Assembly (NCBI RefSeq): GCF_900129225.1
Contig: NZ_FQUG01000006.1
Coordinates: 1 to 64,000 of the forward strand
Direction of reading: 5' to 3'
DNA: 64,000 bases
Source of the DNA: Schwartzia succinivorans DSM 10502
GTDB taxonomy: Bacteria; Bacillota; Negativicutes; Selenomonadales; Selenomonadaceae
Of the stretch, positions 1-64,000 are shown piece by piece; positions within the stretch are counted from its first letter, which is position 1, and each line of letters opens with the position of its first letter. Position numbers and translations under genes: made by a program. The notes beneath the pieces were generated by a model that was given only the letters and a program-made list of their open reading frames with translations, was not told where the DNA came from and ran no database searches.

Positions 1-169
1 ATTCTGCCTCAATAATTTTAACCTTTTTGCGTTCACACAAATCTCTCAAGATTTTTCCTACATCTTGTTTTAACTGGCGATAAATTGCCTGTCTACGATA
101 CTTTGGTGCAAAAACAATATGATATTTGCAACGCCATTTGCTATGTGATAAACTTTTCACGTCGTTCAT
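1..169 (-). CDS. tnpA: IS200/IS605 family transposase TnpA, N-terminal part (runs off the window)
   Basis: The reverse strand from the ATG at 169 encodes 56 residues up to the window edge, including CKYHIVFAPKYRRQAIY, the N-terminal beta strand typical of single-strand DNA Y1/HUH transposases of the IS200/IS605 family. A strong AGGAGG ribosome site lies just upstream (178-183). The catalytic HUH motif and tyrosine would lie outside the window, so activity cannot be judged. The element may also mobilise the short palindromic elements found elsewhere in this window, which is inference. Confidence 0.85.
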   Translation of the reverse strand, partial: MNDVKSLSHSKWRCKYHIVFAPKYRRQAIYRQLKQDVGKILRDLCERKKVKIIEAE

Positions 170-173
170 CGAC

Positions 174-236
174 AAAACCTCCTATACTTTTTCTCCGCGG
201 TTGCCAGACCACGCAGATTGTAGCATAGGAGGTTTT
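174..236 (-). promoter_or_regulatory. tnpA leader inverted repeat that can hide the ribosome site
   Basis: AAAACCTCCTAT (174-185) and ATAGGAGGTTTT (225-236) are a perfect 12-bp inverted repeat. In the tnpA transcript the arm next to the start codon contains the AGGAGG ribosome site and the distal arm an anti-Shine-Dalgarno, so folding would block translation. IS200 is known to use such a leader hairpin to keep transposase levels low. Confidence 0.7.
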
Positions 237-258
237 TTACTAAAAGAAATTTTTACTT

Positions 259-279
259 ACCACCAGCATAGCTGGTGGT
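259..279 (-). repeat. IS200/IS605 left-end hairpin
   Basis: ACCACCAGC-ATA-GCTGGTGGT is a perfect 9-bp stem with a 3-nt loop, about 90 bp upstream of tnpA. Subterminal hairpins are the substrates recognised by TnpA in this family. The exact element end is not resolved. Confidence 0.6.
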
Positions 280-303
280 TTAATATCGCCTATTCGGCTA
301 CCA

Positions 304-338
304 ATAAAAAAATCGGGCAGGATTTCTCCTGTCCGATT
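304..338 (-). terminator. Terminator after the bactofilin gene
   Basis: On the minus strand an 11-bp stem with one G-T pair (ATCGGACAGGA / TCCTGCCCGAT) is followed by a run of T. It ends the M23 peptidase-bactofilin operon. Confidence 0.8.
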
Positions 339-396
339 TCGTTTTTACGCCTTTATCCGATATCAGGCACCTGTAAAGCCCTGAATAAGCTTCAAT

Positions 397-786
397 TTAT
401 CCGATCGGGTCCGGTTCGTATGAACCGCTGCGCACTGCCATTTCGCTGCGGCCCTTGAAGATACCGCCGTCGGAAATGTTCAGGCTTCTGACCTTTACAT
501 CGCCTATAAGCTGGCCCGTCTCCTGGATGCTGAGGTTGCCGTCAACATCCGCATTGCCGGTGACACTTCCTGCTACCATGAGACTGGCTGCCTTAATATC
601 TCCATTCACAATGCCGGACTCGCCGATAACAGCATCGCCCTCAACAGCGATTCCGCCGTCCACACGACCGTCAACACGTATGTTTCCGCTGCCGGAAATC
701 TGTCCGTTGATTGCGGTATTTCTTCCGATTATCGTTTCGATGTCATCTCTAGGATTGTCCACGCGTCTTTTCATGCTCTCAAACAT
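397..786 (-). CDS. Bactofilin family cytoskeletal protein
   Basis: A 129-residue protein made mainly of short beta-helix turns (ISGSGNIRVDGRVDGGI, then VNGDIKAASLMVAGSVTGN), the signature of the bactofilin polymerisation domain. Bactofilins form nucleotide-independent filaments and often scaffold cell-wall enzymes. The gene follows an M23 peptidase by 17 bp on the same strand, so the two are almost certainly co-transcribed, and a terminator follows. The N-terminal residues before the core (about 1-20) are short and polar, possibly a membrane or partner contact. Length is normal for the family. Confidence 0.93.
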   Translation of the reverse strand: MFESMKRRVDNPRDDIETIIGRNTAINGQISGSGNIRVDGRVDGGIAVEGDAVIGESGIVNGDIKAASLMVAGSVTGNADVDGNLSIQETGQLIGDVKVRSLNISDGGIFKGRSEMAVRSGSYEPDPIG

Positions 787-803
787 GGTTTATAACCTCT
801 TTC

Positions 804-1721
804 TTAGAACAAATAGTTCGCAGGATTCACAATCTCGCCGTTAACATGGACCTCATAATGAACATGCGGGCCTGTGCTGAAGCCTGTGCTTCCCATATAG
901 GCTATGACCTGGCCTTTTTTAACAGTCTGGCCTGCCGACACAACGACCTCCTGGGCGTGACCGTAGCGTGTCCAGATGCCGTTGCCGTGGTCAATATCGA
1001 CCATGTTGCCGTAGCCGCCGGAGTTCCAGCCTGCTTCAGTAACGACACCGTCTGCCGCCGCATAAATCGGCGTGCCGTAGTCGTTGGCAATATCAATGCC
1101 TGGGTGGAAATCACTGCCGCCCCAGCGCATACCGAATGGTGAGCTTACATCTCCGGACGACGGCCAGATTGTAGGCGTCGACGCGTTCAGGCGTTCATGG
1201 AGCGCCGCAATCTGCTGCTGCTCTGCCAGCGCGGAACGGATAGCCTCGAGATTCGCACGGCTCTTTTCCAGACGCTGCTCAATATTATCCAGTGCCATAC
1301 GCACATTTTTTACATCAGGCTTTACCCACGGGCCGCCCTGACCGTCATGAGCCGGTTCTGCCGCCTCGACATCAGGAATGGCTCCCGAAATCTGCTGAAG
1401 CTCTTTTTCAATCTGATGAATCTGGTCCATCTGGTCCTGAAGGGTATTTGCTTTTTTCGAAAGCTGCGAAAGCTGCTCCTGCTGCATAGTATTTACCTGC
1501 TGGAGCTCACTGATTTCACTCTTGTCACTTGCCTTGGAAAAAGCACTGTAGGTAGCGAAGCTTGCAGCACCTACGAAAAGCAGCGCACCTGCTGCCAGAG
1601 ATGCAAGTCCGTATTTAAACAGACGGCGCGGTACTCTTATACTGTGTACCGTTTCCCCCTGATGGGGAATAATCTTGATCGTATATTCCCGGCGATCCTC
1701 CGGTTCAATCTGCCTTGCCAA
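804..1721 (-). CDS. M23 family metallopeptidase, membrane-anchored, coiled coil
   Basis: A 305-residue protein with one N-terminal membrane segment (about 36-60), a long coiled coil rich in Q, E, K and L (about 65-175, in two stretches) and a C-terminal LytM/M23 domain. Zinc ligands are visible in HPGIDIA (about 205) and in HVHYEVH near the end (about 286-292). The family cleaves peptidoglycan cross-bridges, here on the outer face of the cytoplasmic membrane. It is the first gene of a two-gene operon with a bactofilin, a pairing known in several bacteria where the filament localises the hydrolase. All catalytic residues appear present. Confidence 0.94.
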   Translation of the reverse strand: MARQIEPEDRREYTIKIIPHQGETVHSIRVPRRLFKYGLASLAAGALLFVGAASFATYSAFSKASDKSEISELQQVNTMQQEQLSQLSKKANTLQDQMDQIHQIEKELQQISGAIPDVEAAEPAHDGQGGPWVKPDVKNVRMALDNIEQRLEKSRANLEAIRSALAEQQQIAALHERLNASTPTIWPSSGDVSSPFGMRWGGSDFHPGIDIANDYGTPIYAAADGVVTEAGWNSGGYGNMVDIDHGNGIWTRYGHAQEVVVSAGQTVKKGQVIAYMGSTGFSTGPHVHYEVHVNGEIVNPANYLF

Positions 1722-1911
1722 GAAAAATCCTCCAAACTTACACTAACAACGGGAAATACTCACGGCATTTCCTCTATATTATACTCAAAAGCACACAGCG
1801 GTGCAGAATTAATTATATCATATTGCATGCTTCTCGTCACGCTTCTTTATTCCCGTATTCTCCACCCTAAAGTCCTATATTTCCGTTTTATAGGTTAATT
1901 TTTCCTAAGTC

Positions 1912-2586
1912 TCAAATATTCGGGAGCTGCCAGTCAATAGGTGTCTGCCCCGTCCGCTTCAGAAAATCATTCACCTGTGAAAAAGGTCTGCTTCCGAAAA
2001 AGCCTGCATAAGCGGACAGCGGACTTGGGTGCGGCGACTCAACAACAAAATGGTTCGGATTTGTTATCATCGCCTTCTTCATGCGGGCAGGACGTCCCCA
2101 AAGTATGAACGCCATGGGCTTTTCACGTTCGTTCAGAATGGAAATGATTCTGTCGGTGAATATCTCCCAGCCTTTTCCCTTGTGCGAGTTTGCCTGATGA
2201 GCCCGCACTGTCAGCACCGTGTTCAAAAGAAGAACTCCCTGGTCAGCCCACGGCTTCAGGCATCCGTTGTTGGGGATGGTGCAGCCAAGGTCAGTGGAAA
2301 GCTCCTTGAAAATATTTATAAGGGACGGCGGAGGCTGTACCCCCGGCTTCACCGAAAAGCTCAGACCGTGTGCCTGCCCCGGCTCGTGGTACGGGTCCTG
2401 CCCCAGAATAACCACCTTGGTATCCGCAAGACTCGTGTAGTGAAGCGCGTTGAAAATATCATACATATCAGGGAAAATCTGCCGCGTGCGGTACTCAGTT
2501 ATCAAAAATTTCCTGAGCTCCCGGTAGTACTGCTGCTCAAGCTCAGGTGCCAGCGGTGTTTTCCAGTCGTTATGAAAAATTTCCAT
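1912..2586 (-). CDS. ung: Uracil-DNA glycosylase, family 1
   Basis: A 224-residue protein with the family-1 UDG signatures: the water-activating loop GQDPYH at about 62-67 and the DNA-intercalating loop HPSPLS near 185. It removes uracil from DNA, starting base-excision repair. Length matches the family (220-230). It stands alone on the minus strand, with about 190 bp before the next gene upstream in the window. Confidence 0.97.
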
Positions 2587-2645
2587 TTTTCCATCTCCCG
2601 CATAGAGTTTACCTATATGATACCACCTTCAATCAATATTTGTGC

Positions 2646-2681
2646 AAAAAACATCCGTACCACTCGGGCACGGATGTTTTT
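2646..2681 (-). terminator. Terminator after the chemoreceptor gene
   Basis: AAAACATCCGT and ACGGATGTTTT form an 11-bp stem around a GC-rich loop, with a T run on the minus-strand 3' side. Confidence 0.8.
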
Positions 2682-2693
2682 GAGTTATCTGTA

Positions 2694-4700
2694 TTAAACT
2701 TTGAACTTATCAACAGCTGATTTAAGCTCGTCAGCCAGCGATGCAAGGCTGCGGCTTGCGGAAGCAACCTCCTGCATGGAAGCGGACTGCTCCTCTGTCG
2801 CAGCGGAAACCGTCTGCGCTTCGTCAGAGTTCTTCGTGCTGATATCCTTGATGGAAATCATGGATTTACGCATATCCTCAGTCTGTCCTGCCATTTCACG
2901 GACGCTTGTGGATACTTCACTTACGCCGTCTGCAAGAGTCGTGATGGCTCCGCTGATGTTAGCGAATACCTCATCTGCGGACGCAACTGCCTCACGGCCG
3001 TTCTTAACGCTGTCTGTACCTGCTTTGCCGGCCTCGACAGCCTTCTGCATATCAATATTATTCTGGGCAACGAGGTCCGCAATCTGTTTGGAGGATTTAC
3101 CGGATTCCTCAGCCAGCTTTCTGACTTCGTCAGCAACAACCGCAAAGCCGCGGCCATGCTCACCTGCGCGGGCAGCCTCGATGGCAGCGTTGAGCGCAAG
3201 AAGATTCGTCTGCTCTGCAATGCTTGTGATGAGCTCGACGATGGAACGGATTTCCTCAGAGCCCTTTGCCAGCTCCTCGATGGATTTCTGAACCGTAGCG
3301 GTTGCTTCATTAATAGTATCCATATGCTGGACAACCTGCTGGATAGAAGCACGTCCGCCTGCAACCTGCTCAACAGCAGAATGCGTGTCACGCGCAAGGG
3401 AATCCGTGCGGTCTGCAATACCCTCTGCAGCCTCAGCCATGGAAGCTGATACCTTGTTGGCATTCTCCGCATCATGGGACTGCTCAGTAACACCTGCAGC
3501 AATCTCCGTAATGGAGCCTGCAACCTGGTTAGCCGCCTCAGCGGACTGATGAGCCGCTGCTGTCAGCTCCTCACTGGAGGAAGCAACGCTCTCGGATTTC
3601 TCGTGAATGCCCTTCAAAAGCTTGCGCATTGTACGGCGCATTTCGTTGAAGCCTTCTGCGAGAGCACCGATTTCATCATTGGAGTCAACAACAACACGGT
3701 CCTGACGCAGGTCTCCGCCATTGATGATACGACATTCCTCAAGGAGTGCCTTGATCGGGTCGGAGACTCTCTTCGCGAACATGAAGATAACTCCTACAGC
3801 GATAAGAATCGTAATAATTGAAATACCCAGCATAGCCTTCAGAAGCATGGTGGATGCCGCCTCAACCTCGCTTACCGGTGCGCATGCGATAGCCACCCAT
3901 CTGCGGCCTGCATGATGCACAGGTGTCAAAACTGCTTTGTTATGCACGCCCTTGCGTGTCGTATAATAAGTGGAAACAACCTTATCAGTCTCCAGTACCT
4001 CCTTGAATCCATCAACAAGACGCTGATCAAGAGGCTGCTCCTTATCAGACTTGGTGAGATCCAGTTTTCCTACGGCCTCAGGAAGCTGCTTATATCCGAT
4101 GCAGATACCGCTTTCATCTATCACGTAGACATAGCCTGTGTCCATGAACTTGAACTCTCCGACTATATCCGAAAGAGCCTCAAGCTCAATGGTGCCGTAA
4201 ACAATTCCCGTTGTACGGCCGTTTTCAAGAATCGGATACGAGATAACAGATATGAGTTTTCCAGTCGAACGTGAAACACTGGGGCCTCCCATAACAGGCT
4301 TGCCGGTTGACATTACTTTCTGGAAGGATTTACTTGAGGAACGATCTATCTCAAGATTCTTATCGGTGATGGCAGGCCCGGTTGCCGGCTGATACCCGAC
4401 GAGAGCCAGTCCCTTCTCGTGCTCCCGGGTTTCGGCAAGCGTTGCCACACGCTGTTCCCGTGTACCGTTACGGATTACAGGATGATAGGAAAGATCATTC
4501 AGGCGTATTTCCTTTTCCTGAACGATTTTTTCAAGCTCCTTTGCTGCCTGACCGGCAACCGCACGCGCATACTCGTCAGCATTGCTCACGAGAGCGTTGT
4601 TTGATACGTAGTAGCTAATACCCGATAAAGCAATAAAGCATATCAAAAACAACGGAAGAAGCACTACCAAAAATTTTGTCCTTATTGATGAAAACATCAT
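2694..4700 (-). CDS. Methyl-accepting chemotaxis protein with extracellular dCACHE-type sensor
   Basis: A 668-residue receptor: membrane segment 1 at about 10-30, an outer sensor domain of about 255 residues (YVYVIDESG resembles dCACHE domains), membrane segment 2 at about 288-308, then a HAMP linker and a long coiled-coil signalling domain. The highly conserved hairpin tip reads [20 protein letters not shown], followed by [19 protein letters not shown], which contacts CheA/CheW. The ligand is unknown; many dCACHE domains bind amino acids or amines. It is monocistronic, with a terminator directly downstream. No other chemotaxis gene is in the window. Confidence 0.96.
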
Positions 4701-4926
4701 ATTCCCCTCCTGACAACAACAAGATTTCCATAACTAAATTCTATAATATATCGTTATACCATTCAATATTCGTATCTTATTGTTAATTGTAATTTAAATT
4801 GCCTGACATTGAATTAAGCCATATCCAATCTTCATATAATCAAGGCAGCGTTTTTTTAATTCGTAGAAATATGCTTAATATTTCATCGAATAAGGTGCTG
4901 GTCCGTCAGTGAAAATACCTCCGCGG

Positions 4927-4967
4927 AAACTTTGCCTATGGCAAACTTCAATTGAAGGCATTATAAT
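4927..4967 (+). promoter_or_regulatory. Palindromic promoter element (copy A) of the hotdog operon
   Basis: A hairpin centred on TTTGCC-TAT-GGCAAA is followed after about 12 nt by GGCATTATAAT, which contains a perfect TATAAT -10 box at 4962-4967. ATGGCA inside the palindrome sits 18 bp upstream as a weak -35 (4/6 match). The first downstream gene starts at 5004. The same hairpin plus GGCATTATAA unit recurs near 23.2 kb and 62.4-62.7 kb. The stretch 4701-4926 shows no gene. Confidence 0.6.
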
Positions 4968-5003
4968 TATTCTGACAATTACTTTCGGAAAGGACTGAAC
5001 TCC

Positions 5004-5459
5004 TTGGAAAAGGAAACCATCATCGAAAACCTCCGTGCCCTTTATCACACGAATCCCTTCGTGAGACTGCTGGATATCTTTATTGACGATGCGGGCCCCG
5101 GCATAGCAAAGAGCCACATGGTCGTCCGCCCTGAGCTTGTGAACATGGCAGGCTATCTCCACGGAGGCGCTCTCGAAACCCTGGTGGACAATCTCTGCGG
5201 AGTCGCGGGACGCACCCTGGGGAAGGATGTAGTCACGCAGAATATCTCCCTCAGCTACATAAAAAATATAAAGGAAGGCGATACCGCTCACGCGGAGGTG
5301 CATGTGCTCCACAGCGGAAGCCACACACTGGTGATGAAATTTGATGCCGTCTCCGACAGCGGCGCGCTCCTCTGCGAAGGAACTGCCACAATGTTTGTCA
5401 TGCGCACGGACGAGAATTTCACCAACATCTGGGATGAAGGGAGCAGCAGCATTGGATAA
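5004..5459 (+). CDS. PaaI-type hotdog thioesterase, first of a tandem pair
   Basis: A 151-residue single-domain hotdog protein. LVNMAGYLHGGALETLVDN (about 45-65) is the conserved HGG loop of 4HBT/PaaI thioesterases, which hydrolyse acyl-CoA thioesters. The start is TTG at 5004, preceded by GGAAAGGA about 10 nt upstream; no better start exists. The gene lies directly behind palindromic promoter copy A and its end overlaps the next gene by 8 bp. Its substrate is not evident. The closest relative in view is its neighbour, suggesting tandem duplication. Confidence 0.87.
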   Translation: MEKETIIENLRALYHTNPFVRLLDIFIDDAGPGIAKSHMVVRPELVNMAGYLHGGALETLVDNLCGVAGRTLGKDVVTQNISLSYIKNIKEGDTAHAEVHVLHSGSHTLVMKFDAVSDSGALLCEGTATMFVMRTDENFTNIWDEGSSSIG

Positions 5460-5898
5460 AGAAACCTGCCTCAGCATAATACAGGACATTTTCAGCACGA
5501 ACGAATTCGTGAAGCACTGCGGCATCATAATCGATGATGTGGAATGCGGCGTTTCGCATCTGCACATGGATATAAAAAGCGACATCCATACGAATCTCAC
5601 AGGCTATGTTCACGGCGGCGCCCTGAACACCCTGGCGAACACCGCCGTGGGAGTCGCCTGCTGCACAGTAGGCGCGCGGACAGTCACCCTGAACATCACA
5701 ACGGATTTCATATCCAACCTTCAGGCGGGACATACCGCATGGGCTGAATCCCGGGTGAAGCACCGGGGCCACTCCACTATAGTGCTCACCTGCGACATAT
5801 TCGAAAAAATGCCCGACGGCACAAAGCGTCCCCTGACACACTCCATCGCGTCAATGTACGTCAAAGCCGACGACGACCGCGTACCGAAAAAATGGTAA
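5452..5898 (+). CDS. PaaI-type hotdog thioesterase, second of a tandem pair
   Basis: A 148-residue paralogue of the preceding gene: TNLTGYVHGGALNTLANT carries the same HGG loop, and both begin with the pattern KETxxxxIQ/ENL. The TTG start at 5452 lies inside the upstream stop region (ATTGGATAA) with AAGGGAG 8 nt before it, so translation is coupled. An intrinsic terminator follows. The two proteins may form homodimers or a heteromer; the pair probably acts on different acyl-CoA substrates, which is inference. Confidence 0.85.
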   Translation: MDKETCLSIIQDIFSTNEFVKHCGIIIDDVECGVSHLHMDIKSDIHTNLTGYVHGGALNTLANTAVGVACCTVGARTVTLNITTDFISNLQAGHTAWAESRVKHRGHSTIVLTCDIFEKMPDGTKRPLTHSIASMYVKADDDRVPKKW

Positions 5899-5901
5899 TC
5901 A

Positions 5902-5943
5902 AAAAGCTCTGCTCCCATAATATCCGGGCACAGAGCTTTTATT
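5902..5943 (+). terminator. Terminator after the hotdog operon
   Basis: AAAAGCTCTG and CAGAGCTTTT form a 10-bp stem, followed by T-rich sequence. Confidence 0.8.
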
Positions 5944-6010
5944 TATTTGATTATTCGTTACATCTGCGTTACAATTTACATACATAATAGTCGTGAAAGG
6001 ATGTACCATC

Positions 6011-6322
6011 ATGGAAAAGACCGCAACACTAAATCTTCGACTTAATAGTGATGTCAAAAGAAACGCAGAGGCCGTCCTGTCCTCTCTTGGACTCTCCATG
6101 TCCGCTGCAATTACAATTTATTTGAAACAAATAGCGTTGCATGGAGGAATTCCTTTTGACCTGAAGCTTCCAAAAGGACCAAATTCACTCAATACTGACC
6201 TCATGTCCGCAGAAGAAATCCGCTCCTTCATTGACAAGGGATTAGATGATATCGACAAAGGCAAGGTTGTTAAAGCAAAAAAATTCTTCGCAGATTTCAG
6301 GAGCACACACGCAAATGACTGA
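6011..6322 (+). CDS. RelB/DinJ family antitoxin
   Basis: A 103-residue protein. The N-terminus TATLNLRLNSDVKRNAEAVL and the following LGLSMSAAITIYLKQIA are typical of the ribbon-helix-helix DNA-binding domain of RelB/DinJ antitoxins, followed by a charged toxin-binding tail. The ATG at 6011 was chosen because AAAGGA lies 11 nt upstream; a GTG at 6000 would give no good ribosome site. Its end overlaps the toxin gene by 8 bp, the usual arrangement. Such antitoxins repress their own promoter. Confidence 0.9.
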   Translation: MEKTATLNLRLNSDVKRNAEAVLSSLGLSMSAAITIYLKQIALHGGIPFDLKLPKGPNSLNTDLMSAEEIRSFIDKGLDDIDKGKVVKAKKFFADFRSTHAND

Positions 6323-6632
6323 ATATGAGGTAAACTTATCCGAACAAGCCGCAAAAGACATGTCCGATATATACGATTACATAGCAACGTCCATAGGCAT
6401 GCCGCAAACCGCAATGGAACAGTTCAATCGTATTGCCGATGCCATCGAAACCCTTTCGCAGTTTCCTGAAAGAATTAAGGTAATGCATGATCCGAAGCGT
6501 CCGACCATACAATTTCGACAGTTGTTTGTAGACAATTTTTCAATAATATTCGTCATCAGTGACAAGACTGTGAATGTTCTCCGAGTTGCATATTCTCCAT
6601 CTAACATTGCAGCGAAACTCGAAAACATCTGA
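6315..6632 (+). CDS. RelE/ParE superfamily toxin
   Basis: A 105-residue protein read from ATG 6315, which overlaps the antitoxin stop. The fold pattern (helix QAAKDMSDIYDYIA, then RIADAIETLSQFPERIKVM and strands ending in VLRVAYSPSN) fits the ParE/RelE toxin family, which attack gyrase or cut mRNA on the ribosome. Sequence alone does not decide between the two activities. It is translationally coupled to the antitoxin. Confidence 0.88.
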   Translation: MTEYEVNLSEQAAKDMSDIYDYIATSIGMPQTAMEQFNRIADAIETLSQFPERIKVMHDPKRPTIQFRQLFVDNFSIIFVISDKTVNVLRVAYSPSNIAAKLENI

Positions 6633-6664
6633 AGCAAATTCAAAAGGCATAAAAGGGTTGTGAA

Positions 6665-6855
6665 AAAATGCAAAAAAGCCTTCTCCTTTAGGAGAAGGTG
6701 GCTGCGAAGCAGTCGGATGAGGTGCTCCCCAAAGTGCCCACTATGTTGATAGTGGCAAGCCTTTGTGTACCTCCTCCACCGCTGACGCGGTCCCAGCCAA
6801 TATGCCACAGGCATATTGACACCCCTAAAGGGGAAGGCCAAGAAAGAGCATTTTT
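6665..6855. repeat. Mosaic intergenic repeat, copy 1
   Basis: A non-coding stretch starting with CCTTCTCCTTTAGGAGAAGG (a 9-bp inverted repeat) and containing CCAATATGCCACAGGCATATTG followed by ACACCCCTAAAGGGG. The same order of blocks, with related sequences, recurs at 46110-46240 (finding below). No coding potential is convincing. Confidence 0.6.
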
Positions 6856-6864
6856 CACAGCCCT

Positions 6865-8361
6865 TTATTTCAATTTAGATATATCCAATCCTTCGAGTCC
6901 GTCCAGCAGCTCGGCCATCTTTTTTATGATTTCCGCAACGCTTCCCTTTTCACGGCCTTCCACGTTCATCGGCATAAGGGGATCGTGGAGCGACATACGG
7001 AGAAGTGCCCAGCCCTGTGGGAATATCAGGCGTACACCCTCATAGGACGGTGATGCGATGCCGATTCCTGCGGCCTTTGCGCGCTTTTCAAGCTCCACAA
7101 GAACCACGTCTCCTGCCGCGTGTGCGTCCTCTGCCGTGACAGGCAGGCGGATTTCCTTGCTCTCGGCAGGCTCCCTGAGTGTCGCAACAAGAGAGCCCAA
7201 ATCCTTTCCTTCATTATGAAGCTTTGCAGCCGCAATCAGAAGTTTAACAGCCAGGAACGCCCCGTCATCGAGATAATAGTTTTCGCTCAGGGCCCCGTGT
7301 CCCGAGGTCTCGATAGCGAGAGGAGAAACAACCCCTTCCTTATCAAGACGGATGCTCTCGTTGATTACATTCTTATATCCGCGCTGGAAGCGGTGATGCT
7401 TAAGACCCAGCTCCTTTTCCAGGAACACCGTAAGCTCGTCGGAAGTCACGGAGTCGGTGACAATAGTGCTGCCCGGATAATCCGGCGCAAGGATTGCCGC
7501 CATCATGGCGATAAGAGCGTTACGGCAGATTTCCCGTCCGTCGGAAAGCACCGCGCTCATGCGGTCAACGTCAGTATCAAAGATAAGTCCCAAGTCAGCC
7601 CTGTTTTTGCGAACCGCAGACTGTATAGCCTCCATAGCCTCTTTGTTCTCAGGATTCGGGATGTGGTTCGGGAAATGTCCGTCCGGCTCAAGGAACTGGC
7701 TGCCCGAAATATCCGCTCCCAGAGGCTCAAGCACCTCTGTAGCGAAAAATCCGCCTGCGCCGTTTCCGGCATCCACAATAATATGCATACCCTTGAGGGG
7801 CTGGGAATCTTCACCTATGCCGTCGCGGATTTTATCCCTGAGGAATCTTGCGTAGCGTGTAATAAGCGCGCAGGGATGCGCTCCACGGTCAGTAGACTGG
7901 GGAAGAATAGTTACCGCACTCGTCAAAAGCTCCTTGATGTCCGCCTTCTCAAGACCGCCATCCTTCGTGAAAAACTTCATTCCGTTGCGGTTAAAGGGAA
8001 GATGGCTTGCCGTCAGCATGATGGAGCCGTCAGCCTGCGTTTCCTCGAATATTATGGACATGAACATGGCAGGCGTGGACGCAAGACCGCAGTCAAGAGC
8101 GCGTGCCCCTGTGGCAGCGATTGCCTGCAGCGCCTCATAACGGAGAGAATCAGCCGTAATGCGGGAATCATTTCCAACAGCAACAGTAAGCTCACGGGCA
8201 GGCTTTCCCGTGCGTTTCTCAAGCCACTGCACAAAAGAACCTGCAATGCGGTTTACCACATCAGGCGTAAGATTTACATTTTCTCCCTCTACACCCTCCA
8301 TGGCCACGCCACGGACATCGCTTCCGTTTTGAAGCTTTAACAACATTTTTTCATCAACCAT
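6865..8361 (-). CDS. Phosphomannomutase/phosphoglucomutase family enzyme
   Basis: A 498-residue alpha-D-phosphohexomutase. Visible motifs: the phosphoserine loop TASHLP (about 117-122), the magnesium loop DTDVDRM (about 260-266) and the sugar-binding loop ETSGHGA (about 348-354). These enzymes interconvert hexose 1- and 6-phosphates (mannose or glucose) for surface polysaccharide synthesis. Most relatives have TASHNP; here the Asn is Leu, a variation seen in some PMM/PGM branches. AAGGAG lies 8 nt before the ATG. The aldolase gene ends 34 bp upstream, so the two may be co-transcribed. Confidence 0.92.
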   Translation of the reverse strand: MVDEKMLLKLQNGSDVRGVAMEGVEGENVNLTPDVVNRIAGSFVQWLEKRTGKPARELTVAVGNDSRITADSLRYEALQAIAATGARALDCGLASTPAMFMSIIFEETQADGSIMLTASHLPFNRNGMKFFTKDGGLEKADIKELLTSAVTILPQSTDRGAHPCALITRYARFLRDKIRDGIGEDSQPLKGMHIIVDAGNGAGGFFATEVLEPLGADISGSQFLEPDGHFPNHIPNPENKEAMEAIQSAVRKNRADLGLIFDTDVDRMSAVLSDGREICRNALIAMMAAILAPDYPGSTIVTDSVTSDELTVFLEKELGLKHHRFQRGYKNVINESIRLDKEGVVSPLAIETSGHGALSENYYLDDGAFLAVKLLIAAAKLHNEGKDLGSLVATLREPAESKEIRLPVTAEDAHAAGDVVLVELEKRAKAAGIGIASPSYEGVRLIFPQGWALLRMSLHDPLMPMNVEGREKGSVAEIIKKMAELLDGLEGLDISKLK

Positions 8362-8395
8362 TCAATTCTCTCCTTATTCAAACTATCTGAGAAAA

Positions 8396-9052
8396 TTATC
8401 CCTTAACCTGCTTCGGATACTGCAGATCAAGATCCGATACAGGAATACACAGCGGCTCCTTGCCTCCGTTCAAAAGCTTCGCATTGAGATAAACCTCCGC
8501 TGCTTCCTCCACGTACGCGGCCTTCAAAAGTGCCTCGTCAAGAGACTCCCTGTCCACCGTCAGGACCCCGTGTGCCGCCATCAAAAGCGCATCCGCACGG
8601 CGAAGCGGCGCCCGCACTGCCTCAGCCAGTGCCTCAGAACCCTGCCGTCCGTACTCAGCGACGGGAATCACCCCGTCAGTAAGGCCGAGATGCCCCATCT
8701 CCGCCATTATGCAGGGGATAGGCTGGCGAAGCACCGCAAAAACCAGCGCAAATTTGGAATGAGTATGCACGATGGCCGTGATATCAGGTCTCTCATCATA
8801 CGCCGCGATGTGCATGAGCGCCTCACTGGTTGGCTTCAGCCCTGAAAGAGACTCCACAACCCGGGCATCCATATCCATGACCACCACATCATCAGGGCGC
8901 ATAGTCTGCCTGTCCACCCCTGTAGGAGTCATGCAGATAAGACCTGTCTCCTTGTCCCTCATGCTGAAATTTCCCGAACGATGCCGGCAAAGCCCCATAT
9001 TCTCGGCCGCCCTTGCCGTGCACACGACTTCCTTTTTCAATCCTTCAAGCAA
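8396..9052 (-). CDS. Class II aldolase/adducin family protein (fuculose-phosphate aldolase-like)
   Basis: A 218-residue protein with the class II aldolase fold. The zinc ligands are recognisable in HTHSKFA (about 96) and in AAHGVLTVDR (about 160), and SGNFSMRD is the substrate loop. The family includes L-fuculose-1-phosphate aldolase and ribulose-phosphate epimerase; the exact substrate cannot be told. I chose the TTG at 9052: GGAAG sits 8 nt before it, and an ATG at 9088 would lie upstream of the likely transcription start of the promoter at 9076-9105. Confidence 0.82.
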   Translation of the reverse strand: MLEGLKKEVVCTARAAENMGLCRHRSGNFSMRDKETGLICMTPTGVDRQTMRPDDVVVMDMDARVVESLSGLKPTSEALMHIAAYDERPDITAIVHTHSKFALVFAVLRQPIPCIMAEMGHLGLTDGVIPVAEYGRQGSEALAEAVRAPLRRADALLMAAHGVLTVDRESLDEALLKAAYVEEAAEVYLNAKLLNGGKEPLCIPVSDLDLQYPKQVKG

Positions 9053-9075
9053 TGCGGAACACTTCCTTTCATATA

Positions 9076-9105
9076 AATATAATATCACACCTGTGCGATA
9101 GACAA
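9076..9105 (-). promoter_or_regulatory. Promoter with inverted-repeat operator upstream of the aldolase gene
   Basis: On the minus strand TTGTCT (-35, 9100-9105) and TATATT (-10, 9076-9081) are 18 bp apart. The spacer is an inverted repeat, TATCGCAC-AG-GTGTGATA (plus-strand 9083-9100, one mismatch), and a second GTGTGATAT half-site lies 46 bp upstream (9128-9136). This suggests a repressor-controlled sugar gene. Confidence 0.6.
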
Positions 9106-9151
9106 AAGAAAAGAATATGTGTGGTGGATATCACACGAACCCCACAGAACC

Positions 9152-9183
9152 AAAAACACCCCGCAAATTGAGCGGGGTGCTTT
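9152..9183 (-). terminator. Terminator after the gmhA-like gene
   Basis: CACCCCGC and GCGGGGTG form an 8-bp stem around CAAATTGA-type loop sequence, with a T run on the minus-strand side. Confidence 0.75.
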
Positions 9184-9204
9184 GTGTGTTTCATGCCTTG
9201 TATG

Positions 9205-9849
9205 TTATTTCTCGAAGAATTCTTCCTCTGCGGCGATGCAGAGCATGTGGTATACAGGCAGATGATATTCCTGTATTTTATAGGTTTCATTTGAGGGAAC
9301 GCGGATGCAGATATCTGCGAAATCCTTCAGCTTTCCGCCGGATTCTCCCGTCAGCGCGATGGTTTTCATGCCCTTCGCCCTGGCCATCTCGCAGGCATAG
9401 ACAACATTTTTCGAGTTGCCTGAGGTGGAGATTGCTATGAGCACATCACCTTTTTTCCCGAGGCCCAGCACCTGCTGTGCCATGCAGAGGTCAGGGGCCT
9501 GGTCGTTTGCGAAGGCGGTATTGATTGCCACCTGGTCTACCAGTGAAATCGCGGAAAGCGTACCCTGCAGGTTCTTTATGAGGTATTCCGCGTCAGGACA
9601 GTCTTCACGGAGCGCCTTCTGCATTTCTTCATCCAGTGGACGTTTTTTTAGGAAGCCCTTCATGAGCTCTCCGACGATATGCTCGGCATCCGCCGCGCTG
9701 CCGCCGTTGCCGCAGGTCAGTATTTTCCCGTCTGCCCTGTAGCATTCCACGATTGCCGCAACTGCCGCATCCATATCTGCCCTGCAGCTTTCGAGAGCAG
9801 GATACCTCTCTATAAGCTCTCCGACTGTGTTCCTGGTTGTTTCCTTCAT
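9205..9849 (-). CDS. gmhA: SIS-domain phosphosugar isomerase, GmhA (phosphoheptose isomerase)-like
   Basis: A 214-residue SIS-fold protein. CGNGGSAADAEHIVGEL (about 46-62) and ISTSGNSKNV (about 138) are the phosphosugar-binding signatures of D-sedoheptulose-7-phosphate isomerase. GmhA makes the heptose precursor of LPS inner core in diderm bacteria, fitting an outer-membrane organism. It is slightly longer than E. coli GmhA (192). DnaA-initiator-associating DiaA is a close relative in the fold, so function is not certain. It lies 20 bp after a membrane-protein gene and is followed by a terminator. Confidence 0.87.
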   Translation of the reverse strand: MKETTRNTVGELIERYPALESCRADMDAAVAAIVECYRADGKILTCGNGGSAADAEHIVGELMKGFLKKRPLDEEMQKALREDCPDAEYLIKNLQGTLSAISLVDQVAINTAFANDQAPDLCMAQQVLGLGKKGDVLIAISTSGNSKNVVYACEMARAKGMKTIALTGESGGKLKDFADICIRVPSNETYKIQEYHLPVYHMLCIAAEEEFFEK

Positions 9850-9869
9850 ATCTCTGCTCCCCTTATCTA

Positions 9870-10523
9870 TCAGTGACGGCGATACCAGTCCGCGGTACGC
9901 TTCGGGTCATAGTCGGCTCCGCCTGCGTCACGCTTCGGCGGACGGATGTCGGGGATTTCGTCGTCTCCCCAGTCCGTGCCGGAACTGTAGGACCTGTCAT
10001 AGTTATTGGAGAAATCCGCCCTGTTTGCATGGTACGGATCACTTGTCTCGCTTGCTCCGCGTCTCCCGAAAAGACGGCGGAACGCCCATATCGCAACGCT
10101 GATAATGGCGCCGTAGAGAAGGATGTTAAAGAGGATTCCGAGAATAGTGGAAAAGCCTCCCATTGTTCCGAAGCCCAGCAGATTGCTGAGAAGGCTTCCA
10201 AGCATCATGCCGCCTGCAAAAATTCCTATGCCACGGAGTATTCCGCCGAAACCGCCTGAAGTATTTCTGTTCGTAGAGGTCTGGGGTTTTGCCGGTGACT
10301 GTGCCGGCTTCGTTGTTGAATTCTTCTGCGTTGAATTTTTCGGCGCAGATGGTTTAGGCGACGACGGTCTCGAGGTCGACGGACGGGACGGCGACGAACG
10401 GAAGGAGCCGCCCTTTGCCGCGTACGCAACGGATGGATTTACCGCTGCGGTTTCAACAGTTCCAATCAATACGAATGCGGTAAATACCGCACACAAAAAA
10501 GCACTAAATTTTTTCAAGGTCAT
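9870..10523 (-). CDS. Exported low-complexity membrane protein
   Basis: A 217-residue protein with a signal peptide ending near AYAA (about 32-35), a Ser/Pro/Lys/Thr-rich linker (about 38-90), two hydrophobic glycine-rich segments (about 93-115 and 120-145) and a charged cytoplasmic-type tail (WAFRRLFGRRG onward). The layout resembles the N-terminal part of exported Tim44-like proteins, but the Tim44 domain itself is missing. No function is proposed. It is 6 bp downstream of a small gene and 20 bp upstream of the gmhA-like gene, so the three probably form one transcript. Confidence 0.75.
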   Translation of the reverse strand: MTLKKFSAFLCAVFTAFVLIGTVETAAVNPSVAYAAKGGSFRSSPSRPSTSRPSSPKPSAPKNSTQKNSTTKPAQSPAKPQTSTNRNTSGGFGGILRGIGIFAGGMMLGSLLSNLLGFGTMGGFSTILGILFNILLYGAIISVAIWAFRRLFGRRGASETSDPYHANRADFSNNYDRSYSSGTDWGDDEIPDIRPPKRDAGGADYDPKRTADWYRRH

Positions 10524-10529
10524 TAAAGG

Positions 10530-10796
10530 TCATTCCTCCGAGTCTGTCTTGATATCCTCAGGGAAAGCATAAATTTCGCTGAGTGTGTCCAGCTCTCCCG
10601 TGAGATAGCGATCGATGTCCTCTACATCTATCGTAAAATTGCAGGAAACATCGAGATATCTTTCTCCGTTTCCCGAAGCCTCCCGCAGCTTGCGTCTCAG
10701 CGCCTCACATTCCGTGCGGGTGGCATGAATGTCCAGTTTTATTACAGGAACGCCGTATTCCTTCAGCACTTCCTGCATTGTCATACGCTCTGACAT
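10530..10796 (-). CDS. Hypothetical 88-residue protein
   Basis: Not recognised. It is an acidic, soluble alpha/beta protein without cysteines clusters or signal peptide (MTMQEVLKEYGVPVIKLD at the start, TGELDTLSEIYAFPEDI near the end). GGAGG precedes the ATG. It is the first gene of a probable three-gene transcript with the membrane protein and the gmhA-like gene. Confidence 0.72.
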   Translation of the reverse strand: MSERMTMQEVLKEYGVPVIKLDIHATRTECEALRRKLREASGNGERYLDVSCNFTIDVEDIDRYLTGELDTLSEIYAFPEDIKTDSEE

Positions 10797-10920
10797 TTGT
10801 CTGCCTCCAAAACTTTTATTTTTCCTATTTTCGTACAGTAATCTGAAAAAATACAGAAAAAAAACTATTTTTTTCCTTTTGGATTAGGCAGCTGACACAG
10901 CATGACGGAAAAAGCCCCGG

Positions 10921-11085
10921 CTATTCATCAGCGCGTTGTATTTCTTTGTCTAAAATCCGCTGCAAAGTACGGATAGTATGCAGATGTGTCTCGTAATCCA
11001 AATCGTTTGAGTCTATTTCAAGTCTTTTTTTCAGCGCGTCCACCTGCGCCTGCAGACGCGCGCGCTGTTCGGCGGTCATTGCCAT
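10921..11085 (-). CDS. Small 54-residue hypothetical protein
   Basis: A short open frame from ATG 11085 to TAG 10921, preceded by GGGGTG 9 nt upstream. The product (MAMTAEQRARLQAQVDALKK at the start) is a highly charged, probably all-helical or coiled-coil peptide. GC-rich codons match the surrounding core genes, which supports coding. No family recognised. It lies alone between the 88-residue gene and a divergent membrane-protein gene. Confidence 0.6.
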   Translation of the reverse strand: MAMTAEQRARLQAQVDALKKRLEIDSNDLDYETHLHTIRTLQRILDKEIQRADE

Positions 11086-11225
11086 ATATTTTCACCCCGC
11101 ATATATTTTACAATATTTCCCGAACTTTCCAACCCTGTATACCGCAAAACCTTTTGCGCGGTTGAAAAAAACCTTCAATTATGGTTTACTTAGTAATGTA
11201 GCATTTTTACAGGAGTGTGTTTTTC

Positions 11226-11615
11226 ATGGAATATATTTTACTCGTCGTTCTTCTTGGTCTTTTGGGACTTTTCCTCAGCGAGATGTACCGCCAGGTCACG
11301 AAGCTCAACACTGTGCGCCGTCTCATTGATACCTACGAGCATGACACGGAAAACCCGAAGGTCATCGACGAAATGTATGCCTTCTGCCTGAAGGACAGAA
11401 AGCTCAAGAAGGTCATGGCAAAGTACAATCCGACGAAAAAGGATTTCGATATGATATATCATAAGCTTTTGATGTACGGAAATTTCCGCAAAATCAACCG
11501 CTTCGTGCCGATTTCATCCTTCTTCGCGGTATATACGCTGGATTATCTGCTGAAAAACAAGGATTTGGACGCATACACACTGACAAAGCGTACAATGAAC
11601 TTCTTTAATATCTGA
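11226..11615 (+). CDS. Hypothetical protein with one N-terminal membrane segment
   Basis: A 129-residue protein with a hydrophobic N-terminal helix (MEYILLVVLLGLLGLFL) followed by a basic helical domain (TKLNTVRRLIDTYEHDTEN, then RKLKKVMAKYNPTKKDFD). The ATG at 11226 has AGGAG 9 nt upstream, better than a GTG three codons earlier. It has its own transcript and a shared terminator. Family not recognised; the layout suggests a bitopic inner-membrane protein facing the cytoplasm. Confidence 0.78.
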   Translation: MEYILLVVLLGLLGLFLSEMYRQVTKLNTVRRLIDTYEHDTENPKVIDEMYAFCLKDRKLKKVMAKYNPTKKDFDMIYHKLLMYGNFRKINRFVPISSFFAVYTLDYLLKNKDLDAYTLTKRTMNFFNI

Positions 11616-11623
11616 AAAGGCGT

Positions 11624-11663
11624 AAAAAAAGCGCGGTGCCCCTCAGAGCATCGCGCTTTTTTC
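11624..11663. terminator. Bidirectional terminator between convergent genes
   Basis: AAAAAAAGCGCGGTGC and GCATCGCGCTTTTTT form a GC-rich stem with A/T runs on both sides, between the plus-strand hypothetical gene and the minus-strand methyltransferase. Confidence 0.85.
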
Positions 11664-12408
11664 ATTTGTCGCCGAACACCCCGAACAGGGGTGTTTCTCC
11701 GTACAGCAGCTTTTCTTTTTCGTCCCACAGTGTCGCGGTGAGGTCCTTCACCGCGTGGGCGTTTCTAAAGCCTGTCATACGCAGAGCTTCCACGTCCCAA
11801 TAGGGGCGCTTGACTCCGCTCAGGGGAAGCTCCCGCGCATCAAAGGGCTCGCTTATCGGTGTATCACTTTCGAAATCTGCTCCGTAAATACGTATGCATT
11901 CCTTGTGACGGCGGTTGTTTTCCCGGTCAAGCGCTTCATCATAAAGACACAGCTGCCAGTTGGCATCAAAAAGCAGCACACGCCCCAGCGGACGAAGCAC
12001 ACGGTACACATCAGCGTACACCTTCCGCGGGTCTGAAAGCGTCCATGTGACATTCCGACTGAGCACGGCATCAAAGGAGTCGTCAGAAAAATCCATGTCC
12101 GATACGTCCATCACCTTAAATGTGATTTTGTCCGACAGTCCCGCGCTTTCCGCGTTTTTGCGCGCACGGGAAAGCATTCCCTCTGAGCAGTCAATGGCCG
12201 TGACCTTATAGCCCATATCAGCCAGAATGATGCTGAAAAATCCCGGGCCGCAGCCGAAATCAAGCACCTCACAGGCGTTTTTCGGCATCTGCTTTTTCAA
12301 AAGCTCCTGCCACGCGCTCACGCGAAAGCTCGAAAGCTCGTCCTCGATGATTTTTCCATAGTTGTCCGCGTCCTCTGACCAGTAACGCGCCATTTTTTCA
12401 ATATCCAT
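11662..12408 (-). CDS. Class I SAM-dependent methyltransferase at the end of the ABC transporter operon
   Basis: A 248-residue Rossmann-fold methyltransferase. Motif I is VLDFGCGPGFFSI (about 45-57), followed by the acidic loop TAIDCSEGML and the post-II motif SRNVTWTLSD (about 125). The ATG at 12408 has GGGAG 8 nt upstream; an in-frame start 33 bp earlier lacks this. It follows the last ABC ATPase gene by 29 bp and belongs to its operon. A related methyltransferase sits divergently at the other end of the operon (17489-18244); both share the SRNxTWTL motif and an RPxWDVE/IEVL motif. The substrate is unknown; metal-ligand or metallophore modification is one guess. Confidence 0.87.
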   Translation of the reverse strand: MDIEKMARYWSEDADNYGKIIEDELSSFRVSAWQELLKKQMPKNACEVLDFGCGPGFFSIILADMGYKVTAIDCSEGMLSRARKNAESAGLSDKITFKVMDVSDMDFSDDSFDAVLSRNVTWTLSDPRKVYADVYRVLRPLGRVLLFDANWQLCLYDEALDRENNRRHKECIRIYGADFESDTPISEPFDARELPLSGVKRPYWDVEALRMTGFRNAHAVKDLTATLWDEKEKLLYGETPLFGVFGDK

Positions 12409-12437
12409 TAACCGCTCTCCCTTTATGTCTTTCAACC

Positions 12438-13208
12438 TCACCCCTCAAAGCCTTCTTCAAAAAGGGCTGCCTCCAGAAGCTCCCGTGCCGCCGAGGACTT
12501 AGGATGTGAGGTTATATCCACTGTACTTCCTGCTTCCACGATTTTTCCTTTTTCCATGACAGCGACAGAGTCTGCCACGTCGTTAAGAAGTGCCAGGTCA
12601 TGGGTGATGAAGATGCAGGTCATGCCTTTTTCTATTAGGCTTCTTATCAGCGCCGTGATTTCACGCTGTATGGTGACGTCCAGTGCGCTGGTGATTTCAT
12701 CGCATATCAGCAGCTTCGGATTGAGGGCAAGCGCTCTTGCGATTGCGGCTCTTTGACATTCGCCGCCGCTGACCTCATGGGGATAGCGCTCCGCGTAGTC
12801 AGTGTCAAGCCCTACCTCTCTCAAAAGCTGTGCCGTGCGCTCGCGGCAGTCACCTTCAGAAACGCCATGCCTTCTCAACGGCTCGGATATGCTCCAGCCC
12901 AGAAGCCGCCGCGGATTAAAGGAGCTTTCGGGCTGCTGGAAAATCATCTGCAGTCCGTCGTAGACATGCCGCAGTCCGTTTCCCTTAAGCTCTGTGATAT
13001 CACTGCCGTCAAAAAGGATTTTTCCACCGTCAGCTTCCGTGAGCCGCGAGGCAATCCTTGCAAGGGTGCTCTTTCCGCAGCCGCTCTGTCCTACGAGGCC
13101 CAGGCATTTTCCTTCCTCTACTGAAACCGTCACATTATCAAGGACGCGCACAGGCTTTCCGTCCTTTTGAAAGCTCTTTACTATATCATGAAGCTCCAAA
13201 AGTGCCAT
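12438..13208 (-). CDS. Nickel/oligopeptide-type ABC transporter ATPase 2 (NikE/DppF/OppF-like)
   Basis: A 256-residue ABC ATPase: Walker A GQSGCGKST (about 37-45), a Q-loop at FQQPESSFNPRR typical of the OppF/DppF branch, the ABC signature VSGGECQRAAIARAL (about 145) and Walker B LLICDEITSALD. It would couple ATP hydrolysis to substrate import with the partner ATPase encoded directly upstream (stop and start overlap at 13208). The Q-loop with NPRR supports assignment to the second ATPase of PepT-type importers. Confidence 0.93.
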   Translation of the reverse strand: MALLELHDIVKSFQKDGKPVRVLDNVTVSVEEGKCLGLVGQSGCGKSTLARIASRLTEADGGKILFDGSDITELKGNGLRHVYDGLQMIFQQPESSFNPRRLLGWSISEPLRRHGVSEGDCRERTAQLLREVGLDTDYAERYPHEVSGGECQRAAIARALALNPKLLICDEITSALDVTIQREITALIRSLIEKGMTCIFITHDLALLNDVADSVAVMEKGKIVEAGSTVDITSHPKSSAARELLEAALFEEGFEG

Positions 13209-14005
13209 CAGCCCACCGCCTTTCCTCTAGGGACACAGGGTACCGCGTCAATAAGGCATCTGGTGTAGGCTTCCTGCGGATTAAGGAAAATCTGCTCCGC
13301 TGTGCCGTACTCCACGGCATGTCCCTTTTTCATCACCAGCACCTTGTCCGCCATGGCCCGCGCCACTCCCATGTGATGGGTGACGAGAAGAATCGCCGAG
13401 CGCTCTTTTTTCCTGATTTTCAAAAGCTCCCGTACCACCTTCATCTGGGTAACGGTATCAAGCGCAGAGGTTGGCTCATCGGCAAGGAGAAGCTCAGGAG
13501 AAAGCATCATGGCAGAGAGGATTCCCGCACGCTGTCCCATGCCTCCCGAAAGAGAAAATGGATAGGCATCCCATACCGAATGCTCAAGCCCTATTGCGTC
13601 CATAAGCTCCTCGGCACGGGCGCGTATCTGCTCCCTGCTCCAGTCCTCATGGGCACGGATGCTCTCCGTAATCTGCGTTCCGATACGGCGTATCGGGCAG
13701 AAGGACGCCCCGGCATTCTGGAATATCATAGCCATGCCGCGTCCGTTAAGCCCGCGCCTCTCCCTGTCCGAAAGAGACAAAAGCTCCCTTCCGCGGAGGC
13801 GTATGCTTCCATATACTTCGGCTTCCTTTCCCAAAAGTCCGATAACTGCCTTCAGGACAGTGCTCTTGCCGCTGCCGGATTCACCGACAATGGCAAGCAC
13901 CTCAGAGGGCTTCATGGAAAAGGAAATCCCATCCACAGCCATCTTATTTCTATAGGAAACTTTTAAATTTTCAACCTCAAGAAGATTTCCTTCTGCTTCT
14001 GTCAT
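13208..14005 (-). CDS. Nickel/oligopeptide-type ABC transporter ATPase 1 (NikD/DppD/OppD-like)
   Basis: A 265-residue ABC ATPase with Walker A GESGSGKST (about 38), Q-loop MIFQNAGASFCPIRRIGTQ, ABC signature SLSGGMGQRAGILSAMM and Walker B LLLADEPTSALD. The FCPIRRIG stretch is the D-subunit type Q-loop region. The C-terminus is short compared with OppD (about 330), which fits the NikD/CntD branch. It overlaps both neighbours by a few bases, showing translational coupling within the operon. Confidence 0.93.
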   Translation of the reverse strand: MTEAEGNLLEVENLKVSYRNKMAVDGISFSMKPSEVLAIVGESGSGKSTVLKAVIGLLGKEAEVYGSIRLRGRELLSLSDRERRGLNGRGMAMIFQNAGASFCPIRRIGTQITESIRAHEDWSREQIRARAEELMDAIGLEHSVWDAYPFSLSGGMGQRAGILSAMMLSPELLLADEPTSALDTVTQMKVVRELLKIRKKERSAILLVTHHMGVARAMADKVLVMKKGHAVEYGTAEQIFLNPQEAYTRCLIDAVPCVPRGKAVG

Positions 14006-15555
14006 TCCTTATCAAGCTCCGATGTGATTTCGTAATAGTCCGAAGGATGTGCCGTGAGGCCCTTTATTCCCTTTTTCATTATGAGACTCATGCGAAGATG
14101 GGAGGCGTAGATGTACGCGCAGTCGTCGAGGGCCAGCTGCTCCATGCGGATAGCCAGCTTCGCTCTTGCCTCGGCACCGAAGGCGTTGTGCAGCTCACGT
14201 CCGAGAGCGTCCATGGTGGGGTTGCTGTAGAAGCCGTAGTTATAGGACGCGCCCGTAAGGTAATGAGTAGAGAGATAATATTCAGGGTCTCCTGTAGGCG
14301 CGGTTACGAAGGCGTTTGCAAACATGTCGTACTCACCGTTTTTGCGGAAGCTCTTGTAGTTATCCGTTACGTTGACATTTAGCTTTACGCCGATTTTCTT
14401 CAGGCTTGCCTGTGCTGACTCCGCGAGAAGCGGCAGCTCCTGACGGGACGGATAGGAAAGGTAGCGCAGCTCAAGGTTTTTGCCATTCTTGTCCACGTAA
14501 CCGTCACCGTCCGTATCCTGATAGCCTGCTTCCTTCAGGAGTGCCTTTGCCCCCTCCAGGTCATAGGCAGATGCCGTGACAGCCTTTCCGCCGAAGGTCA
14601 TGCTGTCTGGATACGGACCAACTGCAGGAGCGCCGTTGCCCTTCAGCAGCACCTTCGTAAAGCCTTCCTTGTCGATTGCCATGGAGATTGCCTTGCGGAC
14701 CTTGACATCCTGCAGCTCAGGAGTCTTGAAATTGAAGTCGATTTCAAAGACACGGGAGGTGTTCGCCTGACTCTTTGTGAATTTCGCCGTGTCGTTGAAA
14801 AGCTCATGACTTGCATAGGGAAGTCCCTGTGCCGCGTCAATTTCGCCGTTCTGCAGCGCCATGGTAAGCGTGTCACCGTCCAGGATTCCCTTGACAACGA
14901 TTTTATCCAGCTTCGGTTTTACCGCGCCCCAGTATTTGTCATTTTTCTTCAGCACGATTTCGTTATCCGTAACGGAGACAGCCACATACGGGCCTGTACC
15001 CACAACGATACGGTCCTTTTCACCGGCCTCCACGTCGATGATGCAGCCGTACGGGTCAGAAAGGTAATTCAAAAGCGCGGGAGTCTTTTCCTTGCTCTTT
15101 ATAGTTACCGACTGTCCCTCTGCGGTGATGGATTCGATTTTCAGGTCTCCCGGCGCACGGTCATGATTTTTTATAAGAGCCTCAAGGCATGCCTTGACAG
15201 CCTCGCCTGTGACCTTCTTACCGTTGGAGAATGTGATATTGTCCTTCAGATTGATTTTCACAGTGTTGTCGTCAATCTGCTGATAATCCTTTGCCAGCCA
15301 CGGCTCAAGCTCCAGGTTATCCTTGAAGCGGAACAGCGTCTCACCGATACCGTAGCGTATGGTCGTCCAGCCCACATAGGAATTATGCGGATTTGTTCCC
15401 GCGTTTTCGTTGGACGCGCTGTACGCTGTCGTGCCGTAGGTGAATACCTTTTCCTTGGACGCCTGCTGCTTCTCTCCGCCGCCGCAGCCTGCCAGGAGAA
15501 CAGCTCCACCCAGTGCCAGCGCTGCAAGGACTGCAGCCTTCTTCGAATTCATCAT
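14002..15555 (-). CDS. ABC transporter substrate-binding lipoprotein (NikA/CntA/OppA family, SBP family 5)
   Basis: A 517-residue solute-binding protein with a lipoprotein signal (VLLAGC, Cys at about 24) and the family-5 fold: IGETLFRFKDNLELEPWLA near residue 70, RKAISMAIDKEGF at about 290 and the C-terminal YNYGFYSNPTMD. It would capture the substrate outside the membrane and deliver it to the two permeases upstream in the operon. Family 5 binds peptides, nickel, or metal-metallophore complexes; the short ATPases and linked methyltransferases favour a nickel or metallophore role, which is inference. Confidence 0.92.
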   Translation of the reverse strand: MMNSKKAAVLAALALGGAVLLAGCGGGEKQQASKEKVFTYGTTAYSASNENAGTNPHNSYVGWTTIRYGIGETLFRFKDNLELEPWLAKDYQQIDDNTVKINLKDNITFSNGKKVTGEAVKACLEALIKNHDRAPGDLKIESITAEGQSVTIKSKEKTPALLNYLSDPYGCIIDVEAGEKDRIVVGTGPYVAVSVTDNEIVLKKNDKYWGAVKPKLDKIVVKGILDGDTLTMALQNGEIDAAQGLPYASHELFNDTAKFTKSQANTSRVFEIDFNFKTPELQDVKVRKAISMAIDKEGFTKVLLKGNGAPAVGPYPDSMTFGGKAVTASAYDLEGAKALLKEAGYQDTDGDGYVDKNGKNLELRYLSYPSRQELPLLAESAQASLKKIGVKLNVNVTDNYKSFRKNGEYDMFANAFVTAPTGDPEYYLSTHYLTGASYNYGFYSNPTMDALGRELHNAFGAEARAKLAIRMEQLALDDCAYIYASHLRMSLIMKKGIKGLTAHPSDYYEITSELDKE

Positions 15556-15573
15556 AATCTTCTCTCCTTTATG

Positions 15574-16374
15574 TTATTTTGGATCAAACACATCACGAAG
15601 CTTGTCGCCAAGCATATTGAAAACCGCCACGGACACGAAAATAGCCATGCCCGGAGCAAGGATAACCCACGGAGCCGTCTGAATCATGCTCCTGCCGTTC
15701 GACATCATGGCGCCCCACTCTGCCGCAGGAGGCATTGCGCCAAGGCCCAGGAAGGAAAGCCCTGCCAGCTCCATGATGATAGTACCGAGATTAAGCGCCG
15801 CCGTCACGAGTATGGGCCCTGCGATATTCCCCAGTACATGGTCGAAAAGAATCTCCCTGTCGCTGCTGCCGCTCATCCGCGCCGCCTCAAGATAAGGCAT
15901 GGAGCGAATGGTAAGCACGAGCCCTCTTGCAAGACGCGCGTATTTCGGCCAGCTTATGAGAATCAGCGCCATTGCAGCGCCTGCGATGCCTCCGCCTATG
16001 ACACTTGCCGCCGCAATGGCAAAAACCATTTCAGGAAAAGCAAGAAACACATCGGAAAGGCGCATGACGATAGTATCAAGCCGTCCTCCGCGAAGACCGC
16101 AGAGAGCACCAACAACGCTGCCGAAAACCGTCGTCGCGACAAGAAGCAGCAGCGAGGAGCATATAGTAATCTGCGAGCCTACAATGACACGGGACAGCAC
16201 ATCGCGTCCGTACCGGTCCGTGCCCAAAAGATTCACGCTGTCAGGCGGACGAAGAGCCAGGGATAAATCCTGCGCATAGGGATCCATGGGTGCCAGATAC
16301 GGCGCAAAGACCGCCAGCAAAATTATGAGTCCTGCCGCCAAAGCGTAAGGGAAAAGCCCACGATATCTTCCCAT
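15574..16374 (-). CDS. ABC transporter permease (NikC/DppC-like)
   Basis: A 266-residue inner-membrane permease. It opens with one hydrophobic segment (PYALAAGLIILLAVFAPYLAP), then the periplasmic DPYAQDLSLALRPPDSVNLLGTD-type stretch (split here) that marks DppC/OppC/NikC proteins, and ends with the EAA loop AGPILVTAALNLGTIIMELA and GLSFLGLGAMPPAAEWG, a hallmark of this subfamily. It pairs with the adjacent permease, whose stop overlaps its start at 16374. Confidence 0.93.
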   Translation of the reverse strand: MGRYRGLFPYALAAGLIILLAVFAPYLAPMDPYAQDLSLALRPPDSVNLLGTDRYGRDVLSRVIVGSQITICSSLLLLVATTVFGSVVGALCGLRGGRLDTIVMRLSDVFLAFPEMVFAIAAASVIGGGIAGAAMALILISWPKYARLARGLVLTIRSMPYLEAARMSGSSDREILFDHVLGNIAGPILVTAALNLGTIIMELAGLSFLGLGAMPPAAEWGAMMSNGRSMIQTAPWVILAPGMAIFVSVAVFNMLGDKLRDVFDPK

Positions 16375-17315
16375 TACCCATCCCCCCTTCCGAGCCGCAC
16401 CCGCGGGTCAAGGAAATGGTAGAGGATATCCGCCAAAAGATTTACCATGACAAAAATAAACGCCATCCACACCACATAGGTCTGTATCAGAGGATAATCA
16501 CGCGACAGAATCGCTTCCACCGCAAGCTTTCCAACGCCGTCCCACATGAAAATTGTTTCAACTATGGCTGCACCGCCAAGGAGCGAGCCGACGGAAAGGG
16601 CAAGAAGCGTTACAAGCGTTACCAGGGAAGATTTCAGTACACTCTTTACAAGAATCACGGCCTCGGATACGCCGCGGGACCGCGCCCCGGCAACATAATC
16701 CTTCCCCAGCTCCTCAAGAACAACCGCGCGAATCTGACGCGTATACTTCGCTCCCATGGAAACGGCGAGAGTCATCGCAGGCATGAGAACACTCCTCCAG
16801 TCGGCGGAGCTTCCCATAACAGGAAGAAGATGCAGCTTCACCGCAAGAAAATAAATCAAAAGCAGCGCCACGAAAAAATTCGGCATGGAGTTTCCCACGA
16901 AGCTCAAAAAACGGATAACCCTGTCAACAGCGCTTCCCTTCATCACCGCCGAGATAATGCCGAGAGGCAGAGCAAAAACAAGTGTCATAAGAATAGATAC
17001 CAGCATCAGCTCCACAGTGGCAGGCAGCTTCGTCATAATACTTTCCAAGACAGGCCTTCCAGAGATATATGATTTCCCCATATCCCCTGTCACGATACCG
17101 CCAAGCCAGCTTCCATACTGAACAAGGAACGGCTTATCAAGTCCCAGTTCCGCGCGCCTTGCCGCCTTGACCTCCTCGGATACGGCGCCGTTTTTATCAT
17201 AAAACACATCCACCGCGTCATCATTCGTCAGGCGCATAAGCCCGAAGCTCAGGAGCGTGATACCCAGAAGAATCGGAATCAGGTGCAGCAGCCGCTTCAC
17301 TATATATTTTTTCAC
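16374..17315 (-). CDS. ABC transporter permease (NikB/DppB-like), first gene of the operon
   Basis: A 313-residue permease with about six membrane segments. It starts with KRLLHLIPILLGITLLSFG, the first segment typical of DppB/NikB, and contains KYTRQIRAVVLEELGKDYV, the EAA coupling loop that contacts the ATPases. It is the promoter-proximal gene of permease-permease-binding protein-ATPase-ATPase-methyltransferase, all within a few bases of one another. The region upstream holds a long inverted repeat shared with a divergent methyltransferase gene. Confidence 0.93.
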   Translation of the reverse strand: MKKYIVKRLLHLIPILLGITLLSFGLMRLTNDDAVDVFYDKNGAVSEEVKAARRAELGLDKPFLVQYGSWLGGIVTGDMGKSYISGRPVLESIMTKLPATVELMLVSILMTLVFALPLGIISAVMKGSAVDRVIRFLSFVGNSMPNFFVALLLIYFLAVKLHLLPVMGSSADWRSVLMPAMTLAVSMGAKYTRQIRAVVLEELGKDYVAGARSRGVSEAVILVKSVLKSSLVTLVTLLALSVGSLLGGAAIVETIFMWDGVGKLAVEAILSRDYPLIQTYVVWMAFIFVMVNLLADILYHFLDPRVRLGRGDG

Positions 17316-17384
17316 ACTATACCCCCCTAGGTATATTGAAGTTGTTATATTTATAGCACAAATTCATTATAAAATCCAATAAAA

Positions 17385-17437
17385 AAATTTTAAGCCCCCT
17401 ATGCGGATAGTAAATCCCTATGGGGGGCTTAAAAATT
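17385..17437. promoter_or_regulatory. Long imperfect inverted repeat between divergent transporter and methyltransferase genes
   Basis: AAAATTTTAAGCCCCCTAT pairs with CTATGGGGGGCTTAAAAATTTT and continues inward (GCGGAT with ATCCC) for about 25 bp with few mismatches. It lies upstream of both divergent genes, where a terminator would be out of place, so a shared operator is likely. Confidence 0.55.
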
Positions 17438-17457
17438 TTACTGAACTTCTCTACAAT
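17429..17457 (+). promoter_or_regulatory. Likely promoter of the divergent methyltransferase gene
   Basis: TTAAAA (-35, 17429-17434) and TACAAT (-10, 17452-17457) are exactly 17 bp apart; the -35 lies in the right arm of the inverted repeat. Confidence 0.55.
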
Positions 17458-17488
17458 ATTAATTAATAAAATGAAATGAGGCTTTCTT

Positions 17489-18244
17489 ATGAATAAAAAT
17501 AATTTATCAAAAGTGCAGCAGGAAACCTTTGACCCTGCCATACTGAACGACATTGAAGGCTACTGGAACGAACGCAGCAAGACCTTCAGCGAAACACGTA
17601 AAAAGGAAATGTCAGGTCCCGGCGGCGCCGCATGGCTGAAGCTTTTGTCGGAACATCTGCCGACGGGCAGAACCCTCAAGGTACTGGATATCGGCACAGG
17701 CGCGGGCTTCTTCGCGATTCTTCTCGCAAAGCTGGGCCATGACGTGACAGGTATCGACATGTCCGCAGACATGCTTCATCAGGCAAAGCTCAACACAGTT
17801 GCTCTCGGCGTCCGCGCGAAATTCCAAAAGATGAACGCCCAGGAAACGGACTTTGACGACAACACCTTTGATGCCATCATCAGCCGCAACCTCACGTGGA
17901 CTCTCCCCGATGCAATGGAAGCCTACCACGAGTGGCACAGAATCCTGAAGCCCGGCGGACTTCTCATGAACTTCGACGGTGACTACGGCAAGGCTGACTT
18001 CACGCGCCACGACGATAAGGAAAACGTCCACGCCAATATCCGTCAGGAGCTTGTAGACACCTGCAACCGCATCAAAAACTCCCTGCGCATCAGCACCCAC
18101 CGCCGCCCCGCGTGGGATATCGAGGTGCTGAAAAATCTCGGCATGCAGGTGGAATATGAAGAAGATATATCCCCCATTGTCTATAACGACCCTGAAATGC
18201 ACTACGACGGCATACCCCTCTTTGCCATCTACGCAGTAAAATAA
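17489..18244 (+). CDS. Class I SAM-dependent methyltransferase divergent from the ABC transporter operon
   Basis: A 251-residue methyltransferase: motif I VLDIGTGAGFFAILL (about 54-68), acidic loop TGIDMSADML, and the motif SRNLTWTLPDAME (about 134). Its C-terminus RPAWDIEVLKNLGM resembles the methyltransferase at the far end of the transporter operon. Stem and divergent promoter upstream suggest co-regulation with transport. The last 52 bp of the gene are repeated at 21228-21279, next to a terminator, showing that a 3-kb segment was inserted exactly at its stop codon. Confidence 0.88.
   Translation: MNKNNLSKVQQETFDPAILNDIEGYWNERSKTFSETRKKEMSGPGGAAWLKLLSEHLPTGRTLKVLDIGTGAGFFAILLAKLGHDVTGIDMSADMLHQAKLNTVALGVRAKFQKMNAQETDFDDNTFDAIISRNLTWTLPDAMEAYHEWHRILKPGGLLMNFDGDYGKADFTRHDDKENVHANIRQELVDTCNRIKNSLRISTHRRPAWDIEVLKNLGMQVEYEEDISPIVYNDPEMHYDGIPLFAIYAVK
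18193..18244 (+). repeat. 52-bp direct repeat, left copy (3' end of the methyltransferase gene)
   Basis: From TGAAATGCACTACGACGG to GCAGTAAAATAA this stretch matches 21228-21279 with a single C/T difference over 52 bp; similarity stops right after the stop codon. It looks like an attachment site (attL) of an integrated element. Confidence 0.85.
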
Positions 18245-18344
18245 GCTGTTATTGGTACTTTCGCAATTAAAAAACTCTCGCAACTTGCAAAAGATTTCTT
18301 TTTAACTGCCATTGACTACAGTCATCAAAAAATTTATACTTTAA

Positions 18345-18414
18345 GTGCTTGTTTGAAGGATATTCGTATCCTTAAATTTAATCCCCCTGCGTGTTGGTAG
18401 CACCAGGGGGATTT
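18345..18414. repeat. Two-hairpin motif, copy 1
   Basis: AAGGATA-TTCG-TATCCTT (18356-18373) is a perfect hairpin with a TTCG loop. It is followed by AATCCCCCTG...CAGGGGGATT (18380-18413), with an inner GTG/CAC pair and loop TTGGTAG (18394-18400). The flank GCTTGTTTGAAG and both hairpins recur at 19775-19845 with compensating changes. On the minus strand the second hairpin could also end the 18416-19729 operon. Confidence 0.65.
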
Positions 18415-18415
18415 C

Positions 18416-18715
18416 TTATTCCTCGAAGAGAAATTCACGGATTAATGCACGAAAGGACTTCCCATTTAGAAACGGCATTTCAAGTAAGTCCTTAAAATTT
18501 TCATTTGAAATAACTTCCTTGAAAGCCGGTTGTGTGACAATAGCGTACCTATGTCCAATACGGGTTACCATATACTCCTGCCCGTCATACCAAAATAATG
18601 TTTCAACTGTCAGCGGTGGATTATCCTCCCGTTCTGGCCATTCGTCCCAGCTTTGCCATTTTATATATTCATCCATTGTTATTCGAATTACGTGCTTTCC
18701 ATTGGGCCCACGCAT
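18416..18715 (-). CDS. Hypothetical protein, last gene of the island operon
   Basis: A 99-residue protein not recognised by family. It is acidic and aromatic-rich (MDEYIKWQSWDEWPERED, then LFWYDGQEYMVTRIG), with a C-terminal helix RALIREFLFEE. The ATG at 18715 has GGAGAG 6 nt upstream. It overlaps the preceding gene by 47 bp. Small overlapping partner genes of this kind are often immunity proteins or antitoxins, but nothing in the sequence proves it. Confidence 0.65.
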   Translation of the reverse strand: MRGPNGKHVIRITMDEYIKWQSWDEWPEREDNPPLTVETLFWYDGQEYMVTRIGHRYAIVTQPAFKEVISNENFKDLLEMPFLNGKSFRALIREFLFEE

Positions 18716-19106
18716 AATCTCTCCTCTCCCTCCACACATCACTGATAAGACTTGCAAGCTTCTTTTCCTTAACCGTCAGTTTTGATGCACCTTTTGGGGA
18801 ATCGTTTTCGTTGTGCTCATATCCGTGATGAATATGCGGCATCATTCCCGCATGTCCATGCTGAAGGTCAATCTGCTTTTCCTTCTTATTTGACTTGTCG
18901 TAATATGAAATATACTTCGGCTCCCCCGTAACTCTATCAAGCGTCACGTACACTCTGTTATTTGTCATGGTTTCTTTGGGAGCTTTCGTATTCCCGTTAT
19001 TAACAACCACAAATTTTATGTTTCCATATGTAAGCAGCGATGAATACTCTGACCCATATCTTTTTCCCTGTACACTCACACCGGAGCTGCTTCCTCTTCC
19101 ACCCAT
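18669..19106 (-). CDS. Phage-associated small protein with N-terminal GGRGSSSG motif and His-rich core
   Basis: A 145-residue protein starting MGGRGSSSGVS, an N-terminus common in small phage and mobile-element proteins. A His-rich segment, LQHGHAGMMPHIHHGYEH (about 81-98), resembles metal or catalytic motifs of some polymorphic-toxin domains; I cannot assign a family with certainty. It is translationally coupled to the upstream DUF4417 gene (TAATG overlap) and overlaps the downstream gene, so the three form one operon inside the repeat-bounded island. Confidence 0.65.
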   Translation of the reverse strand: MGGRGSSSGVSVQGKRYGSEYSSLLTYGNIKFVVVNNGNTKAPKETMTNNRVYVTLDRVTGEPKYISYYDKSNKKEKQIDLQHGHAGMMPHIHHGYEHNENDSPKGASKLTVKEKKLASLISDVWRERRDYAWAQWKARNSNNNG

Positions 19107-19729
19107 TACCTACCCACCTTTCCGAAGGCAGGATAATCTACGGCGATTATATTCCCTTCCATTTCCTCAAATGGTCTGCCAACGCAAAGAATCGCTTCTG
19201 GCTCAATTCTTCGAAGCATTTCTCTATATCCGGCCAAAAATTCCTCCTTTGCGTGCTTACATCCTATCATTCCTATTGCAACGGTTGACCCCTTTTCTAC
19301 TGCATCAAAGCAAAAATCATAAGACGCCTTCGTGCTCCAGCCAATTGTCGGAATAACTTTAACTCCCTGACTTTGCCAAAACGCACCGCACCATCTGCTG
19401 TGACCAACACTCTCTATCTGACGCCAATAATTCATGTCTGCGTAAGCAGAGAAATCCGGAGTGCACGCAAACATGTATTGTGAAACCTTTTCCAAAAATT
19501 TCTCCGGATTATTATAGGCTGCTAAAAATTTATAGTCATCTACAAAAAAATGCAGTCCCTTTTTCCTGTTTTCCTCGCTATCATTATATTTTGCGTCAGT
19601 TGCGGAAATGAGCCTAATTTTGAACAAATCAACGTCCTGTTTCCTTATACGCGGAAATTGGAATTTCCCCTCTGTTTCAAATTCATTTCGAAGGAACAGA
19701 GGATTACTACGGTAATCTTTTGATTTCAT
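19106..19729 (-). CDS. DUF4417 family protein
   Basis: A 207-residue protein that fits DUF4417, a family frequent in phages and mobile elements with unknown activity: RNEFETEGKFQFPRIR at the start, HFFVDDYKFLAAYNNPEKF in the middle and IGMIGCKHAKEEFLAGY later. ATG 19729 was chosen because GTGAGG lies 9 nt upstream. The leader can form competing hairpins over this ribosome site (19739-19800). First gene of the island operon. Confidence 0.8.
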   Translation of the reverse strand: MKSKDYRSNPLFLRNEFETEGKFQFPRIRKQDVDLFKIRLISATDAKYNDSEENRKKGLHFFVDDYKFLAAYNNPEKFLEKVSQYMFACTPDFSAYADMNYWRQIESVGHSRWCGAFWQSQGVKVIPTIGWSTKASYDFCFDAVEKGSTVAIGMIGCKHAKEEFLAGYREMLRRIEPEAILCVGRPFEEMEGNIIAVDYPAFGKVGR

Positions 19730-19738
19730 ATTTATTTT

Positions 19739-19800
19739 CCTCACTTTCTTACGTGAGGATACGAAACTCAACTGCTTGTTTGAAGAATATCCGTATCCTC
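19739..19800 (-). promoter_or_regulatory. DUF4417 leader with mutually exclusive pairings over the ribosome site
   Basis: Reading the minus strand: segment B (GAGGATACG, 19792-19800) can pair with A (TATTCT, 19784-19789) or, perfectly over 9 bp, with C (CGTATCCTC, 19755-19763). C also contains CCTCAC, which pairs perfectly with the ribosome site GTGAGG (19739-19744). A-B pairing would free C to hide the ribosome site; B-C pairing would expose it. Confidence 0.55.
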
Positions 19801-19845
19801 AAATTTGTTGAATAAACCCTGCTATTGGTAGTAGCGAAGTTTATC
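19775..19845. repeat. Two-hairpin motif, copy 2
   Basis: Shares the GCTTGTTTGAAG flank and the arrangement of copy 1. First hairpin: AGAATA/TATCCT around TCCG. Second: ATAAAC...GTTTAT outer stem (19812-19844), inner stem GCTA/TAGC and the identical loop TTGGTAG (19825-19831). Both stems differ in sequence from copy 1 but remain paired. Confidence 0.65.
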
Positions 19846-19932
19846 TATGCCCAGGTATTGCCGTATTTCAACCCCCTTTCTCCGTAGCTTTACACACCAA
19901 ACAAATAAATCACATAGCCGCTCACCTCCTAA

Positions 19933-21027
19933 TCAATTTCTTATTATTCCCAACAAATCATAGTAGTAAAATGTCCTGTTTCTCTGTTTGCCATTTGTAT
20001 ATAAGATTTTGTTCTCCAGAAGGATATTTAGGAATCTGTTCAATGTAGCCGTTGGCATCTTCAGCATATTGGAAAGCTGTTTCACAGTCGTAACGGGGCA
20101 TTTGTAAAGTGAGGTTATCACTTGAACAATATTAGGAGAATTAGATTTTTCCATCGCTAAGCTCAAGTGCTTTTCATACAGATTATTTATTTCTGAAATA
20201 ATCATTATGTACTTGTCGCACTGCTTGGCTACCGTCTCTAGGAAAAACTTAATCCACTCGTTCCAATCATTATTTGTTCTTATATTCGTGAGCAATGTAT
20301 AGTATTTGTGTTTGTCGTGTTCCAATGCCTCACTGATAAAAAAGCACGGCAAATCTATCTGCTTCTTATAGAACAAATACATCGGAATAAGCATTCTGCC
20401 TACACGCCCGTTACCGTCCATGAAAGGATGTATCGTTTCAAACTGCGCGTGTATAATCGCAGTACGTACTAACGGTCTGTACGAATCATTAGGGTTATTC
20501 ATATATTCAATTAAATTCGCCATCAGCTCATGAACTTCTTCCGCAGCCGGCGGAATAAACGTAATTGTATGCACGGGATCATTTTTCCCTATATAATTTT
20601 GCTTCACTCTATACTTTCCAATAAGCTCTGGTTTTCTTACATTTCCACGCATCAATGCTATATGCATCTCATAGAAAAAATCGTCAGTGAATTTTTCTCT
20701 CGCAAGTATCCTATACCCCAATGTCGTTGCATAATGATAATTCAACACTTCATTCAGATTTTGATCATTTGTTTTTTCTTCCGTCTGATATGTGAGCACA
20801 CCGTCCAAAGTTGCCTGAGTTCCTTCAATTGCAGAGGATGCTAATGCCTCCTTCTGCTGCAGCGTTGGCATAAACCACTCACTACCAAGTTTGCTGTCAT
20901 GAATTTTTTCCTTATATACTTCCAGTTTAGCTGTAGCATCAATTAATTCTTCCACAAAATACGAATAATCTATTACTCCGCTAGGCAAAGGCAATTTACT
21001 TGCTTTGTAAGACTCATTCATCAGCAT
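19933..21027 (-). CDS. Fic family protein (AMPylase-type) with class II inhibitory motif
   Basis: A 364-residue Fic protein. The catalytic motif HPFMDGNGRVGR (about 188-199) is complete, with the His and the phosphate-binding NGR. SSAIEGTQ near residue 55 matches the S/T-xxx-E-G/N inhibitory helix of class II Fic proteins, so the enzyme is probably self-inhibited. The C-terminus (VKQLSNMLKMPTATLNRFL) looks like a winged-helix domain, typical of stand-alone Fic proteins. ATG 21027 has AAAGGAGG just upstream. It lies alone inside the repeat-bounded island. Confidence 0.93.
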   Translation of the reverse strand: MLMNESYKASKLPLPSGVIDYSYFVEELIDATAKLEVYKEKIHDSKLGSEWFMPTLQQKEALASSAIEGTQATLDGVLTYQTEEKTNDQNLNEVLNYHYATTLGYRILAREKFTDDFFYEMHIALMRGNVRKPELIGKYRVKQNYIGKNDPVHTITFIPPAAEEVHELMANLIEYMNNPNDSYRPLVRTAIIHAQFETIHPFMDGNGRVGRMLIPMYLFYKKQIDLPCFFISEALEHDKHKYYTLLTNIRTNNDWNEWIKFFLETVAKQCDKYIMIISEINNLYEKHLSLAMEKSNSPNIVQVITSLYKCPVTTVKQLSNMLKMPTATLNRFLNILLENKILYTNGKQRNRTFYYYDLLGIIRN

Positions 21028-21227
21028 TAACCCTCCTTTCAACTCGATTATACCAGAATAAGAATCATTTTTCAAGATTTTTGATTCTTATTTTCTTATA
21101 GCTATCTTTTTTATTCATTTTTCCTTTTATCGTTATCATGTAAAATCATACTAATTTGCAAAACTCGCTAAAATTCAAGCAAACAGAAACATTAGAATGA
21201 TTCTTGCTCTCGTAAATGAGTCTAACT

Positions 21228-21279
21228 TGAAATGCACTACGACGGCATACCCCTCTTTGCCATCTATGCAGTAAAATAA
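21228..21279 (+). repeat. 52-bp direct repeat, right copy
   Basis: Repeats the last 52 bp of the methyltransferase gene (18193-18244) with one mismatch, but without the rest of the gene. It is followed by the terminator that would have served that gene. Likely attR of the 3-kb island. The remainder of 21076-21428 shows no gene. Confidence 0.85.
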
Positions 21280-21293
21280 ACTCTTATCCCTTC

Positions 21294-21332
21294 CCCCGGC
21301 AGACTAAAACTCGTCCTGTCGGGGACTTTTTT
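21294..21332 (+). terminator. Original terminator of the methyltransferase gene
   Basis: CCCCGGCAG and CTGTCGGGG pair (one G-T) and are followed by ACTTTTTT. It lies 15 bp after the right 52-bp repeat and no longer has a plus-strand gene directly before it. Confidence 0.8.
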
Positions 21333-21428
21333 ACCTTTTATTTATTTTTCACTTATCGTACAATAAAAAAAACGATACATGTGTATAAGGAACTATTTAT
21401 TTATTATTTTTTCAGGGAGGGAAAAATA

Positions 21429-22814
21429 ATGATGATCGAAAAGGATTCCGCAGGTTCCATGAGTTCCATGCTGTCAGCAGGCTACAACATAGGAAAATAC
21501 ACGGGGACACTGGCAGAAAAGCTTCAGAAGGCGCGCGTGGATGAGCGTCAGGAGATGGAGCGGGCAGTCCACAACATCCAAAATCCTGCGGGGCAGGGAA
21601 ACAAGCTTGAGCACCCTGTGGGCATTGGAGGAAAGCTGGAAAATATTTCCCCTTCGATGACAGGAAAGCTTGATACCGAGCACACATGGGACAAGCAGCC
21701 CTATGCCGTAGAAATCAGCGTTCAGGGACGTGAAATGCAAAAGCAGTCAAACCCTGATATCAGCAAAGAGGGCCTGGAAATACTGAAGAGAGTAAACCCC
21801 AATATCAGCGAGGACGCGATTAAGAATCCTGCCGGGCTGCCTGATATAACATCGGTTGACTCTGCCCACTACCGCTGGACCAAGGAAGACGGTATCGTTG
21901 AAAAAATGACCGTGGAGGAAGAAATCGAAATGAGAAAGGCGACTGCCGCCACCGCCATTCATAACAACCTCAGCGGACACATAAGCGACATCATAGGGCA
22001 AATCCTGAAACCCTACGATACATACGAGGAAGCGGCATACGAGCTTTACATTAAGGGGCAGGATAATACATGGCTAGGCACGGATGATGAGCTTCGCGTC
22101 ACATGGTATCTCAGGAACAGCGAAGGCAATCTCCCCGGACGTTTCGGTCAGTTCGCAAACGCTCTTAACAACTACCTTGATGTCTTTGGAAAGGATGCCG
22201 AGTATTTCACCAAGCTCGACGAAGCGCTGAGCAAGCTGGAGGACGGCGACAACGCTCTTGTTGCTGAAATGCGCAAGATGATTGCCCAGGTGCAGAGCGG
22301 AAACAGAATAAACACCAACAGCGAAGAGTTTAACGAAGATGTCAAAACAGCCGTAGCCAAGGTCTACAGGCAGGACGAAGAAGAAATGGACGCCAAGCCC
22401 AACAAGAAAAAGGACGCGGTGCAGGCGCAGGGAAAAAACGGACTTTCCTTTGACGAACTGAGAATGATGTCCTTGGAAGAGGACAAGGAAACCCTTGATA
22501 AAATGATGGGCAGGGATAGCGAAGATTCCTCCAAAAAAGACCTCAGCTCCCTTCTCGACAAAAACAAAAAGACAGATGAAACTGACGGTACAAAGGAACG
22601 CATCCGCCAGCTGAACAAGGATTTGCTGAAGGACGCAGAAAAAGAAGGCTCGGACCCCCTCATACCGACAGGAAAGGATGCTGAGGAAAAAGAAAAACAC
22701 CCTATCGACCCTGCCGAACAGAAAAAGCAGGAATCAATAGCTGCTTCATGGAAAAAAATCCGAGATGAATACGGCTGGGGCCCGAAGCCCGGTACGCTGT
22801 CTATGGATGAATGA
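21429..22814 (+). CDS. Large acidic hypothetical protein
   Basis: A 461-residue protein without recognised domains. No signal peptide or membrane segment. The N-terminus is Ser/Gly/Met-rich, the middle (about 175-300) is a helical domain (YEEAAYELYIKGQDNTWLG, NALNNYLDVFGKDAEYF), and the C-terminal third is extremely charged (runs of D, E and K), probably disordered. GGAGGG precedes ATG 21429. GC-rich codons resemble core genes. It is followed directly by a terminator. Scaffold-like or adhesion-accessory roles are possible, but nothing shows it. Confidence 0.75.
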   Translation: MMIEKDSAGSMSSMLSAGYNIGKYTGTLAEKLQKARVDERQEMERAVHNIQNPAGQGNKLEHPVGIGGKLENISPSMTGKLDTEHTWDKQPYAVEISVQGREMQKQSNPDISKEGLEILKRVNPNISEDAIKNPAGLPDITSVDSAHYRWTKEDGIVEKMTVEEEIEMRKATAATAIHNNLSGHISDIIGQILKPYDTYEEAAYELYIKGQDNTWLGTDDELRVTWYLRNSEGNLPGRFGQFANALNNYLDVFGKDAEYFTKLDEALSKLEDGDNALVAEMRKMIAQVQSGNRINTNSEEFNEDVKTAVAKVYRQDEEEMDAKPNKKKDAVQAQGKNGLSFDELRMMSLEEDKETLDKMMGRDSEDSSKKDLSSLLDKNKKTDETDGTKERIRQLNKDLLKDAEKEGSDPLIPTGKDAEEKEKHPIDPAEQKKQESIAASWKKIRDEYGWGPKPGTLSMDE

Positions 22815-22815
22815 T

Positions 22816-22848
22816 AAAAAAACGCCGACAATCCCGTCGGCGTTTTTT
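22816..22848 (+). terminator. Terminator after the acidic hypothetical gene
   Basis: AAAAACGCCGAC and GTCGGCGTTTTTT pair around AATCCC. The same hairpin recurs at 25661-25693. Confidence 0.85.
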
Positions 22849-22875
22849 GTACCCATTAGCAGATATTTTTTAGCC
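22817..22875. repeat. 59-bp direct repeat, copy 1
   Basis: Spans the terminator plus the end of the HAD gene. It matches 25662-25720 with five differences, all A/G transitions, and brackets a 2.8-kb accessory segment. Confidence 0.75.
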
Positions 22876-23496
22876 AAACCGCTTCAATGTTTCCTTGGCA
22901 GAGATGAACAAAATACCTGTCCCGCCAGCTTTTTCCCACTCCTTGATATTTTTCTCATAATCATCTATCAGAATGCAGTCTCTCCCGGTAACATAATTTT
23001 TCTTTTCTTCCCTGTAAACGATATTGACCTTGATGTGCTCCCCAAGGTTTCTGCGTACCCATTCGATTTTATCATCAGCGGCTGTGTCAATACCCCTTCT
23101 CGGCTTAGGAATACCGCTCAAAATTTCACAGGCACCCGGGTATTTTTTATCAAGCAGCTGAAACATCTCCCTGGCACCATCGCAAAACTCCAGCTTATTA
23201 TAATGCCTTTAATCAAAGTTTGCCATAGGCAAACTTTCCTCTGCGGCATTTCAACGAGGCGGGAGATATGCTCACCGCCTGTTATTTGTCTTAACCCCCA
23301 CTTACAGAAGTGGGGGACATCTTGGGGCCGAGTTATAAAAATGCTCTACCGCCCTAATGGCCCCAAACAAACGGTCATCGTCGCCTTTATTTTTATTACT
23401 CTGATCAACAGGCTCCATTCCGCATAATTCCCTTACACCTCGATCAAAATCTGCCAATACTCCGTCCAAATCAAAATATATCTTTTGTATTTCCAT
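22870..23496 (-). pseudogene. HAD-superfamily 5' nucleotidase-like gene split by a 129-bp element
   Basis: The N-terminal part (from ATG 23496) carries the HAD nucleophile motif YFDLDGVLADFDRG and runs to AVEHFYN. The C-terminal part carries SGIPKPRRGIDTAADDK and DCILIDDYEKNIKEW, the later HAD motifs. Between them lies the 129-bp element 23204-23332 with in-frame stops. Removing the element plus one TTATAA copy gives HFYNKLEFCDGAREMF in frame, so the insertion is the only lesion seen. A start at 23166 could still yield a C-terminal fragment, but it would lack the nucleophile. Confidence 0.88.
23204..23332 (-). mobile_element. Short palindromic insertion element (copy B), non-autonomous, inside the HAD gene
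   Basis: On the minus strand the element starts CTCGGCCCC, has a hairpin CCCCCACTTCTGTAAGTGGG(GG) 16 nt from that end, a middle GGCGG/CCGCC hairpin, and near the other end a perfect 10-bp hairpin AAAGTTTGCC-TAT-GGCAAACTTT followed by GATTAAAGGCA. TTATAA flanks both sides (23198-23203, 23333-23338). It encodes nothing. Hairpins at both ends without terminal inverted repeats fit IS200/IS605-type non-autonomous elements. Confidence 0.75.
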
Positions 23497-23595
23497 ATAT
23501 GTGCCCCCGTATATATTCCATGCAATAATATATCTCTGTTAAGCTAACCCTGCATATATTTCGTGATACCTTGCGGTATTCGCCCGGAATTTGGC

Positions 23596-23754
23596 TTAAT
23601 GAGCCATCAAGCTCTTGATAACCTTTTCCGGCAATTCGGGATATGTCTCTTTGTAGATTGCTCCGACTTCCTCCGGCGTTTTCGCCTTGGAGAGCTTCTT
23701 GTACATCGCGGACAGTTTCTTTTCTATTGAGTAAAACTCTTCTCTCGTTACCAT
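23596..23754 (-). CDS. Small 52-residue hypothetical protein
   Basis: Open frame from ATG 23754 to TAA 23596 with AAGGAGG 8 nt upstream, a very strong ribosome site. The product (MVTREEFYSIEKKLSAMYKK at the start, ELPEKVIKSLMAH at the end) is basic and helical. Not recognised. It lies between the metallopeptidase gene and the split HAD gene on the same strand and probably belongs to their transcript. Confidence 0.65.
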   Translation of the reverse strand: MVTREEFYSIEKKLSAMYKKLSKAKTPEEVGAIYKETYPELPEKVIKSLMAH

Positions 23755-23807
23755 AACAACCGCCTCCTTCGTTATGATTTAACAACAATCTGCTTTCCGT
23801 CTATTGA

Positions 23808-24719
23808 TTAATTAATCTTTTCATTCTCCTTAGGGAACTTTTCGATGACCTTCAACCCTATACGGATATTCCCGTCTTTGTGTATTACATTTTCAATGCA
23901 GCCTGCTGCTTTTAGAATCGTATCAATACTCACCGGCGGAATCTGCCCATGCTCTTCTTTATAGCCTGCTAAATAATCTACAGTACCCGGATTATCTATT
24001 CCCAAGCGGTTACAGCATATCCAGCATGCAGTTTCAGCTTCAAATTCTTCAATTTCCTTGGTCAGGTCATCGCGCACAGGAATGTGCTTCATGCCGAAGG
24101 TACCTAGGTGTCCGCAGAAGAAGTGCCCTAATTCGTGCAAAACAGTTATGAATTTCTCAGTAGGCTTGAGGCTGCTGTTTACGACAATACAGGCATGCTG
24201 CTCAACAAAATGATTCGCTACGCTTGTCGTTTTTACGAGATGTTTTGAATCTATTCTTTCCATCCTTATGATCTGGCCGCCCATTGTCGTTCCATAGGGT
24301 TCTTCACGGTAGCGGATTCCCTCACGGTGAAGCTTTTCGGTGAAATCATACAGAGTTTCCGCATCCACTACCTGCTCGGCACGAAACGGCTCCACGAAAT
24401 GCTTGCGTATCATTTCATCCGTCACTTCACGCCCCTCCGTGTCCCCATATTCATATACAAATGAAATCGGCCCAAATGGACGCATAATGACAAGAGGTCG
24501 GCTTCCTGGTTTAGGATAGCGCCCAAAACGGTCTTTCCACTGACCGGCAGACAAAACCCATCTGCTCCCCGGCTTCTGCATCTGAACCAGCATAGCATTA
24601 AACGGTGCAAGGTTCGGAAGCGGCTTCAAGCTTTTCAACATATCCTGAAATGCGTCGATTTCCCTGTATTCTCTTACTTCATCATATAATATATCAATCT
24701 GCGCCCGTGTATCTTTCAT
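23808..24719 (-). CDS. ImmA/IrrE-like zinc metallopeptidase with ArdC-like N-terminal region
   Basis: A 303-residue protein. The C-terminal half carries the zinc motif HELGHFFCGHLG (about 192) with a downstream EFEAETACWICCNRLGI helix, as in ImmA/IrrE peptidases. The N-terminal half (APFNAMLVQMQKPGSRWVLS, then KPGSRPLVIMRPFGPISFVY) resembles the DNA-binding part of ArdC-type anti-restriction proteins. A longer paralogue lies at 59599-60882. Family members cleave phage/ICE repressors or protect incoming DNA; the target here is unknown. It overlaps the upstream 64-residue gene by 4 bp. Confidence 0.85.
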   Translation of the reverse strand: MKDTRAQIDILYDEVREYREIDAFQDMLKSLKPLPNLAPFNAMLVQMQKPGSRWVLSAGQWKDRFGRYPKPGSRPLVIMRPFGPISFVYEYGDTEGREVTDEMIRKHFVEPFRAEQVVDAETLYDFTEKLHREGIRYREEPYGTTMGGQIIRMERIDSKHLVKTTSVANHFVEQHACIVVNSSLKPTEKFITVLHELGHFFCGHLGTFGMKHIPVRDDLTKEIEEFEAETACWICCNRLGIDNPGTVDYLAGYKEEHGQIPPVSIDTILKAAGCIENVIHKDGNIRIGLKVIEKFPKENEKIN

Positions 24720-24910
24720 TTTTCCACCTCAAAACGCTGTGTACTGCGATTCCGCCCGTCTGCATTTTCACTGCTTTCGTTTTTTCTCATCCATGTCCGC
24801 CAGTTTTCAACCGTCATTCGCCCGGTGCGTATCGGATAGGTGAGATGCTCAAGCTCTGACAAAAGCTTCTGCTCATCCTTTGCCGAAAGCAGCTCCGATT
24901 CTCTGTTCAT
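24716..24910 (-). CDS. Small 64-residue protein coupled to the metallopeptidase
   Basis: A hydrophilic protein (MNRESELLSAKDEQKLLSEL at the start, then LTYPIRTGRMTVENWRTWMR) whose stop overlaps the metallopeptidase start (ATGA). No family recognised. The promoter region upstream contains the palindrome ATCTCAT-A-ATGAGAT (24944-24958), a possible operator for the neighbouring HTH protein. Confidence 0.68.
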   Translation of the reverse strand: MNRESELLSAKDEQKLLSELEHLTYPIRTGRMTVENWRTWMRKNESSENADGRNRSTQRFEVEK

Positions 24911-25033
24911 GCCGATACTTCACCTTATTTCAAAGCAGTGACCATCTCATAATGAGATTTCGGCCTACACTATTTTTCTTACCTTTAGTCTAGCAAAACC
25001 AGATGCCGAACAGGTCGCTTTGATAGAGACATT

Positions 25034-25516
25034 TTATTTTACAAGCAAAGGAAGGCCGTAGTGCGCCAGAAGTTCATTGACGACCATAACGTCATAGATT
25101 TGATTATCAAAGCAGAAACGTATAACAACGTCTTCCTTTTGCATTTTGTTCAACGAATAACCGATGAAGGAAAGAAATTCGTCGGCTTCTTCTCGTGAAA
25201 GATGAAGCGCCAGCGCAATAGCTATCGTCGTATTTTTGCCCGGATGGTATGATTTTTCGTTGCGGATTTTTGAAAACACACGGCGGTCCAGGCCCGCTTC
25301 CTTATATACATCAATATCCTCACGACCTTTTTTAATCAGCCATTCCCTTATATAATCTGCCAGTGACTGCTGTTCTTCCTGAATCGCTTCGTCCAGCTGC
25401 TGATAGCCATCGACGGATATGCTGTAATGAATATTTACCCGTTCATTAACACCTGTAGAGATATAATGTCGTGAAATATACGAATCCAGCGACTTTATTA
25501 ACGATTCATCAAGCAT
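25034..25516 (-). CDS. XRE-like helix-turn-helix protein (paralogue of 58920-59426)
   Basis: A 160-residue protein. The region SLADYIREWLIKKGREDIDV followed by YKEAGLDRRVFSKIRNEKSY and IAIALALHLSREEADEFLSF is a phage-repressor-type five-helix HTH domain, often seen next to Macro or IrrE-like proteins. The N-terminal 60 residues (LDSYISRHYI) are shared with the paralogue. ATG 25516 has GGGAGG 7 nt upstream. With the metallopeptidase downstream it resembles the ImmR/ImmA repressor-protease pairing, though protease-controlled derepression is inference. Confidence 0.82.
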   Translation of the reverse strand: MLDESLIKSLDSYISRHYISTGVNERVNIHYSISVDGYQQLDEAIQEEQQSLADYIREWLIKKGREDIDVYKEAGLDRRVFSKIRNEKSYHPGKNTTIAIALALHLSREEADEFLSFIGYSLNKMQKEDVVIRFCFDNQIYDVMVVNELLAHYGLPLLVK

Positions 25517-25613
25517 AAAGCATCCTCCCATCTGCATGTGCTTCTAATGTATTTATTAGACAATACGCCCTAAAATCCTGCATGTTTCAAAACTGATTTG
25601 TAGAAAAGAACAA

Positions 25614-25654
25614 AGAGAAGCACCTGTTCTCTCCCGTAATTTAAGGCATTATAA
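25614..25654 (+). repeat. Possible degenerate end of the palindromic element family
   Basis: AGAGAA-GCACCTG-TTCTCT hairpin followed by AATTTAAGGCATTATAAC: the same hairpin-spacer-GGCATTATAA order as the other copies, with a different stem sequence. No gene starts shortly downstream. Confidence 0.4.
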
Positions 25655-25660
25655 CACTAA

Positions 25661-25693
25661 TAAAAACGCCGACAATCCCGTCGGCGTTTTTTA
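25661..25693 (+). terminator. Duplicate of the 22816 terminator
   Basis: AAAAACGCCGAC and GTCGGCGTTTTTT pair exactly as at 22816-22848, but no plus-strand gene precedes it. Confidence 0.7.
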
Positions 25694-25720
25694 TGCCCGT
25701 TGGCAAATATTTTTTAGCCA
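25662..25720. repeat. 59-bp direct repeat, copy 2
   Basis: Matches 22817-22875 with five A/G transitions. Similarity ends where the HAD coding sequence would begin. Confidence 0.75.
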
Positions 25721-25727
25721 TTTAGCG

Positions 25728-25798
25728 TATTTTTGACTGGCGAGTTGGCACATTTTTAACTAGCCAGTTGGCACTTTTTTGACTGGCGAGTTGGCAGA
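25728..25798. repeat. Three imperfect direct repeats, IS21-end-like
   Basis: Three units of about 23 bp: TTTTTGACTGGCGAGTTGGC, TTTTTAACTAGCCAGTTGGC and TTTTTTGACTGGCGAGTTGG, each ending in a TTGGCA-type box. Arrays of such boxes occur at the ends of IS21-family elements; no istA/istB gene is present here, so this may be a remnant. Confidence 0.5.
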
Positions 25799-25932
25799 TT
25801 CCGTTTTCAATATAATTAAAACCATCCGTTCAACGGGTGGTTTGCCGTGTTATCCATTCACCTTGATTGAGTATGATACAATATGTATGTATTTGGAGAA
25901 GTTTAGACAATACGTACAGCAAGGAGATATAT

Positions 25933-26643
25933 ATGGCGGATTTACATACGAGAGAATCAGCGTATGCTTCAACCAGACGGCGTAATTTGATGCTGGCAGT
26001 TGGGTTCGGGGCAGTCAGTATAACGCTGTGGCTTTTGTGGGCGAAGGATATCATTTACGGCACGGCATTTGACCATCCCATACAATTAAAATTACTGCAC
26101 TTGGTTGTTTTCGGAGCAACGGGATGGCTGGCTACCCATTTTTGGCAGAACTACAGGAAAACAGCTTCGGGGGATACCGGAGTCGAGCGTTCACTGGATA
26201 TTTTGAGTGAGCTTCCTGACGGATATCACGTATTCAGCAATCTGCACGTCGATGGAGCGTTCGTTGGTACTGTGGTTGTCGGCAGGAATGGTGTTTTTAT
26301 CATCAATACGAAAAATCATAACGGGGAAATTACTCCGTCCGATGACCATGAATGGACGCAGAAAAAGGTTGGGCGTGGAGGAACAGAATATACAGCCACG
26401 CTTCGAAATCCTGTGAAGCAGACAAAAAAGCAAATCTACAGCATGTCGCAGTTCCTGAAAAAGAATAATATCCGCGCGTGGGTAGACGGCATTGTGTATT
26501 TTACGAACCCCGATTTGATTCTTAACGGTACGGGTGACGCGTACACAAACAGAGGGCGCGCGGTTTTGGAGTTTATATTGGATTACCCCGTGCGTACACC
26601 GCTGGATGACAGTACTGTTGACGGGATTGTGAAACTGTTTTAA
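25933..26643 (+). CDS. NERD-domain (nuclease-related) membrane protein
   Basis: A 236-residue protein with two hydrophobic N-terminal segments (about 21-40 and 55-75), then a NERD domain: LPDGYHVFSNLHVDG, then GVFIINTKNHNGEI, where the conserved D/E-x-K type core is replaced by N-T-K, and KQIYSMSQFLKKNNIRAWV. NERD domains belong to the restriction-endonuclease-like fold and often occur in DNA-processing or defence genes. AAGGAG precedes ATG 25933. The apparent change at the acidic catalytic position may make it inactive. Confidence 0.8.
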   Translation: MADLHTRESAYASTRRRNLMLAVGFGAVSITLWLLWAKDIIYGTAFDHPIQLKLLHLVVFGATGWLATHFWQNYRKTASGDTGVERSLDILSELPDGYHVFSNLHVDGAFVGTVVVGRNGVFIINTKNHNGEITPSDDHEWTQKKVGRGGTEYTATLRNPVKQTKKQIYSMSQFLKKNNIRAWVDGIVYFTNPDLILNGTGDAYTNRGRAVLEFILDYPVRTPLDDSTVDGIVKLF

Positions 26644-26721
26644 GGCAGCTCGTGTGCAGAGGTTTGACTGAATCATCTATAGGCAAAACCATTTGCATAC
26701 AACTTTGCGCATGATATATTT

Positions 26722-26751
26722 TCGACAAAATATTTCCCTTGGCGTTATAAT
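26722..26751 (+). promoter_or_regulatory. Promoter of the NhaC-type antiporter gene
   Basis: TCGACA (-35, 5/6 match) and a perfect TATAAT (-10, 26746-26751) are 18 bp apart, 50 bp before the start codon. Confidence 0.7.
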
Positions 26752-26801
26752 ATTCTAAACGTATTTCATGCACGGACATTTCACAGTAAAGGACGAATCG
26801 A

Positions 26802-28118
26802 ATGGACTCAAAAAATATCAAGCCGGGCGCTAACGCTTCGGCGCTGCTGCCAATACTAATATTTCTCGTTTTCTATCTGGGCGCGGGTATATGGTATGAA
26901 TATATCTCCCCGGTGGAAGGACGGATGGGCTTTTATGTGATGTCGGTAGTTGTCGCCTTCGGGCTGGCGCTTATAGTGGCGTTCATGCAGAACAGCAACC
27001 GGACGTTCCTGGAAAATATTCACCTCTGCTCCCAAAGCATAGGCAACGACAACATCACCATCATGCTCTTTATTTTCCTTATGGCAGGAGCCTTCGGCGG
27101 TATCGCAAAGGCCGCGGGAGGCGTGCAGAGCACGGCGCACCTTCTTTTGAACTTTGTTCCCGGCACGTTTGCAATACCGGGGCTTTTCGTCATCGCGTGT
27201 CTTATATCAATGTCCATGGGCACAAGCTGCGGCACTATCACGGTGCTTGTTCCCATAGCCGCTTCCGTGGCGCAGGACGCTGGGCTGAGCCTGCCCTTTG
27301 CGGTTGGTTCCGTAGTGGGCGGTGCCATGTTCGGAGACAATCTTTCCTTTATATCCGATACCACGATAGCCGCCACCCGTACACAGGGTACTCAGATGAA
27401 GGATAAATTTTATGCGAATCTCAAGGTCGCTGTTCCTGCGGCCGTCCTTACTCTTATTTTGCTTTTGGGGCTTTCCATGAGCGGAAGCCATGTAGACCTT
27501 GGAACCTTTGATTACTCCCTGCTTCTGGCGCTGCCGTATTTCATAGTTCTTATTATGGCGCTCAGGGGAATGAATGTGTTTTTCGTTCTCGGCACGGGAA
27601 TACTTCTTTTCTTTGTTCTCGGAATTGCCGCAGGGCCTATGACAATCCCTGACGCGTTTTCGGCTATGGGCGCGGGTACAAGCGGTATGTTTGAGACAAT
27701 GATAGTCACCATCCTGGCCGCTTCCATAAGTGCCATCATGCGCGACGGCGGCGGATTTGAGGCAATTCTTACCTTTATCCGCACATATTTCAAGGGACAG
27801 CGCGGAGGAAGCTTCGGCATCGGGCTTCTGACGATACTGATGGATATCGCCACAGCCAACAATACCGTAGCGATTGTGGTGGCAGGGCCGATAGCAAAGA
27901 CCATAAGCGAGGAATACGGCATCGAGCCCAGGGAGAGCGCGTCCCTTCTCGATACCTGCTCCTGCATCGCCCAGGGCATAATCCCCTACGGCGCGCAGCT
28001 TCTCATAGCTTCCGCCCTCGCAGGCATCGCAAGCCTCGCTATCATCCCGTATCTTTTCTACCCGTTCTTCCTCGCGGCATGCGTAATAGTATCTATTATG
28101 CTGAGCGCAAAAAAGTAA
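26802..28118 (+). CDS. Na+/H+ antiporter, NhaC family
   Basis: A 438-residue polytopic membrane protein with about 11-12 hydrophobic segments. SMGTSCGTITVLVPIAASVA and GGAMFGDNLSFISDTTIAATR (about 170-190) are the conserved core of NhaC-type transporters, the latter with the Asp residues of the ion path; the C-terminal SLLDTCSCIAQGIIPYGAQ also fits. It exchanges sodium, or an organic pair such as malate/lactate, for protons. It has its own promoter and a bidirectional terminator. Substrate specificity within NhaC-like proteins cannot be read. Confidence 0.92.
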   Translation: MDSKNIKPGANASALLPILIFLVFYLGAGIWYEYISPVEGRMGFYVMSVVVAFGLALIVAFMQNSNRTFLENIHLCSQSIGNDNITIMLFIFLMAGAFGGIAKAAGGVQSTAHLLLNFVPGTFAIPGLFVIACLISMSMGTSCGTITVLVPIAASVAQDAGLSLPFAVGSVVGGAMFGDNLSFISDTTIAATRTQGTQMKDKFYANLKVAVPAAVLTLILLLGLSMSGSHVDLGTFDYSLLLALPYFIVLIMALRGMNVFFVLGTGILLFFVLGIAAGPMTIPDAFSAMGAGTSGMFETMIVTILAASISAIMRDGGGFEAILTFIRTYFKGQRGGSFGIGLLTILMDIATANNTVAIVVAGPIAKTISEEYGIEPRESASLLDTCSCIAQGIIPYGAQLLIASALAGIASLAIIPYLFYPFFLAACVIVSIMLSAKK

Positions 28119-28129
28119 TCATAACTACA

Positions 28130-28168
28130 GAAAACCCACGGCAGAGAATCTCTTTACCGTGGGTTTTA
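28130..28168. terminator. Bidirectional terminator between NhaC and the YafQ-type toxin
   Basis: AAAACCCACGG and CCGTGGGTTTT form an 11-bp stem with T/A runs on both sides. Confidence 0.85.
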
Positions 28169-28192
28169 TTTTGTTTAAACAACTCGTATGTA

Positions 28193-28468
28193 TTAAAACA
28201 AGTCACTGTGAGTTCCCGTGCGTGCTAAAAGCAACGTGAGCTTATCTTCATAAATCCTATATACCAGAATCCAATCCGGCTGAATATGACATTCTCTATA
28301 ACCGGCATAATTACCCGTAAGCGGATGGTCCTTGTATCTGCCGTCCAGCTTCTGCCCGGTTCTTAAAAGCTCAATAACATCTTTAAGCAGATTAGTATTC
28401 AGATTCCGTTTCTTCGCAAGCTTTATGTCTTTTTGAAATTTGTTTGTAAATTGAACTTTTAGAATCAT
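28193..28468 (-). CDS. YafQ family toxin (mRNA interferase)
   Basis: A 91-residue RelE-superfamily toxin of the YafQ type. TNKFQKDIKLAKKRNLNTNL, GRYKDHPLTGNYAGYRECHI and the terminal LLLARTGTHSDLF are the standard YafQ blocks; the His residues near 50, 63 and 87 correspond to the catalytic set. It cuts mRNA on the ribosome. Start overlaps the antitoxin stop by 4 bp. Confidence 0.94.
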   Translation of the reverse strand: MILKVQFTNKFQKDIKLAKKRNLNTNLLKDVIELLRTGQKLDGRYKDHPLTGNYAGYRECHIQPDWILVYRIYEDKLTLLLARTGTHSDLF

Positions 28469-28725
28469 ATCCCCAAATCCTTATAAAGCTCCTCCGTGTC
28501 CGTATAAACCTTGCTGAGACCTTTTCCGGCTTCGATTTCACGTATAGTTTTTAATAACTCCGAATCCTTCCCGGCAACAGTAAAAGGAATACGGTTCTGA
28601 TTATCAATTTGGTGAAGCAGCATATTAACTGCAGTACTCATGTTCAATCCCATTGTTTTAAGTTTTTCCTCAACACGCTTCTTTAGTTCGCTCTCAACAC
28701 GAACCTGTACTATAGCAGTCGCCAT
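28465..28725 (-). CDS. RelB/DinJ family antitoxin, partner of YafQ
   Basis: An 86-residue ribbon-helix-helix antitoxin: IVQVRVESELKKRVEEKLKT then LNMSTAVNMLLHQI. ATG 28725 was chosen because GGAGGTG lies 7 nt upstream. The C-terminal half (LSKVYTDTEELYKDLGI) is the toxin-binding tail. Only the fold, not the sequence, resembles the other RelB-type protein at 6011, so the two modules are independent. Confidence 0.93.
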   Translation of the reverse strand: MATAIVQVRVESELKKRVEEKLKTMGLNMSTAVNMLLHQIDNQNRIPFTVAGKDSELLKTIREIEAGKGLSKVYTDTEELYKDLGI

Positions 28726-28805
28726 AATAATCACCTCCGCAGTTCTATTATATAATAATTACAATATATATACAATGTCCTGCTGCTATCCTATTGTGCA
28801 TAACA

Positions 28806-28840
28806 CAAAAACCCGCCGTCCAAAGACAGCGGGTTTTGTT
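28806..28840 (-). terminator. Terminator after mscL
   Basis: AAAACCCGC and GCGGGTTTT pair around a 12-nt loop, with a T run on the minus-strand side. Confidence 0.8.
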
Positions 28841-28855
28841 ATTTTCGTATTTCTG

Positions 28856-29287
28856 TCATTCCGCAGGCAGCTCGCTTGTGCAGTGCGGGCAGCGGGTAGC
28901 ATCATCCGCGATGGTACTCTTGCAGAAGGGGCATGTTCTTGCAGGCTTTTCCTCTTTCTTCGGGAAGAGCTTATTGACCTGCTGAATCATGAGGAACACT
29001 GCGAAGGCGACTATCAGAAAGTCGATAACGCCATTGATGAAATGACCGTAGGCGATAACAGGAAGTCCTGCCTTCTGTGCCTCTGCCAGCGTTGCCGCAG
29101 GTGTGGAGGACAGGTTGATGAACAGGTTGGAAAAATCCACGCGGCCCATCAGCATCCCGAGAGGCCCCATGAGAATATCGCTTACGAATGAGGACGCGAC
29201 CTTACCGAACGCCGCGCCGATGATAACGCCGACAGCCATATCCATGACATTGCCGCGCATGATAAACTTCTTGAACTCTTCAAACAT
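28856..29287 (-). CDS. mscL: Large-conductance mechanosensitive channel
   Basis: A 143-residue channel subunit. [20 protein letters not shown] and [20 protein letters not shown] form the amphipathic N-terminus and first membrane helix, with the second helix at [19 protein letters not shown]. It opens under membrane tension to release solutes during hypo-osmotic shock. The C-terminus carries an extra zinc-ribbon, [19 protein letters not shown], seen in some Firmicute MscL proteins. Monocistronic with its own terminator. Confidence 0.97.
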
Positions 29288-29331
29288 AGAATCGCTCCTT
29301 CGTTTTAGTTATAACTGTGACGAAACGGCCA

Positions 29332-30015
29332 TCATTCATTGCGCTCCGCCGCCTTTTCCAGAATCTTCTTCTGCTCCTTGGATATAGGGAAGATATACGA
29401 GCGGATATCCGCGTCACGGAGTACCTCCTCCAGCGCGTCCATAGTCAGCGCCTGAACATCTATGGAAAGGCTGTATTCGTCCCGCTCCCAGCGGCTCGCG
29501 TGATAATCCTTCACCTTGTCGGATTTCTTGTCATAGACATAGAGAGAAAGCGAGGCAATACTCTCCACCATGAAGCTGCTGTCCCAATTCATCGAAAGGA
29601 ATTCCCGCTGATAATGTGTCTCCACAACGGCACATATAACAAGGTCTGCGGGAACTGTCTCCGAAACGCTGCGAATCGCATCGGCATAGATTGATTTTTT
29701 ACGCCCGCTTTTAAGACCGTCCTTAAAGGCATATTCCACATCAGTATAGGGCAGATGCTCAACCCAGTGCATTGTTTCGTTAAGGGGAACATGAATTTCC
29801 TGCTCCATACGCTCGAGAATCTCATCCATCTCGCCCCTGCTTATCCATCCGCCTGTGCGGTCCACAACAGGAACCAGGGCAATCCTCAGAGGCTTTTCAC
29901 GATTCTCCAGGGGCGCGGGCGCCGGGGCAGCTGTACTCTGCTCCGCCGCTTCGCCAAATGGAATGGAAAGAAGCATTATCCACAAAAAAAGAAACGCTGA
30001 AAAAATCCTTCGCAT
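29332..30015 (-). CDS. Secreted hypothetical protein
   Basis: A 227-residue protein with a cleavable signal peptide (hydrophobic FSAFLFLWIMLLSIPFG, likely cut near GEAAE) and an alpha/beta domain starting PLRIALVPVVDRTGG, which resembles the opening strand of exported proteins of the CsgG/TolB-like fold. No conserved catalytic residues are obvious. GGGGAGG precedes the chosen ATG. It follows the cytidine deaminase gene by about 18 bp on the same strand, so they may be co-transcribed. Confidence 0.78.
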   Translation of the reverse strand: MRRIFSAFLFLWIMLLSIPFGEAAEQSTAAPAPAPLENREKPLRIALVPVVDRTGGWISRGEMDEILERMEQEIHVPLNETMHWVEHLPYTDVEYAFKDGLKSGRKKSIYADAIRSVSETVPADLVICAVVETHYQREFLSMNWDSSFMVESIASLSLYVYDKKSDKVKDYHASRWERDEYSLSIDVQALTMDALEEVLRDADIRSYIFPISKEQKKILEKAAERNE

Positions 30016-30033
30016 GTCCATTCCTCCCCGGAA

Positions 30034-30444
30034 TCATCCCTCTTTGAAGTTGCGAACCTTTCCTGTAGCACACGGCGCGAGATCCATCAGGTCCGCCAGC
30101 TCAATGTCACCCTTGAGGTTAGCCATGATGATGTCGCGAATCTTGAACTCTGCCATGACCTGGCAGCAGGCTCCGCAGGGAACACACGGCTCGTCCGTGT
30201 CTGCAACCACCGCGATGGCATCAAACTCACGCTTGCTGTCGGCAACCGCCTTGAAAATGGCGACACGCTCCGCGCAGCAGGAGCTTCCGTATGCTGCGTT
30301 CTCGATGCTGCAGCCTCCGTAAAGCGTACCGTCGCTGGCGAGTACACAGGCGCCTACCGGACGTCCCGAGTATGGGCTGTGCGCTTTTGCCATTGCGTCC
30401 TTTGCCATACGTATCATCGTATCAATAATTTCTTCATTGATCAT
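30034..30444 (-). CDS. cdd: Cytidine deaminase
   Basis: A 136-residue protein of the homotetrameric type. The zinc and catalytic motifs are complete: Cys-Ala-Glu in CCAERVAIFKAV (about 54-65) and PCGACCQVMAEF (about 87-98). SPYSGRPVGACVL is the substrate loop. It converts cytidine and deoxycytidine to uridine forms in pyrimidine salvage. Length matches B. subtilis Cdd. Confidence 0.97.
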   Translation of the reverse strand: MINEEIIDTMIRMAKDAMAKAHSPYSGRPVGACVLASDGTLYGGCSIENAAYGSSCCAERVAIFKAVADSKREFDAIAVVADTDEPCVPCGACCQVMAEFKIRDIIMANLKGDIELADLMDLAPCATGKVRNFKEG

Positions 30445-30547
30445 TATTTTTCGCCCCCCTCTCTGCCCTTACCTATAATTTAATTTCTGTTTTCATCATA
30501 CGGTTTTTGTGCCTAAAAATCAAGGATATCAAGCATATATATACACA

Positions 30548-30592
30548 TTATCCACAAAATAGTGGATAATTTACCCCCATGCCTGTGGATAA
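30548..30592. promoter_or_regulatory. Cluster of DnaA-box sequences
   Basis: TTATCCACA (30548-30556) and its reverse complement TGTGGATAA (30584-30592) are perfect DnaA boxes; AGTGGATAA (30561-30569) has one mismatch. A further perfect box lies at 29976-29984. The surrounding 250 bp are AT-rich and gene-free. Confidence 0.55.
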
Positions 30593-30703
30593 TGTTAATA
30601 ACTTGGTGCATAACTCAATATATCGGAGTAAAAATTTGTCAACCGCAAGATTTAGTTCAGATTATTTTCAGCTTTCCACAGTTTTTTGGGGAAAGCTTTT
30701 TTC

Positions 30704-31183
30704 TCAGATTTCATCCTTCCATTCACTGAAGGGATGCTCCGCGAGATTTGAGTTGTAATAGTGAGGATCTCCCGATACCTCACGCCCCAGCCATTCGGGA
30801 CGGCTGAAAGCCTCGTCCTCGGATTTAAGCTCCACCTCGGCAATCATAAGCCCTTCATTCTCCCCGAAGAACTTATCCACCTCCCAGGTGTGCACACCGT
30901 CCTCCGCGGGAATGAGATAACGTGTCTTATCTATAAGAGGCCGCCTGCAGAACTCAAACAGCTTTTCCGCGTCATCCACAGGAATAGGATATTCAAACTC
31001 CGCCCGTGTGATGCCTGTAGTCTTTCCCTTCAACGTCAGAAACGCCTTGTCATCCTGCCTGCGGACGCGCACCAGCATAGTACCGTCTCCCTGAAGATAG
31101 CCCTGCTTTACGCGGATGCCCTTCTCAGGCTGCCGGAACAGCTTTTCATCCACAAGAAACTTCCGCTCAATCTCTAGTGCCAT
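30704..31183 (-). CDS. CYTH domain phosphatase/cyclase-like protein
   Basis: A 159-residue triphosphate tunnel metalloenzyme. The N-terminal EIERKF is the ExExK signature; MLVRVRRQDDKAFLTLKGK, ITRAEFEYPIP and AEVELKSEDEAF supply the alternating acidic and basic residues lining the tunnel. Bacterial members of this length usually hydrolyse tripolyphosphate or nucleoside triphosphates; the substrate here is not known. AGGAGG precedes ATG 31183. Divergent from the LCP gene. Confidence 0.92.
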   Translation of the reverse strand: MALEIERKFLVDEKLFRQPEKGIRVKQGYLQGDGTMLVRVRRQDDKAFLTLKGKTTGITRAEFEYPIPVDDAEKLFEFCRRPLIDKTRYLIPAEDGVHTWEVDKFFGENEGLMIAEVELKSEDEAFSRPEWLGREVSGDPHYYNSNLAEHPFSEWKDEI

Positions 31184-31250
31184 ATCTTTTCCTCCTGTAC
31201 CTTCCTTTTTCTTTTCATTCATATTATATATCATAATTTTGCTGTGAAAA

Positions 31251-31289
31251 GTTTGTCGCAGACAAACTCTAAACAAACATGCTATAATA
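31251..31289 (+). promoter_or_regulatory. Palindromic promoter element (copy C) of the LCP gene
   Basis: AGTTTGTC-GCA-GACAAACT hairpin (31251-31269), then 14 nt and a perfect TATAAT (31284-31289). This resembles copies A, B and D, with CATGC in place of GGCAT. Confidence 0.5.
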
Positions 31290-31352
31290 GCAACAATGAT
31301 GATAACAGATTTCTATTGAAATTATTAAATTGAAAAGAAAGAAGTCGTTTTT

Positions 31353-32693
31353 TTGGGCAAGAAGAAAAACTACAAACCGGCACATGCGAAAAAGAAAAGC
31401 CACATATGGATGTGGGTTCTGATGGTTGTCGTGTTCCTCGTCGCAGCAGCGGCAGGAGCGCTTTTTGCTTCCTCCAGTCTTTTTGATACGGAGAAGCTTG
31501 ACCGCAAGGAGAAAAAGGAATTTACCATGCTGGTGGCAAAGGACAAGGCCACAGTCATGATTATGGGTGTCGATGAGCGTGCCGATGACGCGGGGCGTTC
31601 GGATACGCTGATGTTTGCATCCATCGACCCGAAGAAAAGACAGGCATCGCTTCTCTCCATTCCCCGTGATACCCGAGTAAAAATCAAGGGCTACGGCTGG
31701 GACAAAATCAACGCTGCCTACGCTTACGGCGGACGGCGGCTCACCCAGTCAACGGTGGAGGATTTCCTCGATACCCCCGTTGACCACTACATATCCATCA
31801 ACACCCGCGCCTTCCCGCGCATCATTGACGCCATCGGCGGCATTGATATAAACGTAGAAAAGCGCATGTACTACATTGATGAATGGGATGACGCAGTACC
31901 GGGCGGCCTCGTCATCGACCTGTACCCCGGCATGCAGCACATGGACGGCGTCACCGCCATGAGCTATGTCCGCTACCGTGACGAAGAGGGCGATATCGGA
32001 CGAATCGCGCGGCAGCAGAAATTCATGCGCGCCGTCATGGACAAGGTCACATCTCCATCCATCATCATGAAGCTCCCCTCCGCTGTCAGCGAGGTAATAA
32101 GCTCCGTTGATACAGACCTCTCGGTAAGACAGCTTCTTGAATTCGCGGGCGCGCTGAAGGAAGCACAGGTCAACGGACTTCATACGGAAATGGTGGAAGG
32201 ACGTCCTCTGTATATCGACGGAATCAGCTACTGGATTCCTGACATCACAAAGACAAGACGCCAGCTGGCATCAATGCTGGGCATAACAATGAGTCAGCGC
32301 GCGCTGGCTGAAATGGAACGCGAGGATGCGGAGTACGAAAGCTCCATTCCTGACGGAGCCTCCGAGGTTCCCGAGGACGACAAGAGCATCGGACGCATAC
32401 TTAATCCCCGCAGGGATTCAAGGGACGCAAAAAATTCTAAGGACATAAGGGACAGCAGAGACCTAAGAGATCCAAGCGGAAGACCGCTTCCGTCACTGCC
32501 GGCAGGCCCGCAGTCCAAGCTTCCTCCGTCGGCAGCTTCTTCCGAGGATGCAGACGAGGAAGAAACGGAAAGCCGCACGGAAAACAGCCGCACAACGGCA
32601 CCTACGGCTCCAACAGCACCATCCGCTCCATCAGCTCCCGTCGCACCTTCCACAAACGTGCCCAGCATGGGTTCAAGCGGAAAAAGCAGATAA
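31353..32693 (+). CDS. LytR-CpsA-Psr (LCP) family protein
   Basis: A 446-residue protein: basic N-terminus, one membrane segment (about 15-38), then the LCP domain (MIMGVDERADDAGRSDTLMF, ASLLSIPRDTRVKIKGYGWD, INAAYAYGG) with the conserved Arg/Asp residues that bind polyprenyl-linked glycopolymers. LCP proteins attach secondary polymers to peptidoglycan. The tail (about 320-446) is low-complexity, rich in S, P, A, T and D. The TTG start at 31353 is the only one giving the full membrane anchor; its ribosome site is weak. Terminator follows. Confidence 0.93.
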   Translation: MGKKKNYKPAHAKKKSHIWMWVLMVVVFLVAAAAGALFASSSLFDTEKLDRKEKKEFTMLVAKDKATVMIMGVDERADDAGRSDTLMFASIDPKKRQASLLSIPRDTRVKIKGYGWDKINAAYAYGGRRLTQSTVEDFLDTPVDHYISINTRAFPRIIDAIGGIDINVEKRMYYIDEWDDAVPGGLVIDLYPGMQHMDGVTAMSYVRYRDEEGDIGRIARQQKFMRAVMDKVTSPSIIMKLPSAVSEVISSVDTDLSVRQLLEFAGALKEAQVNGLHTEMVEGRPLYIDGISYWIPDITKTRRQLASMLGITMSQRALAEMEREDAEYESSIPDGASEVPEDDKSIGRILNPRRDSRDAKNSKDIRDSRDLRDPSGRPLPSLPAGPQSKLPPSAASSEDADEEETESRTENSRTTAPTAPTAPSAPSAPVAPSTNVPSMGSSGKSR

Positions 32694-32700
32694 AAACCAA

Positions 32701-32738
32701 AAGACCGTCGCACGAAAATGTGCGGCGGTCTTTTTTAC
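32701..32738. terminator. Terminator between the LCP gene and pgaD
   Basis: AAGACCGTCGCAC and GTGCGGCGGTCTT pair (one G-T) and are followed by TTTTTT; A/T runs on the other side suggest bidirectional use. Confidence 0.85.
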
Positions 32739-32797
32739 TTGCGCATGTAAAAATAGTGTAATTTTAGTGTAAAAAATGCTGCTTTTTCTTTTATTCT

Positions 32798-33271
32798 TTA
32801 CTCTTTGCCCAGCATTCCGATTTCTATCGGAGCCTCGCCCTTTATGCAGTAATAATATTTTCCGTCCCTGAACACAACTGCCGCGGATTCCTTCGCAGCC
32901 TGCAGCCGCGTCATATTTTCTTCGGAAATTCCGTAGATGCGCGCCACCTCCGCAGGTGACTGCGGGGGAAATTCCTTTCTTCTCTGCTTTTTATGAAAGC
33001 GCAGCCAGTTGTAGAACTGCCAGCCTCCCAGCACCACAGCGGCGCCGATGGAGGACACGAAAAGTATGAAGAAAATCTGCTCAAGGCTGTCATTTGCTTC
33101 AACGTAAAGCTTGATGTAAAGCGTATGTATCAGAAATATCCACATCGCCGCAGTGAGGATAAAGGCTGTAAGGGATTCCAGCGCCCTTACCAGGATACTC
33201 CTTCTGTCCTTTGCGTCGTATACCAGCTTCGCAAGCCCATGAGCTTTATTTTGATGTATTACATTTTCCAT
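32798..33271 (-). CDS. pgaD: PgaD-like membrane protein of poly-N-acetylglucosamine synthesis
   Basis: A 157-residue protein with two membrane segments (about 32-52 and 66-90) and a cytoplasmic C-terminal tail (YNWLRFHKKQRRKEFP onward). Size, topology and position directly after pgaC (overlap TAATG at 33271) fit PgaD, the accessory subunit that with PgaC forms the c-di-GMP-dependent synthase. PgaD proteins vary greatly in sequence, so the call rests mainly on context. Confidence 0.82.
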   Translation of the reverse strand: MENVIHQNKAHGLAKLVYDAKDRRSILVRALESLTAFILTAAMWIFLIHTLYIKLYVEANDSLEQIFFILFVSSIGAAVVLGGWQFYNWLRFHKKQRRKEFPPQSPAEVARIYGISEENMTRLQAAKESAAVVFRDGKYYYCIKGEAPIEIGMLGKE

Positions 33272-34545
33272 TAAGGCTTAATCCCCCTGTCCGGGCTGGC
33301 CCATACCGCCATGGTGCTCATGTCCCTTCTCAGCCCCGCTGGAGCAGCCGAAACTGCCGCGAGAGCGTTGAAAATCCAGTACACCACAGGATACCAGACA
33401 ACCCAAAAGTAATTTTTCATCAGCGTTCTGTCGTAATGTCCGTCGATAAAGATGCTCACCGCAAACTGTATCAGGCAAACCAGTGATATGACAGAACCCT
33501 TCCAGTTAATCAGGGGATTTCCTATATCGGGAAGATACACGGCATAGTTTACGCCCATGTATTCCATCAAAAGCATAACCGACCAAAGCATCGTGCAGAA
33601 AAGGAAGGAATAGGACCAGAACATCCCGAGAAAATACTCAGCGTACACGGGCCAGATACGGCGCTCCTTCCAGCTGCGCCACACGTCGGCATGGGTGCGC
33701 ATGACCTCTACGCCGCCCTGCGCCCAGCGCTTCCGCTGATTCCATATTCCCGTGAGCGTCTCAGGCACCAGCATCCAGCAGACCATTTTAGGCTCATAGC
33801 GCACATCCCAGAACTTCGTTTCCATCTTCCAGGTCATCTCTATATCGTCGGTGATGGCGTTGTTGCTCCAAAGGCCCGCATTGATTATGGCAGTACGCCG
33901 CCATGCCGCCACGACTCCCGATACCGTCATGACCTTTCCCAGTATCCGCTGGGTACGCTTTATCAACCCGATAACACTGGAATACTCCGCAGTCTGGATT
34001 TTCGCCAGAAGCGATGTGCGGTTCCTGACTCTCGGATTTCCCGTGACCGCGCCCACCCGGGGGAAATTGTTGAAATGCCACACAGCCCACTCGATGGCAT
34101 GCTCGTCCAGCATGGAATCCGCATCCAGTGTCAGTATGATTTCCCCGTGGCTCATGGCAAGAGCGAGATTCAGACCGTTTGCCTTGCCGAGATTCTTCTC
34201 CAGCTTCAGAATCCGAAGCTTCGGATATTCCTCCGTGAGCCCTTCCAGAACCTCCTGTGTGCCGTCGGTGCTGGCATCATTTATTACAATGACCTCCAGC
34301 TGCCTGTACCTGTTGGCAAAAATCGAATGAACCGCGTCGGCTATATCCCGCTCCTCGTTATGCGCCGGGATAAGCACAGACACCAGCGGATATTTATCAA
34401 GCTTCGGCGCTGTCTCCTCTCTTCCCTTTTCCCATCTAAGATAAAAGCATATTCCGCCAATCATCCACAAAATGCTCATAATCAGCGGATAATAAAACAC
34501 AAACTCAGCCAACCATGAAATAAAACTGTATATCAAACCATTCAT
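33271..34545 (-). CDS. pgaC: Poly-beta-1,6-N-acetyl-D-glucosamine synthase (glycosyltransferase family 2)
   Basis: A 424-residue membrane GT2. Two N-terminal membrane segments, then VSVLIPAHNEERDIADAV, VINDASTDGTQEVL, LTLDADSMLDEHAI and QRKRWAQGGVEV, i.e. the D, DxD and Q-x-x-R-W motifs of processive synthases, and C-terminal membrane segments. It polymerises UDP-GlcNAc and pushes the chain across the inner membrane. The exact start is unclear: ATG 34545 is given, with a TTG nine bases later having better ribosome-site spacing. Confidence 0.94.
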   Translation of the reverse strand: MNGLIYSFISWLAEFVFYYPLIMSILWMIGGICFYLRWEKGREETAPKLDKYPLVSVLIPAHNEERDIADAVHSIFANRYRQLEVIVINDASTDGTQEVLEGLTEEYPKLRILKLEKNLGKANGLNLALAMSHGEIILTLDADSMLDEHAIEWAVWHFNNFPRVGAVTGNPRVRNRTSLLAKIQTAEYSSVIGLIKRTQRILGKVMTVSGVVAAWRRTAIINAGLWSNNAITDDIEMTWKMETKFWDVRYEPKMVCWMLVPETLTGIWNQRKRWAQGGVEVMRTHADVWRSWKERRIWPVYAEYFLGMFWSYSFLFCTMLWSVMLLMEYMGVNYAVYLPDIGNPLINWKGSVISLVCLIQFAVSIFIDGHYDRTLMKNYFWVVWYPVVYWIFNALAAVSAAPAGLRRDMSTMAVWASPDRGIKP

Positions 34546-34574
34546 CCTTACAACTCTAAACAAAAAATCAAAAA

Positions 34575-36380
34575 TCAGTTATTCCAGTAAAAATACCCCA
34601 GAGGATAGTACCCCATATTTTTTATGCCTTCCTTTTTAAGAGTACTCATCTGACGCTTCATGACATCATCGGAAAGCCATTCCTTCCCGTGCCAGTCATA
34701 GGCCTGCACCTTTATTATCGTCTTATCTGAACCGCCCTTCGCTTTTACGATATCGGCGATTTTCTTCAGATACTCATAGGGCTTTTCTTCCTTGTCCATG
34801 AAGGGATACGCCATCACAACAGCGTAATCATACCGCTTCAGATAATCCTCATAGCTCTGGCCCAGCCACTCCTCAGCGCCCGGGTAAAGCACAGCTCCCG
34901 CGTAGATGTCCCTCATGATGATGCCAAAAGGACGGACAGACCTGAAGGCATTGACCGCGCCCTCCGCGGCCTCGTCCAGAGCGTTGACCTTCCAGAGTAT
35001 TTTCTCCCCTTTGTCAGCCTCGGAAAGCTCCTTCCCGTACCTCGAGAGGAAATCCTGCCGCGCAGGCTCCGACACATCCTCGTCCTGATTAAGATACAAA
35101 TCATCCTGCAGGAGAATACCCTCCACCTGAGTATTCGCGGCCAAATCATAAAAAAGCCTGTTCACACGGGAGAGAGCCTCACGGTCAAAGGGACTTAATC
35201 GGTTGTACCAGCCCTTTTCCCCTGCCGACTGCACGGCGTTGCTGCCGTCAGCCCTTATAAGACTCTGATAGTTCAGCACAGGAATCCACGCCAGCGTTGT
35301 TATTCCCTGCTGCTGGATACGTGTCACCACATCACTGAATATATCCGCCTCCACAGGAATCACGCTGTTCGCGAAATAAACCCTGTCAACATTCCCGTCC
35401 CCGTCGCCGTCGGCAAATGCCTGCACCGCCGCCACGTTTATATTATTGGAAAGAAGGCTGTCAACAAGACTGCGGACATTGCGCTCGTACTGCGCCGGGT
35501 CCTCATCGTAGATATTGTCCAGATCCACCTGCGCCATGCGGAGATTTTTTGAATTCCACTCATCATGGTCCACGGTAAGAAGCCTTCCAATATCAGAATC
35601 CCTTTCCATGATGATGCGCCGCGCGTAAAGACGTGCATCATCTCCCTGTCCGTTTACCCCTCCATCAAGAAGGAATGTGGCCTCCATGCCCGACTCCACA
35701 GCCAGCATGACGGACTGCTTCGTGTATATGCCGTAGGGCCATACCATTGCCCTCGCCCTGTGACCGAGATTTTCCGTGAAAAGCCTCTGAGCCTCAGCCA
35801 TATCATTTGCGATACGCGACGTATAGGCTTCATCAGTCTCATAGGCATCATTCACATAAAGACGGCTCCCCGCGGCACCGTTTCGGCTGCCCTGAGGATT
35901 CACCGCCTTCTGCTTGTGCAGGGCGTGGCTGTGGGATACCACCGTCACCAGGCCGCTTTGCTCCATCTCCCGAAGCTCCTGCCATGAAGCAACCGCCCCC
36001 ACATCGCTTGGATGCTCCTCGCCGTTGGTCCAGGAGCTGACTATGGCCAGCATCCCCGGCACCCTGTATTTCCGCAGCAGAGGATAAACCTTCGTATAAA
36101 AGGAGCGGTAGCCGTCGTCAAAGGTTATCATGACACTCTTTTCCGGCAGGCTGATTTCCCCTTTTGTATAGGCAATATACTCATCAAGGCTCACAAAGTG
36201 ATACCCGTTATTCTTCATCCACTCAAGCTGCCCTTCAAACCGCGAGGCGGTAACGGAAAAAACATCATTTTCCCTGTCCACCTCGTGATAACAAAGAACA
36301 ACCACCTTCGCCTCCGCCATGCCCAATGGCATAAGGAAGCAGACCAGAAGGCACAGAAGTGCCGCTGTTTTTCTAAGCAT
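34575..36380 (-). CDS. pgaB: PgaB: poly-GlcNAc N-deacetylase with C-terminal glycoside hydrolase domain
   Basis: A 601-residue exported protein. Signal peptide 1-25 ends in MAEAK with no lipobox, unlike the lipoprotein PgaB of E. coli. The NodB deacetylase domain starts VVVLCYHEVDREND, contains MITFDDGYRS (catalytic Asp pair) and SHSHALH (metal His). The C-terminal domain (ITTLAWIPVLNYQ, VEGILLQDDLYLNQ, WKVNALDEAA) matches the PgaB hydrolase domain. It partly de-N-acetylates the polymer in the periplasm so it can be exported by PgaA. Confidence 0.95.
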   Translation of the reverse strand: MLRKTAALLCLLVCFLMPLGMAEAKVVVLCYHEVDRENDVFSVTASRFEGQLEWMKNNGYHFVSLDEYIAYTKGEISLPEKSVMITFDDGYRSFYTKVYPLLRKYRVPGMLAIVSSWTNGEEHPSDVGAVASWQELREMEQSGLVTVVSHSHALHKQKAVNPQGSRNGAAGSRLYVNDAYETDEAYTSRIANDMAEAQRLFTENLGHRARAMVWPYGIYTKQSVMLAVESGMEATFLLDGGVNGQGDDARLYARRIIMERDSDIGRLLTVDHDEWNSKNLRMAQVDLDNIYDEDPAQYERNVRSLVDSLLSNNINVAAVQAFADGDGDGNVDRVYFANSVIPVEADIFSDVVTRIQQQGITTLAWIPVLNYQSLIRADGSNAVQSAGEKGWYNRLSPFDREALSRVNRLFYDLAANTQVEGILLQDDLYLNQDEDVSEPARQDFLSRYGKELSEADKGEKILWKVNALDEAAEGAVNAFRSVRPFGIIMRDIYAGAVLYPGAEEWLGQSYEDYLKRYDYAVVMAYPFMDKEEKPYEYLKKIADIVKAKGGSDKTIIKVQAYDWHGKEWLSDDVMKRQMSTLKKEGIKNMGYYPLGYFYWNN

Positions 36381-36384
36381 ACCG

Positions 36385-38313
36385 TTACCATCCCCAGTTA
36401 TAGCTTATATCCAAAGCATATCCGCTTTTGCGGTGCTTTCTCTCATCATCGGATTCTTCCTTGTTGAAATATCTCACCAATGTCACCCCGACAACAAGAC
36501 TCTGATTATCCGCGAAGCCCTTTGTATACTCCAGCCTCATGCCGGGGGCAAAGCTCGTTTTCTCGTCGTTGTCACGGCTCCAGCCCAAACCAGTCGTCAA
36601 TTCCCATGAGGTCTGTATCTTCGAGAAATCCCACTTACGGGCAAAGCCTACGCTGTAGTCGTCGCGGCGCCACGGAGAATCATAGGCCCTGTCCTCTGCA
36701 TATTTTTCCTTGCTGTATTCGGCCCTCAGCTTATCCCTGAAATTGTGCCTTACCTGAAGAAGATATTCCACATCAGCGCTGTAGGAACGGAACTTGTTAT
36801 CATCCGAAAGCCTTGCCCATTCATAGCTTCCCTCAACAGTGAGCCTCGGGGTAAGTATGTGGCTCAGTCTGACGCTCCTGTAGTTTTCGCTGACACCTTC
36901 CGCTACAGCAGCCGCGTGACGATGCATACGCCGCCCCACCTCAAGACTCAGCTTCGTCAAATCATTGAACTCATATTCAAGCTCTGCCCTGAAACCATAC
37001 TTCTTCCCGGTTCCGCTGTATCTCGTCAGCTCTCCGTAAACGCTTCCCCAGTCAAACTGTCTCCTGAGGCCCGAAGCACTCTGCCAGTACACAGCCTTCG
37101 TCTCGCCGTTTCTCAGCCAGAAACGGCTCACCTCGCGGCTTACATAGAAGTTGTTTCCCCAGTAGCTTTCATAGGCTGCCCCTGCGCTGCGCTCCCTGTT
37201 GTTATCATCATCAAGAGATTCCCTGTAGAACGTCTTCAGCTCATGCTGCGGATTTCTTTCGTATTCGCTCTTTACCGCCAGCGCGGCCGCGTCCCCTGCA
37301 TCAGCCTCCAGCAGCTTCTTAAGCCCCCTGCGGCTGTCGGCAAGAAGCCCCTTATGGAGCCTGTTGGCATACCTTCCCACCTCCGCGTCGTGAGCAATAT
37401 CGGGATTGGAGCTTTTCTCAAGCCTCCTGAGGATTCCCTCCGCCTCATGATAAAAATTCCTGTCCCCCAGAAGCTCATCACGCCTGAAATTCAGAGCATC
37501 ATTATCGTAGTCCTTCCCCACGTTCACCAACGCCAGCGCATAGCGCAGCTGATACTCCTCACGCTCACTCTCCGTCGCGCCCAAAAGCCCGTAGAGCCTC
37601 CGCGCAAAACCGACACGTCCCTCGGAAAGGAACGCGTCTCCGTCCCCTGCGATGACATTGTTCAGCCGCTGACTGACATTCGCCATCTTCCCGTAGGCAG
37701 AAACAGCTTCCTTATAATGGCCGAGCCTCGCCAGCGCATAAGCATAGCCAAGCTGCACAAAGGGAACATCCTCCGCCTTTTCCCGCGTCAGAATATGAAG
37801 ATAAATATCCCTTGCCTTCTCATACCTCTTCTGCCTGAGATAAATATCCCCCGCGTTCTGAAGTCCGTAAACAGGCATGCTGCTCCAGTCCGTGACATAC
37901 CTCTCGAACACCGCCATGGCTTCCTCAGGCTTGTTGTTAAAACGGAGAGCCATGAGATAATCGCTGAGCATGTACATGTCCATGCCCCTCCCCAGATAAG
38001 GCGCGAGAATAATCTCCGCACGGCTCGGCTCATTGCTGTTTATGTACATCGCCGCCCGCCGCGCGTCCATTTCCTTTATAAAATCCCGGCTGCCGTTTCT
38101 CTCCGCTTCCTCACGGGCACGGCGGAAATAATTTTCCGCCTCCGCGTAATCCTGCCTTTTTATAGCCTCCTGCCCCAGCCTGTTCAAAGAATCCATATTC
38201 TGAAACGCTTCGCCGTTTTCATCATTCACAGCAGACGCGTACACAGGCATGCAGATACTCTCCACAAGCATAAGCCCTGCCAGCAAACTGATTTTATTCG
38301 TATAAGAACTCAT
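36385..38313 (-). CDS. pgaA: PgaA-like outer-membrane exporter of poly-GlcNAc
   Basis: A 642-residue protein with a signal peptide (LLAGLMLVESICMPVYASA), an N-terminal half of TPR repeats (EAENYFRRAREEAERNGSRD, ALARLGHYKEAVSAYGKM) and a C-terminal half of alternating amphipathic strands ending in the aromatic ISYNWGW, as expected for an outer-membrane beta barrel. It is somewhat shorter than E. coli PgaA (807). First gene of pgaA-B-C-D; AAGGAAGGA precedes its ATG. Its presence shows the organism has an outer membrane. Confidence 0.92.
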   Translation of the reverse strand: MSSYTNKISLLAGLMLVESICMPVYASAVNDENGEAFQNMDSLNRLGQEAIKRQDYAEAENYFRRAREEAERNGSRDFIKEMDARRAAMYINSNEPSRAEIILAPYLGRGMDMYMLSDYLMALRFNNKPEEAMAVFERYVTDWSSMPVYGLQNAGDIYLRQKRYEKARDIYLHILTREKAEDVPFVQLGYAYALARLGHYKEAVSAYGKMANVSQRLNNVIAGDGDAFLSEGRVGFARRLYGLLGATESEREEYQLRYALALVNVGKDYDNDALNFRRDELLGDRNFYHEAEGILRRLEKSSNPDIAHDAEVGRYANRLHKGLLADSRRGLKKLLEADAGDAAALAVKSEYERNPQHELKTFYRESLDDDNNRERSAGAAYESYWGNNFYVSREVSRFWLRNGETKAVYWQSASGLRRQFDWGSVYGELTRYSGTGKKYGFRAELEYEFNDLTKLSLEVGRRMHRHAAAVAEGVSENYRSVRLSHILTPRLTVEGSYEWARLSDDNKFRSYSADVEYLLQVRHNFRDKLRAEYSKEKYAEDRAYDSPWRRDDYSVGFARKWDFSKIQTSWELTTGLGWSRDNDEKTSFAPGMRLEYTKGFADNQSLVVGVTLVRYFNKEESDDERKHRKSGYALDISYNWGW

Positions 38314-38490
38314 TTCAATCCTTCCTTAATATACATGCATTGATACAAAAAGTAATTATAGCACAATAAACTTTATAATCAAAATCAATGCAATTTCGTA
38401 TGAAATTTCCGAAAATTAAAAAAAGTTTTTTCGCCCCGTTGTTTTTTCCCTCCCTCACGGCATGTATGTGAGTGAAAGGAGGTGATGAAC

Positions 38491-38718
38491 ATGGCAGTTA
38501 AGAAAGAGGCACTTTCCACGAAGCTCATTCTGAAGCTCCAGAAAGGCACCAACGAAAACGGGCAGCCGGTATATGCCCAGCGTTCCATCGGAAACATCAA
38601 CCCGGCAGTCTCTGACGACGACTTCTCCGCCATCGGCGAAGGCATCGGAAGCCTGCAGACACTTCCTGTAGACTCCGTCAACCGTCAGGACCAGGCAGCA
38701 CTCGTTAACGAAGGCTGA
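38491..38718 (+). CDS. DUF1659 family protein
   Basis: A 75-residue protein: ALSTKLILKLQKGTNENGQP, then YAQRSIGNINPAVSDDDFSA, the standard DUF1659 pattern. AAAGGAGG lies 7 nt before ATG 38491. In Firmicutes this family is nearly always followed by DUF2922, as here. Function unknown. First gene of a plus-strand cluster with DUF2922, a one-segment membrane peptide and an amidase. Confidence 0.9.
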   Translation: MAVKKEALSTKLILKLQKGTNENGQPVYAQRSIGNINPAVSDDDFSAIGEGIGSLQTLPVDSVNRQDQAALVNEG

Positions 38719-38754
38719 TGAACGGACCAAAACTAAAGAAAGGAGGAAAAGACC

Positions 38755-38967
38755 ATGACTGACACGCTTAAAATGACCTTCAACCTCGAAGACGGAAAAA
38801 CAACCAGCATCTCGCTGGCATCTCCCAAAGAGAGCATCACCGCGGAGGAAGTAAAGCCTGTGATGGAAAACATCATCACGAAGGAAGCAATCCTTGTCAA
38901 AGGCCAGAAAGCCGTAAGCATCAAGGACGCCGTCGTACGAACAGTCGAAGAGCACAAACTCTTCTAA
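38755..38967 (+). CDS. DUF2922 family protein
   Basis: A 70-residue protein starting TLKMTFNLEDGKTTSISLAS and continuing ITAEEVKPVMENIITKEAI, typical of DUF2922. GGAGG precedes the ATG. A terminator-like hairpin directly follows (38972-39003). Partner of DUF1659; function unknown, although both may adopt small beta-rich folds. Confidence 0.9.
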   Translation: MTDTLKMTFNLEDGKTTSISLASPKESITAEEVKPVMENIITKEAILVKGQKAVSIKDAVVRTVEEHKLF

Positions 38968-38971
38968 CCCC

Positions 38972-39003
38972 AATGCCCGAGGATAAGCCCTCGGGCATTT
39001 TCA
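38972..39003 (+). terminator. Hairpin after the DUF2922 gene
   Basis: AATGCCCGAGG and CCTCGGGCATT pair perfectly over 11 bp, followed by TTTC. It may reduce read-through into the membrane-peptide/amidase pair. Confidence 0.7.
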
Positions 39004-39023
39004 ATTGAAAGGAGAAATCAAAA

Positions 39024-39194
39024 ATGCAGATAGCACGACTTCACATAGTTGACCTCTGTGTCGTACTCACCCTCGGCATATCCCTTTTCGCCTCCATATG
39101 GGTAGAAAACTCAGAGCTCTCAACAAGCATCACCAGCGGCCTTCTGGGCTACCTGGGAGGAGTAAAGCTCGCGGCCCAGCAGGGAATCCGCTAA
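39024..39194 (+). CDS. Small membrane protein (56 residues)
   Basis: Open frame from ATG 39024 to TAA 39192-39194 with AAAGGAG 7 nt upstream. The product has one hydrophobic segment (LHIVDLCVVLTLGISLFASI) followed by a short amphipathic tail. Position in the DUF1659-DUF2922-amidase cluster matches the small YvrJ- or holin-like membrane peptides usually found there. It might help release or anchor the amidase; this is inference. Confidence 0.72.
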   Translation: MQIARLHIVDLCVVLTLGISLFASIWVENSELSTSITSGLLGYLGGVKLAAQQGIR

Positions 39195-39209
39195 GGAAAG
39201 GAGAACAAA

Positions 39210-39704
39210 ATGCGGAAGCTCATGATAAACGAAACCTTCCTCGACACAGAAGCAGACAGCTACATGACGAGAAGAGAAACAAACGCCGTAGTAATCCACC
39301 ACACAGGCACCCTGGAGGATGCCGACGTATCCGCCGATGAAATCGACTGCACCCATAAAGGCCTGGGCTGGACCGGAATCGGCTACCACTACGTAATACG
39401 AAAGGACGGAACAATAGAAAGAGGCCGCCCCCACAGCGCCATAGGAGCCCACGCCTACGGACGGAACTCCGACACCATAGGCATAGCCCTCAGCGGAAAC
39501 TTCGAACTCACCGAGCCCACACCTCAGCAGATCGAAAGCACCGCCCTCCTCACAGCGCACCTCACATACCGCTATGAAATCCCCATAGACGCAACCCACA
39601 TCCTCGGGCACAGGGACATCAACGCCACAGCCTGCCCCGGCAGGAACCTGGGCCGCATGCTGCCAACCATCATAGGAAAAGCAATATGGTATCAGGAGCA
39701 CTAA
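39210..39704 (+). CDS. N-acetylmuramoyl-L-alanine amidase (Amidase_2/PGRP fold)
   Basis: A 164-residue single-domain amidase without signal peptide. Zinc ligands: His in VVIHHTGTLED (about 29-30) and His/Cys in ILGHRDINATACPG (about 133-146); the catalytic Tyr/Thr region is GIGYHYVIRKDGTIERGRP. It cleaves the amide between muramic acid and L-Ala in peptidoglycan. Phage endolysins of this type lack signal peptides and use a holin; the membrane peptide 15 bp upstream could play that part. Confidence 0.93.
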   Translation: MRKLMINETFLDTEADSYMTRRETNAVVIHHTGTLEDADVSADEIDCTHKGLGWTGIGYHYVIRKDGTIERGRPHSAIGAHAYGRNSDTIGIALSGNFELTEPTPQQIESTALLTAHLTYRYEIPIDATHILGHRDINATACPGRNLGRMLPTIIGKAIWYQEH

Positions 39705-39712
39705 CGCACTAA

Positions 39713-39756
39713 AAACCCCCATAGGTCAGAAAACACCCTGGCCTATGGGGGTTAAT
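39713..39756. terminator. Terminator between the amidase and the XRE gene
   Basis: AACCCCCATAGG and CCTATGGGGGTT pair perfectly over 12 bp, with A/T runs on both sides, between convergent genes. Confidence 0.87.
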
Positions 39757-39845
39757 TTTATGCAAACCAACAGTTCTAACGTGCCAAAATTTTATCCATT
39801 TTACAGCATTTTAGCGAGCTTTTGATAATATATTATCCATATATT

Positions 39846-40154
39846 TCAAAACATTATGAACTTCATAGCGGAAAAATCACCTGATGAAAGTATCCCCAAC
39901 AATCTGCACGCAGGGCCTGTAGGATGAGTGGTCCCTCTTTCCCACGCTTCAACGGTTTTACATGAAACTCCCATACAGTCAGCAAATGTTTTTTGAGTCA
40001 TTCCGACCTTTTTCCGAATACCCTTTATTTCATGATTAGACAACCTTTTTACAGGTTCGATTTTATAGGTTGTAACCTTAGCTGAGCCTTTGCCCTTCTC
40101 ATAATCAATGGCTTCCTGAAGTCCTTGGCGCAAATCATCAAATAACGCTCCCAT
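39846..40154 (-). CDS. XRE-family antitoxin-like DNA-binding protein (HigA/MqsA type)
   Basis: A 102-residue protein. The C-terminal half is an HTH_XRE domain: EIKGIRKKVGMTQKTFADCM then GVSCKTVEAWERGTTHPTGP, with SGDFSAMKFI after it, like antitoxins of HigBA/RelE-Xre modules. It starts 2 bp after a 38-residue reading frame resembling the tail of a RelE/HigB toxin, so it seems to be an orphan antitoxin. The promoter upstream contains a palindrome likely bound by this protein. Confidence 0.85.
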   Translation of the reverse strand: MGALFDDLRQGLQEAIDYEKGKGSAKVTTYKIEPVKRLSNHEIKGIRKKVGMTQKTFADCMGVSCKTVEAWERGTTHPTGPACRLLGILSSGDFSAMKFIMF

Positions 40155-40156
40155 AT

Positions 40157-40273
40157 TTATCGCCCCCTGTTTTTCGCAGCTTCCTCTTTAAGCATCTTAA
40201 CAAGCTTTTTAAGAACACTCTTCTCAGCAGCAGATAGATTTTCCTGCTCTTTCTTGGTAAACGCCGTAATCAA
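40157..40273 (-). pseudogene. C-terminal remnant of a RelE/HigB-type toxin gene
   Basis: From TTG 40273 the frame gives 38 residues, ITAFTKKEQENLSAAEKSVL then a Lys-rich helix. Toxins of this kind end in TxFTKKxQKTP-type sequence after about 70 further residues, which are missing here. The frame begins within 6 nt of a strong promoter -10 box, leaving almost no leader. It may be translated leaderlessly or serve only as leader for the antitoxin. Confidence 0.55.
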
Positions 40274-40278
40274 ACTAC

Positions 40279-40307
40279 ATTGTATCCCCTATAAAATAGG
40301 GTGTCAA
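40279..40307 (-). promoter_or_regulatory. Consensus promoter with operator palindrome
   Basis: On the minus strand TTGACA (40302-40307) and TACAAT (40279-40284) are exactly 17 bp apart. The spacer contains CCCTAT-TTT-ATAGGG, a 6-bp palindrome ideally placed for repression by the XRE antitoxin. Confidence 0.8.
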
Positions 40308-40413
40308 TTATCAAACAATTACCTCTTCAAAAGCAAACCCGTGCCGACTCAGCCCCTACTCGTCCTTTGTCCACGGCACCTCCCTCCGCTAAAGTATAAC
40401 CAGCGCGAATACA

Positions 40414-40443
40414 GAGGAACCGGTTCCTCACCACAAGGTGAGG
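40414..40443 (+). promoter_or_regulatory. Competing hairpins over the sigma-factor ribosome site
   Basis: CCTCACC (40426-40432) and GGTGAGG (40437-40443) form a 7-bp hairpin with loop ACAA that covers the only purine-rich ribosome site. The alternative palindrome GAGGAACCGGTTCCTC (40414-40429) uses the same CCTC, so the two folds exclude each other. Confidence 0.45.
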
Positions 40444-41001
40444 AAATTGACAAACGAAGAACAGCTTATAGACCTGGCAAAAAAAGGAGACAAAAACGCC
40501 ATGACAGAACTCTACCTCGGCTACGAAGGACTCATAATAAAGGCCGCGCATCAGACGCACCTTTTCACCATCGAAGAAGAAGCCGTATGCGCCGCGAAGG
40601 AAAGCTTCATAAACGCGGTACTGAACTTTGACAGCACCCTCGGCATACACTTTCCTGCCTACGCAAAAGCAAAAATCTACGGAGACCTGCGGACACTTTT
40701 CAAACAATACCAAAGACAGTGGAACAGAGAAGTATACCCCGCTGAAACGAATGATGAAATATCCTTCTGGGACACGGTCGAGGACACAGGAACAAGACCT
40801 GATAACTTCGCCGACGAAAACACCTTTGAAGAAATAATAAAAGCACTTCCGCCAAGGCAGCAGACACTTCTGAGGCTCATGTACCAAAAAGAATGCACAC
40901 AAAAAAAGGCCGCCGCCCTGATGGGGATAACCCCACAGGCAGCAGCCGCCATAAAAAAACGTGCCATTGCTTCGCTCCGCACGAAACTATTGAGAGGATG
41001 A
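40438..41001 (+). CDS. Small sigma-70 family RNA polymerase sigma factor
   Basis: A 187-residue protein with sigma region 2 (LIDLAKKGDKNAMTELYLGY, INAVLNFDSTLGIHFPAYAK) and region 4 (LPPRQQTLLRLMYQKECTQK, then KAAALMGITPQAAAAIKKRA), an HTH for the -35 box. It lacks region 1 and 3, as in sporulation-related or YvrI/SigO-like factors. The DUF1659-DUF2922-amidase set just upstream often occurs with such sigma genes. Start is uncertain: GTG 40438 or TTG 40447; a hairpin covers the ribosome site. Convergent with 41027-41527. Confidence 0.85.
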   Translation: MRKLTNEEQLIDLAKKGDKNAMTELYLGYEGLIIKAAHQTHLFTIEEEAVCAAKESFINAVLNFDSTLGIHFPAYAKAKIYGDLRTLFKQYQRQWNREVYPAETNDEISFWDTVEDTGTRPDNFADENTFEEIIKALPPRQQTLLRLMYQKECTQKKAAALMGITPQAAAAIKKRAIASLRTKLLRG

Positions 41002-41026
41002 AATGCGCGGAATAATCACATACCCG

Positions 41027-41527
41027 TTACCGAACTGCGCCGACCATTTTCAGACGGCGCAGAATTTTTTCGTCCAAAATTTCCAAAAGCTCCCTGCATA
41101 TACTGAACGCCCTGTCCAGATGCTCCTGCGTAGTCTCAGGCTTCCAGAGAGACCTCAGCTTATGCCCTCCCGCAGTCAGAAGCAGCGTTCCCTCGTCCTC
41201 CTTCAACCTGACACCGGCAGCAGCATTTACACACCCCATGATAGCATCCCCGGCCACCCTCGGATGTCTCGCCCTGTACGGCATCAGCACAAGCTCCTCA
41301 TCCAAAGGCAGAGGATTGTTCAGCCTCTTATGCGTATGCTCCGCAGACCACTCCCTGAGCCGACATATATCCCTGCATGAACGGTACGCAAGAAACTTCA
41401 GCACAGTCTTCAGAGTCACATCAATGACATAGTCGCTCCCATCTCTGAGATACACATGCGTCGCATCACCCTTCTCAGTGTACTCAGGCACTAAAGCATC
41501 AATTTCACGGTTTTTTGGAAAATCCAT
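41027..41527 (-). CDS. Hypothetical protein next to the sigma factor
   Basis: A 166-residue soluble protein, not recognised. It begins with a short acidic segment (HVYLRDGSDYVIDVTLKTVL), has two conserved-looking cysteines in YRSCRDICRLREW, a middle PYRARHPRVAGDAIMGCVN and a C-terminal helix. The layout (small mixed alpha/beta, DNA-compatible basic patch) would fit a regulator, but there is no direct evidence. GC-rich core-like codons. It is the last gene before the AT-rich island. Confidence 0.72.
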   Translation of the reverse strand: MDFPKNREIDALVPEYTEKGDATHVYLRDGSDYVIDVTLKTVLKFLAYRSCRDICRLREWSAEHTHKRLNNPLPLDEELVLMPYRARHPRVAGDAIMGCVNAAAGVRLKEDEGTLLLTAGGHKLRSLWKPETTQEHLDRAFSICRELLEILDEKILRRLKMVGAVR

Positions 41528-41972
41528 TTCCCATCCTCCTGTTTGCAGAACTTCTGTTCCTTTTTAATTTACTTTTATTTTATCACCGTGAAACAAAAAA
41601 TCAATAGATGAATCAATTTATTTAAGGTTCAATTAGACTTTTTTTTCAAACATTAAATTTTCAGTATTAATTTATGCAAATTTTTCTGCATCTAACCCGA
41701 TTTCAAATCTCCTGCTACGCGATATTCCACTCCAGCTTTTCCTGCTCCGTAATATGCCTGTAAAACGCACCACACAATCAAAATTATAACTACCGCATCG
41801 TAACAGGAGCTTACAGAGAAGGCAACGCATTATCTTCCGAGATCAAAAGTTCAACGTATTAACCATAAAAATGTAGAAATTTTGTTAATACCATTGATTT
41901 TAGAATATACGTTTTATATAATAGCATATAAAGAATTAGTGTTCGCTTTGGGGGGTAAAATTTATTACTGCC

Positions 41973-42001
41973 TGGACTTTTATTTTTTTTGATATTATAC
42001 T
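41973..42001 (+). promoter_or_regulatory. Promoter of the cytosine methyltransferase gene
   Basis: TGGACT (-35) and TATACT (-10) are 17 bp apart, 35 bp before the start codon. The remainder of 41528-41972 is AT-rich non-coding sequence, with a short frame on the minus strand near 41715-41775 that is too short to support. Confidence 0.5.
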
Positions 42002-42035
42002 ATAGTTATGAACTGTGGTGAAAGGAGCTAACGTT

Positions 42036-43337
42036 ATGTATTATGCCATAGATTTATTTTGTGGTGCTGGTGGATGTTCTGAAGGATTATTACAGGCTGG
42101 ATTTAATATCTTATTTAGTTCTGATATTAGTCCAATGGTTGAAGAAACATATAAAAACAGACATAAACAGCTTGGCTTAATACAAGGAGAGAATACTTGG
42201 TTCCAACGTGCGGATATAAGAAATCTAACTGGGAAAATCATAAAGAAATATATTTCTTCATTAAAGATAATGAAAGGCAAGGATATTCCAGATATAGATT
42301 TAATTATTGGCGGTCCTAGTTGTCAAGGTTTTTCAAGAGCAGGCCGCCGAGACAAGTCTGATCCCAGAAATTTATTATTTGGCGAATATGTACGTGTAAT
42401 AAGTGAGATAAAACCTAAATATATTGTTTTGGAAAATGTTGAAGGTTTTATGGATATGCAGTTTATTGGATATAAAGGAATTACAGGTATAGAATATCCA
42501 GATGGAACTGTTACTCCAGACATTCTCAGACGTGAACTTAAAGAGATAGGATATAATACCTTAGAACCTAGAATACTAAACGCCGCTGACTATGGTGTTC
42601 CTCAAAGAAGAAATCGGGTAATATTCATAGGCTATAGAAAAGATATGCAAGAACCTGAGTATCCAGAGCCTACAACACCCAATAATCATATATCCTTAAA
42701 ACAAGCTATAGGAGATTTGATTACTAACAGAGCAGATGATGTAACTTTATCACAATATCAAAAAGAAAGCCGTATAGGCCGAACCCCAGCAGTAAATGGG
42801 CAGCCAATTGCAGCTAAAAAAATTGTAAATACTGAGCTATCTAAAATTACTGAAATAGTTGAAGAAAGATTTAGTTTATTTATGCCTGGTGAAACGGGTA
42901 CACTATTAAAAAGACGCGTTTTAGAAAAAGGTATTGATATAAGCCAAAAACCTGCTCTAATTAAGCTATGTTCTGACAAGTTAGGATTAACTACGGATGA
43001 AGTAGTAAAAACCTTTAAAAAAGCAGAAGCTACTCCTGAACAAGTAGAAGTTTTATTAACCAAAAAAAATATTAGACAGCGTTTTAGTGAAGATTTACCA
43101 TCGGCGACAGTAGTAAGTATAGCTGATGATTATATTAGTCCTTGGGAAGATAGAACTTTTAGTGTAAGAGAACTTGCTAGATTACAGTCTTTTGATGATT
43201 CTTTTGTTTTCTGTGGTAAGCGTACAACTGGAGGATTAAAACGACGAGTTGAAGTTCCTCAATTTACACAAGTTGGTAATGCTGTACCACCGTTATTAGC
43301 AAAGGCAGTTGCGGAAAAAATCATAGAAGTATTGTAA
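42036..43337 (+). CDS. DNA (cytosine-5) methyltransferase, type II
   Basis: A 433-residue C5 methyltransferase. Motif I AIDLFCGAGGCSEG (about 3-16), motif IV GGPSCQGFSRAG (about 91-102) with the catalytic Cys, motif VI LENVEG (about 134), motif VIII PQRRNRVIFIG (about 190) and motif X TQVGNAVPPLLA at the C-terminus are all present. GGPSCQ instead of GGPPCQ is uncommon but occurs. ATG 42036 has AAAGGAG 7 nt upstream. AT-rich codons differ from core genes. It modifies the site cut by the convergent MvaI/BcnI-like enzyme. Confidence 0.95.
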   Translation: MYYAIDLFCGAGGCSEGLLQAGFNILFSSDISPMVEETYKNRHKQLGLIQGENTWFQRADIRNLTGKIIKKYISSLKIMKGKDIPDIDLIIGGPSCQGFSRAGRRDKSDPRNLLFGEYVRVISEIKPKYIVLENVEGFMDMQFIGYKGITGIEYPDGTVTPDILRRELKEIGYNTLEPRILNAADYGVPQRRNRVIFIGYRKDMQEPEYPEPTTPNNHISLKQAIGDLITNRADDVTLSQYQKESRIGRTPAVNGQPIAAKKIVNTELSKITEIVEERFSLFMPGETGTLLKRRVLEKGIDISQKPALIKLCSDKLGLTTDEVVKTFKKAEATPEQVEVLLTKKNIRQRFSEDLPSATVVSIADDYISPWEDRTFSVRELARLQSFDDSFVFCGKRTTGGLKRRVEVPQFTQVGNAVPPLLAKAVAEKIIEVL

Positions 43338-43378
43338 TATAAATAGGCTACTTCAAATTGAAGTAGCCTATTTATATT
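43337..43378. terminator. Bidirectional terminator between methyltransferase and endonuclease
   Basis: A nearly perfect 19-bp inverted repeat centred on AGGCTACTTCAA / TTGAAGTAGCCT, with AT-rich outer ends serving both strands. Confidence 0.85.
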
Positions 43379-44627
43379 ACAGAGATAACTCTTCCATACT
43401 ATCAAAAAGCATATTCGTGTAACGCTTATTAATACGCCATGCATTACCATGGTTTTTCCCAGAATATTTTCCTTCCGGAGTAGTATATCCACGCCAATCG
43501 TAACTAATAATTCCTCTCTCAATTAGATTAATAAAAGTTGTAAAGTTAGGAGAACGTGAGAAATAAATTTTATTGTATTTAAAGAGCGCTTTTACTCCTT
43601 CAGCTCCTTCACGTTCTACTACTGAATTAATCCAAAGTGTTGAAGGATGCTTCTTAACCAATTCATCGCGCAAGGAACCGAAATCCCAGAAAGCAGTTAC
43701 CACACTTTCGTTTTCCTCAATATGTATCAGTTCCACACGATGAGTATCATAGTTAACATTAAGATAGAAATTCTGATTATTGCGCGGTGAAGGTTGTGCT
43801 GCAATAGTGATGTATAGAGATTTCATTTCAGGATGTGCATCAGAAAAATAGCCATATTTTCTAGTGAATGCTGATACACGATTTCTATCAATATGCTCTA
43901 TTTCAGCTATAGGCGTACCATCAAAGCAAGGGCGTAATGAAAATAAAGTGTCCAGAGTATTTGATCTCTTCGTTTTAAACTCAATAAGACCTCTATAATC
44001 CGCCCCTGTAAAATTGTTAGTTTGAATTCCAACAAGGAATTCAAATGTATCGCCGACATCTTTATCGGCAATTTTACCTTCTCCTTTGTTATTCTCATAT
44101 GGCCCATTATTAACAATACTACTTAGGATTGGTCGCAATTCATTCAATGCATTTGTTATTTCATCACCACTTAAAATACTTCTCAGAAAATCATCCGATG
44201 GAACATTGTGAGTGGTATTAATCATATAAACATGATTATTATCTTTGTCATCACTAACAATAAAAATATATAGTAAATCATCTATCTCAATTTCGTGGTT
44301 TCTTACTTTTTCAGCTATCTTTTCGATAGAAAAGCGACGATCCCCTCTATTATTGGTTACCCGATACATATTAATAGTAAAGTCCGAAGTTTTGTCAAAC
44401 TGAATAAATGTTGCTTTAATCGAAACCTTATTGACAGCACCATTATTCAAACTGGAATAATCAACAATATTGGCATCTTCAAAAATTCTCCTAAAATTAT
44501 CATTTGCGTCAATATTATTTTTTGCAACCATGGTAGGCGTCACACGAATAATTGTATAGTCAGCATTCGTGAACTGATGAATTCTTGCAATAACGGATGC
44601 CTCTGAAAATGTTGGTGTAAAAATCAT
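43377..44627 (-). CDS. Type II restriction endonuclease, MvaI/BcnI-like
   Basis: A 416-residue protein whose middle region matches the MvaI/BcnI family core: VGDTFEFLVGIQTNNFTGAD then YRGLIEFKTKRSNTLDTLFS (about 210-245), giving the D-x(n)-E-x-K catalytic residues. MvaI and BcnI cut CCWGG and CCSGG as monomers; the site here cannot be read but a related GC-rich pentamer is plausible. It is longer than MvaI (about 250) through an N-terminal region of about 190 residues of unknown role. Convergent with its methyltransferase. Confidence 0.85.
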   Translation of the reverse strand: MIFTPTFSEASVIARIHQFTNADYTIIRVTPTMVAKNNIDANDNFRRIFEDANIVDYSSLNNGAVNKVSIKATFIQFDKTSDFTINMYRVTNNRGDRRFSIEKIAEKVRNHEIEIDDLLYIFIVSDDKDNNHVYMINTTHNVPSDDFLRSILSGDEITNALNELRPILSSIVNNGPYENNKGEGKIADKDVGDTFEFLVGIQTNNFTGADYRGLIEFKTKRSNTLDTLFSLRPCFDGTPIAEIEHIDRNRVSAFTRKYGYFSDAHPEMKSLYITIAAQPSPRNNQNFYLNVNYDTHRVELIHIEENESVVTAFWDFGSLRDELVKKHPSTLWINSVVEREGAEGVKALFKYNKIYFSRSPNFTTFINLIERGIISYDWRGYTTPEGKYSGKNHGNAWRINKRYTNMLFDSMEELSL

Positions 44628-44651
44628 TTTGCCTCCTTGTTTTTAAAAAAA

Positions 44652-45347
44652 TTATTCAGCCGGTTGTAAAAGGTACGTATCTATATACTCATCTTTAACA
44701 ACCATTTTTCCTTCATCATAAGAAAATCTTAAATAATTATTATTGACAAAAAGCATCGCCAAGTCAGACCATGAATAACCACAGCATAAGGCGATACATC
44801 CCAAGGTACTAACATTACAGTCATGGCACAAACCATAACGCAGAATCTTGTTTGTATTACTTCGGCTTATAAAGTCATCGTTTCCAACGTCAGTCCATTC
44901 TTTTGGGAATGCCTTTGGGTTATAAATCTTATTAATTTTAAGGTTCTGTTTCTCAAGAGTTTTGTTGATATTACCAATAAAATTTCTAATAAAAAAATCT
45001 AATCGGAAATCTGCTTTGTAGGAACGCATCTTAAGTTGCCGATTGTAATTTTCATAATCATCTTTTTTGTAATCACTCCCAAAGATGAATGAAAATATTT
45101 CCTCGGCTTCGTTTGAAAATAATACTGGAAAATTAATATTTAACCTTATAGAAAAGTTAAGTACTGTCGAGAGTAGAATATCATTTTTACTTTGCAATTT
45201 AGAATATTTATCTCGAGCATAACCTAGAAAATTTGCCGCCTGAGTATCATTGCATGGTTTAAAAGAATCATAAGAAAAATTTCCGTATTTGTTATCAAAA
45301 AAGCGCCTTAAATTTGTTGAAATAATAGGACTAATTTTTTTTGACAT
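44652..45347 (-). CDS. Hypothetical protein upstream of the restriction enzyme
   Basis: A 231-residue AT-rich-coded protein (NLRRFFDNKYGNFSYDSFKP at the start, NKILRYGLCHDCNVSTLGCI near 185). No family recognised. It ends 24 bp before the endonuclease gene on the same strand and is probably co-transcribed, so a control protein, specificity partner or immunity role for the R-M system is possible. ATG 45347 is preferred because an upstream ATG would lie at the transcription start. Confidence 0.68.
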   Translation of the reverse strand: MSKKISPIISTNLRRFFDNKYGNFSYDSFKPCNDTQAANFLGYARDKYSKLQSKNDILLSTVLNFSIRLNINFPVLFSNEAEEIFSFIFGSDYKKDDYENYNRQLKMRSYKADFRLDFFIRNFIGNINKTLEKQNLKINKIYNPKAFPKEWTDVGNDDFISRSNTNKILRYGLCHDCNVSTLGCIALCCGYSWSDLAMLFVNNNYLRFSYDEGKMVVKDEYIDTYLLQPAE

Positions 45348-45505
45348 ATCTTTAGCACATCCTCGCTTTGGTTCCATATTACTATATAAAATTGTAAAAA
45401 ATGTCTATTTCAAGCTATAAATATTAAGGTTGCCATTATTAAAATACAATTATTTAGATATAAAATATAAATCAATATATACGCTATTATTTGTCTATCA
45501 TAAAA

Positions 45506-45534
45506 AAATACCCGAGGTTTCCCCCGGGTATTTC
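45506..45534. terminator. Terminator-like hairpin
   Basis: AAATACCC and GGGTATTT pair around GAGGTTTCCCCC, flanked by A and T runs. Confidence 0.7.
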
Positions 45535-45601
45535 TCTAGATCAGTATGTCTCCTGCCGCCGTATTAACACTAAACTTTTTCAGCGATTCATCAAAACATT
45601 G

Positions 45602-45868
45602 TCATTCATTCAGTAAAAAATCACGGATATTCATGTGTATTATACCGTCACGGCTCATATCAAATTCGTCCATTGAAAGAACATATTTGGGATAGTTGTC
45701 GCGGATATTTTTATACACACCGAATTCTCTTTCAATCGTTTCAGGTGTGCCAGAAGGTAGCAGACCTGTACGTATATTACATCTGCCCGTCGCTGTGCTA
45801 TGAAGTCAATTCCTTTTTCCTTTATTATAAAATCACCTTTTTGAAAGCTATAACCTATAAAAATATGC
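45602..45868 (-). pseudogene. Remnant of an AAA_14/DUF4143-type ATPase gene (C-terminal end)
   Basis: The minus strand encodes KGIDFIAQRRADVIYVQVCY-LLA and, after a one-base frameshift near 45775, PETIEREFGVYKNIRDNYPK then a stretch ending GIIHMNIRDFLLNE and TGA. This is the conserved C-terminal end of DUF4143-type ATPases. The ATPase part is missing and a stop lies just upstream, so the gene is dead. Confidence 0.8.
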
Positions 45869-45967
45869 TTAATTTAGTTTTTATCAGTTATAACTTATAA
45901 AATCAAATGTACTGCAAAAAATAAGAGGCTGCTTTTTTCACAGCCCCTTCATAATCTCAAAGCATTG

Positions 45968-46105
45968 TCATGTATTTGGAAAATTCTTTAATGCCTTTGA
46001 TACGTCATCTTTCTCTCCTTTGGTGCTCAGGAACATTTTTGTTGTCCCATCGTTAAGTTTAACACCGTTATCCTCTTCACACAAATTTCTAAAAAAGCGC
46101 AGAGT
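45968..46105 (-). pseudogene. Fragment of an Rpn/PD-(D/E)XK transposase-like nuclease gene
   Basis: The frame reads FFRNLCEEDNGVKLNDGTTK then MFLSTKGEKDDVSKALKNFP, a middle block of Rpn-family nucleases, but then joins directly to the very end (compare FPKYMTML of the intact gene at 61374). An internal deletion is likely. The upstream part runs into the mosaic repeat 46110-46240. Confidence 0.6.
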
Positions 46106-46109
46106 ACGC

Positions 46110-46240
46110 ATTCTCCCCCCGTCAGCCTTCGGCTTTAAGCCAACATGCCACCGGCATGTTGACACTACTCCCGGAGGGGGACTTATTAGCCTCCCTCTAA
46201 GAGGGAGGTGGCACGTAGTGCCGGAGGGAGTCTGAGCTTT
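46110..46240. repeat. Mosaic intergenic repeat, copy 2
   Basis: Contains CCAACATGCCACCGGCATGT(TG), then CTCCCGGAGGGGGA and CCTCCCTCTAAGAGGGAGG (8-bp inverted repeat), the same block types as at 6665-6855, in reversed order. Non-coding. Sequence 46241-46500 downstream shows GC-rich small hairpins but no gene. Confidence 0.6.
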
Positions 46241-46384
46241 TCGTTTTCTAGCCGATACAGTTCGACGCGGTCGGATATAATTTGAAATCTGTCTCAGCAT
46301 TTTCCGCGCGGCTGAAAAACAAATAGCCCGCAGGGCGTTGGCAGGGTCAAGGGGCGGCTGCGAGCCCCCGTAGGGAAGTTTGAA

Positions 46385-46397
46385 GGGGCAAAGCCCC
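46385..46397. repeat. GC-rich hairpins (GGGGC-AAA-GCCCC and neighbour)
   Basis: GGGGCAAAGCCCC is a perfect 5-bp hairpin, and GGGGCGGCTGCGAGCCCC (46351-46368) a second one 16 bp upstream. Similar GC-rich stem pairs occur in transfer origins of some Firmicute integrative elements; this is suggestive only. Confidence 0.35.
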
Positions 46398-46500
46398 GTC
46401 AATACTGAATAAATGCTATGAAGATGTTGTGAAATGGTAAACAAAAAACTAGACACGCAGGGGGTAAAAATTGGACAAGGCAAAATACAACGTTGGCTGA

Positions 46501-46526
46501 AAAAACACGGCATTTTCAGCCGTGGT
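46501..46526 (-). terminator. Terminator after the zinc-ribbon protein gene
   Basis: CACGGC and GCCGTG pair around TGAAAAT, followed on the minus strand by TTTTTT. Confidence 0.75.
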
Positions 46527-46540
46527 TTTCGTCATTTTAA

Positions 46541-46741
46541 TTAATCGTAAATTTCACCATCAAATACATAGCCGCATTTACACCTAACAGAAATGTTTTT
46601 GAGGATACCATTGTCGTAAAAAATATCGACCTTTATCTTTTGATGACATTTAGGACACATTGTGGAGACTGTGCCTTTTTCCATTTTCTCCATCTTGGCC
46701 TTTCTTGCTAATTGTTTTGATTCTTCTGTAGGTACTTTCAT
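46541..46741 (-). CDS. Small zinc-ribbon protein
   Basis: A 66-residue protein with two Cys pairs, CPKCHQKIKVDIFYDNG and VRCKCGYVFDG, that form one zinc ribbon. The N-terminal half is Lys/Glu-rich helix. ATG 46741 has AGGTG 7 nt upstream. Such ribbons bind nucleic acid or proteins; no specific role is evident. It follows the 146-residue gene on the same strand. Confidence 0.72.
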   Translation of the reverse strand: MKVPTEESKQLARKAKMEKMEKGTVSTMCPKCHQKIKVDIFYDNGILKNISVRCKCGYVFDGEIYD

Positions 46742-46798
46742 CGCCATCACCTGAACTCTCCTGAAGTAACTTTTCTTAAATCATCATTTTCAAATCCT

Positions 46799-47239
46799 TT
46801 ACAGCAATAATCCCAAAAATATCGGATGGGAAAAGCATATATCGTACCGGTTCAGCATTTCATCAACTGAAATATCCCTGTCCGCATTTCTGTAGAAATC
46901 CCGAACAGCGGATGTATTGCTGCCTTTGAATTTAATCGCTAAAATTCCGTGTTGCTCAAGGAACTGAATGGCCTGCTTCACTGTTTTTTGCGAATAAGCT
47001 CGCAAATCCCTGGATTCGGTAGTTCCTTTTTCTATTACAGTTTGTTTTCCAACCGCATTGAAGCTTCCTGCCAATCTGCAGACATCCATCAGAACAGCAA
47101 CATTATCCTCGATCAGGTACGTTTCGTTCAGGAAGATAATATTTGATGTGTTCTTATTGGAAACGATAGACGATTTCAGGCATTCACCGAGGTATTCCTC
47201 AAGGCTCCCTTCACGTTTAATTCCATGCCAATTATCCAT
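46799..47239 (-). CDS. Hypothetical protein coupled to an AAA ATPase
   Basis: A 146-residue protein, not recognised. The segment SQKTVKQAIQFLEQHGILAI is a likely winged-helix and the flanks are alpha/beta. Its start overlaps the upstream ATPase stop by 8 bp, so it is a translation-coupled partner. It may represent the C-terminal effector domain of the ATPase carried on its own gene. Confidence 0.7.
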   Translation of the reverse strand: MDNWHGIKREGSLEEYLGECLKSSIVSNKNTSNIIFLNETYLIEDNVAVLMDVCRLAGSFNAVGKQTVIEKGTTESRDLRAYSQKTVKQAIQFLEQHGILAIKFKGSNTSAVRDFYRNADRDISVDEMLNRYDICFSHPIFLGLLL

Positions 47240-48332
47240 CCGCGTTCTGCTTGTTTACCTTCATTAGCGATTCTAGATAAAGAATATCGTCCAGCATTTT
47301 CTTTTTACTTTTGTGTTTAAGCTGCTTTTCGACTGCTGCTTTTTCATCATGTGGAATTTCCTTCCACGCTTTTGTTTTGCGCAAGGAATTAAAAATCCAC
47401 TTTAGTTGAGCATATCTCATTCCAGGCTGCAAAAAAATCATTTCACCCTCATCCGCCGCTGGATAAATGACGTCCATCTCAATCAGGAGTTTTTGCAATT
47501 CTTCAGCTATCCTGTCGTTTTTCCTGTTTGACCACATACAATCACTGGCATTAAATACGTCACGGAAGTCAAATTTCCCGTCAATGATTTCTTCAGCAAA
47601 TTTACGGTTGTACGATTCAATGAATTTGTTAACGTATGTTTCCGCCTGATCGTTACACAGCAATTCACCCAGAGCAAATGACAGCTCTCGCTGTTTGTAC
47701 AGCTGCATCAAACCATGCAACATATTATCTGTTATGGCTGCATTGATATATTCAGTACATTTTTCAAAGCTCTCAAAAACTTCTCCGTCTGTTAACGTTC
47801 CTCCGGATTCGATATAATCATCTATCGTTCCATTCAAAATCCGCTGATACTCTCCAAAAGGAATGTATGTTGTGTGAAACAGCTCTATTTTGTCATGCAG
47901 TCCGTGCCCCTGCGCAAGTCTTAATTCCAGCGAATTTGCTCCGGCTATTACTATCTTCTTTCCTTTGTTTGCGTAGACATCCGCAAGAACATTACAGCCT
48001 TCAAAAAAGTCGTCCATTCTCGTGATTTCATCGATATAGAAAAACTTTATACATTTGTTCTTATCCAAAACATCGTATAAGTCATCAATTGAATCCTTTT
48101 TGCTGCACACTATCAACGCAGTATAGTCATAGTCCTGATTGCAGCGAATCAATTGTTCCATCAAAGCAGATTTGCCGGTTCGCCTAAGCCCATATAATGC
48201 GGCGATATGATATGCAGTTTTATCGTGGATGTGTTTATTAATGTCATCATATATGTCTCTTTTTTCGCTGAATTGTTTAGATTTAGAGTCATCCAAATAA
48301 CTTTTTAACTCATGTCCACTAAAAAATATCAT
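47232..48332 (-). CDS. AAA_14-type ATPase
   Basis: A 366-residue P-loop ATPase. Walker A GLRRTGKSALM (about 48-58) and Walker B FFYIDEITRM (about 95-104) fit the DUF4143/AAA_14 group of solitary ATPases; IVIAGANSLELRLAQGHGLH and FHTTYIPFGEY are their conserved sensor region. The usual C-terminal nuclease-like DUF4143 domain is absent, its place taken by other helical sequence. These ATPases often accompany toxins or mobile genes. Preceded on the same strand by a UPF0175-type antitoxin-like gene. Confidence 0.85.
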   Translation of the reverse strand: MIFFSGHELKSYLDDSKSKQFSEKRDIYDDINKHIHDKTAYHIAALYGLRRTGKSALMEQLIRCNQDYDYTALIVCSKKDSIDDLYDVLDKNKCIKFFYIDEITRMDDFFEGCNVLADVYANKGKKIVIAGANSLELRLAQGHGLHDKIELFHTTYIPFGEYQRILNGTIDDYIESGGTLTDGEVFESFEKCTEYINAAITDNMLHGLMQLYKQRELSFALGELLCNDQAETYVNKFIESYNRKFAEEIIDGKFDFRDVFNASDCMWSNRKNDRIAEELQKLLIEMDVIYPAADEGEMIFLQPGMRYAQLKWIFNSLRKTKAWKEIPHDEKAAVEKQLKHKSKKKMLDDILYLESLMKVNKQNADG

Positions 48333-48428
48333 GATATCATCTCGGATCTTTCAAAGAAACTTGATATAACCATAACGTGATTTAAATCAAAAGTTCATGC
48401 GTCTGCAGATAGTTCTTTCTCATTCATA

Positions 48429-48719
48429 TTAAGTTCTACTGCAGGCAGCCAAAAAGTCGGATACTTCGTTTTCAATATCCTTATATTTTTCTACATCTTT
48501 TTTATCAATATATGAAAGACCATATTCTCCATAAAAATCTATGAGATTAAATTTATTAACCCCTAGAAGTTCAGCCGCATAACCATGAGACATTAAACCG
48601 GCATCAATATAGGCATATAAAAGAAATGCTGCACGTTTAAACTCCGTGACATCATCAAGAGATTGTTTTTTTAGATAGTCTGCCATTTTATCCGGTAATT
48701 CTAATACAGCCTTTTTCAT
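48429..48719 (-). CDS. UPF0175-family (antitoxin-like) protein
   Basis: A 96-residue protein: AVLELPDKMADYLKKQ then FKRAAFLLYAYIDAGLMSHG and YAAELLGVNKFNLIDFYGEY, which is the UPF0175 HTH-like pattern found in VapB-type antitoxins. The C-terminal region is longer than usual. No PIN-domain partner follows; the next downstream gene is an AAA_14 ATPase. ATG 48719 has GGTGAG upstream. Confidence 0.78.
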   Translation of the reverse strand: MKKAVLELPDKMADYLKKQSLDDVTEFKRAAFLLYAYIDAGLMSHGYAAELLGVNKFNLIDFYGEYGLSYIDKKDVEKYKDIENEVSDFLAACSRT

Positions 48720-48804
48720 AATGCTCACCATCCTTTTTCAATAACTCTTATTACACAGATTGACAAACAAGCTATCAAAGAAACGACAGCTCATTTATTT
48801 TGAG

Positions 48805-48914
48805 TCGTCCACTAAAGCAGGACCTCTCTTATTCTGAATCGTCCACTAAAGCAGGACCTCTCTTATCATTTGTCGTCCACTGAAGCAGAACCTCTCTTAT
48901 TTTTAGTCATCCTT
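48805..48914. repeat. 34-bp direct repeats, three copies plus a partial
   Basis: TCGTCCACTAAAGCAGGACC TCTCTTAT starts at 48805 and 48839, and a variant (TCGTCCACTGAAGCAGAACC) at 48873; TCATCC begins a fourth at 48907. Each unit holds GTCC...GGAC, a short inverted repeat. Non-coding, just downstream of the ATPase gene 48929-50299. Confidence 0.85.
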
Positions 48915-48928
48915 AGATCATTTTTACC

Positions 48929-50299
48929 TTAAAGTTTCTCAACATAGTTTTCAAAATCCATATCCCAATTATTAGTACAAATAACGGTACAGTCTTTTTG
49001 CTCTATACACTTGTCTTGCCCTTGATAGATGACGTATCTGCCCGCCAATTCTCTGTCACCAAGCAAATTCCGCAAACTGTCTTGCAGGATAAAAGCAGTA
49101 TCTTCCAACTTCATATCGTCATTGTCGTTAATTGTACACTCAAATAGATACGCTTTTCTTTTATCGCACAGTATAAAAACTATTTCATTATCGTTCTTTT
49201 TTGTTTCTGCATAATACATTTTGAGTGGGCTGTTAATGTCATATACATATTGCATGTACTCGTGACAAACAACCGAAGCTTCAAATAAGTTACTAATATA
49301 TGTTTTGGGGATTTCGTCAAGTTCATAAATACACTTAACTAATTGGGCGGATATAGTTTGGTTTGTTATATAAGCTCGTGATTTATTCTTTAATTCAATG
49401 TCGGCAAACATAATGACAACGCCAATCTCTTTAAGCTTATTGCGTATTTCTTTCAATACGTTAGGTTTAATCTCTATATCACTACGAATTCCAAAATTCT
49501 CAAGATAGTCTTCATAAGCTATTCGACTATTTTTCCCATTATTAAAGATAGGAACCGTAGTAGCTTTTTTTGTGTAACTTTTGCAAATACATTCATAAAA
49601 TATTCTATAAACCGCTGCTTCTATCAATTCTTTTCCATATTGAGGATAATAAGCACCAAGATTTTCCACGATAGCTGTTTTGACATAACCTTTCATAGAA
49701 CTGTATGTCTCACATGCATGATTTTCAAAAATTCCTCCACAAGTAAGAAATTCATTCATTGAACGCGCATTACGTTCAAGATCAAATAATCGACAGTATT
49801 CGTTATACGAAAAGTATGTTGTGTTAAGCTGAACAGCTCTATGGATAAAATCCGTATTAAGCAAATCGTGGATTTTCGCACTATCGGTTCCACTAATAAT
49901 TACTTTAACACCTTCTGCTGCTTTCCCGGCAAGATATCGCGCAAGAGATTCGTTCTCTCTATTATCTTCTTTTAACCAACTGTATTCATCTATAAAAATC
50001 AGGTCATACTCTTTTCCTTTTATTCTTTTTAGTACATAATTTTCAGTTAAGCCTTCTTCTCTACTAGTAGGAGATACAAAAAATATTCTGTCCGACGGAA
50101 AATCTGTGACCGCTTGATACACTCCGAATGTTTTTCCTGTGCTTCTCAATCCGACTATCAACATTCCTCGATTCGTATTTTTACGTAAAAGATAATCATT
50201 TTTCAATTTCATTGAAAAATCACGACTATGCTTTATATTACGTTTGTTAATTTCACGTTTCGCAAAAACTTTAAAATCTTGCCCTTCTTTTAAAAGCAT
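48929..50299 (-). CDS. AAA_14-type ATPase with extended C-terminal region
   Basis: A 456-residue P-loop ATPase. Walker A GLRSTGKTFGV (about 50-60), Walker B YDLIFIDEYSWL (about 98-109), sensor KVIISGTDSAKIHDLL. The C-terminal half (from about 310) has IKPNVLKEIRNKLKEIGVVI and a final alpha/beta domain (YAETKKNDNEIVFILCDKRK) similar in layout to DUF4143 nuclease-like domains. Only 1 bp separates it from the upstream 145-residue gene, so they form a unit. Confidence 0.82.
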   Translation of the reverse strand: MLLKEGQDFKVFAKREINKRNIKHSRDFSMKLKNDYLLRKNTNRGMLIVGLRSTGKTFGVYQAVTDFPSDRIFFVSPTSREEGLTENYVLKRIKGKEYDLIFIDEYSWLKEDNRENESLARYLAGKAAEGVKVIISGTDSAKIHDLLNTDFIHRAVQLNTTYFSYNEYCRLFDLERNARSMNEFLTCGGIFENHACETYSSMKGYVKTAIVENLGAYYPQYGKELIEAAVYRIFYECICKSYTKKATTVPIFNNGKNSRIAYEDYLENFGIRSDIEIKPNVLKEIRNKLKEIGVVIMFADIELKNKSRAYITNQTISAQLVKCIYELDEIPKTYISNLFEASVVCHEYMQYVYDINSPLKMYYAETKKNDNEIVFILCDKRKAYLFECTINDNDDMKLEDTAFILQDSLRNLLGDRELAGRYVIYQGQDKCIEQKDCTVICTNNWDMDFENYVEKL

Positions 50300-50300
50300 C

Positions 50301-50738
50301 TCAACGCAACCCTTTCTTTGTACCCAAAAGATTGACTTTTATCCGTTCAATAAGATATTCTTCGTCCTCGGATTCGGCAACTGGAATAAACAGCATAAGC
50401 CTGTTTAAATCAATTCCGGCCAATTGACTGCTTTTTAAATTAAGTTCAAGGACAAGCTGCCGAAGAACATATCCAATCCAATGTGCCGCAAATGGAGGAA
50501 TTTCTACTTCATTTGAGTTTATCCCGAATTTTGGCTTGATTTCTCTTAATAAGTTATCCATACAGTCTTCTGCATCAGCACAATGATAAACCGAATAACC
50601 GGAATCCATTTCTTTATTAGCGAAATGAGAGTTCAGGTATTGTCTAGTAAAGTCATATATGTTATATTTCCGCTTTCCAGCCAGCTCAAACAACTCAGCT
50701 TGAGTATCACAGATTTGCTCTTGTATAAGATTTATAAT
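50301..50738 (-). CDS. Small alpha-helical protein family found with mobile gene cassettes; probable ATT start
   Basis: From 50738 the frame encodes 145 residues: NLIQEQICDTQAELFELAGK then a helical domain containing HWIGYVLRQLVLELNLKSSQ. The N-terminal block recalls a family of small Firmicute proteins coded beside antitoxin-like genes. ATT 50738 follows an in-frame stop directly and has GGAGGGGG 9 nt upstream; the alternative TTG 50693 lacks a ribosome site and would lose conserved-looking residues. Its stop is 1 bp from the AAA_14 gene. Confidence 0.6.
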   Translation of the reverse strand: MINLIQEQICDTQAELFELAGKRKYNIYDFTRQYLNSHFANKEMDSGYSVYHCADAEDCMDNLLREIKPKFGINSNEVEIPPFAAHWIGYVLRQLVLELNLKSSQLAGIDLNRLMLFIPVAESEDEEYLIERIKVNLLGTKKGLR

Positions 50739-50847
50739 TTAAACTTCCCCCTCCAACTTCACTGCTCGCTTCCAAACATTAATACCGCTAAAACTCTCAT
50801 CGATCCGGATAGAATCCATATCTATGAAATAGCGTAATCGCCTCTTA

Positions 50848-51276
50848 TCACATATCCGGAATCCTACGAATACTGTAGCCACGACACTTTTTAGCCTCAC
50901 GCATTTCAGTGAGCTTTCCGAACCACTTTTTTGCTTCCTTTATGTCCTTATCAAACAATCTATTCAAAAGCCCTGTCCCCGTTCCGTACATTTCCTCATA
51001 GATTGGAGTCAGCATATCAAGCATTGTCCGTTTAATTGCAGCTTCATCTTTTCCTTCGTCTTTGAGTTGTAAATAAAGCTCATAAGCATAGTTCTCTCTC
51101 GACCTGACAATAAATCGGCTAAGCGCATCATTTGAAGAATCATTTCCGAACTCCACTTCTTCAAACCGTTTTGCTGTTGTTTTGTTAAGGCATAAAACTA
51201 AGTATTTCACTACCATGTCCTCTGCTGTAGAAAGGAACAGGCAGACCTTTCTGGCTGTTACACCTTCTTTGTACAT
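50848..51276 (-). CDS. Hypothetical protein
   Basis: A 142-residue, helical and charged protein (VKYLVLCLNKTTAKRFEEVE, SRENYAYELYLQLKDEGKDE). Not recognised. Last gene of the long minus-strand run starting with clpP. AAGGTGTG precedes the ATG. The basic C-terminus KKCRGYSIRRIPDM could bind nucleic acid. Confidence 0.65.
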   Translation of the reverse strand: MYKEGVTARKVCLFLSTAEDMVVKYLVLCLNKTTAKRFEEVEFGNDSSNDALSRFIVRSRENYAYELYLQLKDEGKDEAAIKRTMLDMLTPIYEEMYGTGTGLLNRLFDKDIKEAKKWFGKLTEMREAKKCRGYSIRRIPDM

Positions 51277-51308
51277 GGAAAATCACACCTTTCGTTTAAC
51301 ACTTCAAA

Positions 51309-51578
51309 CTAAGATTCAGAATCTTCTCTCGAACACTCCAAAATCATGTCCTGCAATGAGTGCATATGCCCTTCTTGGTTAGCTGCTTCATCAGCGGTAA
51401 AACCTACAATCTTTGTCATTTTGCCGTTTGGCAAAAGACATTCCATACGGTCAAAATCGTTGCGTTCATCATTCCACCGCTTAAATTTGACTAAAACATA
51501 TTCCTTTCCATCTTTCTTTTGAATATCGGAGTATACAACCTTTGTTCCATCAGGAAGCACTAAAAAAGGAAAAAACAT
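51309..51578 (-). CDS. Hypothetical 89-residue protein
   Basis: A small beta-rich protein: MFFPFLVLPDGTKVVYSDIQ, then VLVKFKRWNDERNDFDRMEC and GKMTKIVGFTADEAANQ. Not recognised; similar short frames occur in mobile-element gene runs. ATG 51578 has GAGGAG 8 nt upstream. Part of the RlaP/phosphoesterase run. Confidence 0.65.
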   Translation of the reverse strand: MFFPFLVLPDGTKVVYSDIQKKDGKEYVLVKFKRWNDERNDFDRMECLLPNGKMTKIVGFTADEAANQEGHMHSLQDMILECSREDSES

Positions 51579-51645
51579 TCCATCATCTCCTCTATATATT
51601 TTCAAAATACCATTACAATTACCATATCTTTCGCATCTTTTTCGT

Positions 51646-52629
51646 TTACCATTTCAAATACTTTTTATACATTTCAACCTGAAATGCTTCTATAGCTTTT
51701 GTATCAGGGTATTCAGGAAGCTTTGATGCTTTCAGTGCAGCCTTCATTTCTTCGTCATAATCTTTCTGCATTTTGAAGACTTCGTCCAGGGAAATCTTTC
51801 CTGAGCGTATATCAAGAAGCATATTCTGCTCTTTGCCGCGATATGTATTGATTCCACTGCCACGCAGGATGTCTATTCCCATCAGGTAAAGACGTATAAG
51901 GTGCATAGCATGCTTTCTGAGATGCGCTTCGTCTTTCTTGCTGTTCCTGTGATTAAGCTTGTCGTAGTTCCGCAGCATGCTTGCCATTGCATTGTTGACA
52001 GAGATAAAACGCCGCAGGCTGACATGCCTGATAGCTACATCGGTATAGATATCCTTTTTGCCTTCTTCGCCGTCCACAGAGAATGTGATGCTGCCTTTTT
52101 CCAAATGGTATTGTTCTTCGCAGGAGTGCATCATGGATTCAAGCGACTGACGAATGTGCTCTGCTTTCTCATCTTCCGGGTAGCTGTCATGAGCCAGCGC
52201 GTTTTTGAGACGTCTGAGCTGCGCCGTCGCGTAGCCCGCAAACGTGTAGTACGCCCGTTTTGAGAGAAACAATTCGGCGTGGTTGCGAATACTTTTTCCA
52301 AGCTCATTCTGATATAAAATATGGTCTTCTTTAGTTCCCAGCATTTCGATGACATTGGGGTTGCAGTTTTGACATAGATGAATAAATTTTCTTAACGAGT
52401 ATATGACTGTGTCAGTTTCATTGCTGTCGTACTGCTCATAATCTGTACTGCCAAAGATGTCCGATGGACGTTCAATAAACACGCCACGGATATCTACGTC
52501 TGAGTTTTCGTTATTTGTGCCATAGGCACGTGAGCCGCCAATTGTCAGGTAGCAGATATTCGCTCCAAGATGAGGTTCTGTCCTAAGTACATCATAGGCT
52601 TCGGTTTCCAGTATTTTTTTGTAGTCCAT
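51646..52629 (-). CDS. RlaP-like DNA polymerase beta superfamily nucleotidyltransferase
   Basis: A 327-residue protein whose N-terminal domain has YLTIGGSRAYGTNNENSDVD (about 27-46), the GGSxAxG...SDxD nucleotidyltransferase signature of the RlaP branch, followed by IRGVFIERP and a helical C-terminal domain. RlaP proteins are reported near RNA ligases and phosphatases in RNA-repair systems. No ligase gene is seen here, but three metallophosphoesterase genes directly precede it. Catalytic acidic residues D46 and D48-type positions are intact. Confidence 0.85.
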   Translation of the reverse strand: MDYKKILETEAYDVLRTEPHLGANICYLTIGGSRAYGTNNENSDVDIRGVFIERPSDIFGSTDYEQYDSNETDTVIYSLRKFIHLCQNCNPNVIEMLGTKEDHILYQNELGKSIRNHAELFLSKRAYYTFAGYATAQLRRLKNALAHDSYPEDEKAEHIRQSLESMMHSCEEQYHLEKGSITFSVDGEEGKKDIYTDVAIRHVSLRRFISVNNAMASMLRNYDKLNHRNSKKDEAHLRKHAMHLIRLYLMGIDILRGSGINTYRGKEQNMLLDIRSGKISLDEVFKMQKDYDEEMKAALKASKLPEYPDTKAIEAFQVEMYKKYLKW

Positions 52630-52636
52630 CTGGCTG

Positions 52637-53686
52637 TCAATCCTCCTTTTTGATTTCTCTCAGTAAATCAACCATTTCTTTGTCTTCCTGTTTTGCTGCC
52701 TCGCGGTCAAGAAGAAGCTTATCCCAGCTGAGGTCTATGACATACTGTTTCAGCATATCCTGCTTTGTTTGCTCTGTTATAACGCCTTTGTTTTCGTACT
52801 CGTTCAGGTGCTTCGCAAGAATCGTCTGGTATCTGCGCATTCCCCGGTAACACGAGGCTGACTTAATTTTACGGATAAAGAAGTTCAGCTTTTTCATTTC
52901 CTCTGAGGGCGCGTCATCCGAGCTCTGCCAGTAATCTCCCGTTTTTATATCTACTGCTGATATGTATCCCTTTTCGAGAAATGAGCCTGTATCTACCATC
53001 CATACATCGTTCTCACGGTGTATGGGTTTTCCTGTTGAGTCGGGAAAGTTCTGAACGGGTGTATGTCCTATGGCTACGGTCTGTGTGCCGTTGTAGAATT
53101 TGTAAAATTCGTCGCGTGTCCAGAGCATAGACTCCTGCTGATTTGAGATTGCTGTCTGCGAAAAGCCCGCATGAGTGAGAATATATTTGTCACTTATCAC
53201 GGCAATCCTTTTCAGGTGCAGAATAAAGTGTACCCATTTATAAAAGGCCTTTTTATCCTGACTTTGCAGTTTCGCCAACCCCTCAATGGTCGGTTTTCCT
53301 CCGTTGTCCAGACAATCATAAAATGCTTCTCCGCTATACCCCCACTCATCCTCTTTGAGCAGTTTCCCAAGAACATGTTCATGATTACCCATCAGAGGAA
53401 TGACATGGGGATTTTCCTCTGCCATCTTCTGAACCAGTGAAACGCAGGCAACCCCTTCCTCTCCGCGGTCAATATAATCTCCGAGGAAAACAAGCAAATC
53501 CCGTTGCGGTTCGTAGTCCATACGCTCAAAGAGGGACTCCAGACGGTTCAGGTTGCCGTGGATATCCCCCACCGCAATAATCCTACGAAATTCATTCTCG
53601 TCAGGAAAGAACCATGTATATTTATCGTTTTGAGGGCCTTTGTCACCGTAAAGGTTTTTAAGCCGGTCATATTTTTTCTGCTCCAT
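52637..53686 (-). CDS. Calcineurin-like metallophosphoesterase (PPP-type), 349 residues
   Basis: Metal-binding motifs GDIHGNLNRLESLF (about 37-50), GDYIDRGEEG (about 68) and GNHEHVLGK (about 99) are complete, with the distal ILTHAGFS and AIGHTPVQNFPDS His motifs, so it belongs to the Ser/Thr-phosphatase-like branch (bis-tetraphosphatase/PP1 type). The C-terminus adds about 90 helical residues. 7 bp from the RlaP-like gene. The substrate could be RNA ends, phosphoproteins or dinucleotides. Confidence 0.9.
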   Translation of the reverse strand: MEQKKYDRLKNLYGDKGPQNDKYTWFFPDENEFRRIIAVGDIHGNLNRLESLFERMDYEPQRDLLVFLGDYIDRGEEGVACVSLVQKMAEENPHVIPLMGNHEHVLGKLLKEDEWGYSGEAFYDCLDNGGKPTIEGLAKLQSQDKKAFYKWVHFILHLKRIAVISDKYILTHAGFSQTAISNQQESMLWTRDEFYKFYNGTQTVAIGHTPVQNFPDSTGKPIHRENDVWMVDTGSFLEKGYISAVDIKTGDYWQSSDDAPSEEMKKLNFFIRKIKSASCYRGMRRYQTILAKHLNEYENKGVITEQTKQDMLKQYVIDLSWDKLLLDREAAKQEDKEMVDLLREIKKED

Positions 53687-53739
53687 ATTACTTCCCTCAT
53701 TTTGTTATAAGGTGCTGATCAAAGCTCCAGAAGGTAACC

Positions 53740-54513
53740 TTATTTCAAATTACTAATGGGGCCCTGGTTAATATCAACACAGTCTATACTGTCATATATC
53801 CATCTCGCATTACGCTCTTTATCTGCAAAATTCTCATGAAAATGCCCAAACCACCACATCTGATAGGAAATGCGCTTTTCAATTTCGGTCAGCATTTCCA
53901 TCGTCCTGTCGAAGCTGGTTGTCGGGTTAAAACCAAGCTTTTTCGTGAACGGAACCACAAAGCCCGCGGGAGCCGTATGCGAAAAAACAAAATTCACCTT
54001 GTTGTTGACCTTCTCAAGATTCTTAAGCGCATGCTGAAATTCCTCTTCGCTTGGAATTTCACGCTCCCACCAGCTTTCATCCTTTACGCGATATTCCCTA
54101 TCAACAGACTTTGCTCCGCCAAAGGCAAGAAACCTTACCTTTCCAAAGTTAAAAATCTCTCCACGCATCAGATGAAGCACGTTTGGCTGAAGTCTGTGTA
54201 CCTTTCCGCCATGCCATTCTACAACCGGATAAGCCTCAAGCATATCATATGCCTCGTGATTTCCGTCTATGAAAAGAAACATCGCTCCTAATTTCCTGAG
54301 AATTGAAAGCTGTTTAGCATCTCCACCATGCATCAGGACTCCATTCCAGCGAACGGTCAAATCCCCAATTCCGCAATGCCACGGAATTCCGAAATCACCG
54401 CATATCAGCACCACATCATCTTTGGTAATGGGCGCGTACCCCTTTCTCTCCATGTTATCAGGGAGAAACCGCTCCACATTGCCGTGAATGTCTCCCGTAA
54501 TAAACAAGCGCAT
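53740..54513 (-). CDS. Calcineurin-like metallophosphoesterase, 257 residues
   Basis: Starts directly with the first metal motif, MRLFITGDIHGNVERFLPDN, followed by VVLICGDFGIPW, FLFIDGNHEAYDMLEAYPVV and a C-terminal WWFGHFHENF, giving the full dinuclear site. It resembles the short MPE proteins found in phages and mobile cassettes. Second of three different phosphoesterases in the run, so duplication alone does not explain the set. Confidence 0.9.
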   Translation of the reverse strand: MRLFITGDIHGNVERFLPDNMERKGYAPITKDDVVLICGDFGIPWHCGIGDLTVRWNGVLMHGGDAKQLSILRKLGAMFLFIDGNHEAYDMLEAYPVVEWHGGKVHRLQPNVLHLMRGEIFNFGKVRFLAFGGAKSVDREYRVKDESWWEREIPSEEEFQHALKNLEKVNNKVNFVFSHTAPAGFVVPFTKKLGFNPTTSFDRTMEMLTEIEKRISYQMWWFGHFHENFADKERNARWIYDSIDCVDINQGPISNLK

Positions 54514-54528
54514 GATACAGCCCTCACT

Positions 54529-55413
54529 TCAAAACTCATAAATACTCATCCATGCAAAAATCGTATCAGCGGGAAGAGCGTCATTCTTTTTCTTTTCCTC
54601 TCTTATCCGATATTCACCTATGTAGTATTTGCTGTCACCGACACCTATCCGATAAAGGGCTCTCCCTGATTTCTTTTTGAGATAATCTGACCTCTCGGGT
54701 GTTCTTCTGAAGGAAACTGCCAGGATATTGTCATTGCGGGATATGTCATAGACATCTTCCTCGGGAATCACAATACTGTTTTCATCATCTATCTCAATTT
54801 CCAAAGGAGATAATTCTCTATTTGCCTTCGTGCCGAAATAATCCCTTTCAAGCGGCTCTCCGATTCCATTCTGACAGAACTCAATCACGTCCCATACACT
54901 TGGAACCCAGCCTCTGCTTTTCCACGCGCCTACCCATTTCTTTAGCGTATGCACGAAGTCATAGTCTACTGCGACAGGCTTATAATCCATGTGCTCCAAG
55001 GACATCGGCAGGTACAGCCTCATGCCGTCTTCAAAGTGAAGGTCATGCTGATGGCCATGAATGTTGATGTCCTCTGTGTGACCGAAAATCGGCTTGTGTG
55101 AAAAAAGTACACTCATCCCGTCAATATTCATCGTAATCGACTCTGTCACAAGTTCAAAGCCCTTCTCCATATATCCGAGGCTGCTCTTTGTATCATGGTT
55201 TCCACGCACAAGAATTTTATGTCCCGGCAATCCGGTTAGCCTTTGAAGGTTTTCATCTCCCCACGCGACATCGCCAAGGTGAATTACCGTATCCTCAGGA
55301 GCAACACATTTCTTCCAGTTCCTGCACACAAGACTCCCAAAATTCTCAGGCCTTCCGCAGTATTGGATTATATTTTTATGTCCTATATGTGTGTCTGTAA
55401 TAATCCACAGCAT
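54529..55413 (-). CDS. Calcineurin-like metallophosphoesterase, 294 residues, with extra C-terminal domain
   Basis: The MPE core reads TDTHIGHKNIIQYCGRPEN, VIHLGDVAWGDENL, KILVRGNHDTKSSLGYME and INIHGHQHDLHF (a variant in which the first motif is D-T-H-I-G-H). This is the type found in many phages and prophages. The last 100 residues (from about 195) are a separate domain ending YRIGVGDSKYYIGEYRIREE, of unknown role. 15 bp from both neighbours. Confidence 0.9.
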   Translation of the reverse strand: MLWIITDTHIGHKNIIQYCGRPENFGSLVCRNWKKCVAPEDTVIHLGDVAWGDENLQRLTGLPGHKILVRGNHDTKSSLGYMEKGFELVTESITMNIDGMSVLFSHKPIFGHTEDINIHGHQHDLHFEDGMRLYLPMSLEHMDYKPVAVDYDFVHTLKKWVGAWKSRGWVPSVWDVIEFCQNGIGEPLERDYFGTKANRELSPLEIEIDDENSIVIPEEDVYDISRNDNILAVSFRRTPERSDYLKKKSGRALYRIGVGDSKYYIGEYRIREEKKKNDALPADTIFAWMSIYEF

Positions 55414-55428
55414 TACTACCTCATCCTC

Positions 55429-56550
55429 TCATCTTTCTCTTCCACGTTCTTTTCCTTTCCTGCCATTTTTCTTATTTGCGTTCGGTATATCGAGATCATC
55501 TTCATAAATCATATGTTTATCCTCAAAATAGAATTTAGGTGGATTTTTCATATCTTCTGCAATTATATAATCATGCTCGTACTCCAGGAAAAATCGTTTT
55601 TTTAACGCCATAAACACAGTCTGTGTTTTATCAGCCCTTTCCTTCTTCAGAAGCTCCGTATAATCTTTCCTCAAAAAGGCCGCGGCAGCCTCCTCCACCC
55701 AATCGACACGTTTTTCCTTGGGGCGTTCATATTCCATGTATCTGCTAAAAAATTCTTTTGGAAATTCAGAATAGCTGACTTCTGTATCAATCCCGCGTTC
55801 CTGATAATATTCCGTCAAAGTTTTATCTTTCAAAGCCCTGAAATAATCAGCAACCGCGCTAACCGCGAGGTATTCATCAATTTCATCATTCCATCCAATT
55901 TTTGGCTTCTCCTCATCCTTGCGAATGTAATCACATAAATCCCGTGTTACATCAGCGTAAGGATCAAATCCCGAAAAATATATAAAAAGCAGTAATTCAA
56001 ACGGTGTAGTAACATCTGTATAATGTAATGTTTCATTGCAGTATTTCTCGAAAATATCAAACTGAATACCAATTGCTCCGGCTATTCCCTGCAGCATAGG
56101 CATGTGAAGCTTATGTTCATTTTCAAGGTCAATTTTCCTGCATTTATCTTCCCAGGTCTCTCTTATTCGTCTTCGCAGATATTTATCCCGCAACTCTTCT
56201 GCCTCATCCCAAAGATAATAAAAATCCTCGTATTTAGGAAGCAGCTTATGCTTCGTTACCTCATGCTTATCCTCAAGACTCTCGTGAACCTCATTCACAA
56301 TTCTTTCAATTTTCCTTTCCCTCGAATCGCGTCCGAGAAGCTCATCTGTCGTAACATCGAGTACATCCGCAATTTTTAACAGAATCTCGTAATCAGGTCT
56401 CCTGTACCCGAGTTCGTACATTCTGTACGAACCGACTTCGATGTCTATAGCCTTAGCAAAGGCAGACTGAGTAGCATACTCTTTTTCCCTAAGTTCTCTC
56501 AATCTATTTCCAAGCGCAGCATTAGGAGCCGCTGTTTTATTTTTGCCCAT
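55429..56550 (-). CDS. XRE-family transcriptional regulator with long C-terminal domain
   Basis: A 373-residue protein. The N-terminal HTH (LRELREKEYATQSAFAKAID, GSYRMYELGYRRPDYEILLK, IADVLDVTTDELLG) is a classic phage-repressor fold. The remaining 290 residues are helical and charged, without a recognised domain, ending in a Lys/Arg-rich tail. It lies between the VirD4-like ATPase and the phosphoesterase genes and may control the run through the promoter palindrome at 58699-58716. Confidence 0.82.
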   Translation of the reverse strand: MGKNKTAAPNAALGNRLRELREKEYATQSAFAKAIDIEVGSYRMYELGYRRPDYEILLKIADVLDVTTDELLGRDSRERKIERIVNEVHESLEDKHEVTKHKLLPKYEDFYYLWDEAEELRDKYLRRRIRETWEDKCRKIDLENEHKLHMPMLQGIAGAIGIQFDIFEKYCNETLHYTDVTTPFELLLFIYFSGFDPYADVTRDLCDYIRKDEEKPKIGWNDEIDEYLAVSAVADYFRALKDKTLTEYYQERGIDTEVSYSEFPKEFFSRYMEYERPKEKRVDWVEEAAAAFLRKDYTELLKKERADKTQTVFMALKKRFFLEYEHDYIIAEDMKNPPKFYFEDKHMIYEDDLDIPNANKKNGRKGKERGRER

Positions 56551-56594
56551 GAAAAATCCCCCATTTCCCAGTCTGATTTTACCGACCGTATTCC

Positions 56595-57947
56595 TTATCT
56601 CTTAAGGTTCTTATTTGCAATCTTCCTCAGATATACAGGATCCCTGCCAATATCATAACGCTCTGTCAGGAAAGGCTTCTCTCCCCGTCTGATAAAATAC
56701 TCCGCGCCAACAGGCATATTGCAGACCTCCTCCAAGGGAGCGTTGACCCGCCTTGAAATCTTTTCGCATGTTTTCTCGTCCATGCCGCCAAGATACAGAT
56801 ACGTATCGCAGTTATTTATTATAGTCTGCGCGTCCATCTCTCCATAGATAGAGGCAAGCTGAGTTTCCGACTGAATCAGCATCGTGGCAGCTATCCCCTT
56901 CTCGCGGAAAATCGAAATCATCTCAGGAAAATTCGGAACCTTGCAGCCTGTAGCAAAATCATCGCAAAGGACATGCACAGGATACGGAAGCGCTCCCGTT
57001 TTTTCCTTCTCGCCAAGCTCAAAAAGCTCCTTGAAAAGCTGATGATAAAAGACACCCGCCAAAGCATGGTGAGCCATATTCACAGGCGAAATATAGATGA
57101 AAAGCGCCGTTTTCGGCTTCAAAAGCTCCTTGAAGCTGAATTTCTTATTTTTCCGGAAAAGCTTTTTGATTTCAGGCTGAAATACCCTGTTAAAAGGAGT
57201 CAGCATAGTTTGAACAATGCATGAAGCTGTATTATCTACCAAATGCATAAAATTCTTCCAGAACCCGGCTCCCTCAGGATCAAACTTTTCAATATCCCAC
57301 AGCGTCGCATAAACAGGATACAGTTTCCTCTTTGCCTCCACATCCTTCAGCCTTAATTCTTCGGTAGGGAAAATCTCCGGCTGTGTCATATCTAAGTCAT
57401 TTTCAGGTACCCGATGAAACTTCGATACAAAATCCATAACATCAGCCATACCCGTCCCGTGTCCATGGTAGTGCCCTGTTTTTACAGCATAAAGAAAAAT
57501 ACGCAAAAGCTCTATTGCTGAATTGTCCCAAAAGGGATCTGAGCGAAGAAACAAACTGTTATTTCCAGTTTCAGAAGAAACAACAGCTTGCGCCAGCGCC
57601 TGTAAATCTGCCTTTGTATGGCAGTAGTCCAGCGGGTCATATCCCCATTCGCTCTTTTCAGGACACGTGAAATTTATAACGTGCGTCTTATATCCCTTTT
57701 CCCTCATGACGGACATGATTTCCTCAATCTGTCCCGTCTTCGTAAAAACACCTACAAAATTGCTGTGCTCCGCGTGCAAAAGAATGGGATACAGCACGGA
57801 CCTTGTCTTGCCCGAACCGGTTCCTCCCACAACGTTGATATTGTTATTGCGCTGCGTCTTTACTGAATCCGTATCCAAAATGCAGCGCTTATCCTTTCCG
57901 AGAATAAACTTATCATAGCTCTGAGCTTTCAAAACCCTTCTTCGCAT
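56595..57947 (-). CDS. VirD4/TraG-like coupling ATPase without membrane anchor
   Basis: A 450-residue ATPase of the type IV coupling-protein family. Walker A GGTGSGKTRSV (about 41-51), NFVGVFTKTGQIEEIMSVM (the D-x-K-like region), Walker B VHVLCDDFATGCKVPNFPEM (about 318) and the C-terminal MLIQSETQLASIYGEMDAQT are family hallmarks. T4CPs normally start with two membrane helices; here the protein begins just 40 residues before Walker A, so it should be soluble. It starts 1 bp after the clpP stop. No relaxase or T4SS gene is in view. Confidence 0.88.
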   Translation of the reverse strand: MRRRVLKAQSYDKFILGKDKRCILDTDSVKTQRNNNINVVGGTGSGKTRSVLYPILLHAEHSNFVGVFTKTGQIEEIMSVMREKGYKTHVINFTCPEKSEWGYDPLDYCHTKADLQALAQAVVSSETGNNSLFLRSDPFWDNSAIELLRIFLYAVKTGHYHGHGTGMADVMDFVSKFHRVPENDLDMTQPEIFPTEELRLKDVEAKRKLYPVYATLWDIEKFDPEGAGFWKNFMHLVDNTASCIVQTMLTPFNRVFQPEIKKLFRKNKKFSFKELLKPKTALFIYISPVNMAHHALAGVFYHQLFKELFELGEKEKTGALPYPVHVLCDDFATGCKVPNFPEMISIFREKGIAATMLIQSETQLASIYGEMDAQTIINNCDTYLYLGGMDEKTCEKISRRVNAPLEEVCNMPVGAEYFIRRGEKPFLTERYDIGRDPVYLRKIANKNLKR

Positions 57948-57948
57948 A

Positions 57949-58545
57949 TCACATGCATCCTTTCATCATTTCATCCAGTCCCATGATTCCGTCTGCCAAC
58001 CCAAACTCAATAGCCTCCTCCGCAGAGAAATAATGATCCGTTTTTGTGGCTTCGGCTATTTCGTCAGCGGTTTTGCCTGTGTGCTTTGCCAGAATTTCCT
58101 CCATCGACCGTTTTGCTTTCAGAAGCGATTCAGATATCGTCTGAATAGAGCTTGTCTTTCCTCCGACACCGTAAGGAATCAATGGCTCATGAATCATGAC
58201 CCTGCTATGCGGCAGAAGATATCTTTTTCCCTTCTTTCCGCAGGCCAGAAGCACAGCCCCCATGCTGAACGCCTTACCCACACAGTAAACCTCTACAGGT
58301 ACGGGACTCGACTGTATCGCATCGTAAATAACCATGCCTGAGTTAATCTCGCCGCCATCTGTTGTGATGAAAAGCTTTACCGGCATCTCTGTATTTGACA
58401 TACTGAAAAACATAAGCTGTTTTACCATAGCTTCCGCAGCCTTCTCATTAATCTCTCCGGAGAGAAATATCATCCTCTTCTCTGTGAGAGCAGCATCAAT
58501 CGAAATCTGATTCACGCCTTTCGAATCCCTCATCAACGTATCCAT
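57949..58545 (-). CDS. clpP: ClpP-type serine peptidase, accessory copy
   Basis: A 198-residue ClpP. The triad is complete: Ser94 in GKAFSMGAVLL, His119 in RVMIHEPLIPYG, Asp170 in TKTDHYFSAEEAIEFGLADG. The N-terminus is shorter and lacks the usual hydrophobic axial loop. Divergence from housekeeping ClpP and position next to a VirD4-like ATPase mark it as an accessory, phage- or mobile-type copy. It would form a barrel-shaped protease needing an unfoldase. Confidence 0.93.
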   Translation of the reverse strand: MDTLMRDSKGVNQISIDAALTEKRMIFLSGEINEKAAEAMVKQLMFFSMSNTEMPVKLFITTDGGEINSGMVIYDAIQSSPVPVEVYCVGKAFSMGAVLLACGKKGKRYLLPHSRVMIHEPLIPYGVGGKTSSIQTISESLLKAKRSMEEILAKHTGKTADEIAEATKTDHYFSAEEAIEFGLADGIMGLDEMMKGCM

Positions 58546-58693
58546 AACCTATTTCCTCCTGTGCTTACAACTGATTACTCCGTTAGCGCTCACGGAATAA
58601 TTACATTTTGTTACCATAAACCAAAATCAAATCTGTGCACAGCAAAAGCTTTATAACAGAGTGTACTGCTTAAAGCTTTGAAATTTCACTGTT

Positions 58694-58722
58694 AGTGTAC
58701 ATACTTTCTCGTATGTTTTCAA
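58694..58722 (-). promoter_or_regulatory. Promoter of the clpP run with spacer palindrome
   Basis: TTGAAA (-35, 58717-58722) and TACACT (-10, 58694-58699) on the minus strand are 17 bp apart; the spacer is ACATAC-GAGAAA-GTATGT, a perfect 6-bp inverted repeat suited to a repressor. The leader to clpP is about 150 nt. Confidence 0.6.
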
Positions 58723-58868
58723 GCTTTCTTTTTGTTAGCTTTTGTTACATTTTGTAACGCTTTTATTCATAGCAACAGTCCTTCATCTTCCCGGCCTGAT
58801 ACATAGTATATCCTCCTGTCCGCTCAAAAAGGTCTCTTTGAAAGATACATTTTAAATTCGTCAAAAAA

Positions 58869-58890
58869 GCCCCCACTTGTAAGTGGGGGC
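58869..58890. repeat. Perfect 10-bp hairpin resembling an element-end hairpin
   Basis: GCCCCCACTT-GT-AAGTGGGGGC. The hairpin near one end of the element in the HAD gene (23308-23328) has nearly the same stem (CCCCCACTT/AAGTGGGGG), so this may be an isolated end. The rest of 58546-58868 holds the clpP leader and a GTTACA-TTT-TGTAAC palindrome near 58749-58763. Confidence 0.55.
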
Positions 58891-58901
58891 CGGGGCAAAC
58901 T

Positions 58902-58928
58902 AAAAAAGAGCTGTGTGATTCACAGCTC
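58902..58928 (-). terminator. Terminator overlapping the end of the HTH gene
   Basis: GAGCTGTG and CACAGCTC form a stem whose loop contains the stop codon region, followed by TTTTTT on the minus strand. Confidence 0.85.
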
Positions 58929-59426
58929 CTTTTGATTTAATCCTGATCCAAGTACATTAAAACCATTCCGATTCAACATTTCATTGACGTCCGTAATATC
59001 GTACTTGTTACGCTCAAAGCAAAACCCTACAATTATGTCCTCTTTCAGCATATTACTGAACGTATACCCCATAAATGACATAAACTCCCTGGCTTCATCA
59101 TAGGAAAGGTGCAGTGCAAGGGCAATGGCAAATACTGTCCTTTTTTCAGGATGATATTCTCTGTTGTTACGGATTTTCGAAAAAATATTTCTGCTCAGCA
59201 TTGAACCATTTCGAACATCAGACTCAGACATGCCCTTTTTCTTAATCCATTCCTGTATATACTCCGCCAATGACTGCCTATTTTCGTTTAGTCTTTCCTG
59301 AAGCTCAAGCTGAAGTTTATCAAAATCCACACTTCTGGAAAGCTGCCCTTCGGCCAAAAATTTATCTTCGATATAATGCCGCTTTATATATCTATCAAGT
59401 TCTCTGAGTAATGCTTCATCAACCAT
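58920..59426 (-). CDS. XRE-like helix-turn-helix protein (paralogue of 25034-25516)
   Basis: A 168-residue protein with the same plan as 25034-25516: N-terminal LLRELDRYIKRHYIEDKFL, then SLAEYIQEWIKKKGMSESDV, RNGSMLSRNIFSKIRNNREY and FAIALALHLSYDEAREFMSF. Both N- and C-terminal parts align, so they are true paralogues. It lies downstream of an IrrE-like peptidase gene, again mirroring the other locus, with gene order swapped. Confidence 0.83.
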   Translation of the reverse strand: MVDEALLRELDRYIKRHYIEDKFLAEGQLSRSVDFDKLQLELQERLNENRQSLAEYIQEWIKKKGMSESDVRNGSMLSRNIFSKIRNNREYHPEKRTVFAIALALHLSYDEAREFMSFMGYTFSNMLKEDIIVGFCFERNKYDITDVNEMLNRNGFNVLGSGLNQKEL

Positions 59427-59598
59427 TAATTATCACTCCAGTTCAAAATCCATTCTTCTGATAAATATTTTACAAAACTTCCTAAAATCATGCAAAAAAG
59501 ACGCAACCCAAAGGATTACGTCTTCCGTTCCCGCTCGAGTAGTACACATACGGCAAATTTTTCATTTCACACCCAAAGCCTTACCATATCCACGGTCA

Positions 59599-60882
59599 CT
59601 ACTTCGGGATAATCTCCTTACGTATCGTATAGCCGTTATACAGCATCGACTCAACACGTCCTGCTGCCTTCAAAACCGCATCAAAGCTTATTCCATCCGG
59701 AATCCTTTCATTATGGTCAAGATAACCATTCAGATAATCCTCTGATGGATTCTTGATACCAAGTCTCTTGCAAACCAGCCAGCACACAGCCTCCGCCTCA
59801 AATTCCTTTGCGGCTATGGATAAATTAGAAACACGCCTGGGCAGGTACTTTTCCTCATATTCCCTCAAATGACCGCAAAAAAAGTGCCCCATCTCATGAA
59901 ATATTGTCGCCGCGGTTGATGTGTCACCAAGATTATTATTAATAACCATCTCGTACCTGAGCTCAACCTGGACTGATTTATTTTTGCTCACATGAAGCAT
60001 TGTCTTTTTAGCTTCCGCTGCCTTTTTTATAAAACCTGCAAAAGATGTCCCATAATCCTGATACACAATTCGTATACCTTCCCTTGAGAGGTTTTCTGTC
60101 AAATTTCTCAGCGTCACCCGGCTTACATCACCTTCAGCCCTGAATGGCCTTATATTATCCGGTATGGGGTCACCCTCCGTATCCTCCAGTTCATACACAA
60201 AAGCAACAGGCCCGAAGTTTTTCAGAATAACCAACGGCCTTGCTCCCGGACGAGGTATCCGATTATAATAATCCTTCCATTTTTTAGCCGTTGCAACAAA
60301 TTGACTGCCGGGTTTCTGCATATGAACAAGCATTGCGTTATAAGGAGCAATATCGGGAAATCTGCTGATAAACTCCAGCATATCCTTTGCATGCTTTGAA
60401 GACTTATACTCTTTTACATCTTCATACAGCTGATCAATTTCGGACAACCTATACGGACTGCTTACATCGTCATCTGTAGTAGGCGCCACATATACCCTGA
60501 TCATATTGTACGCAATATCTAAAATATAATCGCAGCCCAAACATTGCGGATGTTCCTTGATATACTTCTCTTCCCATCTTTCATACGAAAAGCTGCTATT
60601 ATATACTTCATGGTAAATCTCATGAAGTATACTTTCCAACACGTTTTCATCCGGGAATTCATTGGCAGGGCATCTGCATAATCCACACCACACAGGATAA
60701 ATAACTCTTTTTATTGATGAAATGTCGTCCGGCGTAAAATTATACAGCGTATTCTCCAAAAACTGCTCTTTTACCGCCTTCTCGTACTCACTGTAGCTAT
60801 CAAGCCCGACATTATTCTTAATAACCAATATGCAATTAAACAGATCCATCATAAAAGCAAAATCCCGGTCCACAACATTCAT
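59599..60882 (-). CDS. ImmA/IrrE-like zinc metallopeptidase, long paralogue
   Basis: A 427-residue protein. C-terminal HEMGHFFCGHLREYEEKYLP and EFEAEAVCWLVCKRLGIKN form the IrrE-type zinc site; the central ArdC-like part reads IAPYNAMLVHMQKPGSQFVA and GARPLVILKNFGPVAFVYEL. An additional N-terminal region of about 150 residues is absent from the paralogue at 23808-24719. ATG 60882 has GAGGTG 8 nt upstream. Probably co-transcribed with the HTH gene downstream (172 bp gap). Confidence 0.85.
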   Translation of the reverse strand: MNVVDRDFAFMMDLFNCILVIKNNVGLDSYSEYEKAVKEQFLENTLYNFTPDDISSIKRVIYPVWCGLCRCPANEFPDENVLESILHEIYHEVYNSSFSYERWEEKYIKEHPQCLGCDYILDIAYNMIRVYVAPTTDDDVSSPYRLSEIDQLYEDVKEYKSSKHAKDMLEFISRFPDIAPYNAMLVHMQKPGSQFVATAKKWKDYYNRIPRPGARPLVILKNFGPVAFVYELEDTEGDPIPDNIRPFRAEGDVSRVTLRNLTENLSREGIRIVYQDYGTSFAGFIKKAAEAKKTMLHVSKNKSVQVELRYEMVINNNLGDTSTAATIFHEMGHFFCGHLREYEEKYLPRRVSNLSIAAKEFEAEAVCWLVCKRLGIKNPSEDYLNGYLDHNERIPDGISFDAVLKAAGRVESMLYNGYTIRKEIIPK

Positions 60883-61002
60883 TTCCTTCACCTCTTATTT
60901 TTAATGCGGCAGTCTTATCCATGTCCAATATACCACATCGGGGCTATTAAAATGTCTCTCTGAAAAATACACCGACAAAAATTCACTTAAAAATTTATAT
61001 AA

Positions 61003-61034
61003 AAAAAGAGGCTGCTTTTTTCAGCCTCTTTTTT
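61003..61034 (-). terminator. Terminator between the Rpn cassette and the peptidase gene
   Basis: AAAAAGAGGCTG and CAGCCTCTTTTT pair perfectly over 12 bp around CTTTTTT. Confidence 0.87.
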
Positions 61035-61070
61035 ATCTTAAAGCGTAGTCATATACTCTCGCCTCAACTA

Positions 61071-61358
61071 TTACAGCAAAGCATTTTTCTTGCCAATCTC
61101 TGTAATCTGTTCGACAGTTAGTTTGGTCACGCGTGAAATCATATCCACTGATAATTTTTCTTTAAGCATATCAATTGCTGCTTCATTAATTACTTCTTCA
61201 CGGCCTTCAGCACGGCCTTCAGCACGGCCTTCAGCACGTCCTTCAGCACGGCCTTCTTCTCTTCCTTTGATTTTTCCTTTTTCTTCCATTTCCATCAATG
61301 TCTGCTCATAGACCATATACAACGCCCTCTTTCCGTCATCGTCACAGAGCAAAGGCAT
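61071..61358 (-). pseudogene. Spare C-terminal cassette of an Rpn-family nuclease
   Basis: A 95-residue frame starting CDDDGKRALYMVYEQTLMEM, nearly identical to a segment of the intact gene upstream (RDDDGKRALYMTYNQTLMEM), then GREEGRAEG repeats and a different tail, IDMLKEKLSVDMISRVTKLT. It lacks the nuclease domain and any ribosome site, so it looks like an alternative 3' end rather than an independent gene. Confidence 0.65.
61197..61262 (-). repeat. Short tandem repeats coding for GRAEG units (cassette copy)
   Basis: Repeats of GGCCTTCAGCAC (12 bp) encode repeated G-R-A-E. This low-complexity stretch, shared with 61494-61572, is a natural site for slippage or recombination. Confidence 0.8.
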
Positions 61359-61373
61359 ATAGACTAAATACTC

Positions 61374-62240
61374 TCAAAGCATAGTCATGTACTTGGGAAA
61401 TTCTTCCTTTGGAATGCCTGCGGCTTCCATTGCTGCCTCAGCGGAAATTTTCATATTCTTCATAATGTTTTTAATCAGTTCAATCTTACCCTCGGCACGT
61501 CCTTCTTCACGGCCTTCTTCACGTCCTTCAGCACGTCCTTCTTCACGTCCTTCAGCACGGCCTTCTTCTCTTCCTTTGATTTTTCCTTTTTCTTCCATTT
61601 CCATCAATGTCTGATTATATGTCATATACAACGCCCTCTTTCCATCATCGTCACGCTGCAATTCTACTTCTTCCTGCAAACTGCGGGTAAAGTCATCATT
61701 TGGTTCATTGTTATTGATGTAATCCATCAAATTTGCCAAGCTCCTGCTTACCTGATGCCTGTCACCCTGGGTATTCAAGAAAATCTTATACACATCATCA
61801 TCCAGTGATAATTCGTAATCCTCATGGCATCGGCTGCTGAAGGTATATCTCGTAAAATTCTTATCAAAAGGATCAAATGTGCATATGAAAATAATATACG
61901 TATTTCTCAGTCTGCTATACAACTCGCCCTTTTTCAAAGCATCATTATCCAGTACAGACTGATAATATCTTGTTCTCTTTCCCAGGGCTTCCTTAAACGA
62001 ATCACTTGCCTGCATCTCAACATCTATGACAGTCCCATCGGCAAGCGTAACATAAATATCCAGCCGTACACCTTTGCTGGTTAACTGCGCCTCAAGGCTT
62101 TTTTCACCTTCAGGATAATTAACCTCGCATATTTTCACATCAAGAACACGTTCCAATAGCTGCCTGCAAAGCTCCGGCTTTTCCATAACCAGCCGAAACA
62201 TGAAATTATTGCTGATCGTCGCATTTCTCAGGTCATCCAC
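61374..62240 (-). CDS. Rpn family recombination-promoting nuclease (PD-(D/E)XK)
   Basis: A 288-residue protein. The start LRNATISNNFMFRLVMEKPE and KGVRLDIYVTLADGTVIDVE-MQ contain the D-x(n)-E-x-Q form of the PD-(D/E)XK site of Rpn/transposase_31 proteins. A GREEG/GRAEG repeat stretch (about 225-252) follows, then the tail KNIMKNMKISAEAAMEAAGI. Rpn proteins are DNA nucleases linked to mobile DNA and defence. The GTG at 62240 has GAGAGG 8 nt upstream. A spare cassette with another tail follows. Confidence 0.87.
   Translation of the reverse strand: MDDLRNATISNNFMFRLVMEKPELCRQLLERVLDVKICEVNYPEGEKSLEAQLTSKGVRLDIYVTLADGTVIDVEMQASDSFKEALGKRTRYYQSVLDNDALKKGELYSRLRNTYIIFICTFDPFDKNFTRYTFSSRCHEDYELSLDDDVYKIFLNTQGDRHQVSRSLANLMDYINNNEPNDDFTRSLQEEVELQRDDDGKRALYMTYNQTLMEMEEKGKIKGREEGRAEGREEGRAEGREEGREEGRAEGKIELIKNIMKNMKISAEAAMEAAGIPKEEFPKYMTML
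61494..61572 (-). repeat. Short tandem repeats coding for GRAEG/GREEG units (intact gene)
   Basis: Alternating CACGTCCTTCTT and CACGGCCTTCAG units, 12 bp each, encode G-R-E/A-E. Copy number would alter the spacer length between nuclease domain and tail. Confidence 0.8.
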
Positions 62241-62410
62241 ACAGTCCACCCTCTCAATTATACCACACTATATATCGTTTTGTATATTTTAGAATATACG
62301 TTCCCTATATTATGCTCTTATTTTTCTGAATAGTCAACTTAATTGATAAAATTTTTACATTTTTCATTAAATGAGAAGGCTATTTTTACATTTTTCCAGA
62401 ACCTATAAAA

Positions 62411-62670
62411 AGCATTATGACTCGGCAAAATTTGAACAATGGCGTTATGGCTCGTTCCTCGCCGAAATGCCGCTAAGGAGAGTTTGCTTGTGGCAAACTC
62501 TGATTAAAGGCATTATGACTCGGCATAAATGCCTCGTCGAAATGCTGACATATGAAGTTTTGCCTTTGGCAAAACCTGAACCAATGCATTATGACTCGGC
62601 ATAAAATGCCTCGCCGAAATGCCGCTACGGAGAGTTTGCTTGTGGCAAACTCTGATTAAAGGCATTATAA
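62411..62670 (+). repeat. Tandem array of the palindromic element family (copies D)
   Basis: Head-to-tail units of about 70-77 bp, each starting CTCGG after TTATGA or TTATGG and ending in a GCAAAC-type hairpin plus GGCATTA. Unit junctions fall near 62415-62421, 62444-62450, 62512-62518 and 62589-62595; the last unit ends in TTATAA (62665-62670). Two full units carry GAGTTTGC-TTGTG-GCAAACTC, one carries GTTTTGCC...GGCAAAAC. The final TATAAT forms a promoter 37 bp before the next gene. Confidence 0.8.
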
Positions 62671-62706
62671 TACATACATGAATTATGTTATGTAAGGAGC
62701 TTTTTG

Positions 62707-63360
62707 ATGTCGGGTACTTTTCGTTATTTGCTGTTTATTTTTGCAGTTATAGTACAGTCTTCGGGTATTCCTCTTGTGGTCAGAAGTCTGCTTGGTATAT
62801 CCCCTACCTCAAGCCTTCCGTATGTTATCAGTGTCGCTTCGAATTTTTCTTTGGGGCAGATGACGTTTGCTTTTAATATGCTGCTGATTTTGGCACAGTT
62901 TATGCTGCTCCGCAGCAAATTTCACAAAATCCAGCTTCTGCAGGTTCCTATGACTATAGTATTTTCATTTTTCATTGACGTGTTCATGGATGTATGGTCA
63001 TGGGTTAATCCCGTGAATTATTTTTTCAAGCTGGCTGCTCTGCTTATAGGTACGGCACTTATTGCCTTCGGTATTGCTGTTCAGGGGATTGCCAATGTTC
63101 TCATGCTTCCGGGCGAGGGACTGGTTTATGCTGTGTCCAGATATTTTCGGATAGATCTGAGCAAGGTAAAGACGGGAAATGATGTGATTCTGGTTGTTTG
63201 TGCCGCTGTTCTTTCTGTCATATATCTTGGCATTATTGACGGCATCCGTGAGGGGACTCTTATTGCCGCGCTGCTTACAGGTGTTTTGGCAAAGTTTTTC
63301 CTGACTCATCTCGGGGCTGTTGATGAACACGGCCGCCTGATTTTCCGTCCTCATTGGTAA
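62707..63360 (+). CDS. YczE/YitT-like membrane protein (DUF6198 type)
   Basis: A 217-residue protein with five to six membrane segments. FRYLLFIFAVIVQSSGIPLV at the start and GIAVQGIANVLMLPGEGLVY near 130 resemble YczE/YyaS-type membrane proteins, whose function is poorly known. ATG 62707 has AAGGAG 8 nt upstream. It is read from the promoter provided by the last palindromic unit and ends at a terminator. Confidence 0.85.
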   Translation: MSGTFRYLLFIFAVIVQSSGIPLVVRSLLGISPTSSLPYVISVASNFSLGQMTFAFNMLLILAQFMLLRSKFHKIQLLQVPMTIVFSFFIDVFMDVWSWVNPVNYFFKLAALLIGTALIAFGIAVQGIANVLMLPGEGLVYAVSRYFRIDLSKVKTGNDVILVVCAAVLSVIYLGIIDGIREGTLIAALLTGVLAKFFLTHLGAVDEHGRLIFRPHW

Positions 63361-63374
63361 AATTTGATAACGCA

Positions 63375-63408
63375 AGAGACTGTGAATTTTTTACGGTCTC
63401 TTTTTTAT
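63375..63408 (+). terminator. Terminator after the YczE-like gene
   Basis: AGAGACTGT and ACGGTCTCT pair (one G-T) and are followed by TTTTTT. Confidence 0.82.
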
Positions 63409-63504
63409 TTTGCTTTTATCGTCAAAGTATGCCGCGCGATGATATTATATTTGTGTAAAAAAATTTGTGTTGCGGATGTTAAGAATCTGAACTGGAGGTT
63501 TTTT

Positions 63505-64000
63505 ATGCGAAACAAAGATAAAAAAGGCTCAGAAATCAGCAGACGTGATTTTCTGAAGCTTGCTGCCCTTGGAACGGCTGCAGGTCTCTCTTCCATGCTT
63601 CCTCACGGCGCTGCTGAGGCTGCTGAGGGAGAGTCCGGCTCTGCCAGTGCTTCTCAGCTGCATGGTCTCGCTGCAGACTCCGTCAGCAATTTAGAGATTC
63701 TGCCGCCGGGGAAAAAAATCCGCTATGATATTATCGACTCTCATCTTCATTATCTGGATTTTCTTGAGAAGACGGACGGTTTTCCTGCTCTCTGCAGGGC
63801 AATGGATTTGTCCGGGGTTTCTAAGTCCGTAATTTTCGGTATGGGTATTGCGAAGCAATGGGACAGCACTATGCCCGAGCCTCCTGCCTATTATCTTTCC
63901 AATGACAGCAGATGCTATTATTATTCGGCGACGGATTATATTCTTGCTGAGGAGCTTTTGGCGCAGCCAAGGGAGATACGGGAGAGGTTTTATCCCTTCT
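63505..64000 (+). CDS. Tat-exported amidohydrolase-family protein, N-terminal part (runs off the window)
   Basis: The open frame from ATG 63505 (GGAGG 7 nt upstream) continues to the window end. The N-terminus ISRRDFLKLAALGTAAGLSS is a twin-arginine signal (SRRDFLK), so the folded, probably metal-loaded protein is exported. After a Ser/Ala-rich linker comes YDIIDSHLHYLDFLEKTDGF; D-S-H-L-H is the first metal motif of amidohydrolase_2 (TIM-barrel) enzymes. The substrate is unknown; family members act as decarboxylases or hydrolases. Confidence 0.85.
   Translation, partial: MRNKDKKGSEISRRDFLKLAALGTAAGLSSMLPHGAAEAAEGESGSASASQLHGLAADSVSNLEILPPGKKIRYDIIDSHLHYLDFLEKTDGFPALCRAMDLSGVSKSVIFGMGIAKQWDSTMPEPPAYYLSNDSRCYYYSATDYILAEELLAQPREIRERFYPF

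Follow-up and report, generated by a model that had tools for sequence, protein, structure and literature searches.

A tandem array of two-hairpin units

The window analyzed here is the whole stretch of DNA formed by the first 64,000 nucleotides of contig NZ_FQUG01000006.1 of Schwartzia succinivorans DSM 10502. Near its right-hand end two adjoining Rpn-like genes lie on the minus strand (61071-62249, the longer one matching PDDEXK_2), and a gene for a DUF6198 membrane protein (PF19700) lies on the plus strand (62707-63360). Between them we found a tandem array, made up of a 30-nt remnant and three head-to-tail units of 68, 76 and 76 bp (62419-62668, plus strand). That the predicted array is real was clear from the sequence, from the repeat call (TRF score 264, period 76) and from folding, as the stretch had a z of -7.35 and none of 200 shuffles folded equally well.

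On its left side the array is joined to AGCATTAT (62411-62418, plus strand), which carries a target-like TTAT and may represent the end of an earlier copy. In unit 1 (62419-62448) the start of a first hairpin, HP1 (GACTCGGCA), is joined directly to the 3' half of a second, HP2 (AATTTGAACAATGGCGTTAT), and internal-deletion forms resembling it were also seen at two other loci (L218 and L227). Every full unit consists of both hairpins in the order HP1-GA-HP2-AT. Unit 2 (62449-62516, delimited by inverted repeat and covariance model) has HP1 at 62449-62463 (GGC...GCC) and HP2 at 62466-62514 (AATGCC...GGCATT). Unit 3 (62517-62592) has HP1 at 62517-62538 (GAC...GTC) and HP2, of the other subtype (AGTTTTGCC), at 62541-62590, and unit 4 (62593-62668) has HP1 at 62593-62615 (GAC...GCC) and HP2 at 62618-62666; both were delimited by the covariance model and their DNA folds gave z of -3.75 and -4.05. 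Over 60 nt, units 2 and 4 share 98% identity, and they flank the different subtype. The head-to-tail arrangement in the original prediction was correct, but its first unit is an internally deleted remnant and the full units measure 68, 76 and 76 bp.

Pairing is retained while stem sequences vary

Across the family the sequences of the stems vary and their pairing is retained. For HP2, two subtypes are common, AATGCC...AAAGTTTGCC and AACGC...AGTTTTGCC, and paired positions change together between them; 94.9% of the cells were paired and covariation was 0.260 as compared to 0.135 in shuffles, counts that lean on the two subtypes. Divergent HP2 stems pair as well, as seen in the dnaX unit of genome G001, where a near-perfect stem of unrelated sequence had a z of -9.63. 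For HP1 the outer triplets were fully complementary in 22 of 25 distinct junctions from several genomes and genera, and the maximum reached in 2000 shuffles was 15 of 25. The triplet pairs observed were AAC/GTT, GAC/GTC, CAC/GTG, ATC/GAT and GTC/GAC. An integron attC reading, based on the AAC...GTT boxes, was dropped since the triplet switches to any of the other four with compensation.

These pairings also define the joint between units. The base that follows TTAT is the outermost one in the stem of HP1 and is paired on the opposite side; in the window, TTATGG belongs to GGC...GCC and TTATGA to GAC...GTC or GAC...GCC. The joint is therefore TTAT, rather than TTATRA as first proposed, and the R is a stem base that is compensated across the stem.

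The element has no terminal inverted repeats, its ends having only the target-like TATAA in common, and near-terminal palindromes are present at both ends in the form of HP1 and HP2, as seen from covariation and DNA folds. With a length of 68-175 bp it is too short to hold a transposase gene. A long form, about 135-175 bp in length and with two further hairpins within HP1, makes up most of the dispersed copies in genome G032 and many of those in this genome, and the arrays are built from short forms.

Two observations on the palindromes were made in passing. At L034 (G000:C14:473-531) HP2 is a perfect inverted repeat (AATGCCTTCAATCAAAGTTTGCC TAT GGCAAACTTTGATTGAAGGCATT) where its relatives have an internal loop, which suggests that the palindrome may have been corrected by template switching. 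Also, a hairpin module of 24-26 nt, CGACGCG(A/C)AGCTAGT(G/C)CC..GG, is nested inside elements at two places, in both orientations and in several genera (L034:1320-1333, L036, L103, L111, L179, L077, L094 and others). It resembles an even smaller repeat for which the hairpins of the element would be the target, and recalls SMR-A in the Haloquadratum PATEs.

Family size and distribution

BLAST gave at least 45 matches to the array unit in the genome, and a covariance model derived from 26 copies gave 80 matches with E up to about 1e-3, which fall into 63 clusters of this 2.66-Mb genome, a number far beyond chance; copies away from the array had been anticipated. A pattern search with GGCATTANNNNTTATRA was uninformative, as the spacing in the pattern was wrong. 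Family members found by the covariance model elsewhere in the window are a long form of about 145 bp with extra CCCCCACTTCTGTAAGTGGGGG and GGCGG...CCGCC hairpins (23197-23342, minus strand) and an HP2-type copy that ends in TATAAT (4909-4967, plus strand). The latter site is empty in G001, where a TATAAT is about equally far from the gene start.

The genome-wide counts rest on searches across a genome set, in which the family was patchily distributed within Selenomonadaceae: 20 of 60 genomes (this one and relatives) carry it and many genomes of the same taxonomic family do not, the highest load being the 81 copies of G032. The sole full-length copy on plasmids was on pSRC1 of S. ruminantium TAM6421, and neither viral contigs (searched with the exact pattern) nor phage records gave a family match. 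No Rfam family matched the window at gathering score, the array having chance-level matches only, and a search of the open-access literature for a repeat of this kind in Selenomonas or Negativicutes returned nothing relevant. Within the open-access library and Rfam the family is apparently undescribed.

Insertion at TAT^AA and variation in unit number

In G032, 31 copies are near-identical. The left flank of these reads TATAA in 30 copies and GATAA in one (L175), and the right end reads TTATAA in all 31, followed by a free base (T12, C8, A6, G5). An exact empty site was present in the sister species G003, which reads GGGCATATAAATCCTCCC where the filled orthologue in G032 reads GGCATAT[AACGAG...TTAT]AATTCCTCCC. 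Insertion at this orthologous site was at TAT^AA; nothing else has changed, and there is no net duplication apart from the target. Other empty sites (C10:4909, C11:50428 and L169) fit but have diverged, so that the site exact to the letter is a single one.

As the first bases of the element are AAC (or GAC/CAC) and the last ones TTAT, joined ends would read TTATAAC, which is again a target, and since its own right end is a target half-site, copies can stack head to tail. Unit numbers indeed differ between this genome and G001, a genome of the same genus, at the orthologous loci ylqF (3 vs. 2), dnaX (2 vs. 3) and C15:173051 (1 vs. 2). At ylqF, one unit is exclusive to this genome and is located exactly between TTAT and AATAGAAT of the G001 version, i.e. 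at the right-end target. These data agree with two points of the original prediction, that the 3' end of the element recreates its insertion target and that copy number varies among relatives.

The number of units at 62419-62668 may instead have changed purely by unequal recombination or slippage, with no repeated insertion, an explanation that is compatible with a mobile family. The A-B-A order of the subtypes, together with the near identity of the two A units, would allow recombination rather than insertion as the source of this array, and L011 holds two identical neighboring units. However, the extra ylqF unit sits exactly on the right-end target, and neither recombination nor slippage explains the dispersal of the family. 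We find this explanation quite possible for the array, while leaning slightly against it. Recombination between units can in any case act as another route to copy-number change at the locus.

Candidate mobilizing enzymes

The original prediction compared the array with REP/PATE-like arrays and pointed to the IS200 TnpA of the window as mobilizer. The anatomy is PATE-like. The subterminal hairpins, the lack of inverted repeats and the fixed short left target would all fit an IS200/IS605 or REP/RAYT type of mechanism, with the units mobilized in single-stranded form by a TnpA of this genome bound to the GTTTGCC hairpin. This genome does have Y1 transposases, and at one IS605 copy (L052) the left-end hairpin, CCTCCACCTCTTAGGTGGGGG, is loosely similar. 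However, no similar left-end hairpin was found at 21 other TnpA loci examined, and that of the IS200 whose tnpA lies at the window edge (1-160, minus strand) is unrelated to the element. Further, neither GTAG nor CGTC tags occur at the hairpin foot, which reads G(T/C/A)(T/C)GAA / TTAT in 26 of 26 aligned units. The distribution of the enzyme also runs against it, as Y1_Tnp (PF01797) was absent from seven carriers with 12-81 copies (G032 with 81 copies, G007, G035, G021, G027, G033 and G019) and present in 7 of 7 non-carriers checked, several of the genomes being drafts; the same profile found matches in the E. coli and Caulobacter genomes used as control. Mobilization by IS200/IS605 or REP/RAYT is thereby largely refuted and we regard it as improbable.

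At least 12 contig ends of the G000 assembly fall inside Y1_Tnp genes, from which it follows that identical IS200 copies break the assembly. An IS605-type element adjoins a half hairpin copy (TTGTAACGCTATTGCTCAAATTTAGCCATAGGG) at L190 (G003:C10), which lies upstream of an IS605-type tnpA; the arrangement looks like an insertion of that element into the hairpin.

Other candidates gave little. The Rpn/PDDEXK_2 neighbor (PF12784) is present in most carriers and also in the non-carriers G005, G008, G030 and G036, and is therefore not discriminating. A profile for the IS91 Y2 transposase (PF04986) had no match anywhere, controls included, which makes that search uninformative. No transposase recurs beside the elements, and among the loci in this genome and G032 where only the left end is present, all being deletion derivatives or fragments, no autonomous copy was found.

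The TATAA on both flanks in 30 of the 31 young G032 copies would also be expected from a MITE of a DDE transposase that makes a 5-bp TATAA target-site duplication, and in this respect the flanks are formally ambiguous. A classical DDE MITE would, however, have terminal inverted repeats, and the element has none beyond TATAA. The left copy is not always equal to the right, since the right TATAA is invariant and the left departs from it not only at L175 but also in the G007 array (TATCAC) and in this genome (TGTAA and others). The covariation of HP1, moreover, places the left AA, GA or CA inside the element. The left-side departures and the covariation lead us to favor insertion without duplication, and we consider a DDE MITE very unlikely.

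The right end as a probable promoter

The -10 box has TATAA as its core. In this genome the right-end sequence is TATAAT in 47 and TATAAA in 11 of the 63 clusters (58 together), and a TTGACA-like hexamer is positioned exactly 18 nt upstream of the -10-like end (TTGGCA in 21 clusters). The hexamer matched the -35 box at four or more of six positions in 50 of the 63 clusters, as compared to 23% of shuffles. The elements are also oriented towards genes. A gene start with a ribosome site lay no more than 100 nt from the right end in 30 of the 63 clusters but from the left end in only 11, the corresponding numbers for G032 being 13 and 3, and an independent ORF-based count showed the right-hand gene to be codirectional in 50 of 63. 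Genes downstream include the housekeeping genes uvrB, dnaX, parA and deoC, named by reading. The sixth base of the right-end sequence is T in 49 of the 63 clusters here vs. 12 of 31 copies in G032 (Fisher p = 4e-4). In the younger G032 set the base after TATAA is thus freer. The reading in agreement with these data is that elements insert at TATAA and that copies acting as promoters are then retained.

At the array, the DUF6198 gene most probably has its promoter provided by unit 4, in the form GTGGCA-N18-TATAAT (62642-62671, plus strand). The -35-like hexamer lies in HP2 (62642-62647) and is a modest match; the -10-like TATAAT (62666-62671) spans the junction, with TAT from the element and AAT from the flank, and together the two boxes match at 10 of 12 positions. 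They are followed by a Shine-Dalgarno sequence, AAGGAG (62694-62699), and by the ATG, 35 nt past TATAAT. In a scan with the neighboring gene, Selenomonas were the nearest named relatives of this genome. In named Selenomonas relatives no array lies upstream of the DUF6198 orthologue, and several have a TTGACT/TATACT-type promoter there instead.

The association with gene starts, the -10/-35 spacing and the housekeeping genes downstream would also fit a host-made promoter module (a structured upstream element), now immobile, that was multiplied by recombination and maintained for its regulatory role, but the near-identical G032 copies, many of them away from gene starts, the exact empty site, the patchy distribution and the differing unit numbers make this highly improbable.

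A model for the array and its relation to known repeats

Taken together, our results make it probable that the array is composed of copies of a mobile element, PATE-like and non-autonomous, that inserts at TAT^AA, and whose surviving copies serve as promoters. The element would be a pair of hairpins, HP1-GA-HP2-AT, able to fold as single strand and recognized by structure more than by sequence. It would enter TAT^AA and leave no net duplication other than the target. The bases at its start (usually AAC) and at its end (TTAT) would act as target half-sites, so that the right end may again be a target on which further copies stack; recombination between units would also alter their number. The right end would rebuild TATAA(T), with the -35-like hexamer of TTGGCA type 18 nt upstream in HP2. 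Since the target is itself the -10 core, insertions near genes would keep or create a promoter, and old copies would be retained in the orientation in which they serve as one. We infer this promoter activity from the sequence. The mobilizing enzyme would act in trans and is probably not an IS200/IS605 Y1 transposase. The elements are presumably still mobile and would move by a single-stranded route.

A more far-reaching version is tentative and, on balance, rather unlikely. Here, sequence-free hairpins recognized by structure would home to -10 boxes at TAT^AA and regenerate them, moved by a non-Y1 enzyme, which might be a hairpin recombinase of a novel type or an unrecognized HUH-type nuclease, and would spread ready-made promoters through Selenomonadaceae.

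Among known systems, the PATEs of Haloquadratum have no terminal inverted repeats, near-terminal palindromes, a 5'-side target of 4-5 bp and no target duplication, and show strain-specific insertions despite nearly all IS200-type genes being broken (PMC3119063). The element resembles them in its lack of inverted repeats, its near-terminal palindromes, its transposase-less size and probably its short 5' target, and likewise in having core-deleted copies and other small repeats inserted in its palindromes (PMC3119063). It differs in that its target overlaps -10 boxes, that it forms head-to-tail arrays, that its stems are free to vary and that it is bacterial (Selenomonadaceae). In addition, the palindromes of PATEs relate to those of IS605-type transposons, and for the element a loosely similar hairpin was seen at one IS605 copy and at none of 21 other TnpA loci, hence PATE-like and not PATE. 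Correia/NEMIS repeats of Neisseria are likewise short and mobile, lie beside gene starts and carry sigma-70-like promoters (PMC10969869), the promoter of our element being deduced from sequence statistics; Correia repeats are however bounded by 26-bp inverted repeats, whereas the element lacks such repeats and restores a -10 box at its end. BOX of Streptococcus is also modular and structured, with a varying number of tandem modules and nested insertions of other repeats, but in its A-B(n)-C composite the middle module alone is repeated, and here it is the whole two-hairpin unit (PMC3049150). REP/BIME with RAYT are similar as short high-copy palindromic repeats with hairpins in series, and differ in the foot tag and in that most high-copy carriers of the element have no Y1 transposase (PMC3733652). 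The element belongs to a known kind and stands out in two respects: it homes to TATAA, where it rebuilds the -10 box, and most of its high-copy carriers lack a Y1 transposase.

Selenomonas is an abundant genus of the rumen. Targeting TATAA, with the -10 box rebuilt and the -35 box in place, would allow a low-harm spread through promoters, by which the element could rewire or standardize the expression of many genes, housekeeping ones included. That heavily loaded carriers lack Y1 raises the question of what moves PATE-like elements, a puzzle also noted for the Haloquadratum PATEs (PMC3119063).

Other repeats were seen alongside the family. In the g3 genomes a second dispersed repeat, ATGTCCGCCCCCATAGGGGGCGGGAGACCGCC, has dozens of matches (L180 flank, G003 C5:75358, C10:47167 and others). 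Within the window, a tandem 34-bp unit (TTATTATGAGTCGTCCACTAAAGCAGGACCTCTC) is repeated 3.5 times beside an AAA_14 gene (48795-48912), and a 23/46-bp unit forms a tandem array at 25699-25800. The two Rpn-like genes contain 12-bp coding repeats (61199-61256 and 61496-61576) that give rise to REEGRAEG runs, and the length of the repeat differs between the two copies.
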